Assembly: GCA_030706145.1 (NCBI GenBank)
Contig: JAUZPB010000022.1
Location: forward strand, 1 to 48,735
Length of the DNA: 48,735 bases
Source of the DNA: Bacteroidota bacterium
GTDB taxonomy: Bacteria > Bacteroidota > Ignavibacteria > Ignavibacteriales > SURF-24
Direction of reading: 5' to 3'
The notes under the pieces were generated by a model. That model saw nothing but the letters and a program-made list of their open reading frames with translations, had not been told where the DNA came from and searched no databases. Both the position numbers and the translations under genes were made by a program. Positions 1-48,735 of the stretch are shown piece after piece. Numbering within the stretch: position 1 is the stretch's first letter; each line of letters opens with the position of its first letter.

Positions 1-678
1 CCTATCGATAGTTCTTGCAGTTGTTCTGCCTGTTCTTGTATCTGAGCCAGAGGTTCCTCCAGTCTTATAAAGCCTGTCACGGCCGGGGACTGTACTAGTT
101 GAGATTGCACGATTTCTTCCACCACTAATTAAATCTCTAGTTCTAACCGAACCAATTCCACGACTGCCGTCATTATTTCTAAGGCGAGTAAATCCATAAT
201 TACGAGATTTAGTATAGTTACCGCCGTAGTAATAATAAGGATAGCCCCAATAAGAATAATATCCCCAGTAAGGTCTAGAAAAAATTGGATAGTTATAGTA
301 GCCCCAATATGGGTCAAAATAGCAGTAATTGTCATACCAATAAGGGTCGTAGAAATCCCAACCAACACCTATAGAAAATCCTGGGTGATAGCCCCAGTAA
401 TATCTCCTATAAAAAGGGCGATAATCTCCATAATAATAATTGTTTGTAGTCCCGTCATTATCATAGTTACCATCATCAGCATAATAATTTGTATCCTGGT
501 CAGAATACTCATCAGAATACCTATCGTCATATCTTGCCGTATCCTGTATACGGTCATAATCTTTGTAGCGGGTTCTTGAATGTCTGTCGGGGCGAGAGGC
601 CAATTCAGTATAACAGCCGTAAAAACTTGCACCCAACAGCAAAATCATAAGAAACGTAAAGAATTTTAGCGTTTTCAT
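1..678 (-). CDS. Tyr/Asp/Gly-rich lipoprotein, C-terminus cut by window edge
   Basis: The reading frame starts with ATG at 678 and stays open for 226 codons to base 1, so the 3' end lies outside the window. The N-terminus is a lipoprotein signal: Lys near the start, a hydrophobic stretch, and a lipobox ending SFYGC, which puts the lipidated cysteine at residue 22. An Asp/Arg/Tyr-rich stretch follows (about 25-75). A strongly aromatic region (about 75-155) then repeats PYWGYY and YWGY-like units. The visible end (about 160-226) is basic and rich in Arg, Ser, Thr and Gly. No catalytic motif is visible. Low-complexity Tyr/Trp/Gly lipoproteins of this look occur in Bacteroidota, but I cannot name a family. 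The protein is probably anchored in the outer membrane or periplasm. Function is unknown. Confidence 0.75.
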   Translation of the reverse strand, partial: MKTLKFFTFLMILLLGASFYGCYTELASRPDRHSRTRYKDYDRIQDTARYDDRYSDEYSDQDTNYYADDGNYDNDGTTNNYYYGDYRPFYRRYYWGYHPGFSIGVGWDFYDPYWYDNYCYFDPYWGYYNYPIFSRPYWGYYSYWGYPYYYYGGNYTKSRNYGFTRLRNNDGSRGIGSVRTRDLISGGRNRAISTSTVPGRDRLYKTGGTSGSDTRTGRTTARTIDR

Positions 679-777
679 ATGTACCTCATAGAGTTCTATT
701 TATTTAAAATCAAACAATTTATATGCCCTTTTTATTCCCCTAAAAAGGGGAAAAACCGATGCATAACTGGCATACAG

Positions 778-807
778 GTGTACAAAAGAATGGACTAAGA
801 TGTACAC
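778..807. repeat. Inverted repeat GTGTACA...TGTACAC upstream of the lipoprotein gene
   Basis: Two 7-base arms (778-784 and 801-807) are exact reverse complements around a 16-base spacer. They lie about 100 bases upstream of the lipoprotein start at 678. The TGTACA cores are themselves palindromic, which would suit a dimeric regulator. There is no direct evidence of binding. Confidence 0.3.
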
Positions 808-936
808 TATTTGCTACACTTTGTGTTCAGAATTCAAAGAACCGGAAAACAAAGGTTATGTTTATTCTGTGCAAATTCAGCAAAACGCAAAATGGTGGAG
901 TAAATAATGGTACTCTATGTTCAAGAAAAACATTAA

Positions 937-1323
937 TCAGGCCAAAGCCGGGATGACCGAAATTTCGATCAAAGCCGGCCAAAGAGAATATCTTGTTTTA
1001 ATTTTAAGGACAACCTTACCTGGCTTGTCGCCTGCCTGAAGAACAATGATCCCCTTTTCAGGAAAAACCTGTGTAATGCTCACCAAATCCTTACCTTCGA
1101 GCAGTTCAAAGGCGCAGGAGGATCTTCTAAAGGGGGCCCTGATACCAAAAGCGTTCAATGGGACAGCCTCAATTCTAACAGTTGATTTACTATCGGCATA
1201 TAAGTTTTGCGCAGATACCTTAAAACTTACTTCATAGACATTAAAAATGTATTGCCAGAGTAAGAATGCAAGCAAAACAGAAACAGCAGCGATTATCAAC
1301 AACAGGGCAAATCTGGAATTCAC
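937..1323 (-). CDS. Small membrane-anchored protein of unknown function
   Basis: The product is 128 residues with a GTG start at 1323, 23 bases after the end of cysS, so it is probably cotranscribed with it. Residues 5-28 form one strongly hydrophobic helix, either an uncleaved signal anchor or a signal peptide. The rest (about 30-128) has alternating beta-type hydrophobicity and ends in a strand-rich stretch, like a single Ig-like or bacterial surface-adhesion-type beta domain outside the membrane. One cysteine (CAFELL region) is present. I recognise no catalytic motif and no named family. The start is uncertain because the Shine-Dalgarno match is weak, but the hydrophobic N-terminus makes sense only with a start near here. 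Confidence 0.6.
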   Translation of the reverse strand: MNSRFALLLIIAAVSVLLAFLLWQYIFNVYEVSFKVSAQNLYADSKSTVRIEAVPLNAFGIRAPFRRSSCAFELLEGKDLVSITQVFPEKGIIVLQAGDKPGKVVLKIKTRYSLWPALIEISVIPALA

Positions 1324-1346
1324 AGGATTATAACCAGTCCTTTTTT

Positions 1347-2777
1347 TTAGGCATCAGTTTTAACTTTCTTATAAATTGTCTTTTCTTTCTGATCCTGAAG
1401 GACAACACCAATTTTCTTTAGTTCATCCCTAATTTCATCAGAAAGCTTGTAATTTTTCTCTATTTTAGCTTTTGACCTTAGCCTTATCAAAAGTTCAATT
1501 AGATCATTTTCAAGTGATTTACCATTATCATTCCCAACAGAATTAAGGTTTAATATACCTAGAACATCCTGTGCAGTTGAGCTTAAAAATTCAAGAATTT
1601 TCTCTAAGAAAGCCTTATCCAAATTTGGATTTTCATCAATAATCCTGTTAGCTTCCTTAACAAAATCAAAAATGACAGCTGTAGCCTGAGGAGTATTAAA
1701 ATCATCATCCATAGCTGAAACAAAAGATTCTCTAAAGGAATTAAAATCCGCTTGGGAAGAACTATTTGTGCTTTGTCCTGCTTTGTCAGAGCTAAGCAAT
1801 TGGTTGACCCTTTCGACCAGATTGACAATTTTCTCCTGTCCTTTTCCAGCAGCAGTCAAGAGCTCTTCACTAAAGTTCAAAGGGCCGGCATAGTGAGTCT
1901 GTGCAAAGAAAAGTCTAATAGTCTCGGCAGAGAATTTCGACAAAACGTCTCTAGCAGTAAAGAAATTGCCCAAAGATTTAGACATTTTTTCATTTTGGAT
2001 ATTAAGGAAACCAAAATGCATCCAGTAATTAACAAATTTTCTACCCGAGTGAGCTTCACTTTGAGCGATCTCATTTTCATGATGTGGGAAGATCAGGTCA
2101 CTTCCCCCGGCATGAATATCTAAGGTCTCCCCTAAATGTTTCATACTCATTGCTGAACATTCTATATGCCAACCAGGTCTACCCTTTCCCCATGGACTTT
2201 CCCAAGAAGGTTCTCCAATTTTAGCTTTTTTCCACAAAGAAAAATCAAGTGGATTTTTCTTTTCCTCATTTATTTCAATTCGGGCGCCAGATTCAAGTTC
2301 ATCTGTTTTTTTCCCGCTAAGTTTTCCGTAACCGAAAAACTTACTTACATCATAGAATACGTTTCCATCGATATTATAAGCATAGCCCTTTTCTTCCAGA
2401 TCTTTGATAAGGCCGATAATGTCATTAATATGTTCAGTAGCCTTCGGATAAAGATCAGCTCTTTTAATATTCAGTTTTAATGAATCTTCGAGAAACGCCG
2501 AAATATATTTTTCTGCAACCGCCTTTGCCTCAATATTTTCCTGATTCGATTTTTTAATAATTTTATCATCTATATCGGTTAAATTCATTGCAAACTTAAC
2601 CTTAAATCCCTTGAACTCAAGATAGCGTCTTATAATATCAGCCATTATAAAGGACCTGGCATTTCCTATATGAAACAGGTCATAGACCGTAGGTCCGCAA
2701 ACATACATACTGACCTGGCCTTCGTGTATAGGAATAAACTCTTCTTTCTTTCTAGTTAATGTGTTATAAATGAGCAT
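1347..2777 (-). CDS. cysS: Cysteinyl-tRNA synthetase
   Basis: This class I aminoacyl-tRNA synthetase charges tRNA-Cys in the cytoplasm. At 476 residues it has the usual length. The N-terminal catalytic domain has the CGPTVYD segment, whose Cys is the first zinc ligand that selects cysteine. The HIGH-type motif HIGN lies around residue 37. The WHIECSAMS and FPHHENE segments supply the remaining zinc Cys/His ligands, and KMSKS lies near residue 270. The C-terminal part is the helical DALR-like anticodon region, ending with the YKLSDEIRDELKKIGV helix typical of CysS. The ATG at 2777 is well placed relative to the first strand. The small membrane protein follows 23 bases downstream. Confidence 0.97.
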   Translation of the reverse strand: MLIYNTLTRKKEEFIPIHEGQVSMYVCGPTVYDLFHIGNARSFIMADIIRRYLEFKGFKVKFAMNLTDIDDKIIKKSNQENIEAKAVAEKYISAFLEDSLKLNIKRADLYPKATEHINDIIGLIKDLEEKGYAYNIDGNVFYDVSKFFGYGKLSGKKTDELESGARIEINEEKKNPLDFSLWKKAKIGEPSWESPWGKGRPGWHIECSAMSMKHLGETLDIHAGGSDLIFPHHENEIAQSEAHSGRKFVNYWMHFGFLNIQNEKMSKSLGNFFTARDVLSKFSAETIRLFFAQTHYAGPLNFSEELLTAAGKGQEKIVNLVERVNQLLSSDKAGQSTNSSSQADFNSFRESFVSAMDDDFNTPQATAVIFDFVKEANRIIDENPNLDKAFLEKILEFLSSTAQDVLGILNLNSVGNDNGKSLENDLIELLIRLRSKAKIEKNYKLSDEIRDELKKIGVVLQDQKEKTIYKKVKTDA

Positions 2778-3233
2778 TTAGATAGTGTCCTACTTTATTT
2801 CGAGCAAAAATAACTAAAGAAAATGTGCAAAACAAACAACTTCGAGTCTTCAGGGGCTACTGCCCTTTAGATGCAAATGCTACTAAAGCAGATGCTGTCT
2901 AGACAGAGGCAATAAATGAATAATACAAAATTAAGAATTATTCCAGAAAATAGTTTTCACAATCAGAGTTTTTACTCTTCAATCTTGACTTTTTTCTCAA
3001 CATTGGGTCAAAATTATTTAGACTCGACAGTTAGAGGAAATCAAATTATGTTAAAAGTAAATTCATCAGTCACAAAACAAAAGCAACTAATAGCTTTTAA
3101 AAACAAGGAAAAGCAAAAAAAAGTAAGTGTTTATTTCAGATTTATCAAAATCGGTTAATGGTTCTTTCATTTTTTTAGTTTACTCATTTTCAGTTAAATA
3201 TATTCAATGTTAAGCAAATAAGGGAGAAACTAT
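2778..3233. other. 456-base divergent intergenic region (cysS / cytochrome)
   Basis: This AT-rich spacer between divergent genes should hold the promoters for both cysS and the cytochrome. A perfect 12-base palindrome, CTGTCTAGACAG, lies at 2895-2906. An 80-codon frame (2916-3158, plus) starts just after an AGAGG Shine-Dalgarno-like sequence. Its product is Lys/Asn/Ser-rich with no recognisable motif, so I do not call it a gene. I see no tRNA-like or riboswitch-like fold. The cytochrome has its own GGGAG ribosome site at about 3221-3225. Confidence 0.5.
2895..2906. promoter_or_regulatory. 12-base perfect palindrome CTGTCTAGACAG, possible operator
   Basis: The self-complementary sequence lies in the divergent cysS/cytochrome spacer, about 120 bases upstream of cysS and 330 bases upstream of the cytochrome. 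A short perfect palindrome is compatible with a dimeric repressor site. A 12-base palindrome can also arise by chance, so the call is weak. Confidence 0.2.
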
Positions 3234-4844
3234 ATGAAAGGGAAAATTATACTACTAATTTTACTGATAACATTTGCAGCAATTCAAATTACTTACGGGC
3301 AAAGCAATAATGTTTATATTGGAGCTGCAGCCTGCGGCACTTGCCATACAGCCGGAGGAGCTGCAGCACAAAAGCCTACATTCGACAGTTGGAAAGGCAC
3401 ATTGCATGCAGTTGCACATGATTCGATTTCAGCGCAAAATGCCTTTTATGGTTATGACTGTTTACAATGTCATAATACTGGCTGGGATCCAGCTCTAACG
3501 AACAGAGGAGCAGATGAGTTTGTAACTAAAGATACGACAAAAAAACCAAATTATGTGATAACTGATCAAACAAAATGGAATCTTGTAAAGAACGTAGGCT
3601 GTGAAGCTTGTCATGGACCAATGGGAGATGCAAGCACAGGGCAGCTAAGCTCCACACACTGGGGTTTTGGTACGACAAACAAGCCTAGCTATTCGGCAGC
3701 CGTTTGCGGCAGTTGTCATCAAGGTGATCATGATCCATTTTTTGAGGAATGGAAATTATCAGGACACGCAAAGTCGACACAGTCATCTTTTGTTGTAAAT
3801 AACAAAGCATGTGTAAGATGTCATGTAGCTCAAAGTTTTGTCCTTTATATAAGTAATCCATCGGCCTATAGAGACACACTACTTGTAACCGGAGCCGATA
3901 TTACACCAATTACATGTGCAACTTGTCACGATCCACACAGCAGGAAGAATGATTTCCAATTAAGATTTGCTTCGACAAATAAGGCCGTAATTTGTGATGA
4001 ATGTCACAATGCAGAGATAGATTCAGTCGATGTAAACGTAGCGCCACATCATGCAACTTCAGAGATATTTTCTGGAAAGAACTTCGGTTTCCATTATCCT
4101 GGTACAACATATCAGAATTCTGCACATCCCACTGTTGTCTCAGATACCAATTTCCTAAAGACTAAGGGACTGGAAGACAAATTAAGATGCATGGTTTGCC
4201 ATATGCATACAGATCCATACAACAACATCACGAAGAAAGCAGTTGTAGGGCACACATTTTCTCCAAATCCAAAGGCTTGCATGGTATGTCATACAGACTA
4301 TACTTCAAAAGTCGACACTTCAAATCATGCAAAACAGTTTGATTATCGTGGAATGCAGACAAAAACAGATAGTTTGATGAATGCCCTTGCAACAAAGCTA
4401 AAGGGTGCTTCAAAAGCAGATTCAGCTACCTTGTCTTTCAAGCAGGCAAATTACAATTTACTTGCAGCACAAGCAGAAGGAAGTCATGGAATTCACAACA
4501 CAAAGCTTGTACAGCAACTGTTGGTTGATGCAATTACCAATTTTACTCCAACAAGTGTCGAAGCGCTAAAAGGAGTTCCTGTATCTTATAGTTTGAGCCA
4601 GAACTATCCAAATCCGTTCAACCCGACGACACAGATAAAGTTTTCAATTGCGCAGGCAGGAAACGTTGCAATAAGAGTTTATGATGCCATTGGAAACGAA
4701 ATTGAAACACTTCATAATGGATATTTGGCAGCGGGTAATTACAGTGTAAGCTGGAATGCATCCAGATACTCCTCAGGTGTATATTATTATAAGATAACAG
4801 CTGGCAACTTTGAGATGGTAAAAAAGATGCTTCTTGTCAAATAG
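3234..4844 (+). CDS. Secreted nine-haem c-type cytochrome with type IX sorting domain
   Basis: The product is 536 residues. A signal peptide (about 1-22, ending TYGQ) sends it through Sec. Nine CxxCH haem-binding motifs follow: CGTCH (34-38), CLQCH (76-80), CEACH, CGSCH, CVRCH, CATCH, CDECH, CMVCH, and CMVCH at 349-353. The first part (VYIGAAACGTCH...W.GTLHAVAH) resembles the cytochrome c554 family. A helical stretch (about 365-440, with NYNLLAAQ and GSHGIHN) resembles the C-terminal helix region of NrfA-type multihaem cytochromes. The last 85 residues start with SQNYPNPFNPTT and end KKMLLVK, a type A sorting domain for type IX secretion. The protein should therefore be exported across the outer membrane and held at the surface. 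I infer a role in extracellular or periplasm-to-surface electron transfer, partner unknown. The transcription unit appears to be a single gene with its own terminator. Confidence 0.92.
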   Translation: MKGKIILLILLITFAAIQITYGQSNNVYIGAAACGTCHTAGGAAAQKPTFDSWKGTLHAVAHDSISAQNAFYGYDCLQCHNTGWDPALTNRGADEFVTKDTTKKPNYVITDQTKWNLVKNVGCEACHGPMGDASTGQLSSTHWGFGTTNKPSYSAAVCGSCHQGDHDPFFEEWKLSGHAKSTQSSFVVNNKACVRCHVAQSFVLYISNPSAYRDTLLVTGADITPITCATCHDPHSRKNDFQLRFASTNKAVICDECHNAEIDSVDVNVAPHHATSEIFSGKNFGFHYPGTTYQNSAHPTVVSDTNFLKTKGLEDKLRCMVCHMHTDPYNNITKKAVVGHTFSPNPKACMVCHTDYTSKVDTSNHAKQFDYRGMQTKTDSLMNALATKLKGASKADSATLSFKQANYNLLAAQAEGSHGIHNTKLVQQLLVDAITNFTPTSVEALKGVPVSYSLSQNYPNPFNPTTQIKFSIAQAGNVAIRVYDAIGNEIETLHNGYLAAGNYSVSWNASRYSSGVYYYKITAGNFEMVKKMLLVK

Positions 4845-4900
4845 TATTTGAAATTTTCAATACCTTTTTTATACAACAAGAACAAGCACTTCACAATATT

Positions 4901-4948
4901 GGGGCTATTTCTGATAAAGCAAATTCCTCAGAGATAGCCCCTTTTTTC
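4901..4948 (+). terminator. Rho-independent terminator after the cytochrome gene
   Basis: A GGGGCTAT..CTGA arm (4901-4914) pairs with TCAGAGATAGCCCC (4928-4941), with one G-U-type mismatch and a 13-base loop. A run of six T follows. It lies 57 bases after the stop codon. Confidence 0.9.
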
Positions 4949-5038
4949 TACTCTTTTCTTTGCAAGATTCCTTTAATTTCTTTTACTATATTTGTAAAGT
5001 AAATTTTGATTAATAAATAAAAGTGCCAGATTTATAAT

Positions 5039-6448
5039 ATGCGTATAGAAAAAGATTCGTTGGGAGAACTTGAGATAGCTGATGATGCTCTTTATGGAAT
5101 ACACTCGTATAGAAGTTATTTAAATTTCCCGTCATCTAATGAAAAAGTCAACCCCTATTTAATAAAAGCATATCTGCTAGTAAAATCAGCTGCAGCAGAG
5201 ACAAATTACAAGTGTGGTTTGTTATTTAAAGAGAAATTTGATGCGATAAAGGAAGCAATTGACCTGCTTTTGGAAGAAACTGAGTTAGCAATCATAAAAG
5301 AAAGTGATTCAATTTACGGCAAAGTAATTGTTGACCCGTACCAAGGTGGAGCCGGTACATCGCTGAATATGAACATAAACGAAATAATAGCAAATTCAGC
5401 TCTTATACTAATGGATAAGCAGCCTGGAGATTATGGACTAATTCATCCGCTTGATACGGTTAATATGTCGCAATCTACAAACGACACATATACCACAGCC
5501 TTTAAGATAGCATCGATCTATCTTTTACGAGAACTGACCGAATCCTTTGAAAAGCTTCAGAATGCTTTTCAGCAGAAAGAGAATGAATTTAAGGGAATAT
5601 TAAAGCTAGGAAGGACAGAATTTCAGGATGCAGTTCCAATAACTCTTGGGCAGGAATTTGGAGCATATGCTCAGGCGGTTTCAAGAGATCGTTGGAGGCT
5701 ATATAATGCAGAGGAACGTTTAAGATCTGTCAATATGGGAGGAACAGCAATTGGGAATTCGGTAACAGCTACAAAGAATTATGTTCTAAATGTAAATAGT
5801 ATACTGAAGAAAATTACAGGTTTACCTATTGCAAAGGGTGAGGACCTGATAGATGTAACTCAAAACCTAGATGTTTTTGCGGAAGTTCACGGTCTGGTAA
5901 AAGCCGGAGCAACAAGCATCATAAAGATTTGCAATGATCTTCGTTTTATGTCTTCTGGTCCCAAAGGTGGAATTGGAGAAATTGATGTACCTGCTGTGCA
6001 GGCCGGTTCGTCAATAATGCCAGGGAAAATAAATCCTGTGATACTAGAGCACGCAATACAGATATGTGAGCTCATAAAAGGGAATGATGTTATTGTTTCA
6101 AATTTGATCTCACAAGGGCATTTGGAATTAAATCCTTTCTTACCAATGATAAGCCACATTTTCCTGAAGTCCTTAGAGCTTCTGAAGAATACGAACCACA
6201 GGCTTGCAGAAAAATGCATAATAGGTATAACGGCAAATAAAGAAAGATGTACTCAGAACCTTATCTCCTCATCAGCCCTGGCGGCTTCATTTATAAAGGA
6301 ATATGGCTATGAAACAATTGAAGAGATAGTAAAATATGCAGCATCAAACAATCTATCTTTTATAAATGCGCTGCTTGAAAGTAAACTAATAAGTGAAACT
6401 GAGCTATATAGTATTGTCTCACGAGAACTGGGTGTAAAGATTGAATAG
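5039..6448 (+). CDS. aspA: Aspartate ammonia-lyase, linked to hydrogenase maturation
   Basis: It deaminates L-aspartate to fumarate plus ammonia in the cytoplasm. At 469 residues it has the normal length for the aspartase/fumarase superfamily. Seen motifs are GTSLNMNINEI, the SQSTNDTY substrate loop, GRTEFQDAVP (aspartase-type; fumarases have [10 protein letters not shown]) and the catalytic signature [12 protein letters not shown]. The 3' end overlaps hydF by 8 bases, so the two are translationally coupled. Clusters of aspA with hydEFG are known in Bacteroidota and Firmicutes, where AspA is thought to supply ammonia for the dithiomethylamine bridge of the H-cluster. That role is inferred here. 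The window also holds a true fumarase, which argues against this one being fumC. No clear Shine-Dalgarno precedes the ATG. Confidence 0.9.
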   Translation: MRIEKDSLGELEIADDALYGIHSYRSYLNFPSSNEKVNPYLIKAYLLVKSAAAETNYKCGLLFKEKFDAIKEAIDLLLEETELAIIKESDSIYGKVIVDPYQGGAGTSLNMNINEIIANSALILMDKQPGDYGLIHPLDTVNMSQSTNDTYTTAFKIASIYLLRELTESFEKLQNAFQQKENEFKGILKLGRTEFQDAVPITLGQEFGAYAQAVSRDRWRLYNAEERLRSVNMGGTAIGNSVTATKNYVLNVNSILKKITGLPIAKGEDLIDVTQNLDVFAEVHGLVKAGATSIIKICNDLRFMSSGPKGGIGEIDVPAVQAGSSIMPGKINPVILEHAIQICELIKGNDVIVSNLISQGHLELNPFLPMISHIFLKSLELLKNTNHRLAEKCIIGITANKERCTQNLISSSALAASFIKEYGYETIEEIVKYAASNNLSFINALLESKLISETELYSIVSRELGVKIE

Positions 6449-7664
6449 CCTGCCAAAATCCGAACGTACACATATAGTTTTTATAGGGAAGAGAAATGCT
6501 GGAAAGTCTTCTCTAGTAAATGCATTTATCGGGCAGGACCTTTGCATAGTAAGTGAAGTTCCAGGGACAACAACTGATCCGGTAAAAAAAGCCATGGAAC
6601 TATTACCGTTTGGACCTGTAGTACTAATAGACACAGCAGGCATTGATGACGTAGGAGAATTAGGCGAGAAAAGGATAAACAAAACAATAAAGGTACTTTC
6701 TTCAGCAGATTTTGCCGTTGTAGTTTTAGATGCATCTGAGAGTCTAACGGAAAAGGAAAAAAATCTATTTGAATATCTTAAAAAGCTTGGAATAGGATAC
6801 GTTGTTGTTATAAACAAATTTGATCTTGGAATTAACACCAAGCTCATCGAAGAAATGGAGAGCTTAAAGGTAAGATATTTTAAGGTATCCTGTAAAGACA
6901 ATTATGGAATAAGAGATTTAAAAGAAAAGGTCTCCAAACTAATACCTATTGAAGTTGAACCACCCTTAATAGGCGATTTAGTAAAACAAGGGGACCTGAT
7001 TGTTCTGGTAGTCCCAATTGATCTTGGGGCTCCTAAAGGAAGGCTAATACTGCCCCAGGTACAGACAATAAGAGAAGCCTTAGATGAAGATACTATCTGT
7101 ATAGTAACAAAAGATAAAGAACTGCGTTCTGCTCTAAATAAGATAAAGGGATCTCCCAAATTAGTTGTTACCGACAGTCAGGCAATAATGAGAGTAGCGG
7201 CAGATGTAGATGAAAGTATAGCACTTACGACATTTTCCATACTAATGGCTCGTCATAAAGGTGATCTTCCTGAGTTTGTAAATGGGTTAAAAAGAGTAGA
7301 AGAGCTTGAGAGCGGAGACAAAGTACTAATTGCAGAAGCATGTTCGCATCATGCAAAAGAAGATGACATTGGAAAGGTAAAGATACCTCGCTGGTTAAGG
7401 CTTCATACACAAAAAGATCTACAGATAGAAGTAAAAAATGGAGAAGACTTCCCTGAAAATCTTACAGATTACAAGCTGATTGTTCATTGTGGTGGGTGTA
7501 TGATGACACGCAAGGCAATGCAGATGAGAATAAACCAGGCAAGATTACTTGATGTTCCCATAGTAAACTATGGTGTATTAATCTCATATATGCATGGAGC
7601 TATCCCCAGAGCACTACTGCCATTTGAAGAGGCAGTTGCCTCGTGGGAAAAAGCACAAAATTAA
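6441..7664 (+). CDS. hydF: [FeFe]-hydrogenase maturation GTPase HydF
   Basis: HydF is the scaffold on which the diiron part of the hydrogenase H-cluster is built before transfer to HydA. At 407 residues it has the family length. The N-terminal GTPase domain shows a P-loop GKRNAGKSS (16-24), PGTTTDP (41-47), DTAG (64-67) and NKFD (125-128). A dimerisation domain follows. The C-terminal cluster-binding domain carries C301-x-H303 and H349-C350-x2-C353, the hallmark HydF [4Fe-4S] ligands. The start is TTG at 6441, inside the end of aspA. The next Met is at residue 51, beyond the P-loop, so TTG is needed. The stop overlaps the rluD stop within TTAA. HydE, HydG and a hydrogenase are not in this window. 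Confidence 0.96.
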   Translation: MNSLPKSERTHIVFIGKRNAGKSSLVNAFIGQDLCIVSEVPGTTTDPVKKAMELLPFGPVVLIDTAGIDDVGELGEKRINKTIKVLSSADFAVVVLDASESLTEKEKNLFEYLKKLGIGYVVVINKFDLGINTKLIEEMESLKVRYFKVSCKDNYGIRDLKEKVSKLIPIEVEPPLIGDLVKQGDLIVLVVPIDLGAPKGRLILPQVQTIREALDEDTICIVTKDKELRSALNKIKGSPKLVVTDSQAIMRVAADVDESIALTTFSILMARHKGDLPEFVNGLKRVEELESGDKVLIAEACSHHAKEDDIGKVKIPRWLRLHTQKDLQIEVKNGEDFPENLTDYKLIVHCGGCMMTRKAMQMRINQARLLDVPIVNYGVLISYMHGAIPRALLPFEEAVASWEKAQN

Positions 7665-8641
7665 CTCTTTAGTTTTTCAATAAGTTTAGTGAAGTCTTCA
7701 GGCAAAGGAGAGTCAAACCTCATAAACTGGCCTGAATGCGGGTGAAAGAAGCCAAGAGTTTTCGCATGCAAAGCTTGCCGGGGCATTATTTCAAGAAGGT
7801 TATCGATCCGGGATTTCATTTTTGGAAGATTTGTTCCATAGACAATTTTATTTCCGCCATAAGTAACATCGCCAAAGACCGGATGATTAAGTGATGACAT
7901 ATGCACCCTTATCTGGTGAGTTCTGCCTGTTTTCAGTTTTAGTTTCACAAGAGAAGTAAACTCAAACTCTTCTAAAACAGAGTAATAAGTTATAGCTTTT
8001 TTCCCCTCAAAATCGCTAACCCAAAACTTTTTTCTATCAGTCTTGCTGCGTACAATATTTCTATTTATTTCCCCTTCCTTTTCTGGGAAAATGCCCCAAC
8101 ACACAGCCCAGTATTCCCTTTCAATTGTATGTTTAGAAAATTGTTCAGCAAGTTTAGCATGAGTAAAGTCGTCTTTTGCTACGACAAGAATGCCGCTTGT
8201 ATCCTTATCAATTCTGTGCACTATGCCAGGTCTTCCAGCTTCATTTACGCTGCTAAGTTTTTGTGTATGATGAAGTAAAGCATTAACGAGTGTACCTGTA
8301 TAGTTTGCATAAGCAGGATGGGCAACCATACCAGCAGGTTTATTTACAATAATCAGGAATTCATCCTCATAGATTATATCAAGAGGAATATCTTCAGCTT
8401 CAGTATCTTCTGGTCTTGGAGCAATTGGGATTGTTACATCAACAATATCAAATGGATTTACCTTATAGTTTTGCTTGACAGAGGTGCTATTAACCTTAAC
8501 ATACTCGGCATCAATTAGTTTTTGTATTTTAGACCTGGTGGCATTTTCAATAAGGTTAGTAAGGAAAGTATCAATTCTCTCCTTCTTTTTTCCGGCAGGA
8601 ACTTCAAACCTGAGTTTTTTTTCGCTTATAATATTAGACAT
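7661..8641 (-). CDS. rluD: RluD-type 23S rRNA pseudouridine synthase
   Basis: It isomerises uridines to pseudouridine in large-subunit rRNA, probably the helix 69 sites if it is a true RluD. The 326 residues hold an N-terminal S4 RNA-binding domain (about 18-75, ERIDTFLTN...RSKIQKLIDAEYVKVN). The catalytic domain follows with HRIDKDTSG, placing the catalytic Asp at 145, and the RTHQIRVHM signature near 240. Three bases separate it from the upstream lspA, so it ends the ileS-dksA-lspA-lspA-rluD string. An lspA-rluD neighbourhood is common in bacteria. The exact target base (RluD versus RluC/RluA) cannot be read from the sequence. Confidence 0.93.
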   Translation of the reverse strand: MSNIISEKKLRFEVPAGKKKERIDTFLTNLIENATRSKIQKLIDAEYVKVNSTSVKQNYKVNPFDIVDVTIPIAPRPEDTEAEDIPLDIIYEDEFLIIVNKPAGMVAHPAYANYTGTLVNALLHHTQKLSSVNEAGRPGIVHRIDKDTSGILVVAKDDFTHAKLAEQFSKHTIEREYWAVCWGIFPEKEGEINRNIVRSKTDRKKFWVSDFEGKKAITYYSVLEEFEFTSLVKLKLKTGRTHQIRVHMSSLNHPVFGDVTYGGNKIVYGTNLPKMKSRIDNLLEIMPRQALHAKTLGFFHPHSGQFMRFDSPLPEDFTKLIEKLKS

Positions 8642-8643
8642 GC

Positions 8644-9249
8644 TTATTTAAGGTCTTCCTGTTGGCTTGTAAGCTTAGAAGACTCATTGGTATTTGAACC
8701 AGGAATAAGACTTTTTTGTGTGCTTGAAAAGATAAGAAGAAGTATAACACCAATAGAGACAGCCATATCTGCAACGTTAAAGACAGGCCAGCGGTCATAA
8801 GTATAGCCAAGGAAATGAATGTCAAAGAAATCCACGTCAATAAAATCAACAACCTTACCGAAAAAAAGAGGTGCATAGCCGTAGAAGACGCCGTAAAAAA
8901 CGCGGTCGATCAGATTACCAACTGCGCCGCCTAAAATTATAGCCAATGATATCCTGAGTGTCAGGCTTTCTTTTCTAATTTTGAACAAATAGTAGATTAT
9001 GGCAATACTAGCAGCAATAGAAAAGAGCGATAAGAACAGTTTAGAGTTAATACCCAGATCAATGCCAAAAGCCATTCCGGGATTTTCTATATAAGTAAAT
9101 CTTAAAATCTGGCCCAAAACATCGTGTTTATCTCCATATAACATTCCTCTATGATGAATATTAAGGAATGGAATAGAAAAGCCTTTAACAATCAATTTTG
9201 TTATCTGATCAACGATCAGAATAAATAAGGAAATAAATAATACTCGCAA
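8644..9249 (-). CDS. lspA: Lipoprotein signal peptidase II, downstream copy
   Basis: This inner-membrane aspartyl protease removes signal peptides from diacylglyceryl-modified prolipoproteins. The 201 residues contain four hydrophobic segments, the ENPGMAFG motif (55-62), GNLIDR with catalytic Asp115, and FNVADM with catalytic Asp161. Both active-site Asp are present, so the enzyme looks functional. It starts with TTG at 9249, 12 bases after the stop of a close paralog. The first ~175 residues align without gaps to that paralog, with roughly two thirds identical by hand count. Only the hydrophilic C-terminal tails differ completely. This points to a tandem duplication followed by divergence. 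Confidence 0.93.
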   Translation of the reverse strand: MRVLFISLFILIVDQITKLIVKGFSIPFLNIHHRGMLYGDKHDVLGQILRFTYIENPGMAFGIDLGINSKLFLSLFSIAASIAIIYYLFKIRKESLTLRISLAIILGGAVGNLIDRVFYGVFYGYAPLFFGKVVDFIDVDFFDIHFLGYTYDRWPVFNVADMAVSIGVILLLIFSSTQKSLIPGSNTNESSKLTSQQEDLK

Positions 9250-9261
9250 AATTCAATACTC

Positions 9262-9879
9262 TCAGTTTTCTTCGTCTTTTTTCACATCAGAATCATTTTC
9301 CAGAACAATAGTACCAGCAGAATCGTTCTGCTGCATTTGAGGTGTTTCCTTTCTGCTAAAAAAAAGTAGCAAGCAAACGCCAAAAGTAACGGCAACATCA
9401 GCAATATTAAAAATCGGGAAGCGGTCAATAATAAAGCCAAATAGATTGACAGGATAGAAGTTAAATTCAAACAGATCTACAACCTTGCCAAAAAAAACAG
9501 GAGCATAGCCAAAAAAGATGCCATAGAAAGCTCTGTCGATAAAATTACCGATAGCTCCAGCAAGAATAAGAGCCAAAGCAATTCTTAGGATCAATCTCTC
9601 ATTTCTAACTTTATATAAGTAATAGACAATGCCTACACTAGCAAAAGCAGAAAACAAAGAAAGAAACAATTTTGAAGTTACTCCAAGACCGATTCCGAAT
9701 GCCATCCCAGGGTTTTCAACAAAAGTAATCCTTAAAAAGGAACCCAAGAAGTTATGTGTTTCGGCATAACTCATCCCATCTATATGTATTTTTAGAAAAG
9801 GGATCGAAAACCCTTTGACGCATAATTTCGAAATCTGATCTGCCAGAACTACAAACAGAGAAAGAAAAAGTACTCTCAA
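9262..9879 (-). CDS. lspA: Lipoprotein signal peptidase II, upstream paralog
   Basis: The product is 205 residues and belongs to the same family as its neighbour. It has VENPGMAFG (54-62), GNFIDR with Asp115, and FNIADV with Asp161, at the same residue numbers as the other copy. Four transmembrane segments are followed by an acidic, Asp/Glu/Lys-rich tail (about 175-205). The start is TTG at 9879, as in the sister gene, and both are preceded by a TGAG purine stretch. The gene begins 29 bases after the DksA-like gene and is probably in the same operon. The loops between 131 and 152 differ most from the sister copy, so the two enzymes might prefer different lipoprotein substrates. That is speculative. 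Confidence 0.93.
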   Translation of the reverse strand: MRVLFLSLFVVLADQISKLCVKGFSIPFLKIHIDGMSYAETHNFLGSFLRITFVENPGMAFGIGLGVTSKLFLSLFSAFASVGIVYYLYKVRNERLILRIALALILAGAIGNFIDRAFYGIFFGYAPVFFGKVVDLFEFNFYPVNLFGFIIDRFPIFNIADVAVTFGVCLLLFFSRKETPQMQQNDSAGTIVLENDSDVKKDEEN

Positions 9880-9908
9880 GTAAAACTCAGATGAATGTTA
9901 AAAAAAGT

Positions 9909-10838
9909 CTACTTCTTTTCTTGTTTTTGTTTAACAGGAAGACAGAGCTGACTATGAGGAACAGCAGCTAATCTTTCCTTGGAAATCAAAGGACAAGTAG
10001 GGCAAAGGTATTGTGGTTCATCAATACATTCAATACAAATTCCATAGGTTCCATTTTCAATTCTATGCAAAGCATCATCGAGGTAGCCAAGGAATTTATT
10101 TTCTCTTTGAGCCCACAGGAAAATTTTCTCTCTTTCCATGGCATCTGTTCCCTGCTCGGCCATATGTAAAGAGTAAGGTGAATTTTCGTTAACATATTGA
10201 CCAGTAGTAGGATCCATCATTTGTTCGCGCAAATTCTGAAGCTGTTCAATAATTTCATTTCTTTTATCGAGAATAATTTTCTTAAAATATTCAAGGTCCT
10301 CTTTGCTATATCCTTTAACTTTACGAATATTCTTCTTTGGTGAAGTGACCTCAACTACAGTATGCTCATGATGAGCATCAGCTTTTTTAAAATTTTCCTC
10401 TTTGGAATGGATGTCCTCTTTTTGCTGTTGTAGAACAGTCTCAGTCTGTTTTTCCTCAAGAGGAGCATTTGTTACTGATTGTTCATCTACGAAATGGTCC
10501 TCAATTTTATTAACCCCTGCCTTTTTGACTTCACTTTTTTTAGTTGCAGCTTTTTTAGGTTCCTCTTTAGAAAGCAGCTCCTTTTTCGATTTAGCTTCAG
10601 TTTTTTTCTCTATCCCCTTTTTCATAGTTTCCTTAGATTTAATTTGAGCAATATTCTTCTTAGGTTTCTCCTTTTCCAAATCTTTCTTTACCGCTGTTTT
10701 AGCTGCAACTTTCTTATCTGTTTTTTTTGCAGTAGTTTTTTTAGCGGTAATATTTTTAGCAGCACTCTTTTTTGTTGCAGTATTTTTTGCTGCAGGAACA
10801 GTTTTCTTAGTTGTTTTTTTTGCCGATTTAGTTGCCAT
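9909..10838 (-). CDS. DksA/TraR-family protein with histone H1-like Lys/Ala tail
   Basis: The product is 309 residues in two parts. Residues 1 to ~175 are low complexity: first KK/AA/T repeats like histone H1 or bacterial Hc-type DNA-binding tails, then a more acidic Lys/Glu/Gln stretch. Residues ~176-309 are a DksA/TraR domain: a coiled coil, TDAMEREK at its tip, and YLDDALHRIENGTYGIC leading into a zinc finger. The finger is unusual. Cys occur at 268, 271, 279, 282 and 299, and the position expected for the last ligand is Val302. An extra CxxC has effectively been inserted. DksA proteins bind RNA polymerase in the secondary channel, and the basic tail may bind DNA or RNA. It has a strong AGGAGG ribosome site. 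It lies between ileS and lspA, a known position for DksA-like genes. Confidence 0.88.
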   Translation of the reverse strand: MATKSAKKTTKKTVPAAKNTATKKSAAKNITAKKTTAKKTDKKVAAKTAVKKDLEKEKPKKNIAQIKSKETMKKGIEKKTEAKSKKELLSKEEPKKAATKKSEVKKAGVNKIEDHFVDEQSVTNAPLEEKQTETVLQQQKEDIHSKEENFKKADAHHEHTVVEVTSPKKNIRKVKGYSKEDLEYFKKIILDKRNEIIEQLQNLREQMMDPTTGQYVNENSPYSLHMAEQGTDAMEREKIFLWAQRENKFLGYLDDALHRIENGTYGICIECIDEPQYLCPTCPLISKERLAAVPHSQLCLPVKQKQEKK

Positions 10839-10870
10839 TTTAGGCCTCCTATTTCAATAAGAAATATATA

Positions 10871-13800
10871 CTACGATTCCATCTTTTTTATACTAATGGT
10901 GCATTTGTAATCGCCTATTTCCCAATCCTGAGTGAAGCCCTCACAATCAGAATTAGTAATAACATTATCAGCTAAGGTTTCATTGGCAATATAGTCCTTA
11001 AAAGAGCTAATAGCTTTTGAAAGTTCTTCATTTGCTTTGAAACCGATAGTTATTCTATCAGTTACTTCAAAACCTGCATCTTTTCTCATATTCTGAACCC
11101 TGTTAACAAACTCTCTAGCAAGGCCTTCTTCAAGAAGGGCACTACTGAGCTCTGTATCGATAGCGACAGTTACTCCTTCTTCAGATTCAACGAGCCAGCC
11201 TTCAATCTCAGAGCTAACTATTTCAACGTCACTAGGAGTAATTTTAATTTCTTCATCGTTCAGACTAATTAGGAGCTCTTCTCCTTTTTCAAGTTTGTTA
11301 ATCTCAGCCTTTCCAAATCCTCTAATAGCATTTGCCACAGGGTTAGCTTTTTTACCAAATTTTGGTCCAATCGACTTAAAATTTGGTTTTGCTGATTTAT
11401 TGACAATTTCTGCATCATCTTCAAGGACAACTAAATCTTTAATGTTAACTTCCTCTAAAATAACATCCTGCATTTTCAAAACAGCATCTCTTCTAGATTT
11501 ATCAACGGCAACCATAATTTTACTAAGAGGCTGTCTAACTTTCAAATTTGACTTAGCCCTCATAGAGCGAGAAAGATAAACGACACGCTGGGCAACATCC
11601 ATCTTTTCATCTAGTGCTCTTTCAAAATAAGAAGGTTTAGGGAATTCCGAAAGATGTACTGACTCAAAATTTTCTTTTCCAGTAGCCTTATTCAGATTCT
11701 GATAAATCTCTTCAGAAACAAAAGGTGCAAATGGAGCAGTAAGTTTAGAAATAGTAACAAGGCATTCATATAAGGTCTGATAAGCTGAAAGCTTGTTTCT
11801 ATTCATCTCTGATTTCCAGAACCTTCTTCTGCAACGTCTTACATACCAATTTGACAGCTGATCAATAGTAAAGGAAGAAACAAGCCTAGCAGCGCGAGTT
11901 ACATCGTAGCTATTCATCAGTTGTTCATATTCTGAAATAACGGAACTCAATTTCGAAATAATCCATCTGTCAATTTCGGGTCTTTCGCTATAAGGAATCA
12001 AATCCTCGGAAAAGCTAAAGTTATCTATATTAGCATATAAAGCAAAGAAAGAATATGTATTAATTAATGTACCAAAAAATTTCCTTTGAACCTCAAGAAT
12101 TCCTTCTTCGTCAAAAAGAGTTGGTTTCCAAGGTGGACTTGTAGTAACAAGATACCAGCGTGTAGCATCGGCGCCATACTTATCAAAGAGTTGGAAAGGA
12201 TCAACAGTATTACCCTTTGACTTGGACATTTTTAGTCCCTGCTTGTCAAGAATGAGCTCATTTACAATGACGTTTTTGTAGGCGACATTTTCAAAGAGCA
12301 TTGTTGAAATTGCATGAAGAGTATAAAACCAACCGCGGGTCTGGTCAATTCCCTCGCAAATAAAATCTGCCGGGAAGTTACTTTCAAATAATTCCTTGTT
12401 TTCGAATGGATAATGATACTGAGCAAAAGGCATAGAACCAGAATCAAACCAAACGTCAATAAGTTCAGGAGTTCTTTTGAAGATCTTACCATTTCTTTCA
12501 AACAAGACATCATCAACGAAAGGCTTATGTAGGTCAATACTATCTAATTGGCTAAGAGGAATTCTTTTTCCATCTTTCTCAATAAAGCCATCTTTAAGTT
12601 CCTCAATACTTCCAATTGCGAACATTTCTCCATCATCGCTAATCCAAATTGGCAATGGAGTAGCCCAGAATCTATCACGCGAAAGTGCCCAGTCTTTGTT
12701 TTCCTCAAGCCAGTTACCAAATCTTCCACTACCAACTTCAGGAGGGAACCAGTTAATTTTCTTATTAAGCTCAACCATCTTATCTGCAATTGTAGTTGTC
12801 TTAATGAACCAAGACTCACGTGCATAATAAATAATAGGGACATCCTGATGGCGCCAGCTGAAAGGATAAGAGTGTGTAATGGTCTCTTTCTTAAAAAGTC
12901 TGCCCATTTCCTTGAGTTTAATTATGATATCCTTATCAGCCTCTTTGACGAATCTTCCAGCAAAATCAGTAACCTGTTCAGTAAAAAGGCCGCCACGAGT
13001 AACAGGCTGAAGCATAGGAAGGCCATATTTTTTAGATACTTCATAGTCATCAGCACCGAAGGCAGGGGCAATGTGAACAATGCCTGAACCATCTTCAGTA
13101 CTTACAAAGTCAGCTTCAATAACATAAAAAGCTTTTTTGTTAGGAGTGACGTAGTTAAATAGCTGTTCGTATTCCTGTCCTGCAAGATCGCTCCCCTTAT
13201 ACTCTGCCACAATCTCATATTCCCCTTCTATTACAGAAAGGCGTGATTTAGCGAGTATGAGGTACTCATCTTTAAGGCGAATTTTAACATATTCAATTTC
13301 AGGTCCGACAGCAAGAGCAACGTTTGAAATAAGTGTCCAGGGTGTTGTAGTCCAAACTAAGAAATATGTAGTACCTTCTTTGGTAAGAAGAGAGTCCTTT
13401 AATTTCATAACAATGTAAACAGAAGGATCCTTAGTTTCCCTATAGCCTAAGGCAAGTTCATGTGAAGAAAGCACAGTTTCAGACTTTGGATCCTGAGGGA
13501 CGACCTTATAATCCTTATAAATAAGTCCTTTGTCAAATAAAGTTTTAAGTGCCCACCAAACAGATTCAATATATTCATTTGTACATGTCACATAAGCATC
13601 ATCAAGTCTAATCCAGTAACCCATACGGGTAGTCATTTTTTCCCAGAGGTCGGTATAGGTAAAGACCGAATTTCTGCAGGCCTTGTTATATTTATCTACG
13701 CCGTAGTCTTTAATTTCGCTTTTATTTTTAATGCCAAGCTGTTTTTCGACTTCAATTTCAACCGGGAGTCCATGAGTATCCCAGCCAGCTTTTCTATGTA

Positions 13801-14035
13801 CCTGATAGCCCTGCTGAGTTTTATAGCGGCATACCAGATCCTTTAATGTTCTGGCCATTACATGATGAATACCAGGTTTACCATTAGCCGTAGGAGGGCC
13901 TTCATAGAAAGTAAAAGGTTTTGAATCACTTCTAGAAGTGATACTCTTTGCAAAGATATCGTTTTCACGCCAAAAGGCTAAGATTCTTTCTTCAATTTCC
14001 GAATAATTAATTTTTTCTGGGTTCTGCTTAAACAT
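10871..14035 (-). CDS. ileS: Isoleucyl-tRNA synthetase
   Basis: This class I synthetase charges tRNA-Ile and edits misactivated valine. Its 1054 residues match the long, type 2 (eukaryote-like) IleS class. The active site has GPPTANGKPGIHHVM (46-60), in which the usual HxGH is replaced by GIHH, followed by GWDTHGLPVE. The editing domain contains WTTTPWTL and a FGADDYEVSKKYGL region. GLKMSKSKGNTVDP is the KMSKS loop. The anticodon-binding helical domain and a C-terminal extension follow. The GIHH variant is familiar from Bacteroidota-type IleS, so I do not regard it as a loss of function. The ATG at 14035 is well placed. The DksA-like gene follows 32 bases downstream. Confidence 0.97.
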   Translation of the reverse strand: MFKQNPEKINYSEIEERILAFWRENDIFAKSITSRSDSKPFTFYEGPPTANGKPGIHHVMARTLKDLVCRYKTQQGYQVHRKAGWDTHGLPVEIEVEKQLGIKNKSEIKDYGVDKYNKACRNSVFTYTDLWEKMTTRMGYWIRLDDAYVTCTNEYIESVWWALKTLFDKGLIYKDYKVVPQDPKSETVLSSHELALGYRETKDPSVYIVMKLKDSLLTKEGTTYFLVWTTTPWTLISNVALAVGPEIEYVKIRLKDEYLILAKSRLSVIEGEYEIVAEYKGSDLAGQEYEQLFNYVTPNKKAFYVIEADFVSTEDGSGIVHIAPAFGADDYEVSKKYGLPMLQPVTRGGLFTEQVTDFAGRFVKEADKDIIIKLKEMGRLFKKETITHSYPFSWRHQDVPIIYYARESWFIKTTTIADKMVELNKKINWFPPEVGSGRFGNWLEENKDWALSRDRFWATPLPIWISDDGEMFAIGSIEELKDGFIEKDGKRIPLSQLDSIDLHKPFVDDVLFERNGKIFKRTPELIDVWFDSGSMPFAQYHYPFENKELFESNFPADFICEGIDQTRGWFYTLHAISTMLFENVAYKNVIVNELILDKQGLKMSKSKGNTVDPFQLFDKYGADATRWYLVTTSPPWKPTLFDEEGILEVQRKFFGTLINTYSFFALYANIDNFSFSEDLIPYSERPEIDRWIISKLSSVISEYEQLMNSYDVTRAARLVSSFTIDQLSNWYVRRCRRRFWKSEMNRNKLSAYQTLYECLVTISKLTAPFAPFVSEEIYQNLNKATGKENFESVHLSEFPKPSYFERALDEKMDVAQRVVYLSRSMRAKSNLKVRQPLSKIMVAVDKSRRDAVLKMQDVILEEVNIKDLVVLEDDAEIVNKSAKPNFKSIGPKFGKKANPVANAIRGFGKAEINKLEKGEELLISLNDEEIKITPSDVEIVSSEIEGWLVESEEGVTVAIDTELSSALLEEGLAREFVNRVQNMRKDAGFEVTDRITIGFKANEELSKAISSFKDYIANETLADNVITNSDCEGFTQDWEIGDYKCTISIKKMES

Positions 14036-14128
14036 AGCTGTTCTTAACTACTTTATCTTGTTAAATAAATTTATTCTTTAATAATTAAAGGACAATGAGC
14101 TTAATCAATGTTCAAGACAATGAGTGAG

Positions 14129-14743
14129 CTATTTATCCTCATATTTTTTTATAAGTTCTTTTTCAATTTGTATAAATTCTTTTAATTCTCTTTCGATTTT
14201 CTCTTTTTTCTCAAGAGCTTTTTTAGCTTGAAATTCGGCCTCTTTAATTAAAAGGTCAGCTTTAACTCTAGTTTCCCTCAATTCCAGCTCAGCTTCTCTT
14301 TTAGCGCTCAGGACCATTTTATCATAAGCATCAAGGACTTGTTCATTATTTGCCAGCTGTTTTTGCATTAAAATTACCTCAGCAACAGACATACCGAAAA
14401 AGCCCATACAGCCAAGGACCACATTTCTAAGGCTATAGATAATAAGGTTTTCAGTTAAAAGGTCACTTGTGCCAAAATATTCTCTAAAGAAACTAATCAA
14501 TCCCACGCTAATAATTGTTGTAGCAACAGTAACAGCAAATACAATTCGTCCACCAAACTTCCAGTTAAGGGTTTTGTCAATAAGCCAGCCACAAGCGAAG
14601 GAAAAAACAGAAAGAACGAACCAGACTGCAAAGTTTAGTTCACCGAACTTAAATAACTGAGTATTCAAAAAATTCGATGCAAACATAAAGACAGCCAGAA
14701 GTACAGGTGTCAGGAAATAAATATTTTTCCTTTTTTCGCTCAT
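14129..14743 (-). CDS. Membrane protein with C-terminal coiled coil, unknown function
   Basis: The product is 204 residues. Four hydrophobic segments (about 9-27, 38-56, 66-86, 103-124) are followed by a long charged helix (about 128-204) rich in Lys/Glu with heptad spacing, a probable cytoplasmic coiled coil. The ATG overlaps the stop of the purine nucleoside phosphorylase gene by 4 bases, so it is the last member of the yggS-divIVA-punA operon. The coiled coil (AKREAELELRETRVKADLL..AE) resembles the DivIVA-like protein two genes upstream in style, so the two might interact at the membrane. That is inference from composition and position only. I do not recognise a named family. Confidence 0.7.
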   Translation of the reverse strand: MSEKRKNIYFLTPVLLAVFMFASNFLNTQLFKFGELNFAVWFVLSVFSFACGWLIDKTLNWKFGGRIVFAVTVATTIISVGLISFFREYFGTSDLLTENLIIYSLRNVVLGCMGFFGMSVAEVILMQKQLANNEQVLDAYDKMVLSAKREAELELRETRVKADLLIKEAEFQAKKALEKKEKIERELKEFIQIEKELIKKYEDK

Positions 14744-15561
14744 AATTTTTTTATTACTTCTTTCATAATTTGCGTCATTTTAGGTTCTGCTTCCATAGCA
14801 GAGGCAATGATTTCCTGAAGATTAACTGGTTTTAATGCCTCGGGGAAGCATTCGTCAGTAATAATGCTAAAGCCTAAGACTTTCATACCCATATGATTGG
14901 CAACAATATTTTCTGGGATAGTAGACATACCAACTACATCAGCTCCGGTTTGGCGGAGAAATCTATATTCTGCTTTAGTTTCCAGGTTTGGACCCGGAAC
15001 AGCAACATAAACACCTTTCTGAACCTTAATCTTTAAATCCAGAGCTATTTGTTCGGCAAGGTTAATAAGTTCAAGGTTATAAGGCTCGCTCATATCAGGG
15101 AAACGGGGGCCTAACTCATCTTCATTTATCCCAATTAGTGGATTATCTCCCAAAAGGTTGATATGGTCAACCATAAGCATTATATCCCCTCGTTTGAAGA
15201 GAGGGTTCATACCACCGCAAGCATTTGAAACCAGAAGTGTCTTTACACCTAAAAACTTCATCAGGCGCACGGGATATGTAATCTGCTGCATAGAATAGCC
15301 TTCATAAAAGTGAAAGCGGCCCTGCATAGCGACAACTCTTTTCCCATTGATCTTCCCAAAGATCAATCTTCCATGATGAGATTCGACGGTTGAGAGCGGG
15401 AAATGGGGCAAATCCTCATAGTCGATCTCAGCTTCGATCTGAATTTCTTTTACCAGGGCACCCAGCCCTGTGCCAAGAATAATGCCTATTTCGTAAGACT
15501 CTGTGGTCTTTGTTCTAATTACACCAAGAGTTTCAGTTATTTTCTTCAGGAGGTCTGTCAT
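14740..15561 (-). CDS. punA: Purine nucleoside phosphorylase, trimeric type
   Basis: It splits inosine and guanosine with phosphate into base plus ribose 1-phosphate for purine salvage. The 273 residues fit the trimeric PNP family (PNPase I, inosine/guanosine specific). Seen are ILGTGLG (phosphate loop), VESHHGRL, MQGRFHFYEGY, SNACGGMNP, the PGPNLETKAEYR purine-site segment, and GMSTIPENIVA with the conserved Met and Glu/Asn region. The gene starts 4 bases inside the DivIVA-like gene and its own stop overlaps the next start by 4 bases. The symbol is given by family. A methylthioadenosine phosphorylase reading is less likely given the inosine-type residues. Confidence 0.92.
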   Translation of the reverse strand: MTDLLKKITETLGVIRTKTTESYEIGIILGTGLGALVKEIQIEAEIDYEDLPHFPLSTVESHHGRLIFGKINGKRVVAMQGRFHFYEGYSMQQITYPVRLMKFLGVKTLLVSNACGGMNPLFKRGDIMLMVDHINLLGDNPLIGINEDELGPRFPDMSEPYNLELINLAEQIALDLKIKVQKGVYVAVPGPNLETKAEYRFLRQTGADVVGMSTIPENIVANHMGMKVLGFSIITDECFPEALKPVNLQEIIASAMEAEPKMTQIMKEVIKKL

Positions 15562-16112
15562 AATAATTTATCTATAATGCCATCAATATTAATGTCTATT
15601 TTGTCCCTTTCAATTGATTTATCCTCTTCAGGAAGAGGTTTTTGAACGGTTTTTTCCTTTTCAATACTCTCTATTTTGAGTTCAAGTAAATTTGACTGAG
15701 TAGTAACTAAAGCTTTCAGTCTTGCAATCAAAAGATTTTTTTCTTCCCTTAATGTAAGGACAGCGCTTCTAATAGCATCGGCTTCAGATTTTGCATTTTC
15801 AAGGATTTGAGCAGCTTTTACTTCAGCTTCCTTAATAATGAGGCTCCCCTGTTTTTTTGCAGATTCAGCTGCTTTGGAGGAGGATTCATGCGCATTAAGT
15901 AAAGTATCCTGGAGTTTTTTTTCAATTTTTCTATATTCATTCAGCTTAGCAGAAGCCTTATCGAGTTCTTTTTTCAGGTAGTCGTTCTCGCTATTTAACT
16001 TTTCGAACTCCTCTGCAATTTTATCAAGAAAAGCTACTACTTCTTCAGGTTCAAATCCCCGTATGGACTTATTAAATTGCTGATTTCTAATATTAAGCGG
16101 AGAAAGTTTCAT
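15558..16112 (-). CDS. DivIVA-domain coiled-coil protein
   Basis: The product is 184 residues. The N-terminal segment (about 1-60) has the DivIVA pattern: LNIRNQQFNKSIRGFEPEEVVAFLDKIAEEFEKL, with the RGF..EEV.AFLD core. A long coiled coil to about 150 and an acidic tail follow. DivIVA proteins oligomerise, sense curved membranes and place division or polar-growth proteins. The role here is inferred. The gene sits between yggS (4-base overlap) and punA (4-base overlap). In Gram-positive bacteria yggS and divIVA are likewise close neighbours in the division cluster, which supports the call. GpsB-like or SepIVA-like functions are alternatives. Confidence 0.85.
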   Translation of the reverse strand: MKLSPLNIRNQQFNKSIRGFEPEEVVAFLDKIAEEFEKLNSENDYLKKELDKASAKLNEYRKIEKKLQDTLLNAHESSSKAAESAKKQGSLIIKEAEVKAAQILENAKSEADAIRSAVLTLREEKNLLIARLKALVTTQSNLLELKIESIEKEKTVQKPLPEEDKSIERDKIDINIDGIIDKLL

Positions 16113-16810
16113 TGTTCCTTCCAGCTTTTAGAATAATCTCTAGGTCCAAAGATAGCCGTACCAAGCCGAATCATTGTAGCTCCCTCTTCAATAGCGATCT
16201 CATAATCATGGCTCATACCCATAGAAAGCTCACTTATAGTAATAGCGTTTTCACATAGCATAGTCTTTAATTTACGTAAATCTGAGAAACATTTCCTAAT
16301 TAATTCTTCATTGTCTGTAAAAGGAGCCAAAGTCATAAGGCCAGTAAGTTCGATATTCGGAGCATTAAGGCAAAAAGAAGCAATTTCCAAAAGTTCGGAT
16401 TCTTCAGTTATGCCATATTTTGTAGCTTCATCAGAGGTCTTCACTTCGAGGAGAACTTTCTGAATCTTTCCACATTTCTGAGCTTGTTTATTAATTTCTT
16501 CGGCAAGTCTTAAAGAATCGACTGAATGAATCAAACTTGCGATTTCAACGACTTGTTTTACTTTATTCCTCTGGAGATGTCCGAGGAAGTGCCAATTAAC
16601 ATTTTTGTCTATGAGAGGGAATTTTTCAGAGAGTTCCTGAGCCTTATTCTCCCCTAAATCAACTATTCCGGCATCAATTGCCTGATTGATGAGATTAAGC
16701 CCTGTATTTTTTGAAACAGCAATGATTTTAATTTCAGAAATATCCCTTGCTGCCTTGTCACATCTCAGGGCAATATTCTTTTTTATAAGTTTTAATGTTT
16801 CCAATATCAT
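16109..16810 (-). CDS. yggS: YggS/PLPBP-family pyridoxal phosphate homeostasis protein
   Basis: This non-catalytic PLP-binding protein of the alanine-racemase-like TIM-barrel fold buffers pyridoxal 5'-phosphate and affects amino-acid and keto-acid balance. Its 233 residues have the family length. Motifs are IKIIAVSKN (with the PLP-binding Lys), DLGENKAQE, WHFLGHLQRNKVK, IHSVDSLRLAEEIN, MGMSHDYEIAIEEGATMIRLGTAIFG (phosphate-binding). It is the first gene of a tight four-gene operon with the DivIVA-like protein, PNP and the membrane coiled-coil protein. Confidence 0.94.
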   Translation of the reverse strand: MILETLKLIKKNIALRCDKAARDISEIKIIAVSKNTGLNLINQAIDAGIVDLGENKAQELSEKFPLIDKNVNWHFLGHLQRNKVKQVVEIASLIHSVDSLRLAEEINKQAQKCGKIQKVLLEVKTSDEATKYGITEESELLEIASFCLNAPNIELTGLMTLAPFTDNEELIRKCFSDLRKLKTMLCENAITISELSMGMSHDYEIAIEEGATMIRLGTAIFGPRDYSKSWKEQ

Positions 16811-16981
16811 CGCTTAATTAAGACTGTGAAGTTATAGCTTTTATGCAAAAAAATCAACGAAAAAACAAGATATTTTCATTTTCAAAAAGGTCAGTTAAGC
16901 ATTTTATTAGCAATAATGTATAAAAAGGAGTGAATATAAAAAAAGTTACAAAAAGAAAGGCAGGGCAAACAAAAACACAGC

Positions 16982-17030
16982 AAAGAGAGAGAGAAAGAAG
17001 GACAAAATGTTTCTTTCTCTCTCGCTCTTT
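16982..17030 (-). terminator. Probable terminator downstream of nrdJ
   Basis: A long purine arm (16982-16999, AAAGAGAGAGAG..) pairs with a pyrimidine arm (17010-17030, ..TCTTTCTCTCTCGCTCTTT) around a short loop, just 26 bases past the nrdJ stop. The following T run on the minus strand is weak and interrupted, so termination efficiency is uncertain. Confidence 0.55.
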
Positions 17031-17055
17031 AAGTGCAAGTATAATAAATAAAGTT

Positions 17056-20000
17056 TTAGCTGCAACCTGAGGTAGAACCGCAGGTCATACATTTAAGGCA
17101 AGTTCCGTTTCGAACCATAGTAATACTACCACATTCTACGCAAACATCGCCGGTATAGCCCTTTTCTCTAGCCTCTTTGATTTTTGTTGTCATGCCATTT
17201 GGTTTAGCAACTGGAATTTTAGCTTTTGCATCAGTTTTTATTTTTGGCAGTTTAATATCTTGTTTATCGAGCTCAATCATCCTTTCGCTAATGACCTCTT
17301 CACTCTCAAATTCCTCTTCCGGAGCTCTTCCATGTCCAGAAGAATTTGAAGATTTAACTTCATCAGAGGATACATGAGCCAGATCTGTTCTACCAAGATA
17401 AGTAACGGCCAATTCTCTGAAAATATAATCAATAACAGAAGTAGCCATTTTTATTTTTTCGTTGCCAGTTACCATACCGCTAGGTTCAAAGCGAGTAAAG
17501 ACGAAAGCATCTACAAACTCTTCGAGTGGAACGCCATGCTGCAAACCAAGAGAAATAGCGATAGCAAAGCAGTTAAGGAGGCTTCTAAAGGCAGCGCCCT
17601 CCCTATGCATATCAATAAAGATCTCACCAAGCTGACCATTATCATACTCGCCGGTTCTAATATAAACAGATTGTCCATTTATTTTAGCTTTTTGAGTATA
17701 ACCAGTTCTGCGATCAGGCAATCTCCTTCTCTTTGCAATATAGCGGTGAATGATCCTTTCTGCAATCTTTACAATATCATTATTTTCCTTATCTTCGATG
17801 ATACTTTCATATTCTTCGACAGCGACAGTGTTTAGTGGCTGAGAGAGTTTTGAACCATCCCTATACAAAGCATTTGCTTTAAGGCCGAGTTTCCAGGATT
17901 CCATAAAAGCATTCTTTATATCATCAATAGAAGCGTGGTTAGGCAGATTAATTGTTTTTGAAATTGCGCCTGAAATAAATGGTTGAGCGGCTCCCATCAT
18001 TTTAATGTGAGCGCCAGTTTTAATAAACCTTGTCCCCTTCTTTCCGCATTTACTGGCGCAATCAAATACAGGATAATGTTCATGTTTAAGGAAAGGAGCA
18101 CCTTCAACGGTCATAGTGCCGCAGACATAATCATTAGCAATAGCAATTTCCTGCTTTGAAAAGCCAAGAGAAGAGAGCATATCAAAATCCCACTGGTTCA
18201 TCTGCTCTTTGCTAAAACCTAAGGTCTTAATGCAGAATTCCTCTCCAAGAATGAACCTATTAAAAGCAAAACTGATCTCAAATACAGAAGGAAGGACTTC
18301 ATCGAGTTTTTCAAGAATTTCATCAGTAAATCCTTTAGCCTTCAAGGATTCATAGTTAATATAAGGGCAATTCTGCAGGCTACCAGCACCTTTGGCGTAT
18401 TTAACAATTTCCTGAATTTGCTCCTGATTATAGCCAAGATGTTTTAATGCTGGAGGAATTGATTGGTTAATAATCTTAAAATAACCTCCACCGGCCAGTT
18501 TTTTAAACTTAACTAAGGCAAAATCCGGTTCAATTCCTGTTGTATCGCAATCCATTACAAGACCAATTGTACCTGTAGGGGCAATAACAGTGACCTGGGC
18601 ATTTCTAAAGCCATACTGAGTTCCAAGATCGAGTGCTTTATCAGAATCCTCCCTAGCAGCCTTCAGAAGGTCTGAAGGGCAATTCTTCGGATTAATACCC
18701 ATTGGATAAATAGTAAGTCCTTCATACTCCTCATTAGGAACGTTATAGGCAGCTCTTCTATGGTTTCTAATTACGCGAAGCATATTGTCTTTGTTTTTTT
18801 CATAAGCTGCAAAAGGTCCAAGCTGCTTTGCCATTTCAGCAGAAGTAGCATAAGCGCACATATGCATAATTGAAGTCAAAGCTCCGCAAATAGCAAAAGC
18901 AGTTTCGCTGTCGTATGGTATACCCTGGAGCATAAGAAGTGATCCAAGGTTAGCATAACCGAGGCCTAAAGTTCTGTAGTCAAAGCTCCTCTGAGCTATT
19001 TCGCGGCTAGGGAACTGGGCCATAAGAACGCTAATTTCAAGGACTATAGTCCAAAGTCTAGAAGCGTGCCTGTAAGCATTAATATCAAATTTTCCAGATT
19101 CCGGGTCATAAAACTTCACAAGATTCAACGAAGCCAGATTACAAGCTGTATCGTCAAGGAACATATACTCGCTGCAAGGGTTAGAAGCTCTAATTTCCCC
19201 ATCGTTAAGGCATGTATGCCATTCGTTAATTGTTGAATGGAATTGAAGTCCTGGGTCAGCAGAAGACCAGGTAGCATAAGCAATGTCATTCCAAAGATCC
19301 CTAGCCTTAAGTGTTTTGCAAGCTTTTGGAGGTCTGTTTTCCTGGGCTGCTTTTTTCTTTTCCGTACGCCAGTAAAGGTTCCAGTTTCCATCAGTAATAA
19401 CAGCGCGCATAAACTGGTTAGTAACTCTGACAGAATTATTCGAATTTTGTCCAGATACAGTAGCATAAGCTTCAGAATTCCAATCAGTATCGTATGTCGG
19501 AAATTCAATTGATCTAAAGCCAAGTTTAGCCAGGTGAATTACTCTTTCAATATAGTTATCAGGGATCATTGCTTTACGGGCATCCAGGACAGCAGTTTTC
19601 AGTTTAAGATTTAATTTCTTATTAAATCTATCATTTTCAGGATGCTCCTCATAGCAGGCCTGAATAATTCTGTTAAGGTGGTAGTTGCATAATTTGGAAC
19701 CAGCTACAATAGAAGCTACTTTTTGTTCCTCAATAACCTTCCAGTTAATATATTCCTCAATATCAGGGTGATCGAGGTCCAAGGTTACCATTTTAGCAGC
19801 ACGCCTGGTCGTACCGCCAGACTTAATAGCTCCAGCTGAACGGTCACCAATTCGCAAGAAAGACATCAGTCCACTGGACTTTCCGCCGCCGCTAAGAGGT
19901 TCGTTTGAGCCACGGATCTCCGAAAAATTAGAACCTGTGCCAGAGCCATACTTAAACAGTCTAGCCTCACGGACCCAGAGGTCCATAATTCCACCTTCAT

Positions 20001-20628
20001 TGACCAAATCGTCTTTAATAGACTGGATAAAGCATGCATGAGGTTGTGGATGAGTGTAGGCATCTTCAGAAACCGAGAGTTTACCTGATTTAAAGTCGAC
20101 ATAAAAATGTCCCTGAGAAGGGCCAGTAATGCCATAGGCCCAAAAAAGACCGGTATTGAACCATTGCGGGCTATTAGGAGCTGCAGTTTGATTTGCAAGC
20201 ATATAGAGTATTTCATCATAGAATGCTTTTGCATCATCTTCCGAATCAAAGTACCCAGCTTTCCACCCCCAGTAAGTCCAGCAGCCAGCAAGTCTAATAA
20301 AGACCTGTCTAGAATCTGTTTCAGAAGAAAATCTTTCTTTTTCCGGGAGTTGTTTTAATTTTTCAGTATCGGCTGTAGAGGACTGTAACCATTCCGGAAC
20401 TCCCTTTTCATTTTTCTTTACCAAGAGCTTAGGGACCCCAGCTTTCCTGAAATATTTTTGGGCAATGATATCGGTAGCTACCTGTGACCAGGTAGAAGGG
20501 ACAAGTACATCCTCCATTCTAAAGACGATAGAACCGTCAGGGTTTTTTATTTCACTGGTTCTTTTAACAAAATCCACGGAAGCTAAAGCATCTTTCCCCT
20601 TTTTAGTAAATACTCTATTAATTATCAT
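17056..20628 (-). CDS. nrdJ: Class II (adenosylcobalamin-dependent) ribonucleotide reductase
   Basis: It reduces ribonucleotides to deoxyribonucleotides without oxygen, using coenzyme B12 to generate the thiyl radical. From ATG at 20628 it has 1190 residues, the long NrdJ class. Features seen are [20 protein letters not shown] near the start, a PHACFIQS segment with the first redox Cys, the [16 protein letters not shown] active-site loop, and [25 protein letters not shown]-terminal TSCPD-like region ([20 protein letters not shown]) and a final Cys-rich tail ([18 protein letters not shown]) follow; the tail combines a zinc ribbon with the shuttle cysteines. The frame stays open 20 codons further to an ATG at 20688, but a GGAG at 20635-20638 sits 6 bases before 20628 and the family starts near MIINRVF. 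No other RNR class is in the window. Confidence 0.95.
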
Positions 20629-21041
20629 TGAGAACTCCAAAACTTTTATTTTATATGAAAAATCTGCTGTTTTGATGACAGCAGCCATAAAGGATTCTTA
20701 AAAAGGTATGAACCTATACTAAGATTTACATTTTTTTTAACATTTACAACCCGCCTTGAGATAAATTTGTTCGAAATATTTCTTTTAGAAAATGAACAAG
20801 AATTTTGTAATATTCATTTGGCTAAGATAAAGGAGGGCTTACCATATTTTTGCTGGGACAAAATAAATATTTTTTTTTATTATCAAAAATGTTTTTATCA
20901 AAAATAATTTTTTAAAAGAAAATAAATAATTTGCATTTTAAATAGTGTATATTTTTGATACAAAAAAAAGCGAAGCCTTTTTCCATAGTAAATATTTGGA
21001 GTCTATAAATTTTATTAAAATAAAATATAATGAGGAAAAAA
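20629..21041. other. Divergent promoter region between nrdJ and malQ
   Basis: This spacer of about 410 bases is extremely AT-rich at 20860-21030, with long A and T tracts that would favour bent DNA. It should contain the promoters for nrdJ and malQ. I looked for a cobalamin riboswitch because nrdJ is B12-dependent, and found no B12-box-like conserved core. A GGAGGG at about 20832-20837 has no convincing reading frame after it. No tRNA-like fold is visible. Confidence 0.5.
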
Positions 21042-22580
21042 ATGATTGAACGCTCAGCCGGTATTTTACTGCATCCAACCTCTTTACCTGGTAGATTTGG
21101 AATCGGAGATCTAGGTCCAGAGGCATATAATTTTATTAATTTTTTAGAAGCAGCCGGTCAAAGACTATGGCAGGTTTTTCCCCTGGGTCCCACTGGATAT
21201 GGCGATTCACCATACCAATGTTTCTCAGCATTTGCTGGCAATCCGCTTTTAATAAGTCCTCAGTTATTACTAAAGGAAGGACTATTAAAGGATGAAGACC
21301 TGGAAAACATTCCTGATTTTGATCCTCACAATGTTGACTATGGCAATGTTATAAACTTCAAATACGGCCTCCTTGAAAAAGCCTATAAAAATCTAAAAGA
21401 AGATAATAAAAAAACAAAAAAACAGTTAGAAGAGTTCTGTAATAAGAACAAGGCATGGTTAGATGATTACTCACTTTTTATGGCATCAAAAGACTATCAT
21501 AAAGGAGTGGTATGGACAGAGTGGAACAAGGAAATAGCTTTCAGAAAGGAAGGTGCAATTGAGCAGTGGAAAGAAAAACTCGCAGATAGAATTGATTTCC
21601 ATAAGTATATTCAATATGAATTTTTCAAGCAATGGATGGCACTAAAGAAATATGCAAACAGTAAGCACATTAAAGTAATTGGCGATCTTCCAATATTTAT
21701 TGCCTATGATAGCGCCGATCTTTGGGCAAACAAGCATTTATTTACGGTTGATGAAAAGGGAAAACTTAAGACAGTTGCAGGAGTTCCACCAGATTATTTT
21801 TCAGCTACAGGGCAACTTTGGGGGAATCCACTTTACAAGTGGAAAGAGATGGAAAAGGACAATTTTGATTGGTGGCGCCGAAGGATATCGAATGTACTTG
21901 AGTTAGTTGATATGGTAAGGATAGATCACTTCCGTGGTTTTGACGCCTATTGGGAAATCCCGGGAGATGCACCTACAGCTGTAACAGGCAGATGGTTGAA
22001 GGCCCCTGGAGAGAAGTTCTTCAATACAGTAAAGAATTATTTAGGGGAGCTACCAATCATTGCAGAGGATCTTGGAATAATTACAAAATCAGTAGAGAAT
22101 TTAAGAGATGAGTTTAATTTCCCTGGAATAAAGATACTTCAATTTGCATTTGGAACAGATCAGGAGAACAAGTTTTTACCCCATAATCTTATCAGAAATT
22201 GTGTTGTTCACACCGGTTCGCATGATAATGATACGACACGAGGATTTTTTGAAAAAGCAATGAATGACAAGAGTTCCGATATATATGAATTTGCACAAAA
22301 GTACCTTGGTTATTTTGACAGCATTGAAGGAATGACCTTTGAGCTGATACGTGCAGCATATTCGACAGTTGCCGATATGGTAGTTATTCCAATGCAAGAT
22401 ATATTAAATCTTGGATCAGAAGCTAGAATGAACTATCCAGGGAAACTAGGTGGTAACTGGACGTGGAGGTTTACATGGAATCAAGTTCCATATGAATTAG
22501 CTTCAAAGTATAAAGAGATGGTAGTTCTATTTGACAGACCTCCAAAACCCAGAAAGCATGCAGAGATTGACGTTGAATAA
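21042..22580 (+). CDS. malQ: 4-alpha-glucanotransferase (amylomaltase)
   Basis: This GH77 enzyme moves alpha-1,4-glucan segments between maltodextrins in the cytoplasm during glycogen or maltose metabolism. It has 512 residues from ATG 21042. The N-terminal RSAGILLHPTSLPG is diagnostic. Catalytic residues sit in MVRIDHFRGF (nucleophile Asp), IIAEDLG (acid/base Glu) and GSHDNDTTRG (third Asp). An in-frame ATG at 21030 exists but overlaps the GAGGA ribosome site (21032-21036), which is ideally spaced for 21042. The stop codon lies inside the first copy of a perfect 15-base tandem duplication. The gene appears to be transcribed alone. Confidence 0.95.
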   Translation: MIERSAGILLHPTSLPGRFGIGDLGPEAYNFINFLEAAGQRLWQVFPLGPTGYGDSPYQCFSAFAGNPLLISPQLLLKEGLLKDEDLENIPDFDPHNVDYGNVINFKYGLLEKAYKNLKEDNKKTKKQLEEFCNKNKAWLDDYSLFMASKDYHKGVVWTEWNKEIAFRKEGAIEQWKEKLADRIDFHKYIQYEFFKQWMALKKYANSKHIKVIGDLPIFIAYDSADLWANKHLFTVDEKGKLKTVAGVPPDYFSATGQLWGNPLYKWKEMEKDNFDWWRRRISNVLELVDMVRIDHFRGFDAYWEIPGDAPTAVTGRWLKAPGEKFFNTVKNYLGELPIIAEDLGIITKSVENLRDEFNFPGIKILQFAFGTDQENKFLPHNLIRNCVVHTGSHDNDTTRGFFEKAMNDKSSDIYEFAQKYLGYFDSIEGMTFELIRAAYSTVADMVVIPMQDILNLGSEARMNYPGKLGGNWTWRFTWNQVPYELASKYKEMVVLFDRPPKPRKHAEIDVE

Positions 22581-22595
22581 ATTGACGTTGAATAA
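22566..22595 (+). repeat. Perfect 15-base tandem duplication across the malQ stop codon
   Basis: ATTGACGTTGAATAA occurs twice head to tail (22566-22580, 22581-22595). The first copy encodes the last residues Ile-Asp-Val-Glu and the stop. The second lies in the 3' untranslated region and would re-encode the same end if the first stop were read through. Confidence 0.95.
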
Positions 22596-22629
22596 TTAGA
22601 ATACTCTAGGTAAATTAGTTTTTACAGAT

Positions 22630-22671
22630 TTCAGGAATCGTTCAAAAAAGAATGATTCCTGAATTATTTTT
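22630..22671 (+). terminator. Rho-independent terminator after malQ
   Basis: TTCAGGAATCGTTC (22630-22643) pairs with GAATGATTCCTGAA (22650-22663) around a six-A loop, with one G-U pair, followed by TTATTTTT. Confidence 0.88.
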
Positions 22672-22694
22672 AAACAAAAATATAGCAGAAAAAT

Positions 22695-23156
22695 ATGTTT
22701 GATTTTATAAAGCAGCTACTTTCTAGTAGTTCTGGAAATTTTTTCTCAGGAAACAATTCAGAAGAAAAAAAGTTACAGATTGCCACATGTGCTTTGTTTA
22801 TAGAAATTGCAAGTGCAGACTTCAATTTTAGCATAGATGAAAGAAATGAAATACTTTCTGTAATGAAGACAACATTTGATCTAAGTGATGAACAATCAGA
22901 AGAGCTAGTTAGGCTTGCAGAAGAGAAAGTAAAAAATAGTGTAAGCATATACGAATTTACGCAGCTAATAGATCAGAATTTCAGCAGAGATGAAAAATTC
23001 GAAATATTAAAGAATCTATGGCGCCTGGTTTATTTAGACAATACATTAGACCAGTATGAAGATCACCTAATGAAAAGGATTGGGAATAATTTGAAGTTTG
23101 AGCACAGAGAAATTATGGCCGCCAAGCTGTTGGTAAAAGAAGAGCTAAAGCTATAG
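22695..23156 (+). CDS. TerB-family helical protein
   Basis: The product is 153 residues, all alpha-helical in character. It matches the TerB/tellurite-resistance-type fold found in many uncharacterised bacterial proteins: KKLQIATCALFIEIASADFNFSIDERNEIL, with an acidic ADxxxxxxE metal-binding-like segment, followed by DRxEKFEILKNLWRLVYLDNTLDQYEDHLMKRI. No signal peptide is present, so it should be cytoplasmic or membrane-peripheral. There are no ter-operon partners nearby, so a tellurite role is not supported. Metal- or envelope-stress-related functions proposed for the family are unproven here. It is transcribed toward pta, with a shared hairpin between them. Confidence 0.75.
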   Translation: MFDFIKQLLSSSSGNFFSGNNSEEKKLQIATCALFIEIASADFNFSIDERNEILSVMKTTFDLSDEQSEELVRLAEEKVKNSVSIYEFTQLIDQNFSRDEKFEILKNLWRLVYLDNTLDQYEDHLMKRIGNNLKFEHREIMAAKLLVKEELKL

Positions 23157-23190
23157 AAATAAATAGCATAGAAAAGAAAGTATAAGTGAA

Positions 23191-23235
23191 AAAAGGGCCA
23201 AAAGGCAAACAAAAGACCTCTGGCCCTTTTTGTTT
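23191..23235. terminator. Bidirectional terminator between TerB-like gene and pta
   Basis: AAGGGCCA (23193-23200) pairs with TGGCCCTT (23221-23228), extended imperfectly by AAGG/CCTC. It is flanked by an A run before and a T run after, so it can serve both convergent genes. Confidence 0.85.
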
Positions 23236-23265
23236 AAAAAGCTTTTATTAAAAAGCTGTAGATAT

Positions 23266-24252
23266 TTACGCCATCAAAACAGCAATAGCAGCTGTATTTA
23301 CTATATCATCAACACTGCAACCGCGACTTAAGTCAAAGAAAGGTTTGCATAGTCCCTGGCTTATAGGGCCAATTGCTTCTGCACCACCTAAGCGCTGAGC
23401 GATCTTATAGCCTATATTACCTGCCTGAAGGTCAGGGAAAACAAGGACATTAGCTCTACCGGCGACAGTACTACCTGGAGCCTTCTTTTTACCAACGCCT
23501 TCAACAATTGCAGCATCAAACTGAAGTTCACCGTCAATGTTAAGATCCGGGCGTTTTGATTTAGCTAAGTTAGTAGCTTCAACAACCTTGTCGACTAATT
23601 CATGTGAGGCACTTCCCTTTGTAGAAAAAGAAAGCATAGCAACATAAGGTTCTTCACCAGTAAGTTTTTTATGGTTATCTGCAGTTGAAATTGCAATGTC
23701 GGCCAGTTGCATAGCATTAGGGTTTGGATTAACAGCGCAATCAGCGAAGCTAAAAACCTTATCCGGGAAAGCCATTAAGAAAAAGCTAGATACTATAGAA
23801 ACACCTTCGGGCATACCAACAACCTGAATAGAAGCCCTCATTACATCTGCAGTTGTAGCAGTCGAACCAGAGACCGAACCGTCGACCAAACCTTCTTTTA
23901 CCATCATGGCTCCGAAGAAGATGTCGCGTTTTAATGTCTGGCGAGCTTTTTCAATTGGTATCTCTTTTCCACGTTGCTTGCGCATATTATAAAAAATATT
24001 AGCAAAATCACTCAGTTTTTCAGATTTTTCTGGATCTATGATCCTAATACCCTGAAGGTTTACGCCTAGGTTTTTAGCATCTTCTCTAATTTTATCTTCA
24101 TTTCCAAGTGTAATAACACTGGCTAAAGCATCCCTGGTAATAACTTCAGCAGCCTTTAAGACCCTTTCATCATGGGATTCAGGAAGAACAATAGTCTTCT
24201 TTCTTTTCGAAGCTTTCTCCCTGATCTGTTTCAATAATTCAATTTCTGCCAT
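23266..24252 (-). CDS. pta: Phosphate acetyltransferase
   Basis: It interconverts acetyl-CoA plus phosphate with acetyl phosphate plus CoA, the first step of acetate fermentation (or acetate activation). It has 328 residues from ATG 24252, the short single-domain Pta form. Seen are KTIVLPESHDERVLKAA, GSVSGSTATTADVMRA, FADCAVNPNPNAMQLADIA, MLSFSTKGSASHE, DGELQFDAAIV, KAPGSTVAGRANVLVFPDLQAGNIGYK and the final DLSRGCSVDDIVNTAAI. The frame is open 34 codons further upstream, but that part (KILLLLMHWFCLILYICR...) is low-quality AT-rich sequence. An AGGT sits just before 24252 and the family starts at this point. Acetate kinase is not adjacent. Confidence 0.95.
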   Translation of the reverse strand: MAEIELLKQIREKASKRKKTIVLPESHDERVLKAAEVITRDALASVITLGNEDKIREDAKNLGVNLQGIRIIDPEKSEKLSDFANIFYNMRKQRGKEIPIEKARQTLKRDIFFGAMMVKEGLVDGSVSGSTATTADVMRASIQVVGMPEGVSIVSSFFLMAFPDKVFSFADCAVNPNPNAMQLADIAISTADNHKKLTGEEPYVAMLSFSTKGSASHELVDKVVEATNLAKSKRPDLNIDGELQFDAAIVEGVGKKKAPGSTVAGRANVLVFPDLQAGNIGYKIAQRLGGAEAIGPISQGLCKPFFDLSRGCSVDDIVNTAAIAVLMA

Positions 24253-24558
24253 AATGACCTGTAATAATATTGTTAAAAGTATTCTACAAATATACAAAAT
24301 TAAACAGAACCAATGCATTAACAATAGCAATATCTTTACTTTTCTTAATCCCAAATCTTAGTCACACATTCTAGTCACACATTTAAGTTCCAATTTTTAG
24401 CCTGTAAAGCCTTAACTTCAAGTTTCAGCTTCAGGTTTTTCGTCTACTGGTAGCTTAAAAAGCACGTTGTAAAAAAATCATCATTTATTATAACTAAGAA
24501 TTATTTTAGCAATAAGGGAAAAATTTCGTATTTTAGAAAAAATATTTACATAAGCTTT
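24253..24558. other. Divergent spacer between pta and the AI-2E-type exporter
   Basis: This is about 306 AT-rich bases. It contains a short tandem repeat, TAGTCACACATT (two copies within 24359-24384), and otherwise nothing I can name. Promoters for both flanking genes should lie here. Confidence 0.45.
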
Positions 24559-25611
24559 ATGTCAGAATTAATAATAAAGAAACCAGTAAAAACTCTACTT
24601 ATTGCTCTATTAATAGCTTTAGTTTTGTATATTTCCTTTTTATTCAGCGAAATAATTATAATGCTTGCTGTATCGGTACTTCTTTCGCTGATCTTTAATC
24701 CATTTGTGACTTTACTTGAGACATGGGGCTTAGGGCGCACGCTCTCAATATTTATAATAATAATTATTACACTGGTACTTTTAACCCTCGGGTTATCTTT
24801 TCTAATACCCAGACTTTCAGAGCAAATGGATACCTTAAGTGAATCAATAAGGCATGCGAACCTAAAGCAGACAATAACAGATTTTGACAGGAAGATTGTA
24901 CGTTTTATTCCATTTCTGCGTCCAGGAGCAGTATACACGCGTTTTGAAGGTTTAATATCCTCTATGTTAACCGACCTGCTAAACAGCCTTACTGTTTTTG
25001 TATCAAGCCTTGTATCATTGATAGCTGTACTTGTAATTGTTCCATTTATTACGTTTTTCTTATTAAAAGATAATAAGCGAATTATAAAGGGTATAGTAAA
25101 TGTGATGCCAAATAAGTACTTTGAAATGTCTTATGTAGTAATCAGGCAGATAAGCATTCAGCTTGGCAGGTTTGTAAGAGGATGGATCTTTGATGCATTT
25201 ATGGTTGGTTTGTTAAGTGGTACAGGCCTATCAATTCTGGGGATAAACAATGCTATTCCAATTGGCATCATAGCTGGTGTAGGGCACCTTATCCCATACT
25301 TTGGTCCAATAATAGGAGGCGTTCCTGCAATAATAATTTCTGTTGCGCAGTTTGGTGATTTTTCGATGTTACCAAAGATAATAATTATGTTTCTAGGTAT
25401 TTATGCATTAGACAATGGTATTATTCAGCCCAATGTATTTTCAAAAAGTGTGGATATGCATCCAATTATCATAATTATTTTGATAATTGCAGGAAGTCAG
25501 ATAATGGGAATAATGGGAATGCTTTTAGCAGTTCCGACAGCTACAGTAGTTAGAACAGCAGCAAAAGAGATATATAATGCCTATAGAAATTTTACAATAA
25601 TTAAGACTTAA
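24559..25611 (+). CDS. AI-2E-family transporter
   Basis: This inner-membrane protein of 350 residues has about seven or eight hydrophobic segments. The family pattern is clear: paired N-terminal helices, an amphipathic stretch (about 85-130), PFITFFLLKDNKRI, GRFVRGWIFDAFMVGLLSG, then GVGHLIPYFGPIIGGVPA, and a terminal LLAVPTATVVRT. The family includes TqsA/YdiK and also Na+/H+ or other transporters in different bacteria, so the substrate cannot be assigned. Start is ATG 24559 without an obvious Shine-Dalgarno. It is transcribed alone, divergent from pta and convergent with the moxR gene, with a terminator between. Confidence 0.9.
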   Translation: MSELIIKKPVKTLLIALLIALVLYISFLFSEIIIMLAVSVLLSLIFNPFVTLLETWGLGRTLSIFIIIIITLVLLTLGLSFLIPRLSEQMDTLSESIRHANLKQTITDFDRKIVRFIPFLRPGAVYTRFEGLISSMLTDLLNSLTVFVSSLVSLIAVLVIVPFITFFLLKDNKRIIKGIVNVMPNKYFEMSYVVIRQISIQLGRFVRGWIFDAFMVGLLSGTGLSILGINNAIPIGIIAGVGHLIPYFGPIIGGVPAIIISVAQFGDFSMLPKIIIMFLGIYALDNGIIQPNVFSKSVDMHPIIIIILIIAGSQIMGIMGMLLAVPTATVVRTAAKEIYNAYRNFTIIKT

Positions 25612-25645
25612 AATTTAACAAAGACTTAAAGACAAAACATTTAAC

Positions 25646-25685
25646 AAAAAAGGCTGCTTCAATTTTTTTTGAGCAGCCTTTTTTA
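25646..25685. terminator. Bidirectional terminator between AI-2E-type gene and moxR
   Basis: AAGGCTGCT (25650-25658) pairs with AGCAGCCTT (25672-25680) around a T-rich loop. A run of A precedes and a run of T follows, so it can work in both directions. Confidence 0.9.
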
Positions 25686-25704
25686 TTACAAGAAAAACAT
25701 TTTT

Positions 25705-26703
25705 TCAGACAGCTTCAACTAATCTTTTTACAATTTCAACAGAAGTTATTCCTTCGGCCTCAGCATTAAAATTAGCAATAAGCCTATGTCGTAATACAGG
25801 AATTACAGCATGTTTTACATCATCGATATTTGGAGTAAATCTTCCCTCTATAATAGCTTTTGTCTTAGCAGCAAGAATTAAGTACTGGGAAGCACGTGGA
25901 CCAGCCCCCCATCTAACCCAATCTTTAATAAATTTCTGCGCCTGGCCATCTTTAGGTCTGGTTTTATTAACCAGATTCACAGAATATTCAATTACATTAT
26001 CAGCAACGGGAACTCTTCTAACAAGGTCCTGGAAAAGAATAATTTCCTCTGCTGTCAGGATTTTTCTTAGTTCTGCTTTATACTGGCTCGTCGTAGATTT
26101 TACTATTTCAATTTCCTCAGAATAAGAAGGATAATCGAGCCAGAGGTTGAACATAAATCTATCTAACTGAGCTTCTGGCAAGGGGTAAGTACCTTCCTGT
26201 TCAATTGGATTTTGAGTTGCCAAAACGAAGAAAGGTTCAGGCAAATTATAAGAAACACCTGCAGCCGTTACTCTATGTTCCTGCATAGCTTCAAGTAAAG
26301 CAGCCTGCGTCTTAGGAGGAGTTCTGTTAATCTCATCTGCTAAGACAATATTGGCAAATACAGGTCCCTGAATAAACCTGAAGGATCTTTTTCTATTGAC
26401 CGAGTCCTCTTCAATAATTTCTGTACCAGTGATATCACTTGGCATAAGATCCGGAGTAAACTGAATACGGTTAAATTTAAGGTCCAGAACTTCAGATAAA
26501 GTTTTTATAAGCAAAGTCTTAGCAAGTCCAGGAACACCAACTAAAAGGCAATGCCCGCGTGCAAATAAAGAGATCAGCAGGTTATCAATTATCAGGTCCT
26601 GACCAATAATAACCTTACCAATTTCCTGTTTAATATTTTTAACAGAAGCACTAAGTTTTTCAACGAGTTGGACATCGTTAGAATTTGCATTTTCAAGTTT
26701 CAA
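25705..26703 (-). CDS. MoxR-family AAA+ ATPase
   Basis: The product is 332 residues. The AAA+ core shows Walker A GVPGLAKTLL, Walker B VLADEINRTPPKTQAALLEAMQE, sensor ATQNPIEQEGTYPLPEAQLDRF (typical MoxR), and a C-terminal lid with RFTPNIDDVKHAVIPVLRHR. MoxR ATPases act as chaperones that activate or assemble other proteins, often with von Willebrand factor A-domain partners. Such a partner would normally follow (DUF58/VWA genes), but here the gene is the last of its operon and none follows. It starts with TTG at 26703, with AGGA upstream and only 10 bases after the surA-like gene, so it is cotranscribed with three envelope foldases. A role in envelope protein quality control is inferred from that. 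Confidence 0.92.
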   Translation of the reverse strand: MKLENANSNDVQLVEKLSASVKNIKQEIGKVIIGQDLIIDNLLISLFARGHCLLVGVPGLAKTLLIKTLSEVLDLKFNRIQFTPDLMPSDITGTEIIEEDSVNRKRSFRFIQGPVFANIVLADEINRTPPKTQAALLEAMQEHRVTAAGVSYNLPEPFFVLATQNPIEQEGTYPLPEAQLDRFMFNLWLDYPSYSEEIEIVKSTTSQYKAELRKILTAEEIILFQDLVRRVPVADNVIEYSVNLVNKTRPKDGQAQKFIKDWVRWGAGPRASQYLILAAKTKAIIEGRFTPNIDDVKHAVIPVLRHRLIANFNAEAEGITSVEIVKRLVEAV

Positions 26704-26713
26704 AATAAAATCC

Positions 26714-27985
26714 TTATAATCTTATTTCCCAGTAGATCTTTTCTTTAAGTTCATTTATCCATTGTTGGCGCAATTTGTCCTGTTTCTGATAGTCAGCAAG
26801 CTGTTTTATATCGGCATAGTCTGACTCAAGGTCAGCCTTGTGCTGAGGAGTCTTTTTAATCAGGTAAATAATATGATATCCATAGATCCCATTATTTAAT
26901 TCAATACGTTTTGGGTAGCTAATCTCGCCAGATTTAAGTTTTTCAACTTCAGCGAGCATATTTTTATCCAGCTGTCCAACGTCATATGTACCTATTAGGC
27001 CGCCGAACTTTTGAGTTTCCTTATCGTCGCTATACTTTTTAGCATATTCTTCGAATTTACCAAAACCTCTAAGAACACTATCACGCAGATCACTTAGGAA
27101 TTCAATAGTCTTTAAGTCAGCATCCTCATCGTTTTTAACTTTAATAAGTATGTGTCTAGCATGAACTGCATCGCCTCTTTTTTCGAGAGTTTGGATAATA
27201 TGAAAGCCAAATACAGTCTCAACGACGCCAGAGACCTGTCCAGGTTCAAGAGCGAAAGCAGTAGCTTCAAATTCAGGAACGAGTCTTCCTCTTTTTGAAA
27301 ATCCAAGGTCCCCTCCTTGTGAAGCGGTTCCAGGATCTTCCGAATACTTTTTAGCAAGTTCTGCAAAATCTTTACCCGATTTAATAGAATCGATCAGGCT
27401 CTGGGCAAAATCTCTTGCCTTTTGTTTAACTTTTTCACTTGCCTTAGGGTTAACGAAAATGTGCGAAATAGTATATTTTTCAGGAATAAGTCCAAGAGAA
27501 TCTTTATAAGTCTTGTAGAATTCCACAACCTCACGTCTTGAAGACTCGACCATACCGAATTTTTTCTGCATTAGGGTCTGTGCCATCAGGCTTTTTCTAG
27601 TATTTTCTCTTAACTCTCTTTTTATTTTTTCAATAGTCATCCCATAAGCTTGTTCAACTTTTTCTTTAGATCCGAACTGCTGAGTAAATTGCTCTATCTG
27701 ATAATCGACTCTTCTATTTACATCATCATCAGATACAGTAACAGAATCCAATAGAGACTGAGCATAAAGAAGTTTCTCCTCAATGATTGCATTTAGGATC
27801 TGTTTCTTCAAGGCAGGGTCCGCTGGATTCAAATTGCGCTGAGCAGCAAGTTGACTTGTACGAAAGTCGACTTCACTTTTCATTATCACTTCATTATTGA
27901 CGACAGCTGCTATCTTATCGATAACTTCCTGTGCATGCAAAGAGGAAGCAATAAATATAATAACAAAAAAGAGAAACTTTTTCAT
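26714..27985 (-). CDS. surA: SurA-like periplasmic chaperone / peptidyl-prolyl isomerase
   Basis: The product is 423 residues with a signal peptide (about 1-18, ending LHAQ). The N-terminal SurA chaperone domain (VIDKIAAVVNNEVIMKSEVD.., then ..ILNAIIEEKLLYAQS) is followed by two parvulin (rotamase) domains. One runs about 170-270 (ISHIFVNP..YSEDPGTASQGGDLGF..GFHIIQ) and the other about 275-375 (ARHILIK..KYSDDKETQKFGGLIG..YGYHIIYL). A C-terminal helix follows. SurA escorts unfolded outer-membrane proteins across the periplasm, which fits LptD and other beta-barrels in this genome. It lies between a parvulin-type lipoprotein (adjacent, no gap) and moxR. The symbol follows architecture. Confidence 0.9.
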   Translation of the reverse strand: MKKFLFFVIIFIASSLHAQEVIDKIAAVVNNEVIMKSEVDFRTSQLAAQRNLNPADPALKKQILNAIIEEKLLYAQSLLDSVTVSDDDVNRRVDYQIEQFTQQFGSKEKVEQAYGMTIEKIKRELRENTRKSLMAQTLMQKKFGMVESSRREVVEFYKTYKDSLGLIPEKYTISHIFVNPKASEKVKQKARDFAQSLIDSIKSGKDFAELAKKYSEDPGTASQGGDLGFSKRGRLVPEFEATAFALEPGQVSGVVETVFGFHIIQTLEKRGDAVHARHILIKVKNDEDADLKTIEFLSDLRDSVLRGFGKFEEYAKKYSDDKETQKFGGLIGTYDVGQLDKNMLAEVEKLKSGEISYPKRIELNNGIYGYHIIYLIKKTPQHKADLESDYADIKQLADYQKQDKLRQQWINELKEKIYWEIRL

Positions 27986-28819
27986 CTATTTTCCTGATTT
28001 TAATTCAATTTTATGGTTGCTATATAAGTATTTTAAATAGTCATGCAGTAGCTGTTCCCTTTTTCTCATAAGGAACTTCTCAGTGACCAGAGATTTAACA
28101 TCCTCAAAGGATGGGATATCATTTTGCGAGTATTTTCTTATCAGTTGTACCACAGCGAATTCATTAGGTTCCGTATTTAAGACAATACTTACTTCATTTG
28201 GGTTAAGCTCCTGCAATAATGAGAGCAAAGATGCAGGTTGAATCTGATAATCATATTCAAAGAGTAATAGTTTATCACTTTTGATGGAATTATCTTTCCC
28301 GAAAGCATTTGCAGCACTGTTCCAGTCACTTTCAATTAAAGAACTTCTAAAAAGAATTGCTTTATTTTCGTCGTTAAAGCACATTTTATTATAAAGGAAA
28401 GAAATATGAGACAGACGGAATTCATCCTTGTGCGAGTTAAAGAAATCAAGGAGTTCTTCATTAGTCGGTTCATGAGATTTTCTTTCCATGAGGCGCCTGA
28501 ATAAAAAAGCTTTGGCTAGTTCTTTTTTAGATTTATCTAAAATTCGCTTAAATTCCTCGTCTTTTAGTATACCTTCCTTAACAGCCTCATTGTAGAAAAG
28601 TTCCGTCTCGATCCAATTTCTCACATACTCGTTCTTATGGCTTAAAAGCAGTCCAGAAGTATCAATATCCTTAGAGATGTCATCCTCGGAGAGATAAGAA
28701 TCATCAACTTTGGCAATAAAATCCTTGTGGGACTTTTCTTTGCCGCAGCCATAAAACAGAGCTGCGGCAAGAAGAAAAGATACAAAAAAGATGTTAGTTT
28801 GATTTATAAGCTTTTTCAA
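27986..28819 (-). CDS. Lipoprotein with SurA/parvulin-like fold, degenerate isomerase domain
   Basis: From TTG 28819 the product is 277 residues. The N-terminus KKLINQTNIFFVSFLLAAALFYGC is a lipoprotein signal with the lipid Cys about residue 25. The following FIAKVDDSYLSEDDISKDID and helical stretch resemble the N-terminal domain of SurA/PpiC proteins. The later region (about 130-240) has the size of a parvulin domain but lacks the usual GGDLG and GFH signatures, so isomerase activity is doubtful. A longer frame starts with TTG at 28837. Both starts overlap the upstream gene (26 or 44 bases). I prefer 28819 because a Lys-Lys signal N-region follows. It is probably a membrane-tethered chaperone. 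Confidence 0.72.
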   Translation of the reverse strand: MKKLINQTNIFFVSFLLAAALFYGCGKEKSHKDFIAKVDDSYLSEDDISKDIDTSGLLLSHKNEYVRNWIETELFYNEAVKEGILKDEEFKRILDKSKKELAKAFLFRRLMERKSHEPTNEELLDFFNSHKDEFRLSHISFLYNKMCFNDENKAILFRSSLIESDWNSAANAFGKDNSIKSDKLLLFEYDYQIQPASLLSLLQELNPNEVSIVLNTEPNEFAVVQLIRKYSQNDIPSFEDVKSLVTEKFLMRKREQLLHDYLKYLYSNHKIELKSGK

Positions 28820-30776
28820 GTTCTTCGCTAAAAACAACAGGTTTGTATTTGTTTTTCAGGTTATTAATATATTCATTTTCCAGGCGTTTACTTTCCTCTT
28901 CCTGGAATTGGCCTGATACTTCAGCTCTAGCTTCTTCAAAGCTTTTCTGATGCGAAGGATCTTTTTTAATAAGTTTCACGATTGAATAACCGTTTGCATA
29001 CTGAAATGGTTTTGAATAGTCGCCTTCATTGCTGAGTTTATTAGCTTCTTCAGCCAAAGGACTAGATTTGAGTTCGACTAAACCATAATTGCCTGCTTTT
29101 TCCTTAAAGCCAGGTCTTTCAGTATATTTTGCAGCAAGTGTATCAAAGTTAGCGCCTGACTGAAGCTTATTATAATAAAAGTTAATAGCTGAATCTGTTC
29201 TAGCGAAAATCTCGCTAAATTCAATTCTATCTGGCCAGAAATACTTTTCTTTATTGTTATTATAGAATTCGACAAGTTTAAGACTATCTAGTTTTATTTT
29301 GCTCCAAATCTCATCATCCTGAAGTTTGAAGATATAAATACCATTTCTATAGTCTTCCATAAGAGAAGCAAATTGCTGGTCATTTTGTTCTAATTTTTTC
29401 ACTTCCGAAGAAATGATCTCATTTTCACCTATCTTGTTCAAAGCATTCTTAACCAAACTTTCATTTATAAATTTTCCAGTAAAGTCAGGTAATTCTTCGA
29501 CTTTCTTAAAAAAAGAATCGGCAATTACAGGTGAACCTGCAAAGGAATAAAGTACAGAATCCTTTACTATTTTGCGCAGTTTTGAATCATAGTATTCTTT
29601 ACCAATCCTTGTAGTATCTGCATTTCTATCGATCAAAGAAACTATATTGTTCTTAAAAGAAAATTTGTAGGCGTTTTTGAGTCCATTAATATACTTAACG
29701 TAGTCCTGATCATAGCGAGTTTTCTTATAGAGCTGTTTCAATTCCTCTTTACTTTCCTCAAAAGAAGGATATGCTCTGACGTCAGTAACTTTTAGTACAT
29801 GAAATCCATAGTTAGTTTTGAAAATATCGGAGACCTGCCCTAATTTCAAATTAAAAGCAGTTTCGTCAAATTCCTTTACCATCATTCTTCTTTCAAAGTA
29901 ACCAAGATCGCCTCCAGCTGGTTTTGTACCGGGGTCTTCAGAATATTTTCTTGCCAAAGTTGCAAAGTCGGCACCTTTATCAAGTTGTTCCTTTATATCC
30001 TTAATTTTTGCAAGTGCTTTGGCAGTATCAACTGCGCCACTATCAGACTTAAAGCTAATCAATATGTGGCTAGCGCGCAAAGAAGGGATTCTATCTCTTT
30101 TTTCAGTTACTTTTATAAGATGATAACCCAAACGAGTCTTAACAACAGCAGGATAAATTTGACCCACAGGAGTGTTATAAGCAGCATCTTCAATATCAGG
30201 AATAATTGTACCGGCTGTAATGAAGTAAATATCACCGCCGCTGTTCTTAGAATAAGGGTCGGCTGAGTACTGCCTAGCAAGAGACTCGAAGCTTTCTCCT
30301 TTCTTTATTCTATCGAGAAGAGATAATGCTAATTTTTTAGCCTGTTCATCACCTGTTGTATCAGGTCTAATCATAATATGGCTTACTCTAAGCTCATATT
30401 TCCTTTTATTGTAAAGATCCTTTACTCCCGGTTCAATAACTTCTTTTTCAATCAGATAAGTAGAACCAACTTTTTCTTTATAATCATTTAATTCTGACTG
30501 AAGAGTTGAGTTTTGATCGAACCCTCTGGCTTGAGCGTCCTTTAGTTTCATTTTGAAATTCACATAAAGGTCCAAAAAGCTTTTTAATTTTGGAAGTGAA
30601 TCTTTCTTTGCTGCTTCCAAGCTTCCAGCATTCTTAGCATAAACACTTTCCAATTCACCTAAAGTAATATTATCTTTTCCATACTCGGCGACAACCATTT
30701 TTGAATGCTCAGGGGCACAAGAAGAGAGGATAAAAGTTGTTATGAGAAGTAAAACGGATATGATCCGAAAACGCAT
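28794..30776 (-). CDS. Lipoprotein with multiple parvulin (PpiC) domains
   Basis: The product is 660 residues with lipobox ILSSC (Cys at about 20). After a SurA-type N-terminal domain come two clear rotamase domains: VSHIMIRPD..YSADPYSKNSGGDIYF..GYHLIKV (about 130-235) and ASHILISFK..YSEDPGTKPAGGDLGYF..GFHVLKV (about 236-340). A long helical linker and a third, weaker domain (about 500-610, with EFSEIFA..YTERPGFKEKAGNYG..GYSIVKL) follow. This is PpiD/SurA-like chaperone architecture anchored by lipid instead of a transmembrane helix. It is the first gene of the four-gene foldase-moxR operon, with a strong GGAGG ribosome site before the ATG. Confidence 0.87.
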   Translation of the reverse strand: MRFRIISVLLLITTFILSSCAPEHSKMVVAEYGKDNITLGELESVYAKNAGSLEAAKKDSLPKLKSFLDLYVNFKMKLKDAQARGFDQNSTLQSELNDYKEKVGSTYLIEKEVIEPGVKDLYNKRKYELRVSHIMIRPDTTGDEQAKKLALSLLDRIKKGESFESLARQYSADPYSKNSGGDIYFITAGTIIPDIEDAAYNTPVGQIYPAVVKTRLGYHLIKVTEKRDRIPSLRASHILISFKSDSGAVDTAKALAKIKDIKEQLDKGADFATLARKYSEDPGTKPAGGDLGYFERRMMVKEFDETAFNLKLGQVSDIFKTNYGFHVLKVTDVRAYPSFEESKEELKQLYKKTRYDQDYVKYINGLKNAYKFSFKNNIVSLIDRNADTTRIGKEYYDSKLRKIVKDSVLYSFAGSPVIADSFFKKVEELPDFTGKFINESLVKNALNKIGENEIISSEVKKLEQNDQQFASLMEDYRNGIYIFKLQDDEIWSKIKLDSLKLVEFYNNNKEKYFWPDRIEFSEIFARTDSAINFYYNKLQSGANFDTLAAKYTERPGFKEKAGNYGLVELKSSPLAEEANKLSNEGDYSKPFQYANGYSIVKLIKKDPSHQKSFEEARAEVSGQFQEEESKRLENEYINNLKNKYKPVVFSEELEKAYKSN

Positions 30777-30894
30777 TGATTAACCTCCAATGTTTTAAAA
30801 TTTAAGATGTTATTTTAGCTAAAGCTAATAATAAAAGCAAGGGAATTAAGGATTAGGAAGAGGACAGAATTACGGATCCAGCAACTTCTTAGTA

Positions 30895-30939
30895 AATAGA
30901 AGCAGAATACCTTTTGAGAAAAAGCAAACTGCTTCTATT
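30895..30939 (-). terminator. Probable terminator after the subtilase gene
   Basis: AATAGAAGCAG (30895-30905) and CTGCTTCTATT (30929-30939) form an 11-base perfect stem. It lies 40 bases beyond the subtilase stop on the minus strand, with a modest TTTACTAAG tail. Confidence 0.6.
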
Positions 30940-30978
30940 ATTATTGAAGTTTAAAGACACAAAAGCAAAATAACAGGA

Positions 30979-32724
30979 CTACTTTGCAAGAACTATTTTA
31001 ATGGTGTTATTAAAACTACCTGCTGACATCCTAATGAAATAAATTCCGCTGGCAAGGCTGCTACCATCTAAGGTAAAAGAATACTGCCCCTTTTCCCTAC
31101 TACCTTCAAAAAGCGTAGATATTTTTACACCCAAAACATTATACAGTTCCAATCTAACAAAAGACTCAGCTGGAATTGAATAGGAAATTTTTGTAGTAGG
31201 ATTAAAAGGATTTGGATAGTTCTGTTCAAGGACAAAACTATTGGGTATGTTATTTTTCTTGTCACTAACGTCAGTTGCCAGGCTAAGTACATAATCGAGA
31301 GCCTTTTTGGCATCAATTATTCCCCAGCCATAGAATCTATCAGGATTTGATTTATTTGAACCGCTATTTCTAAGGGCATCTCTTATCTGGACTGGAGTAG
31401 CCTTTGGATCAGCAGATAAAAGTAAGGCTGCAACACCCGCTGTCAAAGGGCAGCTAAAAGAAGTCCCGCTTCCACTTACATACTCATTTGGGGCAGTAGA
31501 GCCTGCCAGAGTATCGGACACCCCCATAGCCATTACATCAGGCTTAATTCTTCCATCTGAAGTCGGTCCAATGCTACTAAAATAGGCTTTCTTTCCTAAG
31601 TAATCGACAGCTCCAACTGTAACAATGCTATCTGCATCGGCAGGAGCACCAAGTGTATTATGTTCTGAATTTTCTCCTTCATTTCCGGCAGAAACGACCA
31701 CCACAATGCCTTTTCTTGCTGCAAGAGCAGCAGCTTTAGTTATTCTAGCTGTATGGCCATTCATATCCTGCCAGGTATAGCTCTGGTAGGGCGGATCAAA
31801 AGTAAGATAGCCAAGGGAAGTAGAAATAACATCAACGCCAATGCTATCGGCCCATTCCATAGCAGCTATCCAATTATCTTCCTCAACAGGAGTTTCGCTT
31901 TCTGTATTTTCTGTTTTGGCCAATATAAAATTAGCTTCATAAGCCGGGCCTATTAATTTGCTATCTTTGAAGCCGCCGACTGCAGAAAGTGTTGCAGTGC
32001 CATGAGAGCCTTCACCTTTAAGGTTAGGGGCATCGCCTACATTGGGGCCATTATTTACAAAATCCCACTTAGCCAAAATCTTCATCTTGCTGAAGACCTC
32101 GTGAGCTAAGTTACTAAAGCCAGCATCAAAGACACCAACTGTTACACCTTTGCCTGAATACCCCAAAGCATGAACAGTTGGCACATTTATCTGCTGAAGC
32201 TGTGTAAAAGAGCTCCCATAGTTAAGAGAATAAATATCTTTTTTTAGAGTATTATTGGAAATGCCGGCTGGTTTACTTAAATCTCCAATATTTAACTTAA
32301 ATTTTCCTACCAGGTCTACTTGCTTTACATATGGAAGAGAGGAAACAAGTTTGACCATACGGGCACTAAGAAAACCACTAACTCCGTTAAACCACTTAGA
32401 TTTTTGTTTAAGAAGAAAGCCATAATTCTTCAGGAGATTCACATAGTCCGGAAAGATGGGGTAATCAGTTATGTCAATCAAAGCATCTTTATCAAGCAGT
32501 TTTGCCCGTCTTTGAACAGATTTTTCGCCTAAATAATTTTCAGGCTGCATTTTAGCAGTCTCTTTATTTAGTCCTTTATCTGAAAAAAACACCCAGACAA
32601 GTACTTTTTCATCTGGTTTAACTGAGCTAATCCTTGATCTTAAGGCTTCAGTTATTTTGCCGCCATTTGCAAAGGCAGCTGTACAAAAAAAGAATAGAAA
32701 TAAAAGTATTAAACTCTTACGCAT
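30979..32724 (-). CDS. Secreted subtilisin-like (S8) serine protease with type IX sorting domain
   Basis: The product is 581 residues. A signal peptide (1-19, ending AFAN) is followed by a propeptide-like region (about 20-165). The S8 catalytic domain has Asp200 (VGVFDAGF), His241 (GSHGTAT), oxyanion Asn348 (VVSAGNEG) and Ser422 (SGTSFSCP), a complete active site. Residues about 490-581 form a type A C-terminal sorting domain (LEQNYPNPFNPTTKISYSIP... to KIVLAK). The enzyme is expected outside the cell or on its surface, degrading peptides or maturing other exported proteins. It is a single gene on the minus strand, between metG and the foldase operon, with its own terminator. Confidence 0.95.
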   Translation of the reverse strand: MRKSLILLFLFFFCTAAFANGGKITEALRSRISSVKPDEKVLVWVFFSDKGLNKETAKMQPENYLGEKSVQRRAKLLDKDALIDITDYPIFPDYVNLLKNYGFLLKQKSKWFNGVSGFLSARMVKLVSSLPYVKQVDLVGKFKLNIGDLSKPAGISNNTLKKDIYSLNYGSSFTQLQQINVPTVHALGYSGKGVTVGVFDAGFSNLAHEVFSKMKILAKWDFVNNGPNVGDAPNLKGEGSHGTATLSAVGGFKDSKLIGPAYEANFILAKTENTESETPVEEDNWIAAMEWADSIGVDVISTSLGYLTFDPPYQSYTWQDMNGHTARITKAAALAARKGIVVVVSAGNEGENSEHNTLGAPADADSIVTVGAVDYLGKKAYFSSIGPTSDGRIKPDVMAMGVSDTLAGSTAPNEYVSGSGTSFSCPLTAGVAALLLSADPKATPVQIRDALRNSGSNKSNPDRFYGWGIIDAKKALDYVLSLATDVSDKKNNIPNSFVLEQNYPNPFNPTTKISYSIPAESFVRLELYNVLGVKISTLFEGSREKGQYSFTLDGSSLASGIYFIRMSAGSFNNTIKIVLAK

Positions 32725-32901
32725 GTTATCCCAAAAGTTAATCGATTATAAATCATATTAAATTATAAAATATAAGTGATAAAAAGTACACAATAGTCAG
32801 AATGTAAGAAAGACAGATCACCTGTAAAAATTAGATTTTAGATACTATTTAGATTATAGGAGAAAAAAGGCAAAAAGATAATGCAATTATGCAGTGTGCT
32901 T

Positions 32902-32945
32902 TATAAAAAGCTGCCGCATTGTGAATAATCTAACAAATGCGGCAG
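32902..32945 (-). terminator. Rho-independent terminator after metG
   Basis: CTGCCGCATT (32911-32920) and AATGCGGCAG (32936-32945) form a 10-base perfect stem. On the minus strand a CTTTTTAT tail follows. The stem starts 56 bases beyond the metG stop. Confidence 0.9.
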
Positions 32946-33000
32946 TTCTTTCAAAATTTCAGGTTAAAAAAGAGATATTTGAACTAAAAGGTTTGGCAAA

Positions 33001-35046
33001 TCATCTAGCTCTTGTACCAGGCTTAATGCTTCCATCGACCTGGAGAAGAGAAAGTTTACCATCACTTCCCTCTACAGCTAGTATCATTCCTTGTGATTCC
33101 AGTCCCATCAGTTTAGCAGGTTTAAGGTTAGCAACCATGATAACTTTTTTACCTACAAGATCTTCCGGTTGGAAACTTTTCCCAATTCCAGCAATGATCT
33201 GACGCTGTTCAAAGCCAAGATTCACTTTAAGTTTAAGCAGCTTGTCGCTTTTAGCAACTTTTTCAGCTGAAACAATTTCTGCTGTTCTAAGCTGGACTTT
33301 TAAAAAATCATCAATTGTTATCTCTTCAAATTTCTCTGTTTCCTGGGGTGTTTCTGAAGTGCTTCCAAGCTGGGACATTTGTTTTTCAATAACGCTATCT
33401 TCAATTTTTGTAAAAAGGATCTCAGCTTTATTAAGCACGTGACCAGCTTTAAGGTTTGCTTCTCCGGATTTGAACCAGTCAGTCGGAGCAGCATTTAACA
33501 TCTTAAAGAGTTTCTCTGCAGAAAAAGGAATAACAGGATAGAACATTTCAGCAAGAGTATAAATGATCTGCAAAGACAGATTAATAGTAGTAGCGCACTG
33601 CTCTTTATCTGATTTAACTGATTTCCAGGGTTCAGAATCGTTAAAATATTTATTGCCAGCTCGGGCAAGGTTCATTATTTCGGCAACACCATCTTTTATC
33701 TTATACTTTTCAAACAAGTCAGAAACTTTTTTCGGGTAGCCAGATAGCAGATTTAATATTTCCTGGTCAATTGGTTTTAACTCACCTTTTTCCGGAACCT
33801 TACCATCGAAATGTTTATGAACGAAAGTAAAAGTTCTATTTACAAAATTTCCAAGAATATCGGCTAATTCTCCGTTATTTCTGGACTGAAATTCTTTCCA
33901 GTAGAAGTCAGTATCACGGTTTTCCGGAAGGTTTGCAGCCAGACAATAGCGCAAGGGATCGGCCGGGAAAAGTTTCAGAAAATCAATAACGTCAATTCCC
34001 CAGTTTCGGCTCTTTGAGAACTTTTTCCCCTCGAAATTTAAGAACTCATTAGCCGGTACATTCTGAGGAAGTACATATTTATCGGTATTAGCATCATTCC
34101 AAGCCATTAGCATTGAAGGGAAAATGATTGTGTGAAAAACAATATTATCCTTTCCAATAAAGGCTACATATTTTGTATTTGTATCCTGCCAATATTTCTT
34201 CCAAAGGTTTTCATCGCCTTTTATCCTTGAGAGCTCTTTAGTAGCAGAAATATATCCCAAGACTGCCTCAAACCAGACATACAAAACTTTACCCTGTGCA
34301 TCATCTAAAGGTACTTGTACTCCCCAATCCAGGTCCCTAGTTATGGCTCTATCCTGAAGTCCATCTTTGAACCATCCACGGCAATATTGAAGAACGTTGT
34401 CTTTCCATCCATATTTTTTGCTCATTTGGGCAACATACTCTTCGAGTCTAGACTGATATTTTCCAAGAGGAAAGAAATAGTGAGAAGTTTCCTTTAGTAC
34501 AGGAGTTTGCCCTGTTATTTTACTTTTAGGGTTCTTCAGATCAGCCGGGTCATATAAAGCGCCGCAATTTTCACATTCGTCGCTTCTAGCCTGTTCATTA
34601 CCGCAATTAGGGCAAGTTCCTTCGACATACCGGTCAGGGAGGAACATTTTAGCCTTTTCATCATAAAACTGAAGTGATTTTTTTTCATTAAGAATTCCCT
34701 GGTTATAGAAATTCAGGAAGAATTCCTTAGATGTCTCATGGTGAATTGGCAGGCTGGTTCTGGAGTAAATGTCGAAGCTCATTCCAAACTGCTCGAAGGC
34801 TTGTTTATTAATGTTATGGAATCTATCTATAACTTCTTTTGGAGTAATTCCCTCTTTGTCAGCAGTAATTGTGATTGGGACCCCATGTTCATCAGATCCA
34901 CAAATAAAAATGATATTACTGCCAATTAATCTTTTATACCGCACATAAATATCTGCAGGTAAATAAGCTCCGCTCAAATGTCCCAAGTGAATCGGTCCGT
35001 TTGCATAAGGCAAAGCGGAAGTAACAATAATTTTTTCCTTATCCAA
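33001..35046 (-). CDS. metG: Methionyl-tRNA synthetase with C-terminal tRNA-binding domain
   Basis: This class I synthetase charges both initiator and elongator tRNA-Met. It has 681 residues. ALPYANGPIHLGHLSGAYL contains the HIGH motif. The zinc knuckle has two Cys pairs (CPNC and CENC, about 145-160). KKFSKSRNWGID is the KMSKS loop. A helical anticodon domain leads to a C-terminal EMAP-II/Trbp111-like dimerisation and tRNA-binding domain (about 575-681, starting TIDDFLKVQLRTAEIV and containing VMVANLKPAKLMGLESQGMILA). The start is TTG at 35046 with AGGA six bases upstream. An in-frame stop lies two codons further up and no ATG precedes the HIGH motif. Confidence 0.97.
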   Translation of the reverse strand: MDKEKIIVTSALPYANGPIHLGHLSGAYLPADIYVRYKRLIGSNIIFICGSDEHGVPITITADKEGITPKEVIDRFHNINKQAFEQFGMSFDIYSRTSLPIHHETSKEFFLNFYNQGILNEKKSLQFYDEKAKMFLPDRYVEGTCPNCGNEQARSDECENCGALYDPADLKNPKSKITGQTPVLKETSHYFFPLGKYQSRLEEYVAQMSKKYGWKDNVLQYCRGWFKDGLQDRAITRDLDWGVQVPLDDAQGKVLYVWFEAVLGYISATKELSRIKGDENLWKKYWQDTNTKYVAFIGKDNIVFHTIIFPSMLMAWNDANTDKYVLPQNVPANEFLNFEGKKFSKSRNWGIDVIDFLKLFPADPLRYCLAANLPENRDTDFYWKEFQSRNNGELADILGNFVNRTFTFVHKHFDGKVPEKGELKPIDQEILNLLSGYPKKVSDLFEKYKIKDGVAEIMNLARAGNKYFNDSEPWKSVKSDKEQCATTINLSLQIIYTLAEMFYPVIPFSAEKLFKMLNAAPTDWFKSGEANLKAGHVLNKAEILFTKIEDSVIEKQMSQLGSTSETPQETEKFEEITIDDFLKVQLRTAEIVSAEKVAKSDKLLKLKVNLGFEQRQIIAGIGKSFQPEDLVGKKVIMVANLKPAKLMGLESQGMILAVEGSDGKLSLLQVDGSIKPGTRAR

Positions 35047-35315
35047 CTTTCATCCTACGATTTATTTTTCTTTCAAATATACACATTTTTTTCGGAATTT
35101 TTCCTTTGGGAGTGCTTCTTAGGCGAATTAGTTGTAAGTTATTTATGCTGTTGTTATTAACTTGAAAGATATTGCCTAAAGGAATTTTCCATAACCCAAA
35201 TCTAAAAGAAAATGGAACTCTGTAGGAAGAAATTTTTACATTTTAACTTAATGTACAAATGGTATGTTTACAATTTGAATTTTAGGGCTACATAGTTTAA
35301 ATTACTAAAAATTTT

Positions 35316-35329
35316 AGGAGGGGTGGAGG
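35316..35329 (+). promoter_or_regulatory. Double Shine-Dalgarno before the alcohol dehydrogenase gene
   Basis: AGGAGGGG at 35316-35323 and GGAGG at 35325-35329 stand side by side. The second is 7 bases before ATG 35337. Two strong ribosome sites in tandem suggest efficient translation of the dehydrogenase-kinase pair. Confidence 0.7.
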
Positions 35330-35336
35330 ATCTAAT

Positions 35337-36503
35337 ATGGAGATTCATAATAAATTTGAGCTACGAAAATTTGTAGCTCCTGAGTTCATTTTTGGTGAAG
35401 GATCAATTAACCTAGCAGGTCAGTATGCCAGAAACTTTAATGCGAGGCGGGTTTTAATAGTTACAGATCCCGGAATAATACAGGCGGGCTGGGCAAAGGT
35501 AGTAGAGACAAGCCTGGAAGCGCATGGGATCGGCTTTCTGACGTTTTCGAATATTACTCCAAATCCAAAGGCAGAAGAAGTCATGCAAGGGGCAGAATTA
35601 TTCCACAATTCCAGGTGTGATTGCATAGTTGCAGTTGGAGGGGGAAGTTCAATTGACTGTGCAAAAGGGATTGGGATTGTTGCCTCTAATAGAAGGCATA
35701 TACTAGAGTTTGAAGGAGTAGACAAAGTTCAATATTCAATGCCCCCAATAATTTGTATTCCAACTACAGCCGGTACAGCAGCCGATGTTTCCCAGTTTGC
35801 AATAATAACAGACTCAAATGAAAAGTTAAAGAAAGCAATAGTAAGCAAGGTAGTCGTACCTGATGTAGCCCTTATTGATCCAACGACGACGACGACAATG
35901 CCCAATTATCTGACAGCATGCACAGGCATCGACTGTCTGGTTCATGCAATTGAAGCATTTGTATCAAATGCAAGTTCAATGATCACCGATGTTCATGCAA
36001 TGGAAGCTATTAGACTAGCTTCAAAATACCTCCTACGTGTCTTAAGAGAACCAAACAATATGGAATACAGGACCAAAATGATGATGGCTTCACTAGAGGC
36101 GGGACTTGCCTTTTCAAATGCCAGTCTAGGGGTTACGCATGCTATGGCACATTCACTTGGAGGACTTACAGATGTAGCCCATGGCGAATGCAACTCTATT
36201 TTAGTTGATCATGTGCTTGAATTTAATTTTAAGGGTGCACCAGATCGTTATGCCAGAATTGGGGATGCTATGGGGTTAAATTTAAAGGGTGAAGACACAA
36301 AATCGATAAAAAAATCGATACTTGCAGAAATATCCAGGTTGAAGAAAGAAGCAAAAATAAACAATAGGTTAAGTAGTATAGGAATTGGATTTAGTGATAT
36401 CCCATATTTAGCAAAAAATGCAATGCATGATATCTGTGTAGTAACCAATCCGCGTAAACCTGTAGAAAAAGATATTGAAGTAATCTATGAAGAAGCACTC
36501 TGA
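35337..36503 (+). CDS. Iron-containing alcohol dehydrogenase, ErcA-like
   Basis: The product is 388 residues of the group III metal-dependent alcohol dehydrogenase family. The NAD-binding part has FGEGSINL, VTDPGI, VAVGGGSSIDCAKGI and IPTTAGTAADVSQFA. Metal ligands by family pattern are Asp199, His203 (GIDCLVHAIEA), His268 (THAMAHSLGG) and His282 (DVAHGECN), all present, so it should bind iron. The stop overlaps the start of a PAS histidine kinase by 17 bases. In Pseudomonas, ErcA (an iron ADH of this type) works with PAS kinases ErcS/ErcS' in controlling ethanol oxidation. The same pairing here suggests a sensor or regulatory dehydrogenase. Substrate is unknown. Confidence 0.88.
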   Translation: MEIHNKFELRKFVAPEFIFGEGSINLAGQYARNFNARRVLIVTDPGIIQAGWAKVVETSLEAHGIGFLTFSNITPNPKAEEVMQGAELFHNSRCDCIVAVGGGSSIDCAKGIGIVASNRRHILEFEGVDKVQYSMPPIICIPTTAGTAADVSQFAIITDSNEKLKKAIVSKVVVPDVALIDPTTTTTMPNYLTACTGIDCLVHAIEAFVSNASSMITDVHAMEAIRLASKYLLRVLREPNNMEYRTKMMMASLEAGLAFSNASLGVTHAMAHSLGGLTDVAHGECNSILVDHVLEFNFKGAPDRYARIGDAMGLNLKGEDTKSIKKSILAEISRLKKEAKINNRLSSIGIGFSDIPYLAKNAMHDICVVTNPRKPVEKDIEVIYEEAL

Positions 36504-38412
36504 AGAAAACAACTGGGAGATTCTCCGCCAGGAAGTCATAGGACTTGGAGAAAGGTCTGTAAGAAAAAACAGCTATACCGAATTAAAGAACAGGTTAGAC
36601 GATCTTGAGAGATTTAGATTTCTACTTGATTGTACTTTAGATTCGATATTTGTTGTTGAAATTCCCACAGGCAGAATTATAGATATAAATAAATCGGTGA
36701 TAACGCTTTTTGGTTACAGCAAAGATCAAATTCTTTCAATGAATATAAAAGAAGTGTTCGAAGAAGATCTTTGTGAGAAAATAATCAATATTCCAGAAAA
36801 TGAAAAATCAAAGGACCAATATCAGGAAATAGTTTTAACAAAAGTAAAAAGCAAAATCAGAGAGCCTTTTCCAGTCGAAATTTCTATTAATTCAGCAAAA
36901 TTCTTTTCAAAGATCTATGCAATAATTTTAGTAAGGGATATAACAGAAAGAAAGAAGCAGGAAGAAGAATTAAAAAGATTTAAGTTTATTTTAGACCATT
37001 CTGGAGAGGAGTTTTACCTATTCAATCCCGATGGGAGTTTTGCCTACGTAAACGAAGCAGTTGCCAAAAGTCTTCAGTACTCAATAGAAGAGCTCCTGGA
37101 GATGAAAATATTTCAGATAAATGGGAATGTAAATCAGAAGAGTTTCCTTAAGCATTTTGAGTTTTTAAAGGAAAATGATATTCCCCCATATGAGATAATG
37201 CAAACGACAAAATATGGCAATTTAATCCCCAAGGAAATAAAATCAGTTTATTTAAAGATAGGTGAAAAAGAATACATTTGCAGTTTTGCCCGTGATATAA
37301 CACTTCGCAAGAAGTCAGAAGAAGAGTTAAGAAAGCTTTCAAGGGCAGTTCAGCAAAGTTCAAGTCTAATAATAATTACGGACCTTCTTGGAAAAGTAGA
37401 ATATATAAATCCCAAATACAGCAATGCAACTGGCTTTATGCTTGAGGAAATAAATGGAGAAATTCCGAAATTTCTCAGCTATGATAGCAAAAATCCGGAA
37501 AGGTTTAAGAATCTTTGGAGTACTATCTTAGCCGGGAGGGAATGGAAAGAAGAGCTAAAGGTAGCAAAGAAGGATGGGGATAGCATTTGGATACAAGCTT
37601 CAATTTCCCCTGTTCAAAATGATTTGGGGAAAATCACTCACCTATTATGTACAGCCGAAGACGTAACAGATCAAAAAAGAGCAGAAGAAGAACTAATTAG
37701 GGCAAAGGATAAAGCCGAAAGATCGGACCGGCTTAAATCAGAGTTTCTTGCACAGATGTCACATGAAATACGTACGCCTGTAAATACAATATTAAATTAT
37801 ATTTCGCTAGTAAAAGAAGAGCTGCAATCAAACATTTCTGAAGATCTAAAGGTCAGTTTTAAGGCCATAGACAATGGGTCAAGAAGACTAATAAAGACGA
37901 TTGATTCGCTAATAAATATGTCGCAGATTCAAACGGGCAATTATGATTACAATCCAGCAAGGATAAATCTAGAGAAGGATATACTAGAAAATGTTATACT
38001 TGATTATCTGTATCTAGTAAAGGGAAAGAATGTTGATCTGAAATTTATCAATAAAGCAGAAAGTCCGGTTATTAGTGGAGATATCTATTCAATCACCCAA
38101 ATTTTTGCTAATCTGATTGATAACGCTGTAAAATATACAAATGAAGGAAAGATTGATGTTGTTTTATATAATTGTGAGGATTCTCTGTGTGTAGATGTCA
38201 GTGATACAGGAATTGGAATTTCAGATGAATACATGGGTCGTCTTTTTCAGCCATTTTCTCAGGAAGATACAGGTTACAGGCGCAGATTCGATGGAAATGG
38301 TTTAGGCTTAGCATTGGTATTAAAATATGCAGAATTAAATAATGCAGAGATCAAAGTTAAAAGCGAAAAAGGAAAGGGATCAACATTTACGGTTAAATTT
38401 AATTCAAAATAA
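36487..38412 (+). CDS. Soluble multi-PAS sensor histidine kinase
   Basis: The product is 641 residues with no transmembrane segment or signal peptide, hence cytoplasmic. Three PAS domains are visible. The first is about 40-155 (FLLDCTLDSIFVVEIPTGRIIDINKS..VRDITERKKQEEEL), the second about 160-275, and the third about 285-400 (ending TAEDVTDQKRAEEEL). The kinase core has SEFLAQMSHEIRTPVNTILN (H-box with the phospho-His), QIFANLIDNAVKYTNEG (N box), DVSDTGIGIS (G1) and GNGLGLALV (G2). No receiver domain is fused and no response regulator is adjacent. Translation is coupled to the upstream ErcA-like dehydrogenase by a 17-base overlap, so the signal may come from that enzyme's substrate or redox state. 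Confidence 0.93.
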   Translation: MKKHSEENNWEILRQEVIGLGERSVRKNSYTELKNRLDDLERFRFLLDCTLDSIFVVEIPTGRIIDINKSVITLFGYSKDQILSMNIKEVFEEDLCEKIINIPENEKSKDQYQEIVLTKVKSKIREPFPVEISINSAKFFSKIYAIILVRDITERKKQEEELKRFKFILDHSGEEFYLFNPDGSFAYVNEAVAKSLQYSIEELLEMKIFQINGNVNQKSFLKHFEFLKENDIPPYEIMQTTKYGNLIPKEIKSVYLKIGEKEYICSFARDITLRKKSEEELRKLSRAVQQSSSLIIITDLLGKVEYINPKYSNATGFMLEEINGEIPKFLSYDSKNPERFKNLWSTILAGREWKEELKVAKKDGDSIWIQASISPVQNDLGKITHLLCTAEDVTDQKRAEEELIRAKDKAERSDRLKSEFLAQMSHEIRTPVNTILNYISLVKEELQSNISEDLKVSFKAIDNGSRRLIKTIDSLINMSQIQTGNYDYNPARINLEKDILENVILDYLYLVKGKNVDLKFINKAESPVISGDIYSITQIFANLIDNAVKYTNEGKIDVVLYNCEDSLCVDVSDTGIGISDEYMGRLFQPFSQEDTGYRRRFDGNGLGLALVLKYAELNNAEIKVKSEKGKGSTFTVKFNSK

Positions 38413-38430
38413 AATTTGAAGAAAAAGGGA

Positions 38431-38474
38431 GCAGAAAAAAAGAGAGTTATAAAGACTATTTCTCTTTTTTCTGC
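38431..38474. terminator. Bidirectional A/T-rich terminator between kinase and acyl-CoA synthetase
   Basis: GCAGAAAAAAAGAGA (38431-38445) pairs with TCTCTTTTTTCTGC (38461-38474), apart from one bulged A, around a 15-base loop between convergent genes. The stem is mostly A-T, so it is weaker than the other terminators here. Confidence 0.65.
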
Positions 38475-38485
38475 CCGAATAAAAA

Positions 38486-40312
38486 CTACATTTTCTCTAG
38501 TCCCTGATACATTTCATCAATAAGGTTAGAATATCTTTCCTCAATTGTCTTTCTCTTTAGTTTCAGTGTTGGAGTCACCTCACCTGATTCAAGGGAAAAT
38601 GGTTTATCAAGAAGGACAAATTTTCTTACTCGTTCAAAGTTAGCCAATTGTCTTTGGAATCTCTCCAGATCTTTTTCTATGACTTCATATATTTCCTTAT
38701 TATTAACAAGGTCTGTATCAGACTCATAATCAATACCATGAGAATCTGCATATTCTCTTACAGCCTCAAAATCAGGAACAATCAAAGCACTCAGAAACAT
38801 CCTTCTATCACCAATTAAGACAAACTGGTCGATATACTTGCTTCCCAAGAAAAGGTTTTCAATAGGAGTAGGTGCAATATATTTACCATTAGAAGTCTTG
38901 AAGAGATGTTTTTTCCTGTCAGTAATTACAAGGAACCCTTCAGCATCAAAGACGCCAATATCACCTGTATGGAGCCAACCATCTTTTAAGACAGCTTCAG
39001 TTTCTTTTTTATTCTTAAAATAGCCCTGCATAACGTTTGAACCACGGACGAGAATTTCGCCATCGGGAGCAATTTTCACTTCAACACCAGGGAAAGGTTT
39101 ACCAACAGAGCCAAACTTATAGTCATCAACCCTGTTGCAAGCTATAACAGGAGAAGATTCAGTAAGTCCATAACCCTCAAGTATAGTAATGCCGACGGCC
39201 TCAAAAAATTCGCCAAGTTCTCTAGGAAGAGCAGCACCGCCAGAGACAAAGAACCGCAGTTTTCCGCCTGTTTTATCTCTTATCTGTTTTAAGACAAGTT
39301 TATCTGCAGCCTTATGTTTTAATGAAAGGCCAAGTGTAAGTTTATCTGCTTTTTTTGCTTGTGCATATTCCCTGCCTATTTCGATTGCCCAGTTAAATAT
39401 CTGTTGTTTTTTTTCAGACTGGTTCTCTACATTTTTTTTGATCTTGCTATAAATTCTTTCGAAGAGTCTAGGAACAGTTGTAATAATTGTAGGTTTAATA
39501 TCTACCATATTAGAAGCAACGGCCTCGATGCTTTCAGCATAGCAAACCATACACCCTGAAGAAAATGCAGTATAATATCCAGCCATTCTTTCAAAGATAT
39601 GGCATAAAGGGAGGAAAGAGAGAAAAACATCATCTTTATTAAAGGGTAAAGCCTCAGAGGCAGCATATACATTTGAGATAATATTTCTATGGGTAAGCAG
39701 TACACCTTTAGGAATTCCTGTTGTACCAGAGGTATAAATTATGGTACATAAGTCATCTCCGCTACAGGCCTTAGAAGCATCCTTAAGAAAGAAAAGGTTA
39801 TCTTTCATAAAGACCAATCCCCTTTCCTGAACTTCCTTAAAAGAAAATAATTCAGGAGAAGTATGAGTTTGATCCTTTTCGTTCAGTAAAATAATAAATT
39901 TGAGGTTCTTACAGTTAGCTCTGATCTTCAGGATCTTATTTAGTTGAAATTTATTAGAGCAAATAATTCCGACAGATTCAGAATCCTTAAGAATAAATTC
40001 GACCGAATCTGCAGTAAGCGAGGGATAAATCGGTACATCGACAGCCCCCATTGATAAGATAGCCAGATCGGAATATACCCATTCAGGGCGATTCTCAGAG
40101 ATTATTGCAATCTTATCCCCTTTTTTTATATTCAATGTCGCCAGTCCCATGGCGAACTTTTCAGTTTCTTCCTTTAGCTGTGCATAAGAGACATCGATCC
40201 ACTGACCAGCAGACTTATATCTCATCAAAGGTTTTGATACAGTCTTACCGAATTCATCGGTAAGCATATAAAACATTTCACCAATGGTCTTAAACTTTCT
40301 AATTACGCCCAT
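38486..40312 (-). CDS. fadD: Long-chain fatty acyl-CoA synthetase (AMP-forming)
   Basis: It activates long-chain fatty acids with ATP and CoA at the inner face of the membrane. From ATG 40312 it has 608 residues. It is of the FAA1/FadD15-like type, with the P-loop IIYTSGTTGIPKGV, PLCHIFERMAGYY, VPRLFERIYSKI, GYGLTESSPV, GWLHTGDIG and a C-terminal TDRKKHLFKTSNGKYIAPTPIE. The next upstream codon is GTG (40315), but ATG 40312 sits 7 bases after GGAG, so I chose it. The gene is 120 bases downstream of dedA and may be part of the tkt-dedA transcription unit. The symbol is by family. Confidence 0.93.
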   Translation of the reverse strand: MGVIRKFKTIGEMFYMLTDEFGKTVSKPLMRYKSAGQWIDVSYAQLKEETEKFAMGLATLNIKKGDKIAIISENRPEWVYSDLAILSMGAVDVPIYPSLTADSVEFILKDSESVGIICSNKFQLNKILKIRANCKNLKFIILLNEKDQTHTSPELFSFKEVQERGLVFMKDNLFFLKDASKACSGDDLCTIIYTSGTTGIPKGVLLTHRNIISNVYAASEALPFNKDDVFLSFLPLCHIFERMAGYYTAFSSGCMVCYAESIEAVASNMVDIKPTIITTVPRLFERIYSKIKKNVENQSEKKQQIFNWAIEIGREYAQAKKADKLTLGLSLKHKAADKLVLKQIRDKTGGKLRFFVSGGAALPRELGEFFEAVGITILEGYGLTESSPVIACNRVDDYKFGSVGKPFPGVEVKIAPDGEILVRGSNVMQGYFKNKKETEAVLKDGWLHTGDIGVFDAEGFLVITDRKKHLFKTSNGKYIAPTPIENLFLGSKYIDQFVLIGDRRMFLSALIVPDFEAVREYADSHGIDYESDTDLVNNKEIYEVIEKDLERFQRQLANFERVRKFVLLDKPFSLESGEVTPTLKLKRKTIEERYSNLIDEMYQGLEKM

Positions 40313-40432
40313 CACAAAACTCCGAATTTGTGGGTGAGAAAATAACCTCCTCAGCTATAAAAATCAATTGGGAGTTCATAGATAGTAAAGAAATAAATAG
40401 CAAAGAAAAAGGCTAATGAAAGATCTGCATGT

Positions 40433-41083
40433 TTAAACATCTGCACGTTTTGCACTTTTTTGCCGGAAATATTCGATAACACCTGGAAGAACAGAGATAA
40501 TAATAATTGCAATAATGACAAAGGAGAAATTATTTTTTACAAATGGAATATTCCCAAAGAAATAACCTGCCAAGAGGAATAAAGAGACCCAAAGAATTCC
40601 CCCAATAAAATTATAGCTTATAAATTTTCCATAGGACATAGTTCCTATTCCCGCAACAAAAGGAGCAAAGGTTCTAATAATAGGAATAAACCTTGCAATT
40701 ATAATGGTTTTTCCACCATGTCTTTCATAAAACTGGTGAGTTCGCTCAAGGTGTTCTTTTTTAAGGAACCTAATTTTATCCTGCTGAAATATCCTGGGTC
40801 CTATTTTGTTACCGATCCAATAATTTACAGTATCGCCAAGAATTGCAGCGATGCCCAGCACAAAAAAAAGTGCAGCCAGATCAAAAGAGCCTAAGGCTGC
40901 AAAAGTACCGCTTGCAAAGATAAGTGAATCACCGGGCAGAAATGGTGTAATAACCAGCCCGGTCTCACAGAAAATCACAAAGAACAATATAACATAAGTC
41001 CAAAAGCCATATTGCAAAATAATATCACTAAGATGTCTGTCAAGATGAAGAAAGACATCAACAAAGAACTTTATCGTTTCCAA
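40433..41083 (-). CDS. DedA-family membrane protein
   Basis: The product is 216 residues with about five hydrophobic segments. The DedA/VTT signature is clear: [22 protein letters not shown] near the N-terminus, then [13 protein letters not shown], and [37 protein letters not shown]. The conserved Glu and Arg of the family (ETGL and RFIPIIRTF) are present. DedA proteins are involved in lipid-carrier (undecaprenyl phosphate or phospholipid) recycling or scrambling across the membrane. Which lipid is used here is unknown. It starts with TTG at 41083, 13 bases after transketolase, so the two are cotranscribed. Confidence 0.93.
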
Positions 41084-41096
41084 TTATCAGTCTACC

Positions 41097-43127
41097 TTAT
41101 AAGAGTTGTTTTACTTTAGCAAGTACCTGCTTTGATTTTTCAATAACATTATCGACTGTAAAGCCAAATTTTTCAAATAGGACCCCAGCCGGAGCAGATT
41201 GTCCAAAGCCATCCATTCCAATAGACTCACCATATTGACCGACATATTTTGTCCAGCCCATTTTAACAGCAGCTTCAACCGAAAGGCGAGCTTTTACGTC
41301 TGATGGGAAAACAGATTCTTTATATTCAGGTGACTGCTTTTCGAAGAGTTCCCAGCTTGGGAAGCTTACAACTCTAACTTTAATGCCATCGGCCTGCAAT
41401 TTCTCAGCAGCAGAAACAATAAGTGAAACCTCGCTGCCTGTAGCCATAAGAATTAAATCAGGAGTGCCAGAAGAATCCTTAAGTATATAGGCACCTTTAA
41501 GGAGGTTTTCAGCTGAAGAATACTTATTCTGGTCAATAACTGGTAAGGCTTGTCTAGAGAGAAGCAAAAGCACAGGACTGCCTTTATGCTCAATAGCAGC
41601 TTGCCAAGCAAATGAAGTTTCATTAGCATCAGCTGGTCTAATAACAATTATTCCAGGAATAGCTCTTAAAGAAGCAATATGTTCGATAGGCTGATGAGTT
41701 GGGCCATCTTCACCAAGGCCTATTGAATCATGAGTAAATACATAAACTGGTCTTAGAGCAGAGAGAGTACCTAATCTAAGAGCCGGGCGCAAGTAATCAG
41801 AGAAAATAAGGAAAGTACCACCGTAGGGTATTACGCCGCCATAAATAGCCATACCATTTAATATTGAAGCCATTCCGTGTTCTCTTACGCCAAAATGGAA
41901 ATTTCTGCCTGTTCTGCACTCTGCTGAGAAGGCAGGATAGTCTTTAAGATAAGTATCATTCGATGGAGCAAGATCAGCGCTACCACCAATCAGGCCTGGC
42001 AAGTATGGAGCAATTGCATTTAGGACCTTGCCTGAAGCAGAACGAGTAGCAAGTTTTTTTACTTCTTCAGCATTGAACTTGGGCAGTTTTTTCTTCCATT
42101 CCTGGCCATATTCATTATACATCAGTGCATTAAATATCTTTGCATCTTGAGGATATTTTTCCATATAAGATTTATATGTATTCTTCCATGCTTCTTCTTC
42201 TTCGATTCCCTTTTGTTTAAACTTCGAGAAGAAATCAGCTACTTCCTTAGGGACGAAAAATGTTTTATCTTCAGGCCAGCCGAGGTTTCTTTTAGTAAGC
42301 TTTACCTCTTCTTCTCCAAGAGGAGAACCATGAGCCGAGGAAGTATCTTGTTTATTAGGACTTCCATAACCAATATGTGTATGTGTAATAATTATCGAGG
42401 GTTTTGTGGTTTCCTTTTGAGCATTTATAACAGCTTTTTCAATTGCATCAAGGTCGTTAACATCATCGATCGTTTGGACATGCCAGTGATAGGCTTCAAA
42501 TCTTTTAGTGTTATCATCATTATAAGAAAGTGAGGTCGAGCCATCAATACTTATATTATTGTCATCATAAAATACAATAAGTTTGCCAAGCTTTAAGTGT
42601 CCGGCAAGTGAAGCAACTTCGTGAGAAATACCCTCCATCAGGTCGCCATCGCTAACGATAACATAAATATAGTGATTCAGTAGTTCAACATCGTCTTTAT
42701 TAAATGTTCCAGCCAAATACTGTTCAGCAATAGCCATTCCAACAGCATTTGAAATTCCTTGACCTAAAGGTCCTGTAGTAGTCTCAACTCCTGGAGTAGT
42801 GGTTGCCTCAGGATGCCCTGGCGTCATACTATCCCATTGTCTAAACTGTTTTAGCTGCTCTAAAGGAAGGTCATATCCAGTAAGATATAACATACTGTAG
42901 AGAAGCATACTGCCATGACCGGCAGAAAGGACAAATCTATCGCGGTTAAACCATTTAGGGTTTACCGGATTATACTTCATGAATTTCGTAAACAATGTAT
43001 AAGCAATTGGAGCACATCCCATTGGCATTCCGGGATGACCGGAATTAGCTTTTTGAACAGCATCAACGGCTAAGAATCGAATAGTGTTAATGCAAAGTTC
43101 ATCAAATTTAGGATTTTCTCTGGACAT
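41097..43127 (-). CDS. tkt: Transketolase
   Basis: This thiamine-diphosphate enzyme of the pentose phosphate pathway transfers two-carbon units between sugar phosphates. It has 676 residues, the full three-domain length. Seen are KANSGHPGMPMGCAPIAY, GPLGQGISNAVGMAIAEQYL, SDGDLMEGISHEVASLAGH with DDNNISIDG (ThDP/metal site), GSADLAPSN, FGVREHGMASILNGMAIYGG (catalytic Glu), FTHDSIGLGEDGPTHQPIEH and LSRQALPV. It has an AGAGG ribosome site before ATG 43127. It leads the operon with dedA and possibly fadD. The 136-base gap upstream separates it from the small unknown protein. Confidence 0.97.
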   Translation of the reverse strand: MSRENPKFDELCINTIRFLAVDAVQKANSGHPGMPMGCAPIAYTLFTKFMKYNPVNPKWFNRDRFVLSAGHGSMLLYSMLYLTGYDLPLEQLKQFRQWDSMTPGHPEATTTPGVETTTGPLGQGISNAVGMAIAEQYLAGTFNKDDVELLNHYIYVIVSDGDLMEGISHEVASLAGHLKLGKLIVFYDDNNISIDGSTSLSYNDDNTKRFEAYHWHVQTIDDVNDLDAIEKAVINAQKETTKPSIIITHTHIGYGSPNKQDTSSAHGSPLGEEEVKLTKRNLGWPEDKTFFVPKEVADFFSKFKQKGIEEEEAWKNTYKSYMEKYPQDAKIFNALMYNEYGQEWKKKLPKFNAEEVKKLATRSASGKVLNAIAPYLPGLIGGSADLAPSNDTYLKDYPAFSAECRTGRNFHFGVREHGMASILNGMAIYGGVIPYGGTFLIFSDYLRPALRLGTLSALRPVYVFTHDSIGLGEDGPTHQPIEHIASLRAIPGIIVIRPADANETSFAWQAAIEHKGSPVLLLLSRQALPVIDQNKYSSAENLLKGAYILKDSSGTPDLILMATGSEVSLIVSAAEKLQADGIKVRVVSFPSWELFEKQSPEYKESVFPSDVKARLSVEAAVKMGWTKYVGQYGESIGMDGFGQSAPAGVLFEKFGFTVDNVIEKSKQVLAKVKQLL

Positions 43128-43263
43128 TGTAGGCCTCTTGATTTCTATATTTTTTAATAGCTACAAATATAACTATATTATTTAATAGTTTTTAAAATTT
43201 AAACTTAAAAATCTTTGACCGGATGAGATGTAAGGTAACAAAGGTGTGAGAAAGAGGTCCCTT

Positions 43264-43596
43264 TTAGAATTCACTAATTATTTTTCCATCGACGACGGGT
43301 GTAACGCAGACTAAAGGATTTTCGGGCAGTTTAAAGTTTTGAAAGATTTCCTCGAAGAGCTGGAATTGCATTCCTTGTTTTTCCAAGCGTGAGAACTTAT
43401 TATATTTCATAAATTCCCCTTTCTTATTTGTAGGGGCATCAAAATGATAAGCTGAATCAAAATCTTCTCTGGCATGTCTTTTCAGAAATTCAATTTTATT
43501 ATTATCACCACCTTCCATTTCGTAACCTTTAGCCCTGAAGGCAACAACGTAGCCATTATTGATGATCAGATAAATATTTAATATTATTTCAAGCAC
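43264..43596 (-). CDS. Small protein of unknown function
   Basis: The product is 110 residues, starting with GTG at 43596. An ATG at 43518 (beginning MEGGDNNKIEF) is an alternative start after an AAAGG stretch. I kept the longer version because its first residues read as coherent beta strands (IYLIINNGYVVAFRA). The rest has DFDSAYHFDAP, KYNKFSRLEKQGMQFQLFEEIFQNF and a C-terminal LVCVTPVVDGKIISEF strand pair. There is no signal peptide, transmembrane helix or metal motif. It looks like a compact soluble alpha/beta domain. I recognise no family. It lies between fumC and transketolase, separated from fumC by a hairpin. Confidence 0.55.
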   Translation of the reverse strand: MLEIILNIYLIINNGYVVAFRAKGYEMEGGDNNKIEFLKRHAREDFDSAYHFDAPTNKKGEFMKYNKFSRLEKQGMQFQLFEEIFQNFKLPENPLVCVTPVVDGKIISEF

Positions 43597-43639
43597 TTAA
43601 TTTTTTTCCCTACTTAATAAAAACACTTTTAGATAAAAT

Positions 43640-43682
43640 ATTTAAGCACCTAAGAGAAGATATCTTATCTCTCAGGTGCTTA
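43640..43682 (-). terminator. Terminator downstream of fumC
   Basis: AAGCACCTAAGAGA (43644-43657) pairs with TCTCTCAGGTGCTT (43668-43681) with one mismatch, around a 10-base loop. On the minus strand it is followed by AAATATTTTATC. It starts 60 bases past the fumC stop. Confidence 0.75.
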
Positions 43683-43743
43683 TTAAAATGTGTCAAGAGA
43701 AAACCTATTTATTGCTTTAAGGTTGGCTCTTCATTTACATTCA

Positions 43744-45135
43744 TTATTTCTTAGGGCCAATCATTTTTTCTGGTCTAACAACTTCATCGAATTTTTCAGC
43801 AGTTAAAAGGTTTAGTTCAACAGCAGCTTCCTTCAATGTTTTGTTTTCCTTGTGAGCTTTCTTAGCAACTTTAGCTGCATTGTCATAACCTATGTGAGGG
43901 TTAAGAGCAGTAACAAGCATCAAAGAGTTATCCAGATTTTTCTTGATATTAATCTTATTTGCCTGAATACCAACTACACAATGGTCAGTAAAGCTTTCGC
44001 AAGCATCAGAGATCAATTTAATGGACTGAAGGACATTATGAATTATTACAGGCTTAAAGACATTAAGTTCGAAATTGCCCATAGCGCCGCCGAAATTAAC
44101 AGCCACGTCGTTACCAAATACCTGTGCACAAACCATAGTCATTGCTTCGCACTGTGTAGGATTAACCTTACCAGGCATAATGGAACTACCAGGTTCATTT
44201 TCAGGCAGTAATAGTTCACCAATACCACAACGAGGACCAGAGCCAAGTAAGCGAATATCATTTGCAATTTTCATAAGTGAAGCTGCAAGAGTTTTTAATA
44301 CACCGCTTGTCTCGACAAGAGCATCATGAGCTGCAAGAGCTTCAAATTTATTTCTAGCTGAAATAAATGGTTTACCAGTTAGGTCGCTAATTGCGCCAGC
44401 AGCTTTGACAGCAAATTCTGGATGTGTATTAAGTCCTGTACCTACAGCAGTACCGCCTAAAGCGAGTTCATAAAGTCTAGGCAGGCAGGAATTAATTCTT
44501 TCGAGGCCGTTTGTAAGCATTTGTACATAGCCTGAGAATTCCTGACCTAAAGTAAGCGGAGTAGCATCCATAAGATGAGTTCTTCCGATCTTAATAATGT
44601 CTTTAAATTCTTCGGACTTTACCTGGAAAGCATCACGAAGCTTTGTTACCATTGGAATAAGTCTTCTATGTATCTCTTCAACTGCAGCAATATGCATTGC
44701 TGTAGGGAAAGTATCATTTGAAGACTGTGCTTTATTGACATCATCGTTTGGGTGAATAGGTTTTTTGCTACCCATTACACCGCCCGCAATCTCAATTGCC
44801 CTATTGGAGATTACTTCATTGGTATTCATATTTGTCTGAGTACCGCTACCAGTCTGCCATACTACAAGTGGAAAATGATCATCAAGCTTTCCTTCAATTA
44901 CTTCATTAGCAGCTTGAACAATAAGATCAGCTTTTTCAGCAGGTAAAATTCCCAATTCTTTATTAGTTATTGCTGCAGCTTTCTTTAAGATACCCAAAGC
45001 TCTTATAAGTGGCCTTGGAAAACGCTCGCCACCAATCTTAAAATTCTGTAATGAACGGGCTGTCTGTGCACCATAATATCTGTCGCATGGCACCTTAATT
45101 TCCCCCATACTATCAGATTCATTTCTGAATTCCAT
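43744..45135 (-). CDS. fumC: Fumarate hydratase, class II
   Basis: It hydrates fumarate to malate without an iron-sulfur cluster. Its 463 residues have the expected length. Class II fumarase markers are [84 protein letters not shown] (the THL and DATP residues that separate fumarases from aspartases) and the signature [17 protein letters not shown] strong GGAGG ribosome site precedes ATG 45135. It is transcribed alone and has its own terminator. Together with the aspartase at 5039 it shows both branches of the same enzyme family. Confidence 0.96.
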
Positions 45136-45301
45136 TTCTCCTCCTTATTACTATTTGGAAATTATATCAAATGTGAGTTTTGTAAAATAAAATTACCTTA
45201 AAGATGGCTTATAATCAATTGCTGAGTACTAAAAACTGGGTTTCTAGTGCATTGTTTTTAAAAAGATGAAGGAGAATTTAGACTGCCCTATTATCAGAAT
45301 T

Positions 45302-46132
45302 TTAAGAATGTAAGAGGAAATTGTAGATCAATCTGGAAATACCTGCTCCTATTAACTCTGCTTTAGCGTCATCTTTTAGATCTTTTGAAAGAATAACGAG
45401 AACATATTTTCTACCATCAGGAAGAATAACAATTCCGGAATCATGTTTTACTCCTGTAATAGAACCTGTTTTATGGGCAACTTTAGCTAATTTTGGCAGA
45501 AGAGCAGGAATGATCTTATTAAACTTTTGTTCCAAAAGAATTCCAACCATTTTCTTGCATATTTCAGGTGAAATCACTTCCCCTTTAGCAATTTTTTCAA
45601 AGATAATCATAAGGTCAAAAGCATTAGTAGTATTATTCAATCCCTTAAAATAAGCCTTATTATCTTCTACACCACGCAAAACCTTCATCTTTTCTACACC
45701 AAGAGCTTTAATTGTATTTTGAACATTTTGTGCGCCAACAATATCTATCAGGAGATTAGTAGCAAGGTTACTACTAACAGTGATCATATCATAGACAAGA
45801 GAATATATAGTTCTTTTCTGCCCAATAAAACTATAGAGATTTTCGCCGCTGTCATTATCAATTGACATACTATAAGTACTGCCATCTACAATGCTCTTAA
45901 ATTCATTTTTAATGACAACAGGATCGTTCATACTAAATTTGCCTTCTGAAGACTGTTTGAAAACTTCAATCATTACAGGAGTTTTCATAGTACTTGCAGC
46001 ATGGAACTCTTCAAATTCATTTATGAGCAACTGATTCTGCTGCGAAAAAACATCACGGAAAGCAAGGGCGACTTTTCCATCAATTTTTTCGATTTCCGAA
46101 TTAACCTTTGTTTTCAGTTCATCCAAATTCAA
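45302..46132 (-). CDS. Serine beta-lactamase-fold hydrolase without a signal peptide
   Basis: The product is 276 residues with the class A beta-lactamase / penicillin-binding-protein fold. Active-site elements are Ser47-Thr-Met-Lys50 (SxxK), Ser120-Ser-Asn122 in place of SDN, an omega-loop-like GVEDNKAYFKGLNNTT (154-169) and Lys221-Thr-Gly223 (KTG). No signal peptide or lipobox is present. The chain starts directly with a helix (MNLDELKTKVNSEIEK), so it seems to be cytoplasmic, where there is no peptidoglycan to act on. An amidase, esterase or muropeptide-related role is possible; antibiotic resistance is not implied. The start is TTG at 46132 with GGAGGA 8 bases upstream. It lies 30 bases after the NYN nuclease, likely in the lptD operon. 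Confidence 0.82.
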   Translation of the reverse strand: MNLDELKTKVNSEIEKIDGKVALAFRDVFSQQNQLLINEFEEFHAASTMKTPVMIEVFKQSSEGKFSMNDPVVIKNEFKSIVDGSTYSMSIDNDSGENLYSFIGQKRTIYSLVYDMITVSSNLATNLLIDIVGAQNVQNTIKALGVEKMKVLRGVEDNKAYFKGLNNTTNAFDLMIIFEKIAKGEVISPEICKKMVGILLEQKFNKIIPALLPKLAKVAHKTGSITGVKHDSGIVILPDGRKYVLVILSKDLKDDAKAELIGAGISRLIYNFLLHS

Positions 46133-46162
46133 AGTGCTGGTCCTCCCAGAGTTTTAATTCAA

Positions 46163-46612
46163 TTATAAACCAAAAAGTTTTTTTATTTCATCATTTGAGA
46201 TAGAGCTACGTTTTTCACTTTCTTCATCAATTGCATTTTTTGATGAAATTTCCTTGTAAAATTCCTCACTTGTAATAACATCGCAGTGGCAGACTTTTGC
46301 AAACTGTATAAGATTCCTATCAGAGCTAACCAGAACAATAAGTTTTGGGTTTCTTGATTGTTCAATCATATTTTTAATAACTTCATCTGCAGAGCGTTTA
46401 TCGGAATAAAAGATCCTACTTTTGGAGGTATTAATGGCAATTTGCATAAAGCCATCAAAGCAGATTGAAACCTTTGCATTTTTTAAGTAGAAGAACTTAT
46501 CGATCATAAATGCAAGTTTTTCCCTGGAAGACTGGCCATCTTTTTTTTGAAGCCGGAACAAAGATTTAACTTTACCAATTAGATTATTGCCATCAATAAT
46601 ATAATGTTTCAT
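46163..46612 (-). CDS. YacP-like NYN-domain ribonuclease
   Basis: The product is 149 residues of the NYN/PIN-like fold. It has the IIDGNNLIGKV motif (first catalytic Asp at 7), SREKLAFMIDKFF, VSICFDGF (second acidic residue), the SADEVIKNMIE loop and a final VLVSSDRNLIQFA with Ser-Asp-Arg. Rae1/YacP proteins cut mRNA on the ribosome in Firmicutes, and a similar RNase role is inferred here. The start shares one base with the stop of lptD (TAATG), so translation is coupled to the outer-membrane gene. The C-terminus (about 125-149) is a short charged helix. Confidence 0.83.
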   Translation of the reverse strand: MKHYIIDGNNLIGKVKSLFRLQKKDGQSSREKLAFMIDKFFYLKNAKVSICFDGFMQIAINTSKSRIFYSDKRSADEVIKNMIEQSRNPKLIVLVSSDRNLIQFAKVCHCDVITSEEFYKEISSKNAIDEESEKRSSISNDEIKKLFGL

Positions 46613-48735
46613 TACCTGCCACTATACTGTCCATATGACCTTTCGAGTTTAATATCTCTAAGCTGTGAGGCTTTTATTCTGATCTCGAATCTATAACCCG
46701 AATAGGTTCCAACAGGGTTCCAGGTAAAGTTCATCTCCCAGCAGTGAAGGTCCTTAAAAATCCTTATTTCAGGATAAACCAGCTGATGAGTCTTAAAGTC
46801 ATAATTACTTGTCATCGACATTTTCAGGCTAGGGGTCAGGTTAAAGTTTAAGTTACCCCCCATATTAGTTGAACTTGTTTGTCTTTCAGGGTTTGACTTA
46901 TCCATAGAGTAATTAATATTTAGCGAAAGATCCCAAGGGATAGTATAATCAGGAGACTCGTCGTTATATTGTCCTGTAAGCTCACTTCTGACATTTCGGT
47001 TAACAGAGGAATAAGACTTTTGAGCATTATCAGATGCAGATGGCTGTTTCTTTCCCGAAGCTTTAAATTTTTCGGCAGAAAGGGAAATCTGAGCAGAAAG
47101 GTTGAAATTCAGGAGTCGCATTAAGCCCCCGCCGTCTCTTGAAGCAAGGAATCTATTGGATTCATAACCTTTTGAGTAGTCGAAATCATAAAAAGAATAG
47201 TTTGAAGAACCACTTAGTCCCAAAATATCAGAAATTTGTGTATGATAGCTTAAAGCCAGATTACTTAATCTTTTTTGTACTCCAGCAGCAAGGTTATAGG
47301 CAGAGCTTAGCTGAAAACTAAGTATCTGAATTTTCTTAGCTTCAGAAGTAGTATCCGAAGGATCTTTCATAGTTTTCATTTCAATATTATTACTTATTGA
47401 AAGGCCAATGGACTGACTCTCAGTAGATGGAGCACCGCCAAAAATAGAATTCTCATATTTATTATATTTTTGCTGGACTCCATTTGAATCCAGATAAGTC
47501 CCATAATAGCCCCATACAGACCTCGAAAAATCAGGAGTATAAGTATAAGATAAAGTAGGTCTAATGACATGCCTAATAGCTTCAATTCCTAAAGCTCTAG
47601 GTTGAACAATACCATAGAGATTAGTACTTGCACCGACGCCAAGAGAAAAGAATCTAACGGCGCTAAGCTTGTTTATCTCTTTTCTAACGAGAGAATATTT
47701 TGAGTCCTTTTCTGAGCGGACCTCATTGATTTCCAAAAGCTTATCGTACCAGTTTTCAGTATAAGACAAAAATGGGGTAACACTAAAATATCCTAGTTTT
47801 GGAGAGGCATTAACACTAATAAGGTGCTGGATTCCCGGATTAGTTTTACTTGTGGAATCATCACTATGCCTTCTATTTTCAAGTCTACCGCTATAGGTAT
47901 AATAAATATCCTGATACCACTTAGAATTTCTCTGATCGTATAAAGATCCTTTTGGTCTGAAAGGATAGGCCTGAGATTTAGTAAAGTAAACTGAAGGCAG
48001 TACCTCATCTGTTGTGCTCTTAGCGCCCAAGAAAGACTGTGTCCTTTGGTAGCCAAGAGTTAATGTATTGCCTGATTCATCCCAATTTTTATAATATGAT
48101 GCACTTGATGTTACAGTTTGATTTCCTAAGATATCATTTCTGCCAAAACCAGTATTAGCGACATAATCAAAAGAAGAGATGAAACTAAGGTTAGCATCTA
48201 TTCTTGAAGTAGGGGTCAAAGACTGATTATGGTGAAGAGCAATTCGCCAATTTTTAGCCTGCCCGGAAAGATGAGTATAGCCCAGGTTAACATCTCCATT
48301 TAAGTCATAGCGTTTAACATACCTCATATAGCTTTCAAGAGTATAACCACCGCGGAAATATATATTACCCGTAATGTTAGCATCCATGTAGTCATTTATT
48401 GCCCAGAAATAGCCCAGGTGTGAAAAATACTGTCCCCAAGCTGCACTTTGTCCATAAGCCGGCGCAATAATACCAGAACGTCTGCCGGACTGATTAGGAA
48501 AGACGCCAAATGGCAGAGGGATCGGAAGTGGAACGCCGCCAATATAAAGCCATATCCAGCGGGCAATTATCTGCTCATTCATTACAACCTTCATTTCTTT
48601 TGAATAAAAGAAATAATGTGAAGTATCGGCTTCACAAGTCGTATAAGTACCATCTTTAATAAAGTAGGCGTTGGGAGCGATTTTCTTCACCTTATCTCCG
48701 CCATAAATTCCGCCATCGGCTTTATTTTTAGCTCC
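46612..48735 (-). CDS. LptD-like outer-membrane LPS assembly barrel, N-terminus cut by window edge
   Basis: The frame is open to base 48735, so the gene starts outside the window. At least 707 residues are visible. They begin with the end of an OstA/LptA-like jelly-roll domain (ADGGIYGGDKVKKIAPNAYFIKDGTYTTCEAD, then HYFFYSKEMKVVMNEQIIARWIWLYIGGVPLPIPLPFGVFP) and continue into a long amphipathic beta-strand barrel rich in Tyr, Asn and Ser, finishing in a YRFEIRIK-type strand and an LERSYGQYSGR tail. LptD inserts lipopolysaccharide into the outer leaflet with LptE. The IPLPFGVFPN segment followed by SGIIAPAYG is the conserved LptD core. GTG at 48690 is an internal Val, not the start. Confidence 0.88.
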   Translation of the reverse strand, partial: GAKNKADGGIYGGDKVKKIAPNAYFIKDGTYTTCEADTSHYFFYSKEMKVVMNEQIIARWIWLYIGGVPLPIPLPFGVFPNQSGRRSGIIAPAYGQSAAWGQYFSHLGYFWAINDYMDANITGNIYFRGGYTLESYMRYVKRYDLNGDVNLGYTHLSGQAKNWRIALHHNQSLTPTSRIDANLSFISSFDYVANTGFGRNDILGNQTVTSSASYYKNWDESGNTLTLGYQRTQSFLGAKSTTDEVLPSVYFTKSQAYPFRPKGSLYDQRNSKWYQDIYYTYSGRLENRRHSDDSTSKTNPGIQHLISVNASPKLGYFSVTPFLSYTENWYDKLLEINEVRSEKDSKYSLVRKEINKLSAVRFFSLGVGASTNLYGIVQPRALGIEAIRHVIRPTLSYTYTPDFSRSVWGYYGTYLDSNGVQQKYNKYENSIFGGAPSTESQSIGLSISNNIEMKTMKDPSDTTSEAKKIQILSFQLSSAYNLAAGVQKRLSNLALSYHTQISDILGLSGSSNYSFYDFDYSKGYESNRFLASRDGGGLMRLLNFNLSAQISLSAEKFKASGKKQPSASDNAQKSYSSVNRNVRSELTGQYNDESPDYTIPWDLSLNINYSMDKSNPERQTSSTNMGGNLNFNLTPSLKMSMTSNYDFKTHQLVYPEIRIFKDLHCWEMNFTWNPVGTYSGYRFEIRIKASQLRDIKLERSYGQYSGR

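What the first reader, a model, noticed from the sequence alone, without database searches (positions are those of the whole stretch)
3234..4844. A nine-haem cytochrome predicted to be displayed by type IX secretion
Nine CxxCH motifs and a type A sorting domain (SQNYPNPFNPTT...KKMLLVK) occur in one polypeptide. Type IX secretion normally moves folded proteins across the outer membrane, so a fully haem-loaded cytochrome would be carried to the surface after periplasmic maturation. That suggests an extracellular electron-transfer route different from porin-cytochrome conduits. The gene stands alone with its own terminator and has no visible conduit partner.
Basis: partly seen in the sequence, partly recalled or inferred. 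Interest (0 to 1): 0.6.

Follow-up and report, generated by a model that had tools for sequence, protein, structure and literature searches.

The report
Secreted nine-haem OcwA-like surface reductase
This gene encodes a nine-haem electron-carrying protein of the same type as a known cell-surface metal reductase, tagged for delivery to the outside of the cell by the type IX secretion system; the genome also encodes a porin-cytochrome wire that could feed it electrons, although the pathway has not been tested in the laboratory.

Summary
ORF 3234-4844 (536 aa) has a signal peptide, nine CxxCH motifs and a C-terminal type A sorting domain above its curated cut-off. The genome (an Ignavibacteria-type genome near Melioribacteraceae) has about 156 proteins with such a domain, a SprA translocon, PorV and PorU-like proteins. 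Only two of the 156 are multihaem: this protein and a paralogue.

The cytochrome part is not MtrC-like. Its closest solved relatives are OcwA (nonahaem) and 6qvm (probably OmhA), both linked to extracellular metal reduction in Gram-positive bacteria. Haem order matches OcwA, as do both distal His sites and the count of distal ligands. All 56 full-length relatives examined (8-9 haems) carry the sorting domain.

The inference of a route without a conduit is not supported. In eight relatives, in two separate branches of the family tree, the gene heads a cluster of tetrahaem cytochrome, porin, 14-haem cytochrome and hexahaem lipoprotein, the composition Shi et al. 2014 described for Ignavibacterium album. 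The window's own genome has that cluster intact on other contigs.

Best reading: a type IX-secreted OcwA-type terminal reductase working downstream of a porin-cytochrome conduit. Export, haem loading and substrate are untested. It is a new variant of a known kind.

The parts
3234..3302 (+). Sec-type signal peptide, residues 1-22 or 23 (MKGKIILLILLITFAAIQITYGQ); Q23 is invariant in the 16 closest relatives
   Evidence: sequence; alignment A1
3315..4553 (+). Nonahaem cytochrome region of OcwA type (residues 28-440)
   Evidence: profile of 16 relatives finds OcwA 6i5b at E 1.1e-27 and 6qvm at 3.1e-28
3330..3617 (+). N-terminal half resembling tetrahaem cytochrome c554
   Evidence: PF13435 E 2.8e-9, residues 33-128; 1bvb/1ft5 c554 E 5e-5
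4182..4550 (+). C-terminal part resembling NrfA, with the invariant GxH motif (residues 419-421) in the helical region after the last haem
   Evidence: PF02335 E 6.4e-6, residues 317-439; H421 invariant
3333..3347 (+). haem site 1 CGTCH
3459..3473 (+). haem site 2 CLQCH, predicted high-spin by homology with OcwA haem 2
3600..3614 (+). haem site 3 CEACH
3705..3719 (+). haem site 4 CGSCH
3729..3731 (+). His166, aligned with OcwA His281 of the HH pair over haem 2; conserved in 14 of 16 close relatives
3810..3824 (+). haem site 5 CVRCH, predicted high-spin by homology with OcwA haem 5
3915..3929 (+). haem site 6 CATCH
3993..4007 (+). haem site 7 CDECH
4047..4052 (+). His272-His273, aligned with the OcwA HH380/381 pair over haem 5; H272 invariant in 31 of 31
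4188..4202 (+). haem site 8 CMVCH
4278..4292 (+). haem site 9 CMVCH
4605..4832 (+). T9SS type A sorting domain (QNYPNPFNPTT...KKMLLVK)
   Evidence: TIGR04183 38.4 bits, cut-off 23; PF18962 39.8 bits, cut-off 27
4901..4947 (+). intrinsic terminator: 14-bp stem then U6
   Evidence: -24.2 kcal/mol, z -5.97

Best explanation
The gene encodes a secreted terminal reductase of the OcwA type. Inferred steps: (1) the Sec pathway brings the chain to the periplasm, where c-type haem attachment fills nine sites and the cytochrome folds. (2) The type A sorting domain hands the folded protein to PorV and SprA, which pass it through the outer membrane, and a PorU-type sortase probably removes the domain and releases or anchors the protein. 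(3) Outside the cell it takes electrons from an I. album-type porin-cytochrome conduit, encoded elsewhere in this genome as an 18-haem/cytochrome b inner-membrane protein, a periplasmic tetrahaem, a porin, a 14-haem and a hexahaem lipoprotein. (4) It passes them along its haem chain to minerals, electrodes, shuttles or oxyanions, with haems 2 and 5 predicted to have open coordination sites as in OcwA. The domain anatomy, the family membership, the presence of the machinery and the conduit, and the gene linkage in relatives are shown by sequence. Export, haem loading, partner contact and substrate are inferred.
For: Nine CxxCH and a sorting domain over cut-off. OcwA 6i5b and 6qvm are the two best of 31 solved-structure hits, and no MtrC/OmcA/UndA chain appears (6I5B is OcwA). 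Haems 3-9 align one to one with OcwA. The two OcwA active-site HH pairs align with H166 and H272/H273. Seven distal His are conserved beyond the nine proximal ones (58, 142, 178, 235, 298, 340, 421; 28 to 31 of 31), equal to the seven six-coordinate haems of OcwA. 56 of 56 full-length relatives have the sorting domain. T9SS components. Conduit in own genome. Linkage of the nonahaem to the conduit in seven genomes of one clade and in one genome of the other major clade. 47 of 49 genomes with the nonahaem also have the porin, against 138 of 245 without it (genomes are related, so the p-value is not independent evidence). T9SS moves folded cargo through SprA and reads the CTD through PorV (PMC9251779).
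Against: In this genome the gene is not next to the conduit and has its own terminator. 138 sampled genomes have the porin without a hit to the nonahaem at the threshold, so the conduit does not need it. GldM/PorM was not found (inconclusive). The structure model failed, so the haem chain rests on homology. There is no expression, localisation or haem evidence. Relatives of the family reduce nitrite and hydroxylamine, so the substrate need not be a mineral.
Confidence: 0.6

Rival explanations
1. An extracellular enzyme that reduces soluble nitrogen oxyanions or hydroxylamine (detoxification or scavenging), exported by T9SS, with electrons from shuttles rather than a dedicated conduit.
For: The fold family is NrfA, octahaem nitrite reductase, HAO and c554. 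OcwA itself reduces nitrite and hydroxylamine, though slowly (PMC6703420). Two high-spin sites are predicted.
Against: No CxxCK catalytic haem. The closest members, OcwA and the probable OmhA, are extracellular metal or electrode reductases. The gene is linked to an electron conduit in relatives.
Confidence: 0.17
2. A route without a conduit: the exported cytochrome is charged before export or works as a released or matrix electron carrier, independent of porin-cytochrome complexes.
For: The gene is isolated in this genome with its own terminator. It was not found in the conduit cluster of most relatives examined. 2 of 49 genomes with the nonahaem lack a detected porin.
Against: The conduit cluster is intact in this genome. 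Linkage to the same cluster occurs in two separate branches of the family. A haem protein loaded once before export could carry only a few electrons.
Confidence: 0.13
3. A periplasmic multihaem cytochrome whose C-terminal beta-sandwich is not used for export.
For: Export has not been shown, and the motor subunit GldM/PorM was not detected.
Against: The domain is kept in 56 of 56 relatives across families, down to about 30% identity in the haem part. SprA, PorV and PorU-type proteins are present.
Confidence: 0.08
4. An MtrC/OmcA-type decahaem outer-membrane reductase, as one Pfam hit suggests.
For: PF22113 (MtrC/MtrF domain II/IV) scores 53.7 bits, over its cut-off of 30.
Against: The same model also hits the NrfA/OcwA-type relatives and the 14-haem protein. 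No MtrC, MtrF, OmcA or UndA chain is among the 31 solved-structure hits. There are nine haems, not ten, in c554 plus NrfA order.
Confidence: 0.02

Closest known systems
OcwA of Thermincola potens (PDB 6I5B; Costa et al. 2019, PMC6703420)
   Same: Nine CxxCH haems in c554 plus NrfA order, conserved HH sites over haems 2 and 5, a count of seven further distal ligands, the C-terminal G-x-HN motif; cell-surface location is known for OcwA and predicted here.
   Different: OcwA is in a Gram-positive cell wall without a T9SS domain and has a beta-sheet insert at residues 75-156. OcwA haem 9 is His/Met, whereas here seven distal His are conserved, which suggests His/His. The two are distant: OcwA is found significantly only with the family profile, not with the window sequence alone.
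OmhA of Carboxydothermus ferrireducens (11 haems; 6qvm is probably this protein, matched by its 681-aa length and title, not confirmed)
   Same: Best profile match (E 3e-28); OmhA is an extracellular multihaem upregulated on ferrihydrite (PMC7829351).
   Different: Eleven haems, Gram-positive, no T9SS domain.
Porin-cytochrome (Pcc) cluster of Ignavibacterium album, IALB_1837-1840 (Shi et al. 2014, PMC4245776)
   Same: The own-genome and relatives' conduit has the same composition: a periplasmic cytochrome, a porin, a 14-haem protein of about 400 aa and an outer-membrane cytochrome with atypical haem motifs.
   Different: The T9SS nonahaem was not found in the passages of the Pcc description that were read; here it is an extra outermost component, adjacent in eight relatives and unlinked in the window genome. 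Identity to the IALB proteins was not tested directly.
T9SS type A cargo proteins (TIGR04183/PF18962)
   Same: C-terminal sorting domain; SprA, PorV and PorU-type genes in the genome.
   Different: Known cargo are mostly proteases, glycosidases and adhesins (own knowledge). No paper in the searched library joins 'multiheme' with 'type IX secretion'.

Membership tests
OcwA-type nonahaem cytochromes (NrfA superfamily) | nine c-type haem motifs | tested here: met
   9 CxxCH; 52 of 56 relatives have 9, four have 8
OcwA-type nonahaem cytochromes (NrfA superfamily) | sequence homology over c554-like and NrfA-like halves | tested here: met
   6i5b E 1.1e-27 with haems 3-9 aligned in order; PF13435 and PF02335 over cut-off
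OcwA-type nonahaem cytochromes (NrfA superfamily) | two five-coordinate haems (2 and 5) under HH pairs | tested here: inconclusive
   H166 and H272/H273 align with the two HH pairs and distal His count is seven; coordination itself needs spectroscopy
OcwA-type nonahaem cytochromes (NrfA superfamily) | three-helix bundle and continuous haem chain | tested here: inconclusive
   AlphaFold2 with two sequences gave a mean pLDDT of 37
NrfA nitrite reductase | five haems with CxxCK catalytic haem | tested here: not met
   nine haems, no CxxCK
MtrC/OmcA decahaem family | ten haems and TIGR03507 match | tested here: not met
   nine haems; TIGR03507 absent from hits up to E 1; no MtrC-type chain
T9SS type A cargo | signal peptide plus C-terminal TIGR04183/PF18962 domain over cut-off | tested here: met
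   signal peptide judged by eye
T9SS type A cargo | translocon, shuttle and sortase in the genome | tested here: met
   SprA, PorV family, C25 peptidase of PorU type but below the NF033707 cut-off
T9SS type A cargo | rotary motor GldL/GldM (PorL/PorM) | tested here: inconclusive
   TIGR03517 none, PF12081 E 0.04; controls not informative
T9SS type A cargo | SprA/PorV-dependent appearance outside the cell | not testable with these tools
   needs fractionation or mutants
Pcc porin-cytochrome conduit component | gene cluster with porin, periplasmic and outer-membrane multihaem cytochromes | tested here: inconclusive
   linked in eight relatives in two family branches, not linked in the window genome, where the cluster is on C316/C25

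The most novel reading that the evidence does not exclude
A type IX secretion system carries fully haem-loaded multihaem cytochromes through the outer membrane, and in Ignavibacteria and neighbours this is a standard way to place an OcwA-type terminal reductase outside a porin-cytochrome conduit, alongside related lipid-anchored cytochromes at the same clusters.
Probability: 0.45. Interest if true: 0.75.

Novelty: new variant of a known kind. Interest (0 to 1): 0.58.

Why it matters
Getting large multihaem proteins to the outside is a central problem of extracellular respiration. Known outer-surface cytochromes of Gram-negative bacteria are mostly lipoproteins or depend on type II secretion (own knowledge). 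If T9SS does this job, it would be a further route, it would be a severe test of T9SS as a carrier of folded cofactor-loaded cargo, and it would place OcwA-type reductases, known from Gram-positive bacteria, on the surface of a widespread Gram-negative group. Annotation that labels such genes only as 'T9SS sorting domain protein' or 'MtrC-like' would miss them.

Tried and rejected
The MtrC/MtrF label from Pfam was rejected. The hit to NF041198 (UshA-like) scores 85 bits against a cut-off of 275 and reflects a shared c554-like stretch. I first took 6qvm for OcwA; the paper shows OcwA is 6I5B. The GldM searches were uninformative. Plasmid records gave only sorting-domain matches. Literature searches for multihaem proteins with type IX secretion found nothing relevant; the library lacks most subscription journals and preprints.

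Full report
Observation. The ORF at 3234-4844 is 536 aa, with a signal peptide, nine CxxCH motifs and a C-terminal type A sorting domain. Shuffled sequences of the same composition have 0.03 CxxCH on average. The domain is over its curated cut-off in both TIGR04183 and PF18962. A strong intrinsic terminator lies at 4901-4947, and no other window reading frame of 60 aa or more carries a CxxCH motif.

Genome. The window is contig C135 of a 5.3 Mb draft (98.5% complete). The only named relative, at 40-44% identity, is a Melioribacteraceae MAG, placed in the same order (G106). PorV-family proteins number 19 over cut-off, the best of them beside a PorU C-terminal fragment at the end of contig C4. 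A C25 peptidase frame of about 1,800 aa matches PorU below the curated cut-off. At least 150 sorting domains are scored. The motor subunit GldM was not detected, but the model rang in no control genome, and PF12081 rang weakly in unrelated controls, so this is inconclusive.

Repertoire. I fetched the regions of the sorting-domain hits and scanned them with a profile built from this family's domain: 156 distinct ORFs carry it, and only two have more than one CxxCH, the window protein and a 715-aa paralogue at C332. So T9SS-tagged multihaem proteins are rare in this genome and both are of one kind.

Family. A search of 294 genomes of the class finds 49 with a match at E<=1e-20. A profile of the cytochrome part finds more, including one full-length sequence from another part of the phylum. 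Of 56 distinct full-length relatives examined, 52 have nine CxxCH and four have eight, and all 56 carry the sorting domain. A maximum-likelihood tree splits them into a short clade of 16, with the window protein, and a long clade of 40, both with full support. The gene order cysS - nonahaem - aspartase - hydF-like is shared with f2-family genomes (L080, L081, L086). In L080 and L081 the gene is of the short clade and in L086 of the long clade. A conserved locus is therefore clear, but strict orthology is not.

Kind of cytochrome. Against solved structures, the profile's two best matches are 6qvm (E 3e-28) and 6i5b (E 1e-27); octahaem nitrite reductases, NrfA, HAO and c554 follow, and no MtrC/OmcA-type chain appears. 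6I5B is OcwA, the nonahaem surface terminal reductase of Thermincola potens, described as a c554-like tetrahaem part joined to an NrfA-like pentahaem part. 6qvm is probably OmhA of Carboxydothermus ferrireducens, by length and title. In OcwA haems 2 and 5 are five-coordinate beneath HH281/282 and HH380/381, six haems are bis-His and haem 9 is His/Met. In the profile alignment these two HH pairs (252/253 and 351/352 in chain numbering, a constant offset of 29) fall on window H166 and H272/H273. Apart from these and the nine proximal His, seven His are conserved in 28-31 of 31 relatives: 58, 142, 178, 235, 298, 340 and 421. That is exactly enough for seven six-coordinate haems. The coordination pattern is a prediction.

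Conduit. In seven genomes of genera g35, g37 and g40 the gene heads a cluster: nonahaem, tetrahaem of about 190 aa, a protein of about 425 aa without haem, a 14-haem protein of about 400 aa, and a hexahaem protein. An eighth genome (G272, long clade) has the same arrangement (L240). The 425-aa protein looks like an outer-membrane beta-barrel: its homologue in the window genome hits PF13505 just below cut-off, and the C-terminus is aromatic. Shi et al. describe IALB_1837-1840 of I. album as a Pcc cluster with a 400-aa, 14-haem periplasmic cytochrome and an outer-membrane cytochrome with atypical haem motifs, which matches in composition. The window genome has the porin and the first part of the 14-haem gene at the end of C316; the rest is on C25, with an exact 141-base overlap, giving one 408-aa, 14-haem frame. 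The cluster there is Rrf2 regulator, 18-haem protein fused to a b561-type domain, tetrahaem, porin, 14-haem and hexahaem lipoprotein. Across the class, 47 of 49 genomes with the nonahaem have the porin, against 138 of 245 others. Relatedness of genomes means the Fisher p-value overstates this.

A second form. In several genomes a 364-414 aa cytochrome with 5-6 CxxCH, homologous to the NrfA-like half and without the sorting domain, was found. In five of them (L229, L231-L234) it lies at the same conduit cluster. Several have a lipobox and a collagen-like GPxGPx stretch. One genome (G173) has both this and a T9SS nonahaem. This suggests, without proof, two ways of placing related modules at the surface.

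Mechanism. Shown by sequence: domain anatomy, family, presence of export components, presence of the conduit, and linkage in relatives. Established elsewhere: SprA passes folded proteins and PorV reads the CTD (PMC9251779). Inferred: haem loading before export, sortase processing, contact with the conduit, and reduction of minerals, electrodes, shuttles or oxyanions.

Verdict. It is a new variant: an OcwA-type reductase carrying a type IX export signal. No earlier description was found in the searched open library, which is not proof that none exists.

Noticed in passing
window 8644-9249 and 9262-9879 (-): Two tandem paralogous genes that look like lspA (signal peptidase II); close relatives' contigs show one copy at this place. 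Identification is by eye.
   Followed up: no
window 30982-32745 (-): S8 subtilase with a T9SS sorting domain, a second T9SS cargo in the window.
   Followed up: no
L094 8157-11220 (own genome, C316): Rrf2-type regulator followed by an 18-haem cytochrome fused to a b561-type membrane domain at the head of the conduit cluster; a candidate quinol-side entry.
   Followed up: partly
L229 6110-7321, L231 4179-5351, L232 7522-8763, L233 4320-5561, L234 5513-6646, L237 5507-6598: Cytochromes with 5-6 CxxCH homologous to the C-terminal part of the nonahaem; several have a lipobox and a collagen-like GPxGPx linker, and those on L229 and L231-L234 lie next to the porin-cytochrome cluster.
   Followed up: partly
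L077 7492-12523 and L082 7883-12583: Two T9SS-tagged multihaem genes of this family close together, one of the short and one of the long type.
   Followed up: no
L040 (G000:C332:13341-14606, -): Own-genome paralogue, 715 aa, nine CxxCH and sorting domain, 31% identical, with an N-terminal extension of unclear fold.
   Followed up: partly

Follow-up and report, generated by a model that had tools for sequence, protein, structure and literature searches.

The oxidation of alcohols in Pseudomonas is controlled by ErcA-ErcS (PMC12997753, PMC7427536), a pair in which an ErcA equivalog is followed by a PAS kinase. It is known as PA1991-PA1992 in P. aeruginosa and as YiaY-PP_2683 (YiaZ) in P. putida. 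Loss of yiaY or PP_2683 lowers the expression of the ped cluster, H281 of YiaY is required, and an AlphaFold3 contact between N-terminal domains has been reported (PMC12997753). In P. putida, the single loss of yiaY shortens the lag on methanol (PMC10308882), which fits, indirectly, the lower ped expression. A 2026 review (PMC12997753) regards the mechanism of ErcA/YiaY signalling as unresolved. Sensor proteins that act on a separate histidine kinase have also been described elsewhere. HoxBC of Cupriavidus necator is likewise an enzyme-like sensor, for H2, complexed with the histidine kinase HoxJ (PMC10073562, PMC6978683), although this enzyme is unrelated to ErcA. In NosP-NahK (ErcS'), a separate sensor protein governs a PAS hybrid kinase, but this sensor, unlike ErcA, is not an alcohol dehydrogenase (PMC12997753).

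The window, i.e., the whole stretch of 48,735 nucleotides analysed here, comes from a Bacteroidota lineage and carries a related pair far from Pseudomonas. Its first gene (35337..36503, forward strand, 388 aa) was assigned by ORF calling, domain and NF041833 matches, and a tree to an ErcA-type iron alcohol dehydrogenase (ADH), a proposed alcohol sensor. Fe-ADH domains were detected in the domain search, and residues 8-388 score 613.1 bits against NF041833, the NCBIfam model of ErcA. As the curated cut-off of 550 is passed, the window pair is a relative of the Pseudomonas ErcA-ErcS (YiaY-PP_2683) pair. A complete iron-ADH active site had been predicted, and alignment confirms the four metal ligands by family on the forward strand: Asp199 (35931..35933), His203 (35943..35945), His268 (36138..36140), and His282 (36180..36182). 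All four are kept in 37/37 ErcA rows and in 11/11 rows of a sister class described below; L128, the ErcA of which is internally deleted, was excluded from this alignment, from the tree that sets ErcA against the other ADHs, and from the comparison of clade-shared residues. Clustering with ordinary catabolic ADHs, together with an adjacency not kept in related genomes, had been named as evidence against a conserved enzyme-as-sensor module; neither was seen. The window ADH sits outside of the catabolic ADHs, and ErcA splits from the other ADHs on one branch with a support of 100/100 (37 ErcA rows vs 19 others, among which L035 and L041 are one gene). ErcA and the sister-class ADHs form one clade, separate from the catalytic ADHs, and share residues that are rare in 23 catalytic rows, namely K11, E16, F19, W52, Y89, P142, D150, S152, Q153, S170, S252, and S260. 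The window ADH probably works as an alcohol sensor, with alcohol as its presumed signal.

The second gene (36487..38412, forward strand, 641 aa; ORF calling and domain search) encodes a soluble PAS-PAS-PAS histidine kinase without a receiver domain. PAS_9 matches three stretches of it, including the first PAS domain (36643..36939, residues 53-151 in the model; domain search and model) and the third (37369..37671, residues 295-395; domain search). They are followed on the same strand by the HisKA dimerisation/phosphoacceptor domain (37735..37938, residues 417-484, with the H-box MSHEIRTP from residue 424) and the HATPase_c catalytic domain (38080..38400, residues 532-638; domain search). The Kyte-Doolittle maximum, as a 19-residue mean, is 1.1, so a membrane span is not indicated, in agreement with the cytosolic three-PAS kinase of the original prediction. 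The domain search found no Response_reg in the kinase, which thus lacks the C-terminal receiver that is a criterion for the ErcS and NahK hybrids, and it scores 113.7 of 1500 bits with NF041831 and 120.4 of 400 with NF041832, the models of these hybrids. Its three PAS domains and the absent receiver set the window kinase apart from ErcS. A response regulator had been said to be missing nearby; the window has 48 further ORFs of at least 100 aa, and none of the 33 examined encodes one.

A sensor kinase gene directly after the ADH is a criterion of the ErcA family, and here the two genes share the 17 bases 36487..36503 (forward strand), as predicted, with the codons for the C-terminal Tyr-Glu of ErcA (TAT GAA) providing the ATG of the kinase. 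They overlap and are not fused, as an earlier wording had it. The double Shine-Dalgarno is present as two Shine-Dalgarno-like runs (35316..35329, forward strand; AGGAGG at 35316-35321 and GGAGG at 35325-35329), but both belong to the start of the ADH rather than to that of the kinase, and the spacing is usual (7 nt) for the second run alone. The 17-nt ATG overlap was seen again in 13/16 loci (window counted) and in 19/22 loci, some of which are close relatives. Conversely, no kinase of a similar kind and no tag of the type described below lies directly downstream in any of 36 non-sensor Fe-ADH loci, a control set from which L146 was omitted because it proved to be of the sister class, and in which only 406 nt were available behind L142. 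With the overlap recurring across loci and no such kinase or tag behind the control ADHs, the pairing of ErcA with a kinase is more than chance. The overlap could also conceal a +1 frameshift site at the common end CTC TGA, giving an ErcA-kinase fusion protein. Most ErcA genes of the first locus set do end in CTC plus TGA or TAA, and the kinase frame is +1. However, most loci have a kinase ATG of their own within the overlap, the pair is kept in loci with other ends (L031, L038, L039, and L040), and the dual coding of ErcA end and kinase start explains the sequence, so that we regard frameshifting as highly improbable.

The adjacency of the pair is conserved across phyla. It was kept wherever an ErcA over cut-off was present, in 16/16 Pseudomonadota, 7/7 Desulfobacterota, and 4/4 genomes of the own phylum. 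What the partners share is an N-terminal tag with the consensus GLGExSxRKSYYPELxxRLxELE. In the window, it covers residues 9-42 (36511..36612, forward strand; core GLGERSVRKNSYTELKNRLDDLE; profile and identity comparisons). The window kinase belongs to the tag group, defined by an N-terminal tag behind an ErcA-clade ADH, and matches the tag profile A1 with an E value of 1.8e-20, being itself one of the 15 rows of this profile, which was made solely from ErcA neighbours. In 38 loci read, the tag lies immediately 3' of the ADH, with a widest gap of 34 nt (L131). Mean identity among 37 tags is 57%, with a lowest value of 27% (L023, near-identical to L021, left aside), and 54% among 26 thinned tags. 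Over 210 pairs from 21 of the 38 partners, mostly with PAS after the tag and with the divergent L038 and L131 tags excluded, the tag has a mean identity of 54% and the next domain, PAS1, 19%. Overlapping coding does not explain the tag, since its core begins beyond the ErcA stop codon. In the AlphaFold2 model, the tag comprises a helix (7-17) and a loop (18-22), both of low confidence (pLDDT of 50-60), and a long helix (23-49) that continues into the first PAS domain. The PAS region of ErcS has been listed at residues 41-157 (PMC8694187), which leaves space for such a tag.

In the genomes searched, the tag occurs near-exclusively behind sensor-clade ADHs. In raw counts, which ignore relatedness between genomes, it is present in 16/299 Pseudomonadota genomes, and ErcA is over cut-off in the same 16; in the own phylum, it was found in 4 of 198 genomes, the same 4 that have ErcA over cut-off among 395 searched. 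Among 198 Desulfobacterota genomes, 8 have the tag and 7 of these 8 have ErcA over cut-off, the eighth tag coming after an ErcA that has lost residues ~115-307 by internal deletion. The phylum of G415 was not counted as an independent sample because its 148 genomes repeat Desulfobacterota genomes already searched. A general N-terminus of PAS kinases is unsupported as an identity of the tag, strong matches away from such ADHs being absent from the genomes searched with A1 (198+299+198) and with the sister-class profile A6 (163, overlapping the 198 Desulfobacterota genomes). A single weak match without an ADH was found (G100, 18 residues, E 7e-4). Any NahK present in the 299 Pseudomonadota genomes was unmatched by the tag search, which gave no matches away from ErcA.

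The second half of the tag, a long helix running into PAS, occupies the usual site of coiled-coil signalling helices, and the tag might be merely an inherited helix, serving dimerisation or signalling in a single kinase lineage and playing no part in any contact with ErcA. We hold this for improbable: besides the lack of strong matches away from such ADHs in the genomes searched, the same tag stands in front of very different proteins. The 21 of 38 tagged proteins that were scanned comprise 8 HisKA kinases, 8 HisKA hybrids, 1 HisKA_2 and 1 HisKA_3 protein, 2 GGDEF-EAL proteins, and 1 truncated protein. Somewhat less improbable, yet still unlikely, is that ErcA acts as an ordinary enzyme, the product of which, or NADH, is sensed by the PAS domains, the proteins being co-translated and never touching. 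PAS domains often bind small ligands. Moreover, as every metal ligand is kept in both classes, the sensor ADH may simply be an active enzyme, and for Pseudomonas it was left undecided whether sensing is direct or via YiaY (PMC12997753). Against this, the first PAS region shows little conservation, with the 19% identity given above, and the tag is retained in partners where no PAS follows it (L022) or where a GAF domain comes next (L031); a diffusible product, furthermore, would make an enzyme-linked tag needless.

We consider the operon likely to be a sensor module of the ErcA type, in which an ADH-fold alcohol sensor would dock on a dedicated tag of its kinase. The idea of a conserved enzyme-as-sensor module is supported by the position of the ADH apart from catabolic ADHs and by a pairing kept in related and distant genomes; that an ErcA-type ADH acts with a PAS kinase in Pseudomonas sensing, including the AlphaFold3 contact, was already published (PMC12997753). 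The dehydrogenase, with metal site and NAD motif intact and neighbouring residues altered across its whole clade, would bind alcohol with its cofactor, perhaps oxidising it slowly, and would dock on the front-end tag of the kinase co-translated with it. The long helix of the tag may then respond to ligand occupancy or turnover and, as it continues directly into the first PAS domain and onward to the kinase, set kinase activity. Because strong conservation among the partners lies in the tag, one sensor could be wired to different outputs.

A sister class was found in Desulfobacterota, consisting of an ErcA-related ADH and a kinase with a variant tag, which is modelled as one long helix, unlike the helix-loop-helix model of the window tag. 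These tags escaped profile A1 and were discovered by inspecting the neighbours of sub-cut-off ADHs. With profile A6, the variant tag was found in 11/163 genomes, every one behind an Fe-ADH; the tree of this class includes 10 of the 11 A6 loci and L154, with L164, cut by a contig end, absent. Beyond the genomes searched with A6, the class may also exist in Pseudomonadota or the own phylum. A sigma54 response regulator is present in 10/12 sister-class loci. A search of the 400 nt before the catalytic ADH gene, at 6 sister-class loci, gave no -24/-12 (sigma54) promoter at 9/11 matches. The gene order DVU2396-DVU2395-DVU2394 of D. vulgaris Hildenborough, matched via locus number and annotation in papers and not via sequence, fits this class, with DVU2395 presumably the kinase, and a variant tag in it is predicted from gene order and annotation. 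The Fe-ADH of this set is DVU2396 (Adh2, 2 peptides; PMC10920352). DVU2394, a sigma54 response regulator, controls the operon DVU2405-2397, which contains adh and heterodisulfide reductase genes (PMC3333781, PMC4641369). This set thus has its own response regulator, unlike the window pair. Each of the three genes acquired mutations in at least two groups of evolved populations (PMC7439460), with mutations of DVU2394 and DVU2395 also in PMC8319347; DVU2395 was assigned by the authors to general laboratory or stress adaptation genes (PMC7439460).

The target in the window organism would lie in alcohol metabolism. The analysis brought up no output gene for this organism: none of the 33 window ORFs examined is another alcohol gene, and the genome, in contrast to the Pseudomonas system, has no PQQ alcohol dehydrogenase (TIGR03075) over cut-off. 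PQQ alcohol oxidation is not supported as a general output, TIGR03075 being over cut-off in 5/26 chosen ErcA genomes, all 5 Pseudomonadota. T9SS tails, matched in 150/150 candidates scored, out of 201, point to a Bacteroidota-like lineage.

The N-terminal kinase tag is new in this analysis; the original prediction mentioned neither this tag nor the exchange of outputs behind it, nor a sister class equipped with a response regulator. We give an even chance to a broader reading, in which the tag of ~30 residues is a portable docking module that puts histidine kinases with three phosphoacceptor types, hybrids, and c-di-GMP enzymes under an alcohol-sensing ADH clade. This clade would have a single origin among catalytic Fe-ADHs and would have passed from phylum to phylum, with Pseudomonas ErcA and the D. 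vulgaris adh regulator as two of its branches, linking an ethanol regulator of Pseudomonas to a regulator of energy metabolism in Desulfovibrio. A tag that co-occurs with ErcA and stays constant in sequence ahead of different outputs names the likely contact between ErcA and the kinase, and makes ErcA/YiaY signalling accessible to tests by point mutants and a peptide of 40 residues. The tag system may also offer a modular alcohol biosensor. The presence of the tag in distant bacteria too, nearly exclusively behind such an ADH, suggests that they share a plug-in sensing module.

The two window genes were confirmed as ORFs with 17 nt in common: an iron-containing alcohol dehydrogenase (Fe-ADH) of 388 aa (35337-36503) and a PAS kinase of 641 aa (36487-38412). 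The four metal ligands of the ADH are all found where the original prediction put them, and the kinase has the proposed three PAS stretches, followed by HisKA and HATPase_c. There is no indication of a membrane span, in agreement with the soluble protein expected, and the domain scan gave no receiver domain. The double Shine-Dalgarno exists as two Shine-Dalgarno-like runs, located before the ADH and not before the kinase. Elsewhere in the window, a HydF-type hydrogenase maturase (6441-7664) hints at hydrogen-linked anaerobic metabolism, and two neighbouring signal peptidase II (Peptidase_A8) genes occupy 8644-9879. Proteins at 30991-31218 and 4605-4832 bear T9SS sorting tails; the 150 of 201 tail candidates that were scored gave 150 matches, which would put the organism near Bacteroidota.

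The window ADH scored 613.1 bits against the NCBIfam ErcA model (cut-off 550). When 56 Fe-ADH rows (55 of them different) were placed in a tree, a single branch (100/100) divided 37 ErcA rows from 19 others, and the window enzyme is not among ordinary catabolic ADHs. ErcAs of its phylum are scattered in this tree, with deep placement not firm; since they form no single group, transfer is suggested. The Pseudomonas ErcA/YiaY pair is already known, and the involvement of an ErcA-type ADH in a sensory pathway with a PAS kinase is on record (PMC12997753). According to this and related papers, the pair is co-cistronic and ped-cluster expression depends on it (PMC12997753; PMC10308882; PMC7427536), YiaY H281 is required, AlphaFold3 predicts contact of the two proteins, and their signalling mechanism is called unresolved (PMC12997753).

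The adjacency is kept in other genomes: a partner gene stands behind ErcA in all 38 loci, comprising 11 from a protein search, 26 from further genomes and the window. The ATG giving the 17-nt overlap occurs at 13 of 16 loci in one set and 19 of 22 in the other, several of them from close relatives. This start exists because the ErcA C-terminus is Tyr-Glu (TAT GAA contains ATG). The Tyr is present in 33 of 37 ErcA rows and replaced by Phe in four (L038, L039, L114, L126), where the overlap ATG is absent; at the same position, the 19 other Fe-ADH rows have Phe (16) or Tyr (3). Among 36 non-sensor Fe-ADH control loci, none had behind the ADH a tag matching profile A1 (below) or a kinase, the latter sought by phmmer against the window kinase (E <=1e-3) in ORFs starting from -60 to +400 nt relative to the ADH stop.

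The partners have a front segment in common, here called the tag. Mean identity is 54% over tag residues 13-41 versus 19% in the following PAS region (210 pairs, 21 of 38 partners); 37 tags average 57% (lowest 27%), and 26 thinned tags 54%. The tag, with consensus GLGExSxRKSYYPELxxRLxELE, is the constant part of the partner proteins. An AlphaFold2 model of kinase residues 1-165 (mean pLDDT 84.9) has a helix at 7-17 and a loop at 18-22, both of low confidence, and a high-confidence helix at 23-49 continuing into a PAS fold (53-151); PAS or LOV sensor proteins make up nearly all of the best 50 of 1273 Foldseek matches. The window kinase and 20 partners, scanned with Pfam, comprise eight HisKA kinases, eight hybrid kinases with receiver, one HisKA_2 (L040), one HisKA_3 (L128), two GGDEF-EAL proteins (L024, L126) and one short protein with PAS alone (L027). 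At L024:1365-3551 and L126:1461-4025, in two phyla, this ErcA-tagged c-di-GMP enzyme takes the kinase position. The tagged protein at L027:7139-7897 stops early (252 aa), and its end region resembles by eye a phosphatase-domain start. At L038:10129-19167, in G002 from the window's family, a divergent ErcA precedes a 3012-aa partner with PAS-like repeats by eye. Among the titles and abstract openings searched, which include few subscription papers, none describes such a tag or ErcA with other outputs.

Whole genomes were searched in six frames with a 15-row tag profile (A1), and the counts ignore relatedness of genomes. In the window's phylum, 198 genomes gave five matches, of which the four strong ones fall in the four genomes with ErcA over cut-off (sought in 395); the fifth is weak (18 residues, E 7e-4) and has no ADH. 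In Pseudomonadota, tag and ErcA over cut-off each occur in 16 of 299 genomes, the same ones, and 23 more genomes have only sub-cut-off ErcA matches and no tag. The 11 protein-search genomes hold 12 tags, every one behind an ErcA. Genome G415 has two ErcA copies (L022, L132), each with its own tagged partner. In Desulfobacterota, the tag occurs in eight of 198 genomes and ErcA in seven, all within the eight. The eighth, G727, has at L128 an ErcA-like ORF (from 1506, 197 aa) missing residues ~115-307, including all metal ligands, ahead of the tagged HisKA_3 kinase; the deletion is either natural decay or assembly collapse.

A sister class was found in Desulfobacterota. Three sub-cut-off ADHs (482-499 bits), and more at 404-432 bits, precede kinases that begin in a similar way, LxGIxxSKxGFFxEVxxKIxEL. 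A single profile-profile comparison of the two tags, using the first four sister tags (two near-identical), gave probability 88.8 and E 2.5e-6. A 7-row sister-tag profile (A6) matched 12 of 163 genomes. In 11 of these the match is a sister-class tag, always preceded by an Fe-ADH (one locus is truncated at a contig end); in the other it is a canonical ErcA tag (E 9.9e-6). A quick tree of 50 ADHs places ErcA (24) and the sister class (11) on one side of a branch (SH-aLRT 100), apart from 15 catalytic ADHs. Both sensor classes keep all metal ligands and have 12 common residues that are rare in 23 catalytic rows: K11, E16, F19, W52, Y89, P142, D150, S152, Q153, S170, S252 and S260. The modelled sister-class kinase start is one helix (9-53) running into PAS, and therefore has no helix-loop-helix form. 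By Pfam, a sigma54 response regulator adjoins the sister kinase at 10 of 12 loci (L147, L148, L149, L151, L152, L153, L154, L168, L170, L171); L169 showed none, and L167 allowed no call either way. A catalytic-type ADH is also present in at least six loci, and aldehyde ferredoxin oxidoreductase was confirmed in three (L167, L168, L170). No sigma54 promoter was found upstream of the catalytic ADH in six loci. L170:1347-8351 is compact, with sensor ADH, tagged kinase, sigma54 regulator, catalytic ADH and aldehyde ferredoxin oxidoreductase.

In D. vulgaris, DVU2396-2394 are likened to this class through locus numbers and annotation, and DVU2395 is presumably the kinase. Published work reports that DVU2405-2397 are under DVU2394 control and that growth on ethanol requires adh (PMC3333781; PMC4641369), and that DVU2396 is an Fe-ADH detected by 2 peptides (PMC10920352). 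Among evolved populations, each of the genes DVU2394, DVU2395 and DVU2396 acquired mutations in at least two groups (PMC7439460; for DVU2394 and DVU2395 also PMC8319347), the DVU2395 mutations belonging to a class taken by the authors as general adaptation (PMC7439460).

The window organism has as its output a kinase that lacks a receiver; as originally noted, no response regulator was found nearby, the ORFs covered being 33 of the 48 others in the window with 100 aa or more. Its target is unlikely to be PQQ alcohol oxidation, because the 98%-complete genome has no such enzyme over cut-off. Most likely, the ADH is an ADH-fold alcohol sensor with putative docking on the tag; once docked, it would set the activity of whatever output comes after the tag.
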